51,405 bases of DNA from Ettlia oleoabundans (taxonomy: Eukaryota > Chlorophyta > Chlorophyceae > Chlamydomonadales), in contig JAAMXP010001613.1 in the NCBI GenBank assembly GCA_019693395.1, positions 731 to 52,135 of the forward strand, read 5' to 3'. Positions 1 to 51,405 of the stretch are shown piece after piece. The notes below the pieces were generated by a model. It made no database searches. It was not told where the DNA came from and was given only the letters and a program-made list of their open reading frames with translations. How positions within the stretch are numbered: the stretch's first letter is position 1; each line of letters opens with the position of its first letter. Position numbers and translations under genes: made by a program.

Positions 1-14
1 ACACCGACACTCAC

Positions 15-1992
15 TTTGGGTCGCATGTGAGCCAGGCATCCACCCCCAGCCTGTCCCTCAAGGTGTCCAGCAAGTCAGACTTCCTGATCTCGCCGCCACA
101 CTGGGAGGCCAGCTCTGACACAGCGCCCTGCAGCACGGACATGGCACAGCGCAGCACAGCATGAGCCGCAAAGCACAGCATTAGAGCACAGCACAGCAAA
201 CAGATGCACCCGGGCAATCACATCAGGGCAGCGGGGGGCAGGAAAAAGGGCAGCCGGGACGCGACACTGGCAGACACCACCCACGGACACACACGACCGT
301 ACTCGGAAAGAAGGCACTTCCAAGTGCTCACACCCGGGCAAAGAAACACAGAAATTGATGCAGAGCGGTGTACAGCAGCAGTACAGCAGCAGTACAGAAG
401 CAATACTGCACCAGCACAAAGCAGCAGTACAGCAGAAGTATGGAAGCAGTACAGTGTCCTCACGTTCACGTCGTACTGCTTGGCGGCGTCAAGCGCAAAC
501 TGGAAGTAGTCCTGCTGGTCGATGTAGTACAGCACAAAGCAGCAGTACAGCAGAGGAACAGCAGCAGTACAGTGCCTCACATTGACGTCGTACTGCTTGG
601 CGGCTGTGAGCGCAAACTGGAAGTAGTCCTGCTGATCAATGAAGTCGTCGGCGCAGGTGCCCCACTCCCTCCACATGGAGCGCCACAGGGCCTGGTCTCC
701 CTCTGCAGCAGGCAAGGGAAACACTACATGTTGGGTTCAAAACACGACCGTAAATGGTAGCCAGCAAGAGGCGACCCTGTAGGGCCGTACCTATGCCGGC
801 TTCTTCAACCCGCTCCAAGGGCTTTTCTTTCTTTCTGTTTCCTCTCTTCCTTTTATTTTTCTTTGGAATATCTTTGGAAAAAGGTTGAGACCTACCTTGA
901 AAGCCAGGTGCCACGCACGCCAGCTCTCCCAGAAGGCTCTGCATGTTGGCGGGGCTGTATGGCTCCCCGCCGCAGTCGGTGGGGGCAGGGTCCGAGAGGT
1001 TGAAGTTGGTAGGGATCAGGCCCTGGACGCTGAAAGATGCCCTGCAGCGCGGTTCCGGAAGCGGCAAGGGTGGGGCTACTGTTGGTGCGGTGAAAGGGGC
1101 TGTGTGCATTGTAAGTGGATGCAGGGGCAGCAGCAGTTGCTAGGACGGGAGATTGAGGTGGGAGGACAAGGGCAGCCATGTTGGTGCTTCGGTATGGCTG
1201 GGCACGCTCAGCAAAGCCTGTGCAGAAGTTGCTAAGAGAGGAGGACGGAGTGGGAGGTATGGTAAGGGCAAACAAGGGTGTCATGGTCGGGAGAGTTGGC
1301 GGGAAGCTGAGGGCAGCAGCGGGCTGATGCAGGCAGATTGGAGGGGGGTGGTCGCACAAACTGCTGCTCGACGGATATGAACGGCACGCGACATGGTAAT
1401 GGCAAAAACATAGAGGCAGTGATGCTGCACCACCAAGGGCTGGAACAGGGCAAGGATGGTATTTCGAGAGTGCCAAGTGCCTTCAGCTTCTGGCTGACAA
1501 AATGAGTGGCGGCAAACGTGGCAGCGAGCAGCACCCACATACCAAGGCTGCGGGGTGCATGGCTCGTTGTTGGCGGCTCCTAGGTAGCAGGTGCTCGGGG
1601 CCCACTCACTGCAACAAACAGGAACACAGCGGCGCAGCGTTTCCCAGCTGGTGAACAAAGTGCCCGCAAGTGTGACGGCAGCTGCCCCGTCGCGCGTCAC
1701 CCGCCGGCTGCCTCCTTCCTGCCCCTGAGGTAGGCACTGCCTCCGCGGCGCAACCCGAACCGCTTTCCCGCCTATGGGGGTAAATCACTGTGGGAAATGC
1801 CGCCTTGCCAGAGCGTGCAAAGAAGCTGCAGAAGCTTGACACGGCGGTGCTTTGGCCGACAGCCGAGCTTGTGACTCCATCGCTGCGGCCCTACCTGTTC
1901 AGCACCAAGTAATCATAGCATTGTGCATAACGCGCGCAAATCAGCAGCGCTGCAGCGAGGAGCAGCGCCCTAATGGGCCGCATGGTCGACAT
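15..1992 (-). CDS. RNase T2-family secreted protein lacking catalytic residues (3' part outside window)
   Basis: Exons read 1992-1895, 1608-1543, 1041-896, 702-581, optionally 514-464, then 127-15, ending at a GTGAG donor, so the C-terminus is off the left edge. The start gives a signal peptide (MSTMRPIRALLLAAALLICA) followed by YDYLVLN, matching the RNase T2 N-terminus before its QWP motif, here EWAPSTC. The CAS I region reads SFSVQGLIPTN where active enzymes have FTIHGLWP. The CAS II region reads LWRSMWREWGTC where active enzymes have FWxHEWxKHGTC. So both catalytic His, the CAS II Glu and Lys, and the second CAS II His are replaced. The DQQDYFQFAL block and the cysteines support the fold. 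Inference: a secreted or endomembrane pseudo-enzyme, perhaps RNA-binding or structural. Each junction is in phase and no stop interrupts it, so it does not look like a simple pseudogene. Confidence 0.8.
361..460. repeat. AGCAGCAGTAC-type minisatellite in intron
   Basis: Short repeats built on CAGCAGTA(C) fill the intron next to the duplicated exon of the RNase T2-like gene, and a further patch lies at about 540-575. They are the likely substrate for the slippage or unequal exchange that made the 117-bp duplication. Confidence 0.75.
413..633 (-). repeat. 117-bp tandem duplication of an exon piece plus adjacent intron
   Basis: Two units, about 530-633 and 413-516, lie 117 bp apart. Each holds the 51-base coding block for QDYFQFALxAAKQYDVN followed by a GTGAG donor and a stretch of intron. 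The coding blocks differ at about 6 of 51 positions. Both are open in the same frame. The second unit (514-464) follows a possible CAG acceptor and has phase 0 at both ends, so it could be skipped or included as 17 extra residues. Confidence 0.85.
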
Positions 1993-2397
1993 GCGGCCTT
2001 GAGGACACACAAAGAAGGCGATCAATCTAAGTCGAACACAGCAATGTAGGAAGAGAGTACCCAGCGGCAGGCAAGCACGCGGGATATGCCACGCGTTTCT
2101 CGCCGACGTGGCGCGCGGGCTCTCGAAAGTTGAACAAGGTGTGGATATGAAAGGTACGCACGCCCTAATAACCCACACGTGGTGACACTACAGCCCCAAG
2201 GAGTTCTGCCGCAAGGTATGGCAGTCCGGTTGCGCGCCGCTGCCGCCGCAGCTGATGGTAGTTGCCCTATAAGCCTACCTTACCTCCATTTAATCATAAC
2301 CGTCCGACTTTACCGTTGCATATTCTGCAAGTTAATCCAGGATTACAGCAGCTGCATGTCTTCCAACCCGTTTCGCATTGCTGCCGCTCGCGCACTC
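1993..2397. other. Intergenic: 3' region of PIP kinase and upstream region of RNase T2-like gene
   Basis: Both flanking genes point left. A minus-strand TGTAA at 2347-2343, 51 bp past the PIP kinase stop, fits the chlorophyte poly(A) signal. I see no convincing gene here. Confidence 0.5.
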
Positions 2398-5300
2398 TTA
2401 ACTGCCTTGTGGAGACACCTCGGCCACCACCGGCGGCGCACGGCCGCCAAAGGCGGCACCGCCGCCACCAGTGCTGCTGCCGCCGGCCTCCAGCAGTACG
2501 CCTTGAAGCGCCTTCAGGAAGCGACGGGAGTAGGTGGCGGGATCAGCCACAGACACACGCTCGCCGCCGTGCACGGCAGCCTTCCACCAACGCTCCAAAT
2601 GCTTGCGGGCAGAGTAGTCCTGAACAGGGATGAGGACAGGGTGGAGGGGTCAAAGGCGAAGGGGTTGTGGACTTTTTCGGGCACCGGCAGGGCGAGTGAG
2701 GGATGCCAATGAAAGGATCGACAGAGATGGCGGCAGGCGAACATATGTGGCAACCCCCAAAACAGCACTTGCAGTCCCACTTGAGGCTTGAGGCAATGAG
2801 GGCAGGAGTGGGGCCAGCAGCAGCAGCACCCACCTGCAGGAAGTCTATGATCCCAAAGTAGAGCAGCACCGGCTCACACTGCACGCCTCCCCCGCTGCTG
2901 CACCACCGCACCGCCACCGCCGGCACCGCCTGCCCCAAGCTCTCATGCTCGCCGCCGCCGCTGGTGCCGGCACCCCGCTTGCTGATCAGCCTGCTGAGCT
3001 GCTGTGCCTGCTGTCTGACCACAGCAGCTGCCTCAGGTGACTCGTCCCTGCCCACAACCAGCGAGGCAGCTTCCTCATAGCTGCTGCAGTGGCGGGCGCC
3101 GCCGTACCCGCCGCCGCCGCCGCCGCCGCCGCCAAGCACGACGCAGCGCTCGTGACGCTCGCTGGGAGCTGCTGCGGCTGGCTGTGGCAGCTGCCGAAGA
3201 CCCTGCCCCTGCTGCTGCTGCTGCTGCTGTGCGTCATGCTGCTGCTTCGGGGTTGAGGGTTGGTCTGCCGCCCTACGCCCCTCACTGGATGGCAAGCCAC
3301 TGCTGATAGCGCCTTTATGCCTTTCGTCACCACCGCTGCCTAGCTCACAACCACCACTTTGGGATACATCATCCTGCTTCTCCCCACTGATGGGCTCCCC
3401 CTCCAGCTCAGGACCTCCGCTATGGCACCTCACACCCTGCCCCTCTTCACCAACGTCGCCATCCACTACTCCATAGCTGACGCGGTTCTTGCACATGCCA
3501 CCCTGCCCCTCCCCGCCATCGCCGCAACCCACTACCTCGTAGCTGCCCCGATCCAGCCACCAGTGGCCGGGGTCCCTGGCTTCAGCCACGGCCACAACCG
3601 GCACCGCTGACTGCAGAGGCGAACAGTTGATGCTATCGATGCTAGGATGTGAGGGCGCCGTTGTGGGCGCCGCTGGTGTGTGTTGGCGGTCTGCTCCTGC
3701 CACCCAAAGGCATGGTGGCGCCGGCTGCTGCCTGTTACTGCTGCTGCTCCTGCTAGGTCCTCTGAAGGGCCGCCGCTCATCTGCCGTGCTTGGAAATAAT
3801 GTGCCAGGTGCCACAGGCTGGCCCGCCGGGCAGTCACCTGCCGAAACGCCATCCAATCCCTTTGCCGCATGCACAGCCGCTCTGGCGCTCTGCCGTGCCT
3901 GCTGCCTGCTGCGATTGGCCAGCGTGACCAAAGCGGCGGCAGCCTGGCACATCTCCGGAGGCAGCGGCTGCGCTGCTACCCTCTCTGTCGCCTGAGGCAC
4001 AACCTGGATTTCCTGCTGCTGCGATTGCAAATGCTGCTGCTGTGACTCATGCTGCGGAGGCAGCAGCTGTGGCATGCCATGCTGCCCCTGCCACTGCCGT
4101 GGCAACAACCGCTCTTGCTCCTGCTGGTCCAGGCTTTCTATCACTGCCGCCAGCGCATTCGCCGTATCTATGCTACTGGCCCGGTGCTCAAGGTGGCTGA
4201 GCAGCCGCCACGGCAGCCTCTGCTGCTGCTGGAGCTGCTGCTGCTGTGGCTGCTGCGGGGGTACAGGTGATTCTGACGGACCTATCGGAGGCTGCTGCTG
4301 CCGCTGCTGCTGTCGTCCCGATGAGGCGCCAGATGCTGCGGCTGCCATGCCCGCGCCTATTGGCGGCTGCTGCTGCTGCCCGTGTTCCCGGGGGGCTCCA
4401 GGTAATACTGGCAGACCTACCTGCGGCCACTGCTCCTGCTGCTGCTGCTGCTCTTGTCCTGGTGCTGATCCAGCTTCTGCTGCCAAACCTACCACATGCT
4501 GCGGCTGCCGCTGATGTAGATGCTGTTGGCCAATTTCTGCGCCGGCTGATACTGTCTCAAAAGCAGGCGCGCCAACGTTTTGCTGTCCCTGCCTCTGCTG
4601 CTGCTGAGCTGCGCCAACAGCGGCGCTATCGCCTGGTGGCGGCGAGGGCGGCTCCGATACGTCGCTGCTTTCCAGCCCCAGGTTGGCCGCAGCGAGAGAG
4701 GGATGCAACGAAGCGGGACCATGCACCCCACCCCTTGTGCTGCCGTCTTGGCAGGCCGCCGCCACAGCGCCGCATGTTCCACCACCTGCCGGCAAGGTGT
4801 CGCTGCTCGTGCCACCACAACTGGCAGAAGTTTGGTCTGCCGGCCAGTTGGCCAAGGGGGGGTACCACTTGTCGTTACCCCAGCGAGTGAAATGAACGCC
4901 CTGCAGCGGCGGTGGCAGCAGCAGAGCGGCAGTGAGCGGATCGGTTGCCTTCATCACTCCTCACATGCCCGTTGCCTACAAATCTCGTCGTACCATTCCC
5001 AGGAACCCACAACACAGAACCTGCTACCGTGAGCAGCAGGCCACTCAATATCTGCTGTCAATGTTGAGACAATCGACGAAAGATGAACCGCTGGATAGAA
5101 ATGGGTCTGATTATGCACACAAACAACCAAAATGGAAGCCACCTACCATTAACAGTGAATAGTCGATGACTTTAAGTGCCTCCAGCAGCTGCAAGTCCCG
5201 AGCCAACTGCGACAGTACCGCCTCGTACTGTCCCGCTGGCAACAGCAGCTGCGGTAAAACAAAGGGAATGATTGGGGTTGGTCAGTGTGATGTTGCACAG

Positions 5301-7330
5301 GCAGCAAAACATGCACAGCGACGGAGTGACAGTACCGAACTGTACTGCCTAGCTGGCAGCAGCTTCTGCAGTACATTGTATGGTACATGCAATGAGCAAG
5401 CTTACAGGGGATTCAGCAGCGGGATGCCGTTTAGGCAGTGGTTGCTGGCAGGGAAGATGCGGCAGGAGGGAGCAGTGAGCAGCGGTGGATCTGGGAACCG
5501 TGCCAAGAGATGCACACAGGTGGGTTACGCCAGAGGGTAGAGCAACGAAGGTATAATCAGTACAGCTGGCGACACCTCTGACAGGCCTCATATATTCCTC
5601 TCCATGCTGCTGGCAAAAGACAATGCACGAGGCGACAACACACCCAGCAAGCAACAGTGGAGACACACGCACACTACACACCCCTCTTGGCCGCCCCACT
5701 TTCAATACACACCCCTTCAACCCTAAACAACCCAACTGACCACTTTTTGGGTGACCTCACCTTGTACTGCCCACCAGTGCCTGCATGCAGGTATATGCAT
5801 GTTGACAACCAAGTCCATCACCCCCTCAACCCGACCTGACCACACCCTGAACTGCCTACCTGCATGTCAACGTCCAAGTCCTTCAAGGTCGCATGGGGGT
5901 TGGTGGCACATGCCTCCTCCCCCGCTGTGCGCCCGTAAGTGGACCCCTTGAGGTCGTAGCGGCGGTGCAGGCGCAGGTCTGAGGGCAGCACGTTGGCCAT
6001 CACAACAAAACGTACCTGCATTTTCAGGGTGATCCGACCAATAACTATAACACTGATTTGCTGGACATCTCAGCTGGTACATCAGTGGCGGATCACTGGC
6101 GGCCAGCAGTGGTGTGAGGGCAATGATATGACACTGATTCAACACTGATATGGCAGGGGAAATCAGGGTAGTTCAGTGGCATATTAATGGCACCGGTCTG
6201 CCTGGTGTGAGATACAAGTACAAGGTGAGGTACAGGTGCACATTTGAGAAGATGTGGTGCAGGTCTCAGGGCCGCATGTTGGCCATCACCACGAACCGCA
6301 CCAAAGGGGAGGGAAATGATGGGGGAAAAGCATCAAGTTTGTAGTACACACAAGCAAAGGACAACCACGCTTTGCAGATGTCACTAAAAATCAATGCCAT
6401 GTGGTGCCTGCGGGTGCTCCTATGCACCAACGGTGCGCGAACTGTTGTGCAAAACCAACCTAAGCGCCATCCACCGCAACACCAAAGTGGCACAACCCAC
6501 TTACTAGCTTGCACAGCAGCCATGAGATTTTGTGCACCCGGTAAAGGCAAGCAACCCAGTAATAGAACCGAAAGCAAACAATACTAACAATAACGAGATG
6601 GCTCACCCGCCTGCCAAGCAGCGGCGACACCCTGTGCACGCCGTAGAAGCGGACCAGCAGGGTGGCGGGGTTGTGTTGCACGTGTCTGTAGTAGCGGGGT
6701 ATGAGGCGCAGCAGCAACCGCATCTCCTCCTTGCCCATGGTCTTCACTAGGAACCTGATGGGAAGCGGGTGGGAGGGATATTGGGTGAGACACGAAAAGC
6801 AGCATTTGCACCATAACCGCCACCGCCACCCCGCAGCAGCCGCAGCTCTGTGTTTCCAGCTGCTGTCGGATTCACAACAACAGCAGCGCTGCAACATCAG
6901 GTCAGTACAAAGTGCCACTGGTCCCACCAGCACCTGTCGTCGTCTGACAGGAAGAAAACGGAGCCGCTCTTGCCGGGTGAGCTCAGCATGCGCAGCGCAG
7001 CATCGCCCGTCAGAGACAGCAGGTAGTCCCTGCGGCATAACGCGGCGTGTGGTCTTCCTTACTAAGTCATTCTGCTGTAGAAAGCATAAACTGAAAAAGG
7101 ATGGCAGACACGAAGAAAGCATTGAATCGACAAAGGCTGGCAGACATGCCATGCGTAGGGTATGTCAGCGACAGCAGGCAGTCCCTGCACGCCCAGATAT
7201 GGACAACAAGCTGTTGCCATCATTTACAACTGTAGCAGGAGGCAGATAGCGTTGTGAGGGCATCAGCGTGCTAGCATCGAACGGCAAGCACGCTTTCTTC
7301 TTTGTGCCTGCTTGCTTGCTTGTTTGCTTG

Positions 7331-7390
<60 letters not shown>

Positions 7391-10300
7391 CTTGCTTGCC
7401 TGGCCAACCCTCACACTTGACCTGCAACCCAAACCCCTTCCAGCAACTCACATGTTGTCGATGCCAAAGTTCTGGCGCAGCTTGTGGAAGACCTTGGGCG
7501 CGTAGTCCTTCCACTTGTAGGGCCCTGTCTCCGCTCCTGAAGCGGGGAGGAGCAGCAGTGGCAATGATGCAGCAGCAGGCTACTCTGATGCTACTCAGAT
7601 GCTACTCAGATGAGCGCTCAGATGCAGTCAAACGCAGTCTGTGCAGTCTGCCAGTTTGCGGTGTTGAGCAGTACGGACAAATACTGCGCTGCCTACCGGT
7701 GCATAGTGCAATGGAGAAAGGCATGCACAGAATGAATGCACAGACAGGTCAACATCTGACTTATACTGCACTAGCTAACTGGCTGTTTGTGACCAAGGTG
7801 AAGTGCACACAGCCTGCCCTGCAGGGTGCCAGCCGTTACCTGGCGGAAAATGCTGCGTGGTCTCCTCGAAAAAATCCGCCTCCTGCAGCTTGCTACCTGC
7901 CGCTGCCTGCACCACAGGGCACAGCAAGCAATGCTGTTTTCAGCACGCGGTATCACACGCTGTCAGCCATGCTGTTCAATTTGATTGCATGACCTGATGT
8001 CAAGCACTGCTGCAGAGAACGCAGGGTGAAGACAACGTGCACAAGGCTTCCGTGTCAGGCAACACAAGCGAGCCGACCAACCAACTCGGGGATGTGCAGA
8101 CTGGAAAAACATGCTGATTGCAGGGCAGAGTTGGCTCACCAGGCCTGCCTGAGCGATGCTGAAGGTGATGCCCAGCTGCAGCTGCCGCATGAGGTCATAG
8201 CTGCAGTACAGGGAGCAGGACCAGGCAGTACAAGACAGCTTTCATAAGCAATTTTTACATCACTTGGAACCGGCATATTGTTTGAGCCAGAGTCTCCTGG
8301 GAACCCAAATGCCACAAGATTGAACGTACAAGAAACGATAGCAGAAACATGGGTGGTACAGTTCTGTGGACAATGTCCCCAGCCGGCAACTGACGGTGCA
8401 GCAGCGGTAAGAACATGGGACTCCAAACCTTCGATGCCCCTTGTACACGGCTTCCCCTGGCTTGGGTGGGCGGTACTGCATCATCTGCTTCGCCTCCCGC
8501 TTCACTGCAGCCAAATTGCAGCAGGTGCAGAGCGGTGATAAGCTTGGTGCAGAGGTAATGTGTGGCAATCAGGAAAGGGTAGGGTGTGTGTGTGTGTGTT
8601 ACATAACCCCGCTAATTAGGCCCTACTGGACCTGGGTAGGGAGGTTCGAGTTCAATCAAGCTCGCCCATGCAAGCTGTTACTAGGCAGCCGCCATATGTT
8701 GTTATTACAAGCGACAGCTGCCATTTGGATAACACCTTTCTTCTTGCCCTCCTTCTTCTGCAGCTTCTTGCGCACATCCTTCTCAGCCACTCGCAACACC
8801 TGCAGCCGTGACGCGATGCAATCAGTAGCAGAGGGTCAGTCAGATATGTGCAAATTTGAGGAATAGCAATATAGCTGCCTAGGGGGCACGTATGCCAGAG
8901 TTGGAAGCCGTTCAGCAAGGCCAGGAGCGATAGAAGGCGTCAGAGAGCAGAGTGCATGATAAGGCTGAAGTCTTTCAGCAAGGCCAGATATTGAGCAAGG
9001 CCAGGAGCAAAGGAAGCAGTCTGAGCGCAGAGTGCATGAGAAGGCTGGAAGTCCTTCAGCAAGGCCAGAAATTTAGCAAGGCCAGGAGGAAAGGCGGCAG
9101 TCAGACAGCAGGGTGCAGGAGGCATGAGCTGCATGCATCTCGAACTATTGCAGTGTCACACCTGCTCCTGCAGCAGGCGGCCATTGTCATACTGCTGCAG
9201 GTACACCACCTGCCCCCTGCAGACAGGGGAGTCGATCACAAGAATGGCAGGAAATCCGATAGTGGGTGACAGCCATGGGGGGAGAACAGCAAAGGGACAC
9301 AGCAGAAGCAGTTCAGATGCATCAAAACCCAGGCAGTGCAGCTGCAGACCGCAGAATCAGCACTCGAGACAGCACAGGTCAGCCCTGCCAAGGCATGCGA
9401 TGAATGCAAAGCAAAGGTAGAAACTGTGCAAGTAGCCAGCAAGAGGCCACTCACCCGGCAGAGCAGTGGTTGGTGCATGCATCCATGCATGCCTGGCGGC
9501 ACCTCCCCGCCAGAGGGTATCCTGGCATAGACCTCGCAACACCCCTCAGTCAGTCAGCCCACTCACCCATTGTCCTCCTGTACCGCTGGGCGGTACACAC
9601 ACTTGCCGTGCATCCTGCCGTGCTGCCAGCTGCCGTAATAGGTGCTGCCGTCGGCCCGCACAAAGGTGCCCGTGCCGCTTTCCAGCCCATCCTGCCACTC
9701 CCCCTCGTATCTGTCACCTGCGGCATGAAGCCAGCCATAGCGCAGCAGGCAGCAAAAAACTCGGGACAGAGAAGCAACACCAGCGACAGATATGAGCAGA
9801 CGGTCGAGCAGTCTAACAAGCCAATGCAAGCGATATTGATAGGGTGCCCACGGTTGCTGGCTGGGCAGGCGTCTGCCAAGCCTGGCTGCGTTGCTGTGCT
9901 GCAAGCAAGCGGAGCTCACCATTGGGCCACAGGAACACGCCCCTGCCGTGCATCTTTCCACCCCGCCACTCGCCAAAGTAAACGCTGCCATCGCTGTAAC
10001 GCACATGGTGCTCGCCGTCTGGGAGCGCGGCACGCACCAGTTTGCGGGGCTGTGGTGAGAAGGCTGGCGACACTGGCAGCAAGCTCTGTGGGGGCGCTGG
10101 TGCCACAGGAAGGAGCTCTGGGGTGGCCGGGTGCGCTTTAGATGGCAGCCCTGCTGCCGCTAGACTGCTTTTACTGCCATTGCTGCTGTCTGCCAGCGCC
10201 TGTTCTTCACAAAACTTGGCTGAGGCGGCTGTGTTGTGCTCTGGACAGCCGGCGCCTTCGCTGAGGCGGTGCCTGACAACGGTGGTACTCCAGGGAGTCC

Positions 10301-10469
10301 CACCCCTCTGCTTGCGCAACAGCAGAAATGCCGCGCTTAAAGTGATGGCCACAAGTGCCACGAGCAGAACAAGAACGTGTCGAGGAAGCACAGCCGCAAC
10401 CAGCCCGACAGCAAACCCCCCGCCATAGTGCTGCGGCTGGGACTCATAAGTTGATTGGGTGCATCGCAT
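2398..10469 (-). CDS. Membrane-anchored MORN-repeat phosphatidylinositol phosphate kinase
   Basis: Fourteen exons, all in phase: 10469-9920, 9717-9567, 9216-9162, 8799-8736, 8504-8429, 8200-8140, 7882-7840, 7536-7452, 7029-6934, 6754-6607, 6015-5860, 5248-5147, 4900-2834, 2619-2398 (about 1291 aa). A hydrophobic helix ([21 protein letters not shown], residues 31-51, followed by RKQR) precedes three MORN repeats (about 163-225). The PIPK domain shows [17 protein letters not shown], the ATP-binding lysine in LVKTM (398), [10 protein letters not shown] (463 on), IDYSLLMGVH (523 on) and FGIIDFLQ (about 1211-1218). It ends with [16 protein letters not shown] in the activation-loop region and a short Gly/Ala tail. 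A Gln/Ala-rich insert of about 690 residues sits in exon 13 between DYSLL and IID. Expected reaction: PI4P to PI(4,5)P2 at a membrane. The start is the ATG giving the anchor; upstream ATGs cannot be excluded. Confidence 0.88.
5328..5374 (-). repeat. Decayed copy of PIP kinase exon 12 start
   Basis: This intron stretch matches the acceptor and first codons of exon 12 (5248 on), offset 117 bp. On the minus strand a CTGCAG acceptor is followed by codons for [13 protein letters not shown], against [13 protein letters not shown] in the working exon. Only the 5' part of the exon is copied, so it is probably non-functional. Confidence 0.7.
5796..5817 (-). repeat. Short copy of the 3' end of PIP kinase exon 11
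   Basis: TGCATGTTGACAACCAAGTC resembles TGCATGTCAACGTCCAAGTC at 5861-5880, the 3' end of exon 11, at an offset of 65 bp. The copy is short, so chance similarity is possible. Confidence 0.4.
6266..6303 (-). repeat. Decayed copy of the 5' end of PIP kinase exon 11
   Basis: On the minus strand this reads [12 protein letters not shown] then TGA, against [12 protein letters not shown] at the start of exon 11 (6015 on). No AG acceptor precedes it and a stop follows at once, so it is an exon relic inside the intron. Confidence 0.7.
7305..7400. repeat. (TGCC)n tetranucleotide array
   Basis: A pure TGCC run at about 7329-7391 is flanked by TGCT variants. It lies in an intron of the minus-strand PIP kinase, between its exons 8 and 9. 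Confidence 0.95.
8895..9130. repeat. 81-bp tandem repeat, nearly three copies
   Basis: Units starting near 8914, 8994 and 9075 share AGCAAGGCCAGGAGC, then GAGTGCATGA-AAGGCTG-AAGTC. Each holds a second internal AGCAAGGCCAG. The array lies in the intron between exons 3 and 4 of the minus-strand PIP kinase. Confidence 0.85.
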
Positions 10470-10879
10470 CCTCTGTTCGGAATGGTGCAACCAGAACACG
10501 ACATGTGGGACTGCCGAGACTTGTCTAGTTCTTGAACTAGGCGCCCCGAGCGATCGGACCGCTGCAGATGGGTGGCGACTCAATAAGCTTGGCATGCATG
10601 TTGACGGCGCGAGATACCGGGCTTCCACCGCTGGCCGTGCTGCGCCACCGACACATCATGGCACCCTGCTGCCTTTGACCTCTGCCCATACAGTTCGATC
10701 GGGCTGCAATATGCACGTCTTTAGTTATGGTCGCATGTTTATGTTCGTCCAGCAGCGATGAGAACACACTTCTGGTAACGCGGGGGTGACTTGAGTGATA
10801 CTTCTCGTGGTGCGATCGCAGCGGAGGAGCGGGGTGCGCTGCACGCCTGCAGCAGCGGCCGGGGGGGCGTGGGGCCGCC
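10470..10879. promoter_or_regulatory. Bidirectional promoter region between two PIP kinase genes
   Basis: The 410 bp separate the two divergent start codons and must hold both core promoters and 5' UTRs. I see no clear TATA box near either start. The duplicated genes may therefore be co-regulated; that is inference. Confidence 0.6.
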
Positions 10880-13800
10880 ATGGCGTTCAACAACCTGCTC
10901 AAAGGCGAGCTTTCGTGGCTCAAGGACAACAGCAACCTGTCCGTGCTGAAGCTTGACGGCATTGAATACAAGGACTTGCGCTTCCCAAACGAAGAGAGCT
11001 ACCGTGGAGGCTGGAAGGACAATAAGGCAGGCCGCTGCCACCCGGCCTCGTGCCTGCCGCCGCTGCCGCCGCCGGCAGCAGTGGCTTGTCGCCTCTTGTT
11101 TGTTAATGGTGCTGCATCCTGCCTGGGGCTGTTGTGTACCTTGCAAGTACGTCAGTTGGAGGCTGGAGCTTCTCGTACATTGCCTCCCTGCCCTGCCGCA
11201 GCCCGAGGGCGAGGGTTGCTACACTTGGGCAGATGGCAGTACATACGAGGGCGCCTGGCATGCTGGGCTCAAGCACGGCTGGGGCAAGTATCGCTGGCCC
11301 AATGGCGCTTCCTACAAGGGAGAGTGGCGGGATGGCTTTATGCAGGTTCGTGGCAGGAGGTAGCTGTGCACAAAACCCTGCCAAATCCTGCCAACTGGCA
11401 CTTGCTACAGCAATATCGTAGCAACCTGCCAGGGGCAAGAGTTACTCGAGACGGTGGCATGCTAGCCCGCGGCGGGGGCAGCTGTCGATTGCCTGGCAGA
11501 TGGCGCGTTGCAGTGGCAACTCCACAACTGCCGCTGCCGCGGTCCTACCTTCTCTCGCGTATGTTTTACAAATATGTGTTCAGTAGACCTTGTGAAACCA
11601 TAACTTTGAATGCTCAATGCTGATGTGGCAGGGCTATGGCACTTTTGAGTCCCCGGATGGTGCACGCTACTCGGGCAACTGGCACGCCAACTTGAAGCAC
11701 GGCCTGGGGCGCAAGGTCTATTCCAACGGCGATGCCTATGAGGGGCTGTGGCGCAACGGCAAGGCGGAGGGGCCCGGCAGGTCGGTTTGGGTGTGGGATG
11801 AAACCAGAGTTGTGCGAGGATGGCAGATAATCACTGGCGGCAGATGTGCTCCAACGTCGGGAGGGGGTTGGCGATGTGATGCGGCTATTGGGGGACAGCC
11901 CTGGGGGACGTTGCTGTTGATGGCAGTGGCAATGGTTGTTTAAGCCAGTTGAGATGTTACAGCGGGGCTTACAAGCCAGCATGGGTGGTGGCCGCAGCTC
12001 GCCTTCCCAAGGCAGTGCTACCAAGAGAGAATCCGCACCATGTTGCTCCTGCTGCTGCTGCTCCTCCTGGTGCTGTTGCCGCCAAAATGCTTGGTGCTTT
12101 CTTTGCCTGCAGCTGTTGCCATTCAAACAGCGATCGAAACACTTGCCTGCCTCTACAGGTATGTGTGGCACAACGGCAACCAGTATGACGGGGAATGGCG
12201 AGGCGGCAAGATGCACGGCCAGGGCACACTCAAATGGATCACAGGTGCGGCTGTGGCCGCAGCTAGTGGCATGGGCAGCACTGGCAGCAGCTTGTGTAAA
12301 GGCAGAAGTGGCAGCAGGTAGTGGCAGGGGCAGCAGCGGCTTCAGCTACTGGACAATGGCAAGGGCGCATCGCAGCTTGCTGGAAGCACATGGTGGCAGC
12401 ATACTTATTTATGGCACGCTTTGCTATGAGCATTGCGCAGCATATGACGGCAGCCGTTGTATGATGGCAGGATTAAACCCATTTGGCATGGCCAGCAACA
12501 CTGCCCTGTGGAAATCGGTCGCTGGGTAGAGCTGCCGCGACGGCTGCTGATGCTGCTGCCTGTGCTGCAGGAGAGCGGTACGACGGGGAGTGGAGCGAGG
12601 GTCAGGAGGATGGCATCGGCGTGTTCACCTGGCGGGACGGCAGTACGTATGAGGGATTCTGGCAGGGCGGCAAGAAGACGGGGGTTGGGGTGTTTCGACC
12701 CACGCCCAACACGGCCGCAGCAGGATCTTCGGGCCCGCTTATTAAGGAGCCCTCCTCGCGAGTGAAGCCGGCTCCACTAGGATCAGAACCAAGGGTGGAG
12801 GCGGCACCAGTGGCAGCGGCAGGAGGGGAGCCTGGGGCACGTCCCAAGTCACCAATGGGGTCGCCCATGGCGGCAGACGCGCCTCTGGACTCACCCTCTG
12901 CCAGCACGCTGCACCGCCGCAACCGCCAGCTGTCGCCAGGTGGGTGGGTGGGTGCTGGCTTAGCAGCACGACTGCTGGACTGCTTTCCCTCGGAAGCAAG
13001 GCTTGGTTGTGTGGGGAAGTAATGGACCACACCACAAAGGTATAGCGTGATAGGAGTGCCCATTGTTTATCGCATGTGATGCCGTGTTTAGATGTCTCAG
13101 CCTGTTGCCCCTGCAGATGCCGGCCCTCGTGGCAGCGCCGTCGGTAGCGGCGCCAGCGAGCTTGTGTTTGTGTGCCAGTACGACCGTGGCAGGCTGGTGC
13201 ATGAGCAGGCATTGAGCACACAAGACTTGGAGCTCATATTCGGGCCTGCCGGAAAGGTGGGTTGTGGGAAGAGACGTGTTCTGGGGCTGAGCTGGGTTGT
13301 GCTGGGCTGGGCTGGGCATTGCCTTATGCTAGCTTTCTGTTTGGCTGGCTGCATGCTCGCGCTCGCCCGGGTGCAGTCTGCTTGGCTCAACACTGTTTTT
13401 TGGTCAATACATACCAATATTTTCACATACATGATATGATTGAGCTTGTGCGTCCTCAACTGGAGACTCCCTCACTGCTCCCCACTGCCCCCATGCTGCT
13501 GATGGTCACTGTCGCAGCAAGCTGTGGAGCGGCGACGACGGTTGCGGCGCGGGCGGCGGCGCACGGTGCAGCTGGGAGAAACGATCTTCAAGGGACACCG
13601 TTCGTACGACCTCATGCTGAACCTGCAGGTACGCGGCGGTACGACATTAATAAGCAAGCGATACAAATCGCAGCCAAGGAGGCAGCACAGCTTGCACCAC
13701 GCTGGGCTCTGGCTGTCGGGTGCATGGGCGGCAATAACGATAGTGGTTGAAGAGCATAGCGGCGTAGGCGCTGGTGCTTGCCCCTTTCATGTGCCCCTGT

Positions 13801-16800
13801 TCCTCTCTATGCCTGTTTGTGGGGGTGTGAAAGCGAGCGGAGGTAGGCCGTGCGCCCGCTTTTCTGCCACAATGTGCCCCCTGATCACCTGCTGACTTGC
13901 TTGCTGCAGCTGGGCATCCGCTACACCATCACCACCCTGAGCAAGCTGCCCATCACGCAGCTCAACGAGGAGCACTTCATGGAGAAGGTGCGCTGAGCTG
14001 GCACCCGGCTGATCTGGCGGCCTGCTGAGCTGGTGCTGAGCTGGCACCTGCTGAGCTGGTGCACTGTTGAGTTGTAAGCTGTCCTGGCTGGCGATTCTAG
14101 ACCTGGCTTCACCATTACGCTCTGCTGCCGACTGAAGCTGTAGAAAGCTCGGCAGTGGGGCCAGGGGCCTGCACTCCATGCTGGTCCTTTTCATTGCCCC
14201 TACTGCCGCAACGTATGTATGCTGCTCTGCTGGCCTTTACCTCCTGCCGCAGGTGTGGCTGCGGTTCCCGCGTGAGGGCAGCGAGGTGACTCCCCCCCAC
14301 CCCTCCAACGACTTCAAGTGGAAGGATTATTGCACCACCGCATTCAAGTGAGGCTGATTGGTTTGCCTGTGAGCCTATTTTGGCTGCTGATTGGAATTTA
14401 CCTTTCCAGGACGTGGTTGGTAGTGCGCCTGCGTGAGGTGCTGATGGGTACCTTGAGGCAGGGGTCCAAGGTTGTTCGATTGAGGCAGGGCACAACGATA
14501 TTTGACAGGAGGCAGGGGAGTAGGCACCTTAGCATAGAGTGGTTGTAAATGTCGCACCACATTGTGAGCAGTCCGGCATCAAGACTGCGTTTGCCAACTC
14601 TTTGCTATGGATGCCTCTGCTACTGTTACAGGCGGCTACGTGACCTGTTTGGCATAGACACCAGTCAGTACATCCTGTCGATATGCGGCGACCAGGCCCT
14701 CAGGGAGATGCCCTCACCTGGCAAGAGTGGCAGGTGAGGTTAGGTGGAGGGATGCAAGGGCTGAGCGTTGCTATGAAAACAAGGTTGATGGAGCATGCAG
14801 TTGTAGTCATCCCTTCAACATTTGTTGTAGCCAGCATCACGCCCATCAGCTGCTTGTCCTTCTTTTTCGTGCCTTTCCTCCCTGCTGTGCACTGCAGCGT
14901 GGTTTCCATCCCCCATGACTGCACTCTCTCCCACTCCTTCCTGCTTCCTGCATTTGAGCGCATGTCTGCGTAGCCCGTGACCACGCTCCACTTCTTCCTC
15001 TCGCCCTTTTCTGCAGTGTATTCTTCATTTCCCATGACGACCAGTTCATGATTAAGACGATGCACAAGGAGGAGATCAAGCTGCTGCTCAGGTGGGTGGG
15101 TGGAGACTGAGTTTGAAGTTGTTGTGGCAGCCTGATAGGGTGGCAGCGCATGGCACTGCCTGCTGAGCGAGGAGACCTCTTTGGTGGTAGCTGGCAGCTG
15201 ACCTACATAGTGCACACCACGGTTGCAACTAGCTACCAACCTGCTAGTAGGTCACCTGCCAGCTGCCACCAAAGAGGGCGTGCTGGCGCAGCTACCAACC
15301 TGCTGCGCGAGCACGTCTTTCAGCCAGCTGATGTGTGGCCTGCTGTGCCCGCTGTGCGTGCTGTGCAGCATGCTCCCCAAGTACCTTCGCCACGTGGAGC
15401 AGAATCCCGAGACACTGCTCACCCGCTTCTACGGAGTGCACCGAGTCAAGCCGTCGCATGGGCGCAAGGTATGTCGCAACTCTGCTGGGCATCTAACAAC
15501 TCATCTTCCACATCCTGTCTGGTGTGCACGCCTGGGGACACTGCTCTGTCTGGAGTCGTGTGCCTGCATCATTGGCGGCATGCAACGAGGGCCAACTCCC
15601 GGCACATCCTCCTCTCCACTCCCTTCTTCTTTCCCCCCCATCGCCTCATAAATGCGACCTCTTCCACTCCTCTGTATATGGCAACCCTCAAAGCCATTTG
15701 TTCTCTGCCGTGCAAGCTTGCAGGTGCGGTTTGTGGTGATGAACAACGTGTTCCGCACCGACCTGGAGTTGCACACAAAGTTTGATCTTAAGGGATCGAC
15801 ATACGGGCGTACTGCTGGGGACACGCCTGGCTCTTCAGGTGGGTGGTCCTGTTGGCTGGCTTGCTGGGTAGTTCAATGGCTGGCTGGTGGGGTGACTGGT
15901 GGGGTCGATGCGCTGCTATGGAGTGGTGTTTTTAATCCTTTGCAGACCATGTGTGCGCCCGTTTTTCTGGATTTCCCTTTGTGTTGTGTTTGAGTTGACA
16001 TTGAGCTATGATCCCCTCTGCTCCCCTTCCTCGTTTTCCCACGTGATCTAAGTGCAGCCATCCGCAAGGACCTTGACCTGGACGTGGCCTACAGGACCGA
16101 CCCAAAGCTTCAGGCCCGGTATGGGGATTGAGACTAGTATAGCGGGGATTGGCGCTTGTATAGCGGGCAGGCCCCATGCACTGTTCATTTTTGCTCAACA
16201 AGCGGCTTTTTGTCAATTCATCGCTGCACAAATCGTTCTTGAAGCCCGCTACACTGTGTTTCTGCTGGTATTTTTGCCGTGTTTTGTGTTCTTGAGCAAT
16301 GCACACACTGGGCCTGCCCGTCCATCCACACGCCCACCCGTTCCTGCAATGCTCCGCTCCCTGCTTCCTTTCCACCGCAGCCTTTGTGCCCAGCTGGCCG
16401 CCGATGCCTCCTTTCTTGAGGAAATCCGAGTGATGGACTACTCCCTGCTGCTGGGGGTGCACAGGCGGCACCTGGGGGAGACCAGCGCCTCGCCGCTTAA
16501 CACAGACAAGGTGGGTTGGGGCGGCACTGGGCTTTGTGGATGGTTTTGTGGCTGTGGTGGTGTGTTGGCAAGGGAGGCTGAAACTACATCTTTTTTGGTT
16601 TTTTTATACAGGCGAAGCCTAGTTCTGTATTTAAGCTTACAAGAGCGCGCTTTTGTAGTGCATCGTGCTGCCGATTGCACGCTGGTATGACGCTGTGTTT
16701 GTGTGGTTGGATGATGCAGGAGGACGGCGACGACGCCTACCTGTCGGCAGATGAGGGTGCTGTGGGTCGGGGGATTGAAGGCGGAGGGGAAGAAGAGGAG

Positions 16801-19800
16801 GAGGGGGGTAGCTGCGATGAATCTGCTGGCTCGGGTGGCTTTCAGGATGCTGCGCTGGGTAGCTCCTCACTTGGCCGTACCACCAGCGCCAGCCTTCCTC
16901 TCGGGGTGTCCAGCGGTAGCTTCACGCAGGCGCGTGGGCGGCAGGCGGCGGACAGCCGGCGGGTGCGACGGTCAACCTCAGGTACGCGGCTTCTGTGTGG
17001 GTATTTGGGTGTGTGGGTAGGAGGCCGGGGGCCTGCGGCGCTGTGGATCGCACGGGTGCATTGATCGTTATTGAGCTTTCTTCGCAGCTTCCTGCTAGTG
17101 TATGGTAGCGACAGGAAGAAAAGACTGCGGGCAGGGGGGCTGGGGGGTTGCTTTCATGTGGCTAGTTGGGCACTGCTTTGGCTGCTCTACCAAGTACCGT
17201 TGGGAGCCTGGTCCAACTGCTTCGCCTGTTGGCTACTGGGTGCTGCACGGCGGGCAGCTCACATCTTTTCCTTCCTCCCTGCTGTCGGCAAACCTGTTTG
17301 CATTTGTTTGCACTTTTTCACATTTCACATCAATTCTCGTTGTATGACCAAACTCGCTACGTTAAGTGGGTGCTGCAGGTCTGGCTGCGGTACCCACGGC
17401 CGACAGCGACACCGACGTCACACGCAGCGTACATAGCATGACAGTACTGCAACAATCGCACTCGCAGCAGGAATCCCCTAGACGTGAGTGTGGCTGGCTT
17501 GTCATGGGGCCTCTGTGCTAGCTAACTGCTGTGCTGCTTCTTTGAAGCCTGGCTTAAAATACTCACATGATGTTCTGTGTCACTCTTTGCCTTGTGCTGC
17601 ACCTCATGCCTTTGCTGTGACAAATGCCGTCCCGTGCTTTGTTGCCCGTGCCTTTCTTCTGCCATGCAGCCGAGAGCCGCAGCCCCTCCTTCCTGCTCAA
17701 GGGGCTGACCTGGCGCTCGTTCACGTCCGGCAGCCGCCGCCCCTCCCACACGCAGCTAGCCCCAGCGCTGGGGCAGCATCCCTTCCAGGCTCAGCAGCCG
17801 CCACACTCAGCCCAGATCACGCCCCGTGTGCAGCCCTCCATCCTGCCTACGCCACGCCTGGCGGCAGCCACACCCCCCGCTCCGCTGCTGGCCAACGGCA
17901 GCAGCAGGCAGCTGCAGCCGCTGGAGGCCTCGCCAGACTTTGCCGCTGCGGTGCAGGCGGCGGAGGCGGCAGAAGGAGCAGGTGTCGACCCTGCTGGTCC
18001 TGCAGCAAATGGGGAGGTCTCCTCACACGGGCCTGAAAATGAAGAGGATGAGCAGCAGCAGCTGCAGGAGGGGCAGAAGCAAGAGTTAGACATAAAGCAG
18101 CAGCAGGAGAAGCAACAGACGAGTAGAGAGCAGCAGCAGGAGGTGCAGGGACAGGCGCAGCAACGAGAGCAGAAGGATACTCATCAGCAGGCACATCAGC
18201 AGGATGGAGTTCAGCAGCATGCAGAGAATCAGCAGCAAGTAGAAATTCAGCAGCAGCAGCAGCAGGAAGATGAGGCAGAGGCAGAGGCAGAGGCAGAGGA
18301 CTTGCAGGACCTGGGGTTGCCCACCTGGCGCTCCGATGCCGTGCAGCTGCCAGAGATGCAGCTGCTACCAGACGGTATCCCCGCCTCTCCCACGGCTGGC
18401 ATGGAGACCAACGGCAGCTTCCCGCGGCTGCGAGGCAGGCGAGTGGACTGCTGGGGTGGCCCAAACAGGCTGGGTCATTGCTTGCTCGTATTGGTATTGG
18501 TGCGGGTGTGAAACCAGTGGGTCATATGCGGCTGCTCATGTGGAGCCGTGCCGCACACGGCCGGCCGTTGACTGACTCTGGTGCACGCGCTCTGCCTGAC
18601 TGCCAGCCGCTTCTCACAACTGATGTGCAGCGCTGCGCCCATGCTGAGCGCCATTCTTGAGCAGAACAGCGGGGCGACAGAGCAGGAGGATGGCGAGCGG
18701 CAGGAGGAAGAGAAGGCAGACGGGGAGCATGAGGAGCAGCAGCAGCAGCAGCCTGGGCCAGGCAGGGCACCAGCAGCGACAGGGGGCCCTGCTCCTCTTG
18801 GCGAAGCTGGATCCGTGCAGCACACACCGCAGGCTGGTTCGGCATCGGCTACGCGTAGAGGTAGCCGGAGGTCGCCACCTAACATGAGTGTTGGTTCTCC
18901 TCAGCCGCCCTCGGCGGTTGCAGCAGCAGGGGAGTCTCCCGCCACCACCAGCCAGCTCAGCAGTGCAGGAACGACCCCTACCTTTGCGGCAGCGGCGGCG
19001 GCGGAGGGGGGGTTGGCGGCGGGCCCGTCACGTGGCCTGCCTCTTCCCGGCGGCGTGCCCCGCATCGCGCTGCTAAGCGTGCCGCAGCAGGGGCTGCAGC
19101 CTGCGGGGGAGAGCAACGACTGGATGCAGTATTCACAGAGTGTGAGCGATGCAGGGCTGTCGGGGCGCGACTCGGACCTGCGCAGCACCCAGCGACGGCC
19201 CGGCGGCGGCACGCCCGGCAGTGAAGGTGGAGGGACCCCCACCTCCAGCTTCCGCCGCTACACACTGCCGCAGGCTGCTGGGGGGCCGGCCAATGGAGAG
19301 CTCAGCCGCTCCTCTCCTTTTGAATCACCAGCACCAGCAACGAGAGGAACCAACTCCGCCCAGCTAACGCCCAACGCATCCGGCGGCCGTAGCTTGGCCT
19401 CTGCACCTGCCACCGCCCGGCTTCCCGTGGCTTCAATTGGCGGCGGCAGCGGGGGCGGCGCGACGGTGCACCGCTTGGCTAATGCCGCGGGGCCGGCGCC
19501 GCCACCACCCGCCCCCGATGAGGCTATGGCAGAGGCTGCATCGGCGCCGCAAGCGTCGGCGCTCTCCCCGGCGCAGCCCTCCCCCGGCAATAGCGGCGGC
19601 CTGGGGCTGGCCCGCACAGCCAGCGCTCCAGCAGGGCAGCTGCTGGCAGCCACACAGGCAGGGGGGCAGCAGTGCAATCCCCCACACCAGCACCAGCGGG
19701 CTATGAGTTTGGCTGCGGTGGGGCGGGATGCGTCTGTGGTCGACCTCGCTTCGCCAGAGGCGGTGGCGGTGGCGGAGCGCATCAACAGCCGCCTAAGCCG

Positions 19801-21142
19801 CAAGGTCTCCGACAAGCTGGTGCAGGTGGGTGAAGGTTGTGGAGGTGGCAGCAGAATTAACGGTGGTGGTGGGTGCTGCGGTGGTTGGCTGGCTGGCAGC
19901 GGTGGCTGTTTCGAGGGTGATAACATGCCAGGCAGTCTGTGCTGGAGTGGAGTTCATGCTGGGCACGAGCGGAGATATGTGATGCGATTGAGTGGGATCA
20001 AAGTACTGGGTGCAGGAACGGCAGGTTGATGACGGTGCACGTGCCATAGTTGGCCTTCTCTCATTTCGCTTCTATTTAATTTCGACTCACCCGCTTGCGC
20101 TTGCGCCCACAGCGCTTGGCGCGTGCGCCTGGCGCTTGCCGTCCCAACTACTTGCATCTGTACTGCACGTTGGTACTGCAGGACCTTGTGAAGTTGGCAC
20201 GGTACCGCATTATTGGCGCCGTGGGGAGGTCACCGAGCACCCGCCAGTCCCGCATGCCCACCATGGTCCTTGCCGCCAGGCACATGCGGCGCAGCAGCGG
20301 CGGCGCATCCCCACACGCCGCCCCCCACACATCCTCTCAGGACGAAGGCGGCGGCGGCGGCGGTGGCGGCAACACACCCACCGCCACTGCCGCCGCCGCA
20401 GCTGCAGCTGCCATGGGCGGCGCAGCGGGGGAGGAGGCGGCAGCGCCGCCGCCGCGGCTGGGCATGGGCATGCCAGCTGTGGCTGTTAGCCAGCAGGCGG
20501 GTCAGCCCCCGGAAGAGGTGGTGCTTTTCTTTGGCATCATAGACTTCCTGCAGGTGGGAAGGGGGCGCTGTGGGATTGAAGGTCAAGCTGCCGGCGGGTG
20601 TGAGAGTGGCGCGGTGCAAGTTGTGTTTTCCAACCGCCTTAGCTGCGGCAAACTGTGGTGTCCTGCTTGCTTTGGGTACAACGAGAATGGGGCGGGCACA
20701 GCCATATTCAAGCCTCAGTCTGGGGTAGTGTGCGGGTTCACGCTGTCCATTTCGCAGCATCTGCTGTACTGCCTGCCCTACCCTGTCCTGCACTGCAGGA
20801 GTACAACATGCGCAAGAAGCTGGAGCACTCCTTCAAAGCGGTGGTGCAGGACGCAAAGGGCATCAGCGGTGAGCAATTGGTGTGCATGGCAGGATGGTTG
20901 TGTGGTATAAGTGGATCTGCTTAGCAGGGTGATGAGTAAGCGTTGCCTGGCCTGCTAGGGGGTTGCTGGCAGCAAACTCCTGTCCCCTGCGACATGAAGT
21001 CAGCTGGTATCAGACCAGCCACCTTGCAATTTCTTGCTGCGACCATTTTGTGTATCACTGTTGCTGTCATTCAGTGGTGGAGCCCCGTACCTACGCCAAA
21101 CGCTTTCTCAAATTCATGGAGAAAGTGTTCCCGGCCCCTTAG
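10880..21142 (+). CDS. MORN-repeat phosphatidylinositol phosphate kinase, plant PIP5K type
   Basis: Twenty-two exons (about 1580 aa): 10880-11026, 11202-11345, 11632-11780, 12159-12244, 12571-12939, 13117-13256, 13518-13628, 13910-13987, 14253-14347, 14632-14733, 15017-15091, 15369-15468, 15724-15838, 16058-16118, 16381-16510, 16720-16981, 17379-17483, 17670-18438, 18631-19825, 20182-20553, 20799-20868, 21075-21142. Eight MORN repeats (YxGxW...G.G) fill about residues 40-220, as in plant PIP5Ks. The kinase domain shows [34 protein letters not shown] (ATP lysine about 487), [13 protein letters not shown] (about 552), [11 protein letters not shown] (about 608), FGIIDFLQ (about 1528) and [19 protein letters not shown] at the end. 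About 900 low-complexity residues (acidic, Gln-rich, Ser/Pro/Gly-rich) separate DYSLL from IID. Expected to phosphorylate PI4P to PI(4,5)P2. Introns 1 and 18 have GC donors. It is the divergent paralogue of the neighbouring gene but has no membrane anchor. Confidence 0.92.
15177..15276. repeat. Inverted repeat: 28-bp arms, 44-nt loop
   Basis: Arms 15177-15204 and 15249-15276 are reverse complements at 26 of 28 positions. They lie inside intron 11 of the plus-strand PIP kinase, so the pre-mRNA could fold into a long hairpin. A direct repeat (AGCTACCAACCTGCT) starts in the loop at about 15232 and recurs at about 15290. I see no terminal target-site duplication. Confidence 0.85.
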
Positions 21143-22025
21143 CAGCAGCAGCTGTGGATGCACCAGCTGGGGCAGCATTAGCAGTAGCCGTGGATGCACC
21201 AGCTGTGGCACCAATAGCACTAAGTCTTCATCAGGGCACATGCAGCCCAATGTTGCGGGGTGCCAAATGACAACAGCCCAATCCGTCATGCTTGTGTGCC
21301 CCAGCAGAAGCGGCTGCATGTATTCTTAGCATCGGCCACTGTGTGATGCCGAACTGTGACTCCTGCAGCATTAGCCCTGTATCATGCACGCAACAAACTT
21401 CGAGACTTATGATCCCAACTCAGACTATCCCAGCTCATTTCACATATCCTTTGATTCAACAAACCTTTGATGGCTATAATGCAAATTGTGTTTGGGCCCC
21501 TTTGTCCTTGCCAGAACAATCCCTCTGCAAATCACCACACGGCGCTGCTTCGCTTTGTCAATCACATGATAGGGCATTAAAAGACTAATAAGGAAGGGAT
21601 CATGAGATGAGGAAAGCACGCGAACCGCGTAAAGTCAGCAAGAGACTGTGGAGCAAGGTGATGCGAAGCATACAGGGGTGCATGCCCTGACGGGGTTGGG
21701 GCTGTTGGTACAGAGGCCACCCGGCAGTTGGGTGCTGTCGCTGTGGCAATGCACAAGTCAGGCGGGGCGTCGAGTTGAAACATTGAAAGGCCAAGGATTT
21801 ATAACTGCTGCATACGGAGAGCTACGCTGGGTTGGGGTAAGGAGTGTGCGTTCATGCTGCCTGTGCCTAGATAGTGGAAAGAGGCAGAACTAATTGATGA
21901 TAGGCGCGGCATTCAGTCGCGATTCCGCGGACCGCTGGGCGCTGCGAGTGGCCCCGACCATACACTGTGCTGCGGCAGCCTGCAGCGTGCTAAATCAAAT
22001 ATCAGCCAGCCCCCCCGGTCAAGTC
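21143..22025. other. Intergenic region between convergent genes
   Basis: This is the shared 3' region of the plus-strand PIP kinase and MUB. It contains a 36-bp imperfect direct repeat (GTGGATGCACCAGCTG at 21154 and 21190) and otherwise AT-richer DNA. No gene is evident. Confidence 0.5.
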
Positions 22026-22923
22026 TTAGCAGATGGTGCAGCAGCTTTTATGCTGCTCTGGCGGCGGCTTGGGGCCTGCAGGCAGAGCATGGGGTGCAAA
22101 CCCAGGTGGCACCAGAAGCGTTCCCACAGTACAGCAAGCAACTGTGCACACACGGGTCGCCTCCACAAGCTTGTTTTGCAGCACCAGAAAGCACGGTTGT
22201 CGTGCCTGTAGCAGCAGAGGCTTGCCTGCTGCCTTTGGTGGTTGCGGCGGCCGCACCACCACGTGCATTGTCACTACAACATCTGACCCCGGCTCCCCGA
22301 AAACATGCTGCAAGCCTGCAGCAATGGTGATCATGCTTGACACAATCATGGCCAGAGCGCAACGTGACATGGAGACGAGGAGCGGCCCATAATACAAGCA
22401 AAGCCAGGCAGGTGGTTCATGAATGGGTGTGCACACGACTAGGGCTGTGCCCGCCGCAACACCTCTTCCCTCAGCCTCGGCAGCAGCAGCCACTCACTGC
22501 CAAGCACTACATTGCCGTCCAAAAATTTGCCCGCGCATATCAACTTGATTTCCGCCACTGAGGCAGGGCGCTCGGCAGCCAACGGGCCCTCTGCAACCAA
22601 ACAAGAGGAGAGGCGGTAGTGGCGGCACCTGGCTATAGCGGCGGTGACAACCCGCACCGCTGGCAGTCGCCATCTCCACTATACGCGCGAATCTGTTGCG
22701 CGATGGGCTCCTGCAGGCCTCTGTCCGCACGTCTGCTACCGGTCAGAGACACCACATAATCTGTTGTGATCGCGCTGCGCCCACTGCCCCACAGCCCACC
22801 TGCAGGCCACTCCTGTAGCAGCCTATCCTTCAGCGAGCTGACCGGGTCAGTAAGAGCAAAGGTGTAAGGACCGCTGTCCACGCCGCAGGTGTGGCGGAAG
22901 CGCACTTGTGCGCTTGTAGTCAT
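22026..22923 (-). CDS. Membrane-anchored ubiquitin-fold protein (MUB)
   Basis: Exons 22923-22800, 22590-22498 and 22315-22026 are in phase (about 168 aa). The ubiquitin-like domain shows VRFRHTCGVDSGPYTFAL, SLKDRLLQEWP, SVAEIKLICAGKFLDGN and VVVTMHVVVRPP, closely matching plant MUB landmarks. The protein ends KSCCTIC then stop, a CaaX box with an extra upstream cysteine that could also be acylated. MUBs are prenylated and dock ubiquitin-conjugating E2 enzymes at the plasma membrane. The stretch between TMHVVV and the CaaX box is longer than usual, with hydrophobic and Cys-rich parts (PLLLQARQPC, VCTVACC). A small unrecognised intron ending in the CTGCAG near 22065 would shorten it. The start is the ATG just before the ubiquitin fold. 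Confidence 0.88.
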
Positions 22924-23634
22924 AACAGCTTCACGCCCGACGGGGCGCAGCTGTAGCTGTGCGCGACAGGCGGGGGAGCGGAGAAGCAATTGGACGCGGG
23001 GGCTGGTTGGGCTATCTTTCTGCTCCAGAAGCCAACGAGGACATATGTCTTGTGCGATCACGACGCCGTTCAAGGCGGAAGGAAGCGTCTTGGGCACATG
23101 AGACTTGCTGAGCTGGATGGCGGCACCGCTCGCGGGTGTCAGGAACCCAGCTGAAAATGCAGAGAAGCTTTTGGAAAGCCGGCAGGAGTCAAGCTACCGT
23201 ATTGGTACGTGTTCGAGGTCTACCTTCCTCGCAGTTCAAGCCAGTGATAAGTAAGCAGTCACCCTTCCCCACTGAGTCACCCTGCGGATAGAAGGGCCGC
23301 CTAGATAAGGATGCAACTTTGCAGAGCGTTTCCTATGGTGCCCAATAATCATATTCAAACCCAATCAGGTCACGAAATGACACTGAATCCAGACAATGAG
23401 CCTCAGTATGCTGTCCTAGCAAGTGATGCACACCCGGCCCTGATTCCCCACCGTACTGACGGGGCACTGGCCCTGCCACAGCAGCTGTCTTACAGTTCAG
23501 ATTGACAGTCACTTAGCTACCCCATCTCAGTTGAACAATCAACAGTCTAGGAGCCATCCAGGCCTTTGACAGTGCTTCATAGTACTGCAATACAACCAGG
23601 GCCAGCAGCGTTGGGTGCACCCAGGTGTATCCCT
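22924..23634. other. Intergenic: katanin 3' region and MUB upstream region
   Basis: A minus-strand TGTAA at 23494-23490, about 140 bp past the katanin stop, is a candidate poly(A) signal. The rest should hold the MUB promoter. No gene is seen. Confidence 0.45.
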
Positions 23635-28699
<5,065 letters not shown>

Positions 28700-29085
28700 C
28701 CCAACGAAACTCCTCCTGGCAGCGAGCTGAGTCCAAGGCGACACAACCAGCTCAAATGATAGCTCCGACTCGCAGAATGACGTTCAAAGCTGTGAGGTTG
28801 CCCGGCCGAAACCGCTGGCCAATGGGGCTTGCCAGGTTACGAAGTGGAGGTGTGAGCCCCTTCAGAGGTCCAACCAAATGGTTACAAATGAAACCAATAG
28901 ACACCAGGTACGGAGAGGCGACAAAGGGCTGGAGGTTGGGCTCAGCACGCTCATTTCACGCGGGCCAAGCGGCTCGATGGATTATCTCCCCTGGAATACA
29001 GCAAGCCGGTTCTACAGTGCGTGTGTTCTGCCCACCGGCCTTGCGCCCTGTAACCCTTCCACAACCCACCCACTACTCAAGCAGC
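28700..29085. promoter_or_regulatory. Bidirectional promoter region, katanin and BolA4-like
   Basis: The 386 bp lie between divergent start codons and must hold both promoters. I recognise no specific element. Confidence 0.55.
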
Positions 29086-29687
29086 ATGGCGCACCTTGTC
29101 AGCGGTCGAATCATGACGGTAGTGCGGCAGTGCCGCCCACCCGCTGTGCGGGCGGCAGCCGGCGGCCGCAGCTGGGCGCCACCACGGCGGATGCTTGCGG
29201 CGCCACTGTCGGCGGCAGCAGAGGGCAACAACATCAGCAGCGCCCTCATGGAGCAGATGCGCAGCAAGATCCAGCAGGCCCTGAACGCGGAGACGGTGCA
29301 AGTGGAGGACATGCAGGGCGATGGGCGGCATGTGGAGATTGTGGTGGTCAGCAAGGAGTTTGAGGGCAAGAGCGCGGTCAACCGGCAGCGCATGGTATAC
29401 AAGGTGGGTGGGTGCTTCTCTAAGTGCTCCTGTGCGGTGGTGGATGCCTTCCGGAGTCACTGCACCATACCCGCTGGAGCAGGGGTGGCTAGGTGCTGAA
29501 CCTCTTGCTGTGTGATAACACCCAGCAGCACCAGCTGCCCTCCTAACAGCGAAGGACCCTGCGATCCCTTCTCCTACAACCTCATTCCACCCGCGTGTTG
29601 TTGCAGGCCATCTGGGAGGAGCTGCAAGAGACGGTGCACGCTGTGGATGCTATGGTCACGAAAACGCCCGGAGAGATGAGCAGTTGA
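29086..29687 (+). CDS. BOLA4: BolA4-like protein, organelle-targeted
   Basis: Two exons, 29086-29403 and 29607-29687, give 132 aa. Residues 1 to about 45 are rich in Arg, Ala and Ser with no acidic residues, like a chloroplast or mitochondrial transit peptide. The BolA domain follows: [19 protein letters not shown], then [20 protein letters not shown], then [20 protein letters not shown] and TKTPGE. The [15 protein letters not shown] block is characteristic of plant BOLA4, including Gln in place of the usual BolA histidine. BolA proteins pair with monothiol glutaredoxins (GRXS14 or GRXS16 in plastids) and act in iron-sulfur cluster transfer and redox control. The start is the ATG that begins the transit-like segment. 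It is head-to-head with katanin and convergent with RPL35. Confidence 0.92.
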
Positions 29688-30175
29688 GCCCAGGATCACA
29701 ATGCTGCTTCAATGTCAGCGGCCGCCTTCCATCATACACCAGCTACCTAATATTTGGCAATGTGTCAATGACGCATTGTCCCATTCAAGCTCCTTTCTCC
29801 ACGCTCGTTTTATTGCCGCTAGATGTCTCATGTCTCTGCTCTTCTGCCTCGACCCTTTCCCAGACTTTTCTCAGCATTCACCTTGCAACAATCCCCGCAT
29901 CCTCGCGTTGTCGATTCGCACCAAGATTAGTGGAGGAGTAGCCACCTACTGCAACCACTATCCTGTGCTAGCCGCACCCAGCTCTGTTGCTGCCTGCTTG
30001 ACGACCTGCCACCTGCCTTCAAGCATATTTGAAGCACACATGCGTGTTACTGTGTTACACCCCACGGCCAGCGGCCGCTCCTACAATAATTCCAACGGCA
30101 CTGCGAGGGCCCTGGTGCTGCCGCGCTGGCGAGCTGGCCAGGGTGTCACGTCAGCGCCACGTCAGCGATACCGCC
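29688..30175. other. Intergenic region between convergent BolA4-like and RPL35 genes
   Basis: A minus-strand TGTAA at 30059-30055, about 117 bp past the RPL35 stop, is a likely poly(A) signal. No TGTAA is evident for the BolA4-like gene. No further gene is seen. Confidence 0.5.
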
Positions 30176-32377
30176 TCATGCCTTGACGGCGTACTTGCGC
30201 TGCGGGAAGGCGCGTGCCTTCTTTGCTGCCTTCTCCGTCTTGGCGTTGGCCTGCCGGAAGACGAGACGACGGAAAAACAAGGGATGAGGTTGACAAAGGG
30301 CTGATGTAGTTCACACGTTTCAATATGATCTTGACAAACACAACCATGCCTGCCCTACACCAGCATGCAAGCCGCAGCTGCAGCACACACAACAAGATGG
30401 CTGCAGTTGGTGCACCAGCAGAGGTGACTCGACTAAGCTGGCGAAACTTCCACACAGCTGTGAGCACCTTTCACAGACCCACTGTGCCTGATTACCACCC
30501 ATGTTGCCGTGCCGACCGGCTGACCTGGGCCTTGGTGAGGCGGCGGCGGATGGCACGGGTCTTGCGGACGCGCAGGTCCAGGGGCACATACTTCTGCAGT
30601 ACAGGGAGCAAAAGGCGGTACAGGCAGGGTAGCAGTGGTGACACATGGTCAAAGGACGAGCAAGGAGCCAGCTGTGTGGGAGAGCCGACAAAACTGGCAG
30701 CCAGCCAGTGCCGGCAGCGTGGAACAGCGTGCTGCTATCGGGTTGCCTGGCTGGCGCAAATGAGCTTTATCATACTGGTTGCTGCGCTGGTAATTGCTTC
30801 GAGCTGGAAATGCTGCGCACAAAGAATCACGCTCACTAGCTTCCAGCAGAATTGACTGTAATCCAGCCGCACTGCCTGGCTCGCAGCCGGTGCTGCCTGG
30901 GCCTGTGCAGTCAGGCCAAGAAATTGAGGGCTGAGGCCCCATTAAGCCGACGTGACAAATGTGTTTCTGCTGCTGAATTTACACACTGCCGGCATGCCGC
31001 CACGTGCTTCCCTCCATGCATGCAGGGCTTGCAGGCTGCCCCTCTGCTGCCGCGTGCGCCAGCAGGCATTCCCAGTGATGCCAATCACATGACAGCTGAT
31101 GGGGGCGCCACTGCCGCCCAGGAGAACTGAATCTGCCGCGTGCTGGTTCCAGGCTGCTGCCAAGCGCAGACCCAACTGGCTGGCACAAGAGGTGCACAGT
31201 TGCAGCTGTATGTGCCAAGCATGGCTGTCGGGACGGAAGGCGTAGCGCTTAACGCACACCAGCAACCATCGGGCACCGCGAACTCTCACAAGACAACTTG
31301 TCGGTGACTACCAATTTCTAAATGCACCAGCAAGCTTGATCAAGCAAGCTGCCTGCTCTTCCTGTGTTCCCCCCTGCCGCACCTTGCCGGAGTACGCCTC
31401 CTTGAGTGCCTCACGCTGCTTCTGGCTGATCACGGTCAGCACGCGGGCAATGCTCTTGCGCACAACCTTGCTGCAGCATGGGGGGACAGCCAGGCAAAGC
31501 AGCAGTGAGGAGGTCAGGCGAATGGCAGCCGACACACCCGCTTGCACAAGAGGCAAAAAGTAAGCAATGTATGCCCGGATGCCTGCCAGTCCACAGCAGC
31601 ATCAATAGGCTCCAATGATGTCTTCACACTTCCCAGCGCTGCCTCCTACCCCAGCTCCCTCTAGCTGCTTGCTGCAGGTGGATGCTGCCATTTACTTCAG
31701 CTGATGACACTGCGAGCATGCCAACCACCCTCCATCCCCGTGCTCACATCTTGGAGAGCTTGTTGGGGGCGCCGCCAGTGACCTTGGCCACGCGCAGGCC
31801 ACCCAGCTCATTCTTCAGGTCCTTGAGCTGCAGGCAGCGAGCAGAGGCGGGGAACAATGTGCCGCAACAACATCAGTGCTATGTCTTGAGCTGACCCGCA
31901 TGTGTCAAAAGGCTGCACAACAGTGTCGCTGACCCGGAACACGTCAAACGCCGGGCAACAGTGCCGGCCTCTTTAGCTCGGATATAGCTGAGAAGGTTTC
32001 AGTGCTAGGCTGAACTGCACGCGCCAACATGCAAGTAAGCTGCACTGCTGGGTTCACGTGGCCGGCCGCGAACGGTCGCCGCCACTGCTGCCGCCCTCAC
32101 AGTGCTGCCTGGCCCACTGTGCGCCACCTCCCGCCTGTACCTGCTGCTCAAGTTTGGCCTTGCCCTGGGTCCGCAGCTTGTGGGCCTTGACTTTCGCTGC
32201 AAGGGGGCATCGGGGCGCTCATGCAGGCGTCAGGCAACTTTGCGGCGCTGTTGGTGCTCAAAAAATGTACTGTAACATGCAGGAGTCGCACTCAGGCCTT
32301 CCCACCGCTGCAGGCTGCAGTGCTGCCAGAGGCCGCATGGCACATGACGTCGGCGACGCGGCAGGGCACTTACTCAT
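30176..32377 (-). CDS. RPL35: 60S ribosomal protein L35 (uL29)
   Basis: Exons 32377-32374, 32196-32141, 31827-31748, 31470-31383, 30593-30525 and 30250-30176 join in phase to 123 aa, the usual length of the family. Landmarks are [65 protein letters not shown] and the basic C-terminus [10 protein letters not shown]. The protein sits at the polypeptide exit tunnel of the large subunit. The first coding exon is only ATGA before a GTAAGT donor, as is common for ribosomal protein genes that split at the start codon. A pyrimidine-rich CTCTTT lies about 30 nt upstream of the ATG and could mark the transcription start; that is inference. Confidence 0.96.
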
Positions 32378-33634
32378 TTTGTGTCGATGCTCCCAAACCA
32401 ACCAAAGAGACCGTCGCAGGCTCGGTCGCCCCTGGTGTCCTGGTGCATGCGACCCTGGGCGCGCACCAGTGCTGCAATTCAATGTGTGCTTCCTTCGCAT
32501 TACAGTGATTATCCTTCTTTTCGAGAGGTATCGTGTGTGACACCGAAAGCACGCCGGCCATCGATGTCCAGCCGGCAGGCCTTGCCCCGCCCTGCCGCCT
32601 GTGCAACCGGGCACCGCCCACACTGAGCACCAATCGAACGTGCATTGTATTTTACTATTTTATTCCTTCTGAACTGATAGTCTGTCGAGCGCCATGCTGC
32701 CGGGCTGCCAATGACATTATTGCTGGGAGCCCAATGGCGGGCGGTTGGCTTTGCGGCCACGAGTGGGGCGGCTGGCTGGCACCCAAAGACATGCAGAATA
32801 CTTGCACCTTGAGCAACTGATCGCTCACAATGTAATTTGTTCGCTGCGGCACACGGTGATAATTTTGGGTTGCAAACTGCATATTGCATCACCACCTGAA
32901 ACTGACATGTGTGAACTAACCAGGGCTTGCACATTTGGCGATAAGCTGCCCTTGCGCTGCCGATGATTCCAGGGTTGATTGTCTGCTGCAGTAGCTTTCC
33001 CACAAACACAGTTACTGCCAGGGAAAGGGTTGTATATTCAGGCTGCGTAGCAGAGAGTTGCGGAGCATGTCTGCTTGGGTGTTCCATTTGTTGATTTGTG
33101 CCAGCATCGTGGAAGCGCCAGCGCATCGTGGTGGCGGCTGATGGCCGCATGCTGGACCTGCTCCGGCGGTGGTCACTGCGCTGGTTGTTCTCGGTACTTT
33201 TTATCTATAGGCGGCCTTGAAATCAGAAAGGGCCTCTGCAGGCGCTGCCAGTCGCAGCTCGCCCACAAGCCAGCACTGCTGTCATTGCACTTGAAGCCTC
33301 CCCAGTGGCGCCTTTGCGCTTCTGAATATATCGCGGAAACTCGAAACGCGTTGGCATGTTCACAAGTAAGATTTCACGATGTCGAGCAGGGCTTGCATCC
33401 CTTTGGTCCCCTGCAGCGCTGCACGGAGCAATGGCCGCCGCCCTTAGTTTGTACATTGCTTTGTAAAGCGACCTGGGATCAGAACTGCGGCAGCACCACG
33501 GCTCATTGCAGACGGCCCCAGCCGGCGCCCTCCCTCGCCGGCGGCCCTGCCCGTGGGCTTACAGCATTCCGCCTGCCTCTCTTGCACCACTTACTACAGG
33601 CTCTGCCAGCCAACCCTCCACCCACTGATCGATC
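32378..33634. other. Divergent intergenic region with one doubtful exon
   Basis: It separates RPL35 and the unrecognised plus-strand gene, so it should hold both promoters. At about 33108-33190 the plus strand reads a protein-like stretch (WKRQRIVVAADGRM, then LDLLRRWSLRW) after a possible CAG acceptor. I could not join it to the next gene in frame, since a TGA precedes that gene's ATG. The rest looks non-coding. Confidence 0.35.
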
Positions 33635-36404
33635 ATGCACCAGGAGGTGTACGACTGGGCAGCGGCGGAGGCAGCCCCCGTTTACGGGCGCAGCAGGCGC
33701 AGCCGAAGGCGTTCGCAGCGTGCCAAAGTCGGCAGCGGCAGCGGCGCCACAGCTGCCAGTTCCCTGGGCTTGTCTGTGCTGACCTCCGATCCGTTGATAG
33801 AGCTGGTCTACCGCTCTGGACTTGTATCCCTCAAAGACCTGCGGGTACTCATGACTTGCACAGGCTCTGAGGTGCGGGTTGCTGCTGCAACCACACACGA
33901 GAGCTGCGTACCTATCTTGCAAGCCCTGAATGCACCCTTTGCTGGCTTTGCAGTTGCATTTGTCACCAAGTCTGCTAGCCGCTGTTATCCCGCCGTGGCT
34001 GCTCATACCCACAAGGCGCTGACTTGCTATGCTGCATTGCTCTGATCATCGAGCATCAACCCACACTTTCTGCATCTCACCCATCCCTGCCGACTGTCAC
34101 CACCATTGCAACGCATGCAGGCCATCCAAAATGTGGCCCGGCAGCGCGCCCGCCGGCGCCTGGCATCCGCCGCCGGCAGCCTGCGCGGCATGCGGGGAGC
34201 CTTTGAGTTGTGTGCGACGCGGGTTCGGGGGCTGGCGCTTGATGCCGAGGCACGCCTGCTGCAGTTGGGGGTGCCCTTGAACGCAGGTGGGGTGACATGT
34301 CCAAGGCACAAACGTGAAAGTACAAGCAAGCGCTCTGCTGGGTCTGACTTAGCAAAGCTGCAGCTTGGCTTGCTGGTTGGCCTGCTGTGGGCTTGGCTTC
34401 ACACTGCGTCTTGGTGTGTTGCGCAAGCTGGTGCCGCTGCGCATAGCACCAGGCAAACACTAGTCGCCCACTACTCCCTCTGGTCTTTTATCGGCACACC
34501 TTCTCCCATGGGGTAAAGAACACTTGGGTTGTCCTCAACCTTAACCTCGGCCCTGCCCCACAGCACTATATTCTTTCCTACGCATCCCACCCTGCAGTGC
34601 ACCCAGAGCTGTGCAGCCCTCTGCGCCAGGGAGACGCTTCCCACCACGCCCTCTATGCCGGACTCGCCTCCCTGGGTCAGGTGCTGCGCACAGCTTCCCA
34701 CCCTGCCGCCTGGGCAGAGCAGCCGGGCGGTCTGTGGGACGCGCTGGCAGAGTCGGCAGGAATCAGGTGCGACGCGCTCTTCCGCTGCCTTTTGACAGCG
34801 TTGCTGGTGTGCTGGGATAGGTGTGCTGGGATGGTGTGCTGGGCTGCAATGGTGATGTCAAAGAGAGCAGCTGCGCACGCTGCAGCTAAATATTTCTGTT
34901 TTGGTGCCTGGGCTGCATCGCCAACGCCACTGATCATCATGCGACACCATCCCTAGTGTTACAGTGCCCCACTGCTGGGTGGCGGGGTTGACTGAGGTCG
35001 CCCTTGCAGCATTCGCCGGCATCATACTGTGCATATGTGCCTGCCCTGCCCTGCCACTACCACCACACATGCAGCATGCGGCCCCAGCTGGTGCTGGTGC
35101 TGTCCTGCCTGCTGCCTGTGGAGGCACGCCTGAGCTACCTGGCGCTGCGCCACACAGCATACAGCGGCCCCGGTGAGCGCACCCAATCTGCCCACTAGCG
35201 CTGTTCCAGCCAGCCATGCTTGCCATGCCCGCTGTGCTTTGATGTCAGCCACACCAGCATGCAACGCCTCTGCTCCTGGCTGCGCCGCAAGCATACAGGG
35301 GAAATGATGAGCACTGCCCATCGTTCCGCTCATGCCTGCTGTGGCTCCCTCTTGGGCTGCGTCCTCCCTTGGGCATTACAGCATAAACTAATGCTGTGGC
35401 CCATCTGCCTGCTGTGGCCGGCAGGCATACGCCTGTCATTGCCTGCCACGAGTTGCTGTTCTGTCTTGTCTCACCTGGCGGCCTAACTGTCCTGTGCGTC
35501 CTTATGCCAGGTGTGTGTGACCTTGGCGGCCTAGTCAAGGCTGTGCTGCTGCGCATGATGCTGCACCTATATGGGCCCCACCTGCTGCGCCGCCTCACCA
35601 AGCAGCTCAAGCAGGTGTGCCGTGCTGTGCTGTGCTGTGCCGCGCTGTGCTGTGCTGTGCTGTTTTGTGATGCGCTGTGCTGGTTTGAAGCTGCTTTGGG
35701 CTGGCACATGTAACGCAAACAACCCTGTTTTTGTAAAGGCAGTACTAAGTTGTTGCCGCGCTTAACCCAAAACAGCTTCGAATCTGTCCCATGGGGGATT
35801 ACATTGCCGGTTGGCGCTTTCAATTTCAACTGGTTAACCATGCTCACCTGGGCGGTTTGATTCCGCTCTTCCACTCTTCCCCCACATGCAGGTAGCTCCC
35901 CGCCTCTCCCCCTTCTCCTTCTGGCTCCTGCGCCAGTGTGCTGCAGGCAGCAGCGGCGAGGCAGCGGGGCTGGCACTGACACTGGCGGAGCAGCAGCGGC
36001 AGCGGGCTGAGGAGGAGGCGGAGCTGTCGGCCGCCATTGATAGGCTCTATGCAGAGCACCAGGAACAGGCGGGTGGCCTGTATGCTTGCTTTTCTTGTGT
36101 TTCTTTCTACTGTGGGTGAAAAGCCATCAATCCGCTTTCAGAATTCAATGCTGCCAGCATTAGTTCCCCTTTTTGGTGTCCAAGCCTATGTCCTAGCGTA
36201 CTGTCGCATGGCTTCCCCGCCAGCTGGACTGCATGCTACTCTTCTGCTCCCCACTCCTCTGCCTAGCTGCCACCCCCCCTGCCCCTCCTTGTTCATCTGA
36301 AGGTGCTGTACAGCGCCGCACCCTGGGTGGGCTGGCTTCATGGGCTGCCAACGCGCCAGCTGGTGGCCTTTTATATCAAGTACCTGCTGGACTCATTCCA
36401 GTAA
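33635..36404 (+). CDS. Unrecognised seven-exon protein, about 350 aa
   Basis: Exons 33635-33871, 34121-34286, 34598-34766, 35075-35172, 35511-35614, 35892-36068 and 36303-36404 join in phase. The N-terminus has a basic patch (RRSRRRSQRAK), then LTSDPLIELVYRSGLVSL. Middle parts are Ala/Arg/Leu helices, with one hydrophobic stretch (LVLVLSCLLPVEARLSYLAL) and MLHLYGPHLLRRLTKQLKQ. An acidic coiled-coil-like segment (LAEQQRQRAEEEAELSAAI) follows, and it ends FYIKYLLDSFQ. I do not recognise a family. The last intron uses a GC donor (CAG|GCGGGT); a GT donor four bases downstream would change the frame of the final exon, so the C-terminus is less sure. Confidence 0.6.
35621..35682. repeat. GCTGT pentanucleotide minisatellite
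   Basis: Imperfect GCTGT units lie directly downstream of the exon 5 donor of the unrecognised gene. Confidence 0.85.
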
Positions 36405-37915
36405 CCAAGGAGCGACCCTTACGGGCCAGCGACACGCCTTCCTGGAGCAGGATCGCAACTGTCGTCTATCTATCTATGCGAAATAGCTGCCTTTGCAGCT
36501 ATCTTGATTGTATCACTGCGTGGCCTTCGCCGCCCTCCGGCGTACCCTTTGAAAATGCCTTCTTTTGCTTTGCTGCAAGGTAGTCCCCTTTTCTCAATCG
36601 TAACAACCATCCCATTTCAATTGGGTTTATCCCTCACCCCACCCAATTTATTGGTTCAGCGGGCAGTGGTGTTTCACTTTGTAGGTGCTCCGCCGCTCTT
36701 TGGCAACATGCTGCTGCCCCCCTCAGATCCTATTCCTACTCCCAAAGCCTCCTGGCAGGTGTTTCCCACCCGTTCTTCCCTCCTTCCTTGCCTGCATCAG
36801 ACCTCTCATTATTTTCCTACTGCCTTGCATTTCATGCCTGCCTCATCGGATCGAGATTGTCCTGGGTTGCCCTGCGCTGTTTGCGTGCTGACTGCCATGC
36901 ATGCGTTGGCTGTGGTTATTCTGCCCTCACCTTTGTATTATACCAATTAATAGCTGCCACCGTCCTCTTGCAGCCGTTTCCCCCTTTTGCAACTATCTTC
37001 CTCACAGTAACATGCTGTCTTCGCCCTGTCGCTGCTCTCTCATAATCTCCTGTGCATGGCGGTTCCTCCGCTTGAATTCATTTCATCTGCTGCTATGCAT
37101 CATGGACGCCGACAGCTGTCACCCCATTTTTTCACTTTCAACCATCCTACCTGTACCCTGCTTTATGTATGTTCCTTTCCAATGAACCTCATTGCCCCCC
37201 ATGGCAAACTTACCCGTCTTATGAGTGTAGTGTAAGTGAAACAAAGTCATTACATAGAATGTGCCGTTAGCACGTGTGCAGCGCTTCAACGGCTGTGCAG
37301 TCAATGGTATGGCGCATCCATAAATTCAAGGTTGACAAAAGAAAGAGAAAGGTCAGCAAGCAGGTTCAGCGGTCAGCTTGGTACTTAACTTTTAATAAGT
37401 TTACGGAAATCAATCCTGCCTAAAGTGCAACACAGGCAGCCAGCCAGAACGCACGTGGGTGCGCAGTGCAGCTAGGTTATGGCTTTAGAGCAAGCCAGGG
37501 TAGAAATCCAGTGTGGAATCCACTGATTGCAAGCAGCGGCTTGAGCCGGGGTTTGAGGAGGGACAGGCGAACGAATGTAGGTCTATGCTCTATTGAAGGA
37601 GTGGGAACTGGAGGAAAGCGTCATGGTAATGACTAAGCAGCTGACTGAGCTGGGTGGCTTCAACTTTGGTGGAGGTGACGTCTAAAAGAAAACTGGACAG
37701 GAAACGGTCGGGTATCATGTCCTGGTCAGTCCCCGGCATACCAAGGCACGCATAGATGGCAAACCTTGGCCTCATTTTTTGCAAGGCTGTCCACGCAACG
37801 GGCTCCATACTGGCTAGCAGCAGCGACGGTGGCGGGTGCAGCATAAGGGCAGCCCATTACTTCAAGGCTGGCCAAGTATCAAGGCAGCAGCCGTCACCGC
37901 GCTTCACTGCTCGCC
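36405..37915. other. Long intergenic region between convergent genes
   Basis: About 1.5 kb with C/T-rich plus-strand DNA to about 37150, then AT-richer sequence. A minus-strand TGTAA near 37250 could serve the LysM gene, though it is about 660 bp past the stop. Open frames here lack splice logic and conserved motifs. I see no gene. Confidence 0.45.
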
Positions 37916-40900
37916 TCAGAACTGGGAGCGGCGGCGGAAAGGCTCGGGGCCGGGGGCGGGGGCAGGAGCTGCGGAACCCTCGCCAGCAGGAGCGGGCTCG
38001 CCGGCTGGGGCATCAGGGGTCGCACCCTCGGTGATGCCCAGGTCAGGGGGGGTGGGGCTTGGGCTGCGTATACGGGGAGATGCACAGGGCAACATCAACA
38101 TACAACCATCACAGGTTGACACCAACGTTCAACCGGTAGGGGAAGAAACTAGGGAGCAAATGGCGGGTGCTGGCAGGTTCCGCGTGCATGGTAAGCCCGT
38201 GCATGAGCATGACAGCACAATGGGTGAGCAAGGACAAGATGAAGGGCACAATGGCTTCAATTGGGTACGGGCAAGGCACGTTGCAGCACCGAACAGCAGA
38301 AGACAGGGCAGCATCAGGCGGATGGAAGGGTCGTTGTCAGCGAATTGACCCAACAACACTGGCAAGCGTGTCAGCCGCAGTCGTCAGCACTACTTGCTGC
38401 ACAGCAATGCTCCTGCATACGAGCGGGACGCTTCAGGCCACCGCCGACCAGCAGGACTGATGGAGATGGAGTTGTCAATGGGCCTCACCTGGGGGAGGGG
38501 CTGACTGGGATGGGGGTGAAGGATGCGGGGCGGGGCCTGAGGGTGATGCCGCTCACGCAGCTGGCCTCATCGCTGCACAATAGTTGGGGAACAGTAGAGG
38601 TTTCAGACAAAGCTTTGGAACGAAACGCATAAAGGTGACCGCATGCGTCAAGCACAGGCGCACGAAACAACGGTAGTTTAGGTATGCATAGACGACCAAC
38701 AGAAAATGATTGGCAGCATAACTGTCTGTGCAAGTTGAGGATCTGTCCGCCTTTGTTGTTGTGAATGTAGCCACCCCAGGCCCAGGCAGCCCCTACCAGG
38801 CTTAGGCCTTGCCACACAAGTGCAGGAAGCGGGCAGGTTGGGGGCAGGCTGCATCTACCAGCCCTTCACTCACAAGGGGGGCAGCTTGACAATGGTGCCT
38901 GGGCTGAGGATGCCCACAGCGCCGCTTGCAGCCAGTTCGGGGTTGGCGGTGGTCAGCAGGGAGGTGGTGGTCTGGAACTGCAGGCGGGTAAAAGATCGGG
39001 GGCAGGACGGCAAATGAGGACAAGAGCGCGGGCGAGAGTGGTGGTCACATGCCATGAATTCATGTATGTGTTGGTAGGAAAATAGTTCAGTTGCACTCAT
39101 TGACCAGCCAACCCAGGGTAGCTCAAGGCAGCCGAGGCAGGGGCGGTGCAACACGGCGCTACACAGGGCAGTACAACAAGGTGGTACTGCTCACCATGGT
39201 TGCAATATCGTACAGCGTGTCTCCCGCCTGCACCTGGTAGCCAAAGCAGTTGCCGGCCGCAGGCTTCTGCACAATCACGCCTGCAGGGAAGGTGGGGCAA
39301 CAGGGGTGGGTGTTCGGTTACTCGCGGAAGGGCAGAGGCAGTAGGCAGGCGGGCAGGGAGAGAGGCGGAGAGGCTGCAGACATGCCAAGCGAATACGGCT
39401 GGCAGCATCAAAGTAGGGCAGCTGAAGATTAGAAGCACCTCAGGGAAAGTAGGTTCACCATCAAACAAATCCCAATGTTTGGACAACATTCCAAGCAAGT
39501 AGCGACAGCAACAGCAGAGGTGCCGAGGTGGTACTCACCCGCGCCGCATGCCGCCGTGAATGGCGGGATGTTGATGCGCTGGCCCGGCTGCAGCACGGTG
39601 GCTGTGTCCCCGGCAGAGGCGAGGTTGGGGTTCACTTCCTGCAGCTCAGCCACGTTGACCGAGAAGGCAATGGCAATGGAGGCCAACGAGTCGCCCTCGG
39701 TGGCAACGTAGACGCGGCACGAGGTGTTGTCGCCAGGGGCCGGGCAGCTGTCAGACCTGTGGATAGCGACAGAAATGGAACATAATAGGACTGTGTGGTC
39801 GGCGGTGGTCGGCGAAATCGAAGCGTGCAGGTAGCATTAGAATAAGGCAGGGAAAGAAGCGATGAAGTCAAATAACGCCCGATAGGCTTGATGGCGTCTT
39901 ATTCGATATGTTTAGGCTTAGCAAGCACTGAAGGTAGACTGAGACGAAGGGTCAGGCCGGCTTGAAATGACGGACGCTGCGCCCCCCAGCACCACCACTC
40001 CACCAGTTCCGCCACCCTGCTTTTCAGCACTGCAGGTTACTGCCTGCTCACCAGACAAGCTTGTGCAACAGCACAACCACCTCCAGGCAGCCACCGTCCA
40101 AGCATAGCAAACCCCACCAGGCATGCGGCCCACCACATCTACTAACCGCAAGTTTGCTGCCACGGCTGCAACTCACCAGCCGGGCAGCTTGACGAAGTCG
40201 TTGACCTGCAGCGAGGTGACCCCAGGGTTGGCTGCCTCCAGGTCCAGCTGGGTGAGACCCAGGCTGGCTGCAATGGAGGAAAGCGTGTCGCCCGGCTGCA
40301 CAGTGTAGTACTTGCACGTCTCAACGTCGCCTGCGGGTACATAATAAGAAGGATGAAAAGTGGTGGGTTAAGGTGGAGCACGGAGTGGGGTGCTGTGTGG
40401 GGGGCGGCTTTAGAAACCACTGTCAGAAGCTCGTTTGGGGGGAGAGAGCAGGGATTGTGGCTGGCGGCCCACGCAAGCAGGCTGTCACAGGGGGGCGCTG
40501 GCAGTGCTTGGTAGCTTTGCGCATTGCGCACCTGCTGCCCTGACATTCACGCATGCGGTGTAGTAGGGGGGCAGGCAGAGGGTCTGAGCCAGCTGCAGGA
40601 AGCCGCCGGGGGTGTAGCCGGAGTTGCACTCGGTCTGGGCAGCCTCGAGGTCGCCTGTGGCAATAAGTGACGAAGCATTTCGTGCCAGCCATTGGAAGCA
40701 CTTGATGATACCAACTCAGGATGCAGATAAGGTCAGCTTGCCCAAAGGACATGTGGAGGTGTTGGGCCTGGCTTGCAAACACCGGGCAGCAGCTCCGGAA
40801 GCGACAGATGGTGCCGGCGGCGTGATCAACCGCCGGCCTGTCCAGCCACACCAAACTCACTCTGCAGCACGCCAAATTGGGCCGCGATGCCTCCAATAGT

Positions 40901-41086
40901 GTCCCCCGCCTGGACAACATAATACTGGCACACGGCTGCAGGGGCGCGAGACAGGTGGGCAGTGTTAAGCCGCCTTCCGCAGTGGTCTGCGTCAGCCTCA
41001 AGGGCGAATCCTAACTCACTTGTCTGCGCCTGCACTGCGGCCAGGCCCAGCGCCAGTGCCAACAGGAGAGCGGCGCTGCGCTGCAT
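37916..41086 (-). CDS. Secreted protein with four LysM domains
   Basis: Nine in-phase exons: 41086-41020, 40935-40861, 40654-40532, 40330-40177, 39756-39539, 39280-39195, 38977-38874, 38572-38489, 38063-37916 (352 aa). A clear signal peptide (MQRSAALLLALALGLAAVQA) leads. Four LysM modules follow: YYVVQAGDTIGGIAAQFGV, YYTVQPGDTLSSIAASLGL, VYVATEGDSLASIAIAFSV and YQVQAGDTLYDIATM. The latter three each run to an N-P core and end near VKLP or INIPP. Cysteines before the repeats probably form disulfides. A Pro/Ala-rich tail ends FRRRSQF, with no membrane anchor seen. LysM domains bind GlcNAc polymers such as chitin or peptidoglycan, so it may bind the alga's own glucosamine-containing wall or bacterial envelopes; that is inference. 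Exon 7 could instead end in TGA directly after VKLPPL, giving a form without the tail. Confidence 0.9.
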
Positions 41087-41999
41087 ATCGAACGCGGTTG
41101 GAGGGATGTGGAAGCTGATCGCAGGGCCCGCCGGCGCCAACCACCCCAGTACAGCAGTTTAAGGCTTGGGCAAAAGTGTGGGAGGATGCTGCCAGGCATC
41201 TGTTGTGAGGCAGGCGCGTGCTTTGGCCATGCTGAGTCAGCTTATGCAAGTAGCAGTTGCAGCGTAAGTCAGCGTAAGTCAACAGTCGCAACTATAAGGT
41301 GACAAATTTTGACGATAAATAAGTGGGTATCTCGCCATGCGGCTTACTCTCGGTGCTGGAGTTAACCGGACAGCGGCACCACACGGCCCCGACCGTGCTG
41401 CGCTGGTACGCTTTGCCCGTGAACATGTTGGCTACTAGCTGGGGTTTGTTGCATTGTTTACAGTGTTTGAAAGGGTTAAGACTCCCAGCGTAATGGTTTC
41501 CAGGCACGCAAAGTGAGCCGCGTGCTCCAATTGAGCGAGTCACGATTTTGCAAACCCACCAGTCAATCACAGGCACACCTCAGGTTGGGGACGTGCCGCC
41601 CAGCTCCACAGCATATTTACAGCCGAGCAGCTGAAACAAACTTTGAAACCTTATAAGATCCAAGTGAGGTCCGACTGGAGGTGTGATGCAGCATTTACAA
41701 TCCGCAGGCAAAAAGAAAGTGCAGATGGGTGGAACCAAAACGATAGTGGGTATGAAGTTTAACGCCAGCAGCTGTGCGAAGCAGCAAATATCCTGTCAGG
41801 GTCAGGCATCATTCCAGCAACTTAGTGCAAAAGCAGATGGAAACAACAGCGGGGACAGTTTGTCACAAACCCTGAAGCAAAGGTCAGGGCGCTGTTGCTG
41901 CGCCAACAGCGATGCGTCAGCAGCTGCCCTCTGCATGTTTGAAAACTTGCATTCAATTAGCATGCGCTGAGGGCTTGGGCCACTCACTGCCCAGAGCAG
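41087..41999. other. Intergenic region upstream of LysM gene
   Basis: It should hold the LysM promoter. A 10-bp direct repeat (GTCAGCGTAA type) lies at about 41265-41280. No gene is recognised. Confidence 0.4.
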
Positions 42000-43352
42000 T
42001 CATGCCGACACTTGTTGCTTACTGCCCCTGAGGTACACACCAAGCTCCCGCAGCTGGCGTGCCTCAGCCAGCAGTGGCAGGCTGCTCGCAAGATAGCTGC
42101 CACACCAATAGCCTACTGTGAGCGTCTGCAAGCCGGCAAGCCAGGGTCCGGCAAGCAGGTTGAATGACTTCAAGCTAACGCTGCGCAGCCCGGTGAGGCT
42201 CGAGAATGCTGTCACAGTATCCCCCACATCATGCAGCTGCAGCTGAGTCAGCTGCTGCATGCGAGGGAGGTGCAGGTCCAAGAGATCGATCCTTTGGCAT
42301 TATACAATCACCAAAAATGGCGAGGAATGTCAGGGAAGTCAGCTGGGGCAGGCAGGAATGCTGGTGCCATCTAAGACCAGCGCCTCCAGGCTGCTGAGGC
42401 GGGTGAGAGGCATATACCTGTCTGCCATGTAGGAGGCACCCTCTGTCTTGAAATGGCGCAAGCGGGTCAGGCTCCCAACCTGCAGGGCAAACCATCATAA
42501 CACATGGGTCTTTGCTGGAAAAGACAAGCGAGATTGTCCCATGTGTCACACAAAGGTTTTGCAACAAGCATATCCGTTTCAGCCCATAGGCTGTATTACC
42601 CGGATGCGGCTCCAACACCAGGCTGCTTTGTGAAGCGGCTCACCTGCTCTAGCAGCAGCGGGGGCTCGCTGGAACCAGTGCAGAGGCTTGTGAAGATTGA
42701 GGCTTGTGAGATTGGGCGGCAAACGGATGCCAGCCTCAACTGTCAGCTTATATTGAGGAACTAGCTCCAGATGCTGCAGTGCCGTCAGCTGATGCAGGGG
42801 CCAGGTCAGCATGATGTTCACATCATTGCTTGTGACCCAGCAGAGGCTGTGCATGCTGGTGGGCGGAATAGCCCAGCTGTTGGTTTGTAAGTGTGTGTTG
42901 CAATTGACATCCAGCTCTCAAAGGGTGCTGCTACAACCGCAGGCGGTGAGCATTGAGGCCAGCAGCTCAGCAGCCTGAGCTCCATCATAGTACAAGTCGT
43001 CCACTGCCAGCTGAAGACGGTGCAACAGCCGGCGCCAGCGGAGACACACCCAAGCAGCAAATGCCTGCACCGCAACAGCACCGAAAGGGCATTTGGCGCG
43101 AACCCTGCGACTTGAACGATGTGCAGCCGCTTTAAGCGAGGGGTCACAACTATGGTTAGCCTCGGCCTTTTACGCAAGCTGGAGAAAGAGCAGCAGAATT
43201 GACCTCCTGGCTCCTGGCCACCGGCTGAAATTGATGTGTCCGCTGGCTTGGCTTGCCTGCCTCTAGTATCTTGTTGCTCCAAACTGCATATCAACGTCTC
43301 GTCCGGGATATCAGTAATGCACGGCGTGCCGGCCGGCATGGCGAGATTGATC
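42000..43352 (-). pseudogene. Decayed leucine-rich-repeat gene, possibly F-box/LRR type
   Basis: Minus-strand pieces carry clear LRR character: LAVDDLYYDGAQAAELLASM (from 43010), HQLTALQHLELVPQ, LPPNLTSLNL, VGSLTRLRHF, LTRLSSLEALVLDG, LPQLTSLTFLAIFG, MQQLTQLQLHDVG and LTGLRSVSLKSFNLL. They do not share a frame. An in-frame TGA at 42920-42918 splits what reads as STL(R)ELDVN; a CGA to TGA transition would explain it. At least three frame changes follow (near 42680, 42365 and 42285), in places too tight for introns. Upstream, CITDIPDETLICSL resembles the start of an F-box. I read this as a pseudogene; a live gene with unusual splicing is less likely. Confidence 0.65.
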
Positions 43353-44068
43353 GGAAGGTGGGTAGCGCCGGGCTGCGGTAAGAGGCTGCTGACGGCGGAG
43401 GGTAACACGTGGTAGACCAATCCAAGCGTCAAAGTAAGGTTTTAGTCGACCAAATTGAGTAGGGTCTGCTCAGCGTGCTGCCCCCATTGTTGACACCAGC
43501 ATCCCTGTGGTGGTTTGTTGCATGCTGACATCAGTTTGGGCTGATTGGTAGAAGGAATTTACCATTGCAAGTGCAGAAGTGGGTGTCTCGGGTGGCAGCC
43601 AACCACTCATTTCGGCGGCAACCCTGCCGCTCGTGGAACACTCAATTGGCACGTGGGCTGAAATGGGAATCATGCATGGCTACATAGCTGCTGCGCTGCC
43701 ATTGTCAAACTACGGCTTACGATTACTAGGTCAACCGCGGCAGGCCAGCCCTGATGAAGATTGCTGCTGGCCTTCTGTACCTGGCATGCCATACAATGAA
43801 GCCGCATGCCACACGTACTTGCCACCGTCTCGACGGCACGCTGAATAATCTGCTGCACACCCATTCAGACTTGACTGAACTAAATACATCCAGACGCAAT
43901 GAAACGCTGGGATCCCACCATTCCAGCAGCCAGAGTACTACCGCATGACGGCTGCCGCCAGCCGCCAGCCGGGATGCCGCCAGCACATCCTGACTTGGCA
44001 CGCCCAGTTGTTCATATTGGGACCGTCAAATCATTGGTTCAAGTTGATTAATAAGGCATGAGCTTTTC
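43353..44068. other. Intergenic region upstream of BT1 transporter
   Basis: It lies between the LRR relic and the transporter and should hold the latter's promoter. No supported gene is seen. Confidence 0.4.
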
Positions 44069-47000
44069 ATGAGCCTGATCAAGGCCACACTCCTGCAACC
44101 AGTTCACGGTCGCCTGCTACACCCTCGCCCGGGGCGTAACCGTGGGCTGCGTTGCATGCGCAGCACCAACCAAAGTGATCAGGTGGAGTTGCAGCCCGGC
44201 CAGACTCCCAGCCTGACGCAAGGCTCGGAGAGGAAGCGCGGCAGCTGGGAGCAGGCACGCCTTCCAGTTGTAGACGAGCGAGGGCTACAGAACAGCGGGA
44301 AATCGCAGGGAGATCCTATGGGCGCGCAGTCAGCACAGCTACGGCGGCAGCAGTGGTGGCGGCCACAGCCGCCACCTGTGCAACCGGAGCTTGTTGCTAT
44401 CGCGCTTGGTAAGAGCCATGCTGCCCCGCCACGGTGGATGCTGCAACGCTTCTCTGTCAAGACGGTGGGAAAAGAGCATGCACTTGCAGCCGTTGAATTC
44501 TACCTGTCGTTGAGGGCGCTGCCCAGCCCACACACCCACCAACAACTTCTCAGCAACTTATCTCTCTTTGCCCATCAATCCACCAACCGCAGTCTACTTG
44601 GTGCAAGGCCTGCTTGGGCTGTCCCGCCTGGCGGTTTTCACCTTCTTGAAAGACAACTTGGGGCTGGCGCCCGCTTCGGTGGCGCTGGTCACCTCAGCCG
44701 GCTATGCACCTTGGGTTAGCCACAGCATTGCCACAGAGTGCCACAGAGCGTTCAGCAGCATCGCGAGCCAGGCCTTGCAGCATGGGTGCTAGGCTGTCCT
44801 TCTTGTTCCTTTCTTGTTTCCTGTGCTAGTACATTTGGAGGTGAACTGTACATGACTCAAACCATTGGCGGCATTTACTTTGTTTTGCCCTTCCTATCCG
44901 AACCGGCTCCACCTGTCCCCTCCTGCCCCCACAGATGGTCAAGCCACTGTACGGCTTCCTTAGCGATGCGGTGCCACTGTTTGGCTACCGCCGCTGCTCC
45001 TACCTCGCGCTCTGCGGCTTGTTAGGTGCTGCATCGTGGGCCGCAATGGGCACAGTGGCCAGCACTCCACAGGCTGTGGTGCTGCTGCTGCTGTTGGGCA
45101 GCGCCTCCACAGCGTGCGCTGATGTGGTGGCGGACTCGGTGGTGGTTGAGCTCGTGCGGCGGCCAGGCAGCAAAACGGTGTGTTTTGATTGGTTGTATCA
45201 TTGTTTTTGGTTGTTGCAGCACGGTGTGTGTTGCAGGCTAGTAGGTCTTTTATACAGGACCGACTCTTATTCCTGCCAAGCTGCTGTTTGGCTGTGCCCT
45301 GCTGCCTTCCAGGGAATCATTGTGCACAGCTTTTGGAGCCCATTGGTGTGAATGCTTGACCGCCTTGCCCCCAACCACCCGGGCTGCTGACTTGGCTGGC
45401 TCGCAGTGCTGCACATTTCCTTTCAGATGCAGTCGTGCTTCACAGATGTGTGTCGTTTCTGGGCGACTTACTGCAGGGCACCGCAGGCTCGCTACAGAGC
45501 CTGTGCTGGGCCTCAGCCTCTGCTGGCGGCATCGCGAGCGCTTACTTCAGGCAAGCCGCCCAGGGCAGGCTTCAGCATCTGTGTTGCACCTTGCTGCACA
45601 ATGTCTGGTGGAACAGCAATAAAAACCTTCGCCTGAGCGGCCCGCTACCTCCTGTCGCTCTCGTATCGCCTATTCTGTACTCCGCATCCGGAACACGGCA
45701 CCTGTCTTGTGATCCAGCCCAGTCAATGCAGTCATTCCGGAGCTCTCCTCATTCTCTGCCAACAGCCATGCTTTCCTGCTTTCCTTTGCCAATAATCGCA
45801 GCGGCTCGCTAGTTGGCGATTACGGGCCCCAACCCGTCTTTATGCTGACAGCAGCCTTCCCCCTATTAGTCACTGGAGCGGCGTTGGCCATTCCCGAGGA
45901 GCGGATTAGACCTCCTGGAGTGATGGCAGGGGCTGGCCTACGCAACAGCGGCGGCAGCAGCAGTATGCCAGGGTCTCGCAGCCCCAGCCCGGGGCCCCTA
46001 GCAGCACGGCAGCAGCAGGAGGGGGTGGTCGCAGCCTTCAGGAAGCAGGCCGCGCTGCTGTGGAGCACCGCCAAGCAGCGCACCATCCTGCTGCCGGCAG
46101 TGTTCGTCTTCCTGTGGCAGGTGCGTGAGCGGCCGGGGGGGTGGGGGTGGGGGTTTGGGTCCAGATCGCTCTTCCTGCACCTGTTACTGTGGCTTTGTGT
46201 GGGTGTTGCCTACGTAGCTTTAGCTCCTCTGCCGGGCGGTGTGCTCGCACCTTGTGACTGTCAGCAGCAGAAACTTGAAATACCTGCCAACTCCATCCCT
46301 CTGGCTCACTAGCCCCCTGGCCAGCCTTCCTATCCTGCCCAGCTGGCTTGATCTGTTGTTTTTGCTCTTCTGCCATATAGGCCACCCCCACCGCCGACAC
46401 TGCGCTGCTGTTTTTCGAAACCAACAAGCTCGGCTTTACACCAGATGTTCTGGGAGAAATTAGGTGCGTGCACGACGGTTTCTGGCCGCTCGGCCCGCAT
46501 TGTCAGCAAGCCCTGAATGCACGCCAAGAAGGGTCACCTAAGATTTGACAGAGCAGGCACTGCTGCGTGACAGCACCAGTGCTGCCATTCAGCTGCTCAG
46601 AGGGGTTGCCGGCCAACAGGCGTCGCCTATTGCATGTTGTATGCCTCTTCGTACCAAGGAGTTGCTGCTGGTTGTGTGCAAGTGCCATGCAGGCTAGTAG
46701 GCGCGCTGGCCTCCCTGGCGGGCGTGGGGCTGTACAACTTCAAGCTGAAGCACACCCCGTTGCGCAAAATCCTGCTGTGGACGGCAGTCGCTGGCACCGG
46801 GCTGGGGCTCACGCAGCTCATGCTTGTCACAGGTAGGGCGAGTGCAGTGGGCAGGGAGGTAGCTGATATGGATGGCAGCGTGGATGGGTTGCATTGCGGT
46901 GACAGAGCCAGCACTCCAGGAAAATGAGTTTTGTTGCGAGTTCTGGAGCAGTATATATCCCACCAGTCAACCAGCTGCTCGCTGCGCTCGGACATAGGCT

Positions 47001-47762
47001 CCTTGCATTATACTTCTGCCTCACGCCTGCCACTTGAAAGCTAGATCAGTTGCCGATTGCGTGCCTGCTGCTGCATGCCAGTTACCTTTCCCGGTGGCTT
47101 GCCCATCTTCACCTACATTGATGCTTTGCTGCTGCAGGGTTGAATCGCCAGCTGGGACTAAGCGACCAGCTGTTTGCTCTGGCTGACACAGCGTTGCTCA
47201 CGGTGCTCGGCCAGGTGGCGTTTATGCCCCTGCTGGTGCTGGCGGCACGCATATGCCCAGAGGTGAGAGTCAAGTAGCCGAATTGGTAACTGCTCGGGAG
47301 TGGTACAAGGGTTAAAATAGGGGTGGACATGGGCGCAGCACATTGCGGTCACCAGCTGGAATGTGTGGGAAGTGCGGCTGCAGACAGAGACAGACTGTTT
47401 TCAGGGCTGGTTACATTGTTTCCAAAGCAATCCCTATACGGTTGTTTGCTGCCAACTGACTCTGCGCCCGTTATGTTGCCCCTCACCCTCAACTCCCCGT
47501 ACAGGGTGTGGAGGCGACTCTGTTTGCCACCCTCATGTCCCTGCTCAACAGCGGCTCATTTGTGGGATCAGGCCTGGGATCAGCACTGACCGCCTGGTTA
47601 GGGGTCACAGCCGATAACTTTGACAACCTGGCGCTGCTGGTCACACTGTGCACGCTGGGCGGGTTGCTGCCGCTGCCACTGCTGCGCTTGCTGCCTGACG
47701 ACGTTGACAAAGAGCAGCAGAAGGAAGAGAAGGGAGGCAATGGTGTGGAGAAACAGTCATAA
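44069..47762 (+). CDS. BT1-family folate/biopterin transporter, probably plastid-targeted
   Basis: Nine in-phase exons: 44069-44408, 44593-44714, 44935-45177, 45477-45550, 45802-46120, 46381-46463, 46693-46832, 47138-47262, 47505-47762 (567 aa). The first about 100 residues are Arg/Ser/Gln-rich and hydrophilic, like a transit peptide. The MFS-like body has [99 protein letters not shown] and [19 protein letters not shown]. These match the FBT/BT1 family, which moves folates or pterins across the chloroplast envelope. A Ser/Pro/Gln-rich loop lies mid-protein ([19 protein letters not shown]), and the C-terminus is charged. Intron 4 has a GC donor (CAG|GCAAGC). The substrate is inferred from the family only. 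The start is the first ATG of the long first exon. Confidence 0.9.
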
Positions 47763-47925
47763 GAAAAAGCCAATCAGCTTGCGATGCTGCATCAGCCAGC
47801 TCGGTCGCTACCTTGTATTCCTTTTCCCATTATGACATTGTGCACATTCAGTTTCACATTTGCAACCCAACAATATGTGGTAGCCATCAAACATCTGAAT
47901 GCAATATTTGCTTGACTCAGTCTAA

Positions 47926-47930
47926 TGTAA
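47926..47930 (+). promoter_or_regulatory. Candidate poly(A) signal TGTAA
   Basis: TGTAA stands 164 bp past the BT1 transporter stop in AT-rich DNA. Confidence 0.5.
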
Positions 47931-47970
47931 ATATAACACTTGGATCGGACAAAGGTGGGAAGGGAATCGG

Positions 47971-49269
47971 TCAGGATAGATGCTGTGGTTTGCACGAATG
48001 GGGGTTGAGAGGAGGGCAGCACAACGCTGCTGCAGAAGGAGCTGCAGAAAGCTTGCAAGCATCCACTCGAGTAAAGTTCTGATTGACATAGCGCAGCATA
48101 TTGTAAGGTAGAATTGTGGATATGACACTAGTGGCGGGGATACATTGCACGTTGTCACAATCATGGGGTATAGTAGGCTGGGCAGCAAGAGCGCCAGCGG
48201 CTGCTAACTGGCCGAACATCGCTATGAAGCGTCGCTCAGCAGCCAATTTTGGCTGTTCTCTCCTTTCACAAGTATAATCTTTGCCTTGGTTAGGTGCTGC
48301 TAGCGCGTCCATTTGGAACATCCTGATGTGTGCTGAGGTGGCCATAGGCCCAGCGGTGGGTCCAGTACTGGTGGAACCTCTCAGCGACAGCGGCGTATGG
48401 CTGCTGCCCCCCATACCAGGGCTGCGGGTCCTGCGCAACTTCAGCGCGGCTACTGACTGAGCCAGGCTGGCAGCTGCGACCGCCTGCCTCATCTGCTCTC
48501 CCAGGGTGTCCAGCCGGTGCACCACCTCCTGCCTCAGCTCAAACATCTCAGCTACAGGCAGGAAGTGAGCAGTAGTTGTTGCAGAATGCGCACACATCGG
48601 ATCAGAAGGGTACGCAATGGATGCAGCATCTGGATGGGATGGCCAACTACCAATGGGTGATGCGTAGTGGCTGCTACCTGCTGGACAAAGCTTGCAAGAA
48701 CCAGCTTCTGCACAACCCTTGTAGAACCAATATACTTCATCAACATCAAGGCTGGCCTTAGGCTAAGCCATTAGACGTATCTCACCCCTAGTCGCAGCAG
48801 CCTCAGGATTGGTGGCACGTGCCTCTGGTGGGAAGTCAACTCCAGTTGCGCTCTCTGCTGCCAGCTCATCAGCTGCTGTAGTGATGCCTGCTGCAGTGGC
48901 AGCCCCCACGTGCTGGTCTGGATCGCTGGGAAGAGCAGTCGGCATGCCTGATGCTGGCGGCTGGTCCAGGGAAGCGCTGGACTCAAAAGTCTGCCCGGTT
49001 GTGGGTGAGAAGGTGGGCCTTGCAGCCGGCTTCTGACACAAGTGTGGCACAGCGCGCCAGCAGCCTCCGCCAATTCCTAAAGTGTTGGTTTTTATGCAGT
49101 CTGAAGACTCAAATTGACTGCTGTGAGTTTTGCCTCCCCATTGATGCGCTGGGCAGGCTTTTCCGTTTTTGATCCATGACACATTGCTGCATGCCAAAAT
49201 GCTGTACCACTCAGCAGCTACACCCAGCTGTGTCTCCCTATGTTGATGATGTGTCTTTGCCATGCACAC
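47971..49269 (-). CDS. Hypothetical protein, low-confidence model
   Basis: Two blocks join in phase: an upstream exon ending at 48786 and one starting at 48551. The first carries an Ala/Thr/Pro-rich stretch (ADELAAESATGVDFPPEARA). The second begins with a helical coiled-coil-like run (EMFELRQEVVHRLDTLGEQM) and then Ser/Gly/Pro-rich sequence. I recognise no family. The true start is uncertain: the first about 80 residues after 49269 look non-coding. The true end may come before 47971. Confidence 0.35.
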
Positions 49270-50408
49270 TTCCTTTGTTGTTTGAATACCGCTGCTGTTG
49301 GTCTGTTACACCCGTATGACCACAAAAGCGACAACAGGCCTGAGGCGCCACACATTCCGAGAAAAAAGAAACGCCAGTACAAAGCATGAGGAGGGAGAGA
49401 GGAGAACGGCTGATGGACAGCTGCTAAAACAGGGAAGCTCGGTGTCATCAACAATGAGGATTGCCATGCAGTATAACTCGGGCAACGGTGGTGAATAAGG
49501 CGAATGGAAGGGTGGGCTCTGGGATGGGAGTCGGGAAAGGAACTCGCGAGAGATGTGCCAACTAAATGCATGCCGTGGTGAAGGATGCTGCACAAACGAA
49601 TGGGTGTGAGAGGGCAAGTTGCGACTGAGCAGCAGTTGCTGGCAAGAGAAACGGCGAAGGGTTACCAGCAAAAAGCCGGGCAGCTAAACTGGTGTATGGC
49701 CCCTGACCGCTGTGCCGGGACACCCGACCACGTGGCCTCTCTGGGCTCATAGGTGGAGGTGTTTGATCCATTTGGCAACCGGGGCTGGCTTGTCCATCCA
49801 GCCGGGGAGCACACCATCAAATCGTTAAAGTGAGGAACCAACACCAAAGGAGTAGGGGCTATACTGGGGGGAGCCCGCCGCTCTGCGAGCCCGCCGGCGG
49901 CAAGCGCCAGCGAAGTTCGCAGCTTCGGCAGCAAGGCCCTAAGAAAACTGTGCCAAAGGGACGTGGCTCAGCTGGGAAGGGGTGCTGGCTGGGGAACAGG
50001 AGTTGGAAGCAAGGTCGCAGATAATCAAGAGGAAGCACTGAAAGATAACGTGTCGGGTATCCTCAGCATGCTGCCATCCTACAGCCGCAAAATGTGGGCA
50101 ATAGCGCTCTGCCGCAGGACGAGCCTCTCTGCCGCGCACACTATCCGTCCATGCGCCTCAACGTCCACATATTGATGGCAATACGGGCAGCAGGGCGGGA
50201 GAGGCGTGCCACACGGTGGCATGCGCTAGCTACAGCAGATCACAGCGGGGATAGGTGCTGATTTGCCTACCGGGAACACGCGCCGAAGAACAGCCTTGCG
50301 TGCTGGTATGGGCTTGCAAGATCCACACCCTTCTCCGCTTTGAAAGATGCCTCCAAGCTAGCACACCAGCTGGCAAACTTATCAGAGGCTGGTCCCTGTG
50401 TGGCTGGG

Positions 50409-50794
50409 CCATGAGGCGGGCCCACATCAATTGTACAGCAGGTGTCGGAACTTTAGCGTCCTGCGGCGCTCTCAAAGAGGTGTGGCCAGTCTGCGGGGGG
50501 GGGGGGGGGGGGGGGGGTGCGGTACAGGGCGAAGCTGGCAGTCAAAGAGGCTGCTAATGAGGTGCAGGGTGCCGCATGCCCTGATGCTGGAATGCCAGCT
50601 GCTCTGGCAGCACCCTGTGAAAGCTGTGGGGTGCCGCTGTAGGACCGCTTACAGCCACGGTGGTGCTGCCGCAACTGCCACTCCATGTGTCAGACCTCAT
50701 GGAAACTGACCAATTCCCTGCGTGTCTGCGCCATCAGGCAGGCCCTCATCTCCTGGACAGCAGGTGCCAGGATTTCAGCGCCCCGCAGCGCTCC
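50409..50794 (-). repeat. Two diverged copies of a coding-like segment
   Basis: About 65 bp at 50409-50475 and 50731-50794 are alignable. On the minus strand they read VPTPAVQLMWARLMAQPHRD and ILAPAVQEMRACLMAQTRRE, sharing PAVQxMxAxLMAQxxR. They are probably paralogous exons or relics of a repeated gene piece. Confidence 0.5.
50495..50517 (+). repeat. Homopolymer run of 23 G
   Basis: A pure G23 tract follows CTGC and precedes TGCGG. Its exact length may be unreliable because such tracts are prone to sequencing error. Confidence 0.9.
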
Positions 50795-50926
50795 ATCATT
50801 ATCGTCCTGTGCTGGGGGCTGCGGAGGGAAAAGCACACACAACAGTGGTTAAGCCAGCTCTGGGTTCGACAACAACCAAACTGAGAGGGGGCTCCCTCGT
50901 GGGAGCAAGACCTTTAACCTTTAACG

Positions 50927-51405
50927 CATGACTGTATTGCGTTCCCCGGGCGCTGCATGCTTCTCCTGCATTTCGCTGCGGGCCGAACACCTAGCCCCTT
51001 GGTATGCTTTGCGGAGTGTCGCCCTGTCCAACCCAGCAGCCTTGAGGACGTTGAGCAGGGCTGGCAAGCGGTACCGCTCACTCAGAACCTTGGGTAGAGA
51101 TGGTGGTGGCCGGGGGCGCGCTGTCCTACTTTGTGCTGCCGCTTGACAGCGGCTGCTTGGCAGCCAACATATCGTAGCGCCGCACTACCACCTCATCTAT
51201 TGCTGCTGGTGTGAAGGCTGCCTCAGCGGCTACCACCAGCGCTGCAAGTTGTGAGAAGCCGCCAGCGCTGCCACCGCAGCCGCTTGGAAGTCAGGGTCAG
51301 TGGCATGGGAGAAGAAAAGAGTGTGTGCCAGTTTCAGCTTCTTCTGATGGGGATGAGCAGGAAGGGTGGCGGCGGCGGGGAGGGTGGCGGCGGACTGGGC
51401 GGAGG
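50927..51405 (-). CDS. Partial, unrecognised gene entering from the right edge
   Basis: Two protein-like minus-strand stretches occur in different frames: ALVVAAEAAFTPAAIDEVVV followed by RRYDMLAAKQPLSSGS (about 51250-51140), and VLSERYRLPALLNVLKAAGL, then DRATLRKAYQGARC, ending in TAA near 50927. They look like helical exons, but I could not find splice sites joining them cleanly. No family is recognised. Confidence 0.3.

What the first reader, a model, noticed from the sequence alone, without database searches (positions are those of the whole stretch)
581..1992. RNase T2 fold with every catalytic residue replaced
CAS I reads FSVQGLIP and CAS II reads WRSMWREWGTC, so both catalytic His, the CAS II Glu and Lys and the second CAS II His are gone. 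Signal peptide, cysteines, reading frame and splice phases are all kept. That points to selection for a non-enzymatic secreted role, such as an RNA or nucleotide binder, a storage protein or a receptor-like ligand. RNase T2 homologues without catalytic His exist in plants, but an algal one this thoroughly altered is notable.
Basis: partly seen in the sequence, partly recalled or inferred. Interest (0 to 1): 0.75.

Follow-up and report, generated by a model that had tools for sequence, protein, structure and literature searches.

The report
Conserved secreted RNase T2 pseudoenzyme gene
This gene encodes what looks like a secreted protein built on the scaffold of an RNA-cutting enzyme but with the cutting and RNA-gripping site rewritten; a relative from another genome shares part of the loss, so it looks like a retained non-enzymatic protein and not a freshly broken gene.

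Summary
A minus-strand gene (window 15-1992) splices by GT-AG introns into an RNase T2 protein (PF00445, E 5.4e-20). All six catalytic residues listed for tomato RNase LE are replaced (H39Q, W42I, H92S, E93M, K96E, H97W), as are seven further base-binding residues listed for RNase NW. The visible chain has no histidine. Motif residues F, G, L, P, W, W, G, T, C are kept.

The genome's second detectable T2 gene keeps HGLWP and HEWLKHGTC and shares the first two introns. One metagenomic relative, P0001 (53 of 79 residues identical), has the same altered helix, LWxxMWxxWGTC, so the CAS II loss predates the split of the two genomes. Its CAS I was not found.

New: the end of exon 4 is tandemly duplicated in the next intron (117-nt unit), in frame and open. 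Five of six changed codons in its 60-nt core are synonymous (p about 0.001-0.006, weaker at wider edges), so it may be coding.

Lost base sites and an acidic chain disfavour RNA binding. Dead T2 proteins are known in plants and flatworms: new member of a known kind. Function, expression and lack of activity are untested.

The parts
1895..1992 (-). Exon 1: signal-peptide-like start MSTMRPIRALLLAAALLICARYAQC followed by YDYLVLN; first in-frame ATG at 1992, second at 1983
   Evidence: Sequence read directly; exon end and donor gtaggg; the script's exon 1 begins at the second ATG, 1983
1543..1608 (-). Exon 2: EWAPSTCYLGAANNEPCTPQP(W); phase-2 introns on both sides
   Evidence: both intron positions and phases shared with the intact paralogue on contig C615 (positions compared by eye)
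896..1041 (-). Exon 3 with the altered CAS I, FSVQGLIP (His39 to Gln, Trp42 to Ile)
581..702 (-). Exon 4 with the altered CAS II, LWRSMWREWGTC (His92 to Ser, Glu93 to Met, Lys96 to Glu, His97 to Trp)
   Evidence: the relative P0001 has LWGGMWEKWGTC
464..523 (-). Second copy of the last 20 codons of exon 4 (IDQQDYFQFALDAAKQYDVN) inside intron 4, followed by its own gtgagg donor; part of a 117-nt tandem duplication whose first copy of these codons lies at 581-640
   Evidence: period 117, 2.0 copies, 88% match, 412-645; 8 differences in 60 nt; 5 of 6 changed codons synonymous; open reading from first to second copy
15..127 (-). Exon 5: GAVSELASQCGGEIRKSDLLDTLRDRLGVDAWLTCDP(K), then donor AA|GTGAGT or, if unspliced, an in-frame TGA at 11-13
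   Evidence: 25 of 38 residues identical to P0001

Best explanation
The gene encodes a retained RNase T2 pseudoenzyme. After duplication of a T2 gene (inferred), one copy lost the whole catalytic centre and the base-binding residues but kept a signal-peptide-like start, the non-catalytic motif residues and part of the disulfide frame; the altered helix LWxxMWxxWGTC then persisted. Shown here: the loss, intact splice sites and frame as far as visible, a second T2 gene with intact motifs and two shared introns, and a relative with most of the same CAS II loss. Inferred: that the protein is made, secreted or sent to the vacuole, and has no RNase activity. Most likely role, inferred and weakly held (about 0.4 by itself): an acidic extracellular or vacuolar protein acting through its surface, as a stress- or nutrient-regulated storage protein or a protein-binding partner, and not through RNA. 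The duplicated end of exon 4 with its second donor may add an in-frame long isoform with an extra 39 residues.
For: PF00445 5.4e-20. 0 of 6 catalytic and 0 of 13 catalytic plus base-binding residues kept in the RNase NW alignment (residue roles from passages of PMC9762611); no His in 178 visible residues; 9 of 9 non-catalytic motif residues kept (Fisher p 0.0002 against 0 of 6; I chose this split after seeing the sequence). Complete GT-AG splicing with consistent phases. Second T2 gene with HGLWP and HEWLKHGTC, introns 1 and 2 at the same positions in phase 2. P0001: 53 of 79 residues identical, all four Trp and all three Cys of that stretch shared, Glu93 to Met and His97 to Trp shared. GC 0.78 at codon position 3 against 0.60 and 0.49 at positions 1 and 2 and 0.47-0.64 in the introns. 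Partial mature chain pI about 4.05.
Against: The end of the gene is unseen (N run). There is no expression evidence. P0001 is one fragment of unknown origin that keeps Lys96; only open frames are in that database, and drift to that identity leaves 78 codons open about 20% of the time, so openness proves little. No relative of exon 3 was found, so the CAS I loss is seen in one genome only. Pocket residues 78 and 79 fall in a loop of differing length, and the sequences are distant enough that some losses are expected by chance. The duplicated exon end has diverged as much as the duplicated intron start (8 of 60 against 5 of 51 plus one gap), so only the placing of its changes hints at constraint, and that hint fades as the edge is widened (3 of 8 changed codons alter the residue at 66 nt).
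Confidence: 0.8

Rival explanations
1. A decaying pseudogene: catalysis was lost by drift and the frame has not yet been broken.
For: All active-site residues are gone; the 3' end is unseen; the exon duplication could be part of decay; 78 codons stay open under drift to this identity about 20% of the time.
Against: The relative P0001 shares most of the altered helix and 53 of 79 residues across two exons; visible splice sites are intact; non-catalytic motif residues are kept while catalytic ones are lost; most changes between the duplicated exon ends are synonymous.
Confidence: 0.12
2. An RNA- or nucleotide-binding protein that kept the substrate pocket without cleaving.
For: The T2 fold is probably kept; dead nucleases do become binders in other families (general knowledge, recalled).
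Against: B1 and B2 residues are replaced too (Gln12 to Glu, Tyr17 to Thr, Trp42 to Ile, Asn44 to Thr, Tyr50 to Asp, Phe89 to Leu), the Lys96 position is Glu, and the visible chain is acidic.
Confidence: 0.06
3. A still active enzyme with relocated catalytic residues.
For: Pseudoenzymes may have migrated catalytic residues (start of the abstract of PMC10211241, seen in the listing only).
Against: The visible chain has no histidine, and T2 chemistry uses two (PMC4136927, passages). Unseen exons could hold some.
Confidence: 0.02

Closest known systems
Plant S-like RNases NW (1iyb), LE (1dix) and MC1 (1bk7)
   Same: Best PDB sequence matches; same order of motifs; conserved Trp, Gly, Thr, Cys around CAS II
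   Different: All six catalytic and seven further base-binding residues replaced here; a single cysteine in place of the Cys24/Cys25 pair
Land-plant T2 homologues inactive or lacking the essential His (91 sequences in a set of 715 in PMC5598434, passages read; includes a 37-sequence grass clade; the Calystegia sepium rhizome protein and barley rsh1 are cited there, seen as reference titles)
   Same: T2 genes that lost catalytic His, some in whole clades; losses in 24 clades of that study
   Different: In class I of that study the loss goes with a shift to basic pI, whereas this chain is acidic (about 4.05); in class III, however, six of 22 shifts to acidic pI went with the loss. Its four algal sequences came from Chlamydomonas, Volvox and Bryopsis only
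Flatworm RNases Sja2, Sja3, Sja6 and Nasonia T2 paralogues (PMC4136927, passages read)
   Same: Duplicated copies with a changed CAS II His (Nasonia, some flatworms) and, in the three Sja proteins, a changed CAS I His as well
   Different: Animal lineages; changes at Glu and Lys of CAS II or at the base sites are not mentioned in the passages read
Auxenochlorella UTEX 250-A tandem array of four RNase T2 genes (PMC12633428, passage read)
   Same: T2 gene expansion in a green alga
   Different: The catalytic state is not stated in the passage read; no second copy was seen near this gene, but the contig ends in N beside it

Membership tests
RNase T2 family (PF00445), by descent | Profile match over the domain above the curated cut-off | tested here: met
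   72.7 bits against a cut-off of 26, profile positions 1-164 of 188
RNase T2 family (PF00445), by descent | Intron positions shared with a T2 gene of the same genome that has intact motifs | tested here: met
   Introns 1 and 2 at the same place and in phase 2 in the C615 paralogue (positions compared by eye); its later introns do not all match
Active RNase T2 enzyme | Catalytic His in CAS I | tested here: not met
   Gln58 at the His39 position
Active RNase T2 enzyme | His, Glu, Lys and His of CAS II | tested here: not met
   Ser109, Met110, Glu113, Trp114
Active RNase T2 enzyme | Base-binding sites B1 and B2 | tested here: not met
   0 of 8 residues kept, Trp42 included (it also counts as catalytic); residues 78 and 79 are alignment-ambiguous; site residues from passages of PMC9762611
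Secreted T2 scaffold | Signal peptide | not testable with these tools
   The N-terminus reads like one by eye; no signal predictor is on hand
Secreted T2 scaffold | Conserved disulfides | tested here: inconclusive
   Cys18 and Cys100 equivalents kept, Cys54 kept in the MC1 alignment, Cys24/25 reduced to one, Cys81 unclear; C-terminal cysteines lie beyond the visible gene
Retained pseudoenzyme | Loss shared by a relative | tested here: met
   CAS II of P0001, three of four residues lost; its CAS I was not found
Retained pseudoenzyme | dN/dS below 1 against an orthologue | not testable with these tools
   No orthologue DNA was obtained
Plant T2 class I, II or III | Class-specific intron pattern | tested here: inconclusive
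   PMC5598434 says land-plant patterns do not coincide with algal ones; its figure 3 is not held, so positions were not compared one by one; no tree was built

The most novel reading that the evidence does not exclude
The gene belongs to an old lineage of acidic, secreted T2 pseudoenzymes in green algae that works through protein surfaces, and its duplicated exon end with a second donor produces two isoforms, one with a doubled helix alpha-D, so that splicing tunes its partner binding.
Probability: 0.12. Interest if true: 0.6.

Novelty: new member of a known kind. Interest (0 to 1): 0.4.

Why it matters
T2 proteins without catalytic residues recur in land plants and flatworms, and little is known of what they do. 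A genome in which only one other T2 gene was detected, with intact motifs, gives a simple pair, live-looking and dead-looking, in which a non-catalytic T2 function could be tested without the redundancy of plant T2 families. The in-frame exon duplication is a small, checkable case of a protein that may have gained a repeated helix by tandem duplication over a splice donor.

Tried and rejected
Protein database search with the whole spliced chain gave nothing at E <= 0.001 (568 candidates), although a search by the exon-4 region found P0001 (1 of 1 candidate); the first result is therefore not evidence of absence. Exon 3 search: no candidate. Scans of viral contigs with the chain, with P0001 and with alignment A1 and of genome contigs with A1 found no relative. 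Searching the own genome with the chain, PF00445, RNase MC1, the HEWxKHGTC pattern and P0001 gave only this gene and the C615 paralogue; six-frame exon searching misses divergent exons, so two genes is a lower bound. Mutually exclusive use of the two exon-4 ends was considered and set aside: by eye there is no GT between the CAS II motif and the first copy, so a second donor is the simple option; splicing from the first donor to a CAG inside the second copy (66 nt, in frame, by eye) is another. The drift simulation on P0001 is weak and is not used as proof. The duplicate test was repeated with wider edges: by-codon binomial p rises from 0.0009 (60 nt) to 0.0025, 0.005 and 0.011 (63, 66, 69 nt), by-base p from 0.006 to 0.011, 0.018 and 0.063. 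Rfam and tRNA searches of the window: no match. Literature: eight searches were answered., aimed at an inactive algal T2 protein, returned no paper; of the 2 papers listed I read passages of one, and of the 12 listed passages of three, and these passages say nothing of inactive algal T2 proteins. The library holds open-licence papers only.

Full report
What is there. The gene runs on the minus strand from the ATG at 1992 (or 1983) down to at least position 15. Five exons (1895-1983 or 1992, 1543-1608, 896-1041, 581-702, 15-127) join with GT-AG introns of 286, 501, 193 and 453 nt in phases 2, 2, 1 and 0. The spliced chain scores 72.7 bits against PF00445 and is closest in the PDB to plant S-like RNases NW, MC1 and LE. 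Splicing the junctions properly raised the RNase NW score from 43.1 to 46.9 bits, which supports the model. The gene runs into a run of N just outside the window. Its last visible exon ends CCA AA|GTGAGT, a consensus-like donor that also reads CCA AAG TGA; P0001 also ends in TCDPK, and whether at a stop or at a contig end is unknown. So either the gene has further exons in the gap or it ends there, about one eighth of the domain short (profile 164 of 188).

The lost active site. PMC9762611 (passages) lists His39, Trp42, His92, Glu93, Lys96 and His97 as the catalytic site of RNase LE, and gives base-binding residues of RNase NW. Mapped through the HMMER alignment, none of the six catalytic residues is kept, and none of thirteen when the base-binding residues are added. 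Residues 78 and 79 are uncertain because the loop before CAS II differs in length. The 178 visible residues hold no histidine at all. Nine other motif residues (F, G, L, P of CAS I; W, W, G, T, C of CAS II) are kept; I chose this split after seeing the sequence, so its Fisher p of 0.0002 is descriptive.

The second T2 gene. Elsewhere in the genome (C615) lies a T2 gene with MHGLWP and FWKHEWLKHGTC. Its first two introns fall at the same places in the same phase as in this gene: LSR|IWGPSLC against LNS|EWAPSTC, and six residues before the CAS I His or Gln (compared by eye). It has at least one intron that this gene lacks, between its CAS II and the next helix (by eye). The shared introns point to common descent. 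Only these two genes were found; that is a lower bound.

A relative with the same loss. One protein from public assemblies, P0001 (202 aa, nine contigs, longest 1001 bases), carries exon 4 and exon 5 counterparts with an intron read through between them. It is identical at 28 of 41 and 25 of 38 residues. Its CAS II reads LWGGMWEKWGTC: His92, Glu93 and His97 are gone, Met and Trp are shared with the window gene, and Lys96 is kept. The duplicated exon end is not seen in it. No relative of exon 3 was found, so the loss at CAS I is documented in one genome only. Because that database holds only open frames, and drift to this identity leaves 78 codons open about 20% of the time, openness is weak evidence; the shared replacements and shared exon ends are better evidence.

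A duplicated exon end. Tandem Repeats Finder reports a 117-nt unit, 2.0 copies, 88% match, at 412-645. It contains the last 20 codons of exon 4, the donor and the start of intron 4. The two 20-codon copies differ at 8 of 60 bases in 6 codons; five of the six are synonymous and one changes Thr to Asp. If one copy drifted freely, at most one amino-acid change would occur in 0 to 0.7% of simulations, by transition bias and by number of changes. The core was chosen after seeing the alignment: with one or two more codons at the left edge, one or two more replacements come in and the by-codon p is 0.0025 or 0.005. The exon part has diverged as much as the intron part (8 of 60 against 5 of 51 plus a gap), so the hint of constraint rests on where the changes lie. 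Reading through from the first to the second copy is open (117 = 3 x 39). The simplest reading is a second donor that adds 39 residues with a second copy of the helix. This has no transcript support.

What it does. The replaced base sites and the acidic partial chain (pI about 4.05) speak against RNA binding. In land plants, class I losses of the catalytic His go with basic shifts, while in class III six of 22 acidic shifts go with the loss (PMC5598434, passages), so acidity is no rule either way. Non-catalytic T2 proteins reported there include a vegetative storage protein (ginseng GMP, inactive although it keeps its His), and yeast Rny1 inhibits growth without catalysis (PMC3400635, passages). 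I hold a storage or protein-partner role in the secretory route as most likely, at about 0.4, with the pseudoenzyme status itself at about 0.8.

Novelty. Ninety-one sequences in the 715-sequence study PMC5598434 are inactive or lack the essential His, and flatworms and Nasonia have further cases (PMC4136927, passages). The two tree studies whose passages I read sampled few green algae: four sequences from three genera in PMC5598434; Chlamydomonas, Prasinoderma and Mesostigma in PMC9250077. Searches showed me no paper on an inactive algal T2 protein, within the open-licence library and the passages read. It is a new member of a known kind.

Noticed in passing
window 412-645: 117-nt tandem duplication covering the end of exon 4 and the start of intron 4, in frame, open, with most changes in the exon part synonymous.
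   Followed up: yes
window 2546-7164, minus strand: Upstream neighbour with PIP5K domain exons (PF01504 hits in 5114-5281, 5820-6069 and 6463-7164) and a long, by eye glutamine-rich open frame at 2546-4960.
   Followed up: partly
window 28609-29496, plus strand: Open frame with a BolA-like domain (PF01722, 8.2e-8).
   Followed up: no
L010 (G000:C615:7500-13496), minus strand: T2 gene with intact motifs; open frames continue past the T2 domain, and whether they belong to the same gene was not worked out.
   Followed up: partly
window 18572-20026 and 20080-20907, plus strand: Two long open frames (485 and 276 codons) with no Pfam match at E <= 0.001.
   Followed up: no
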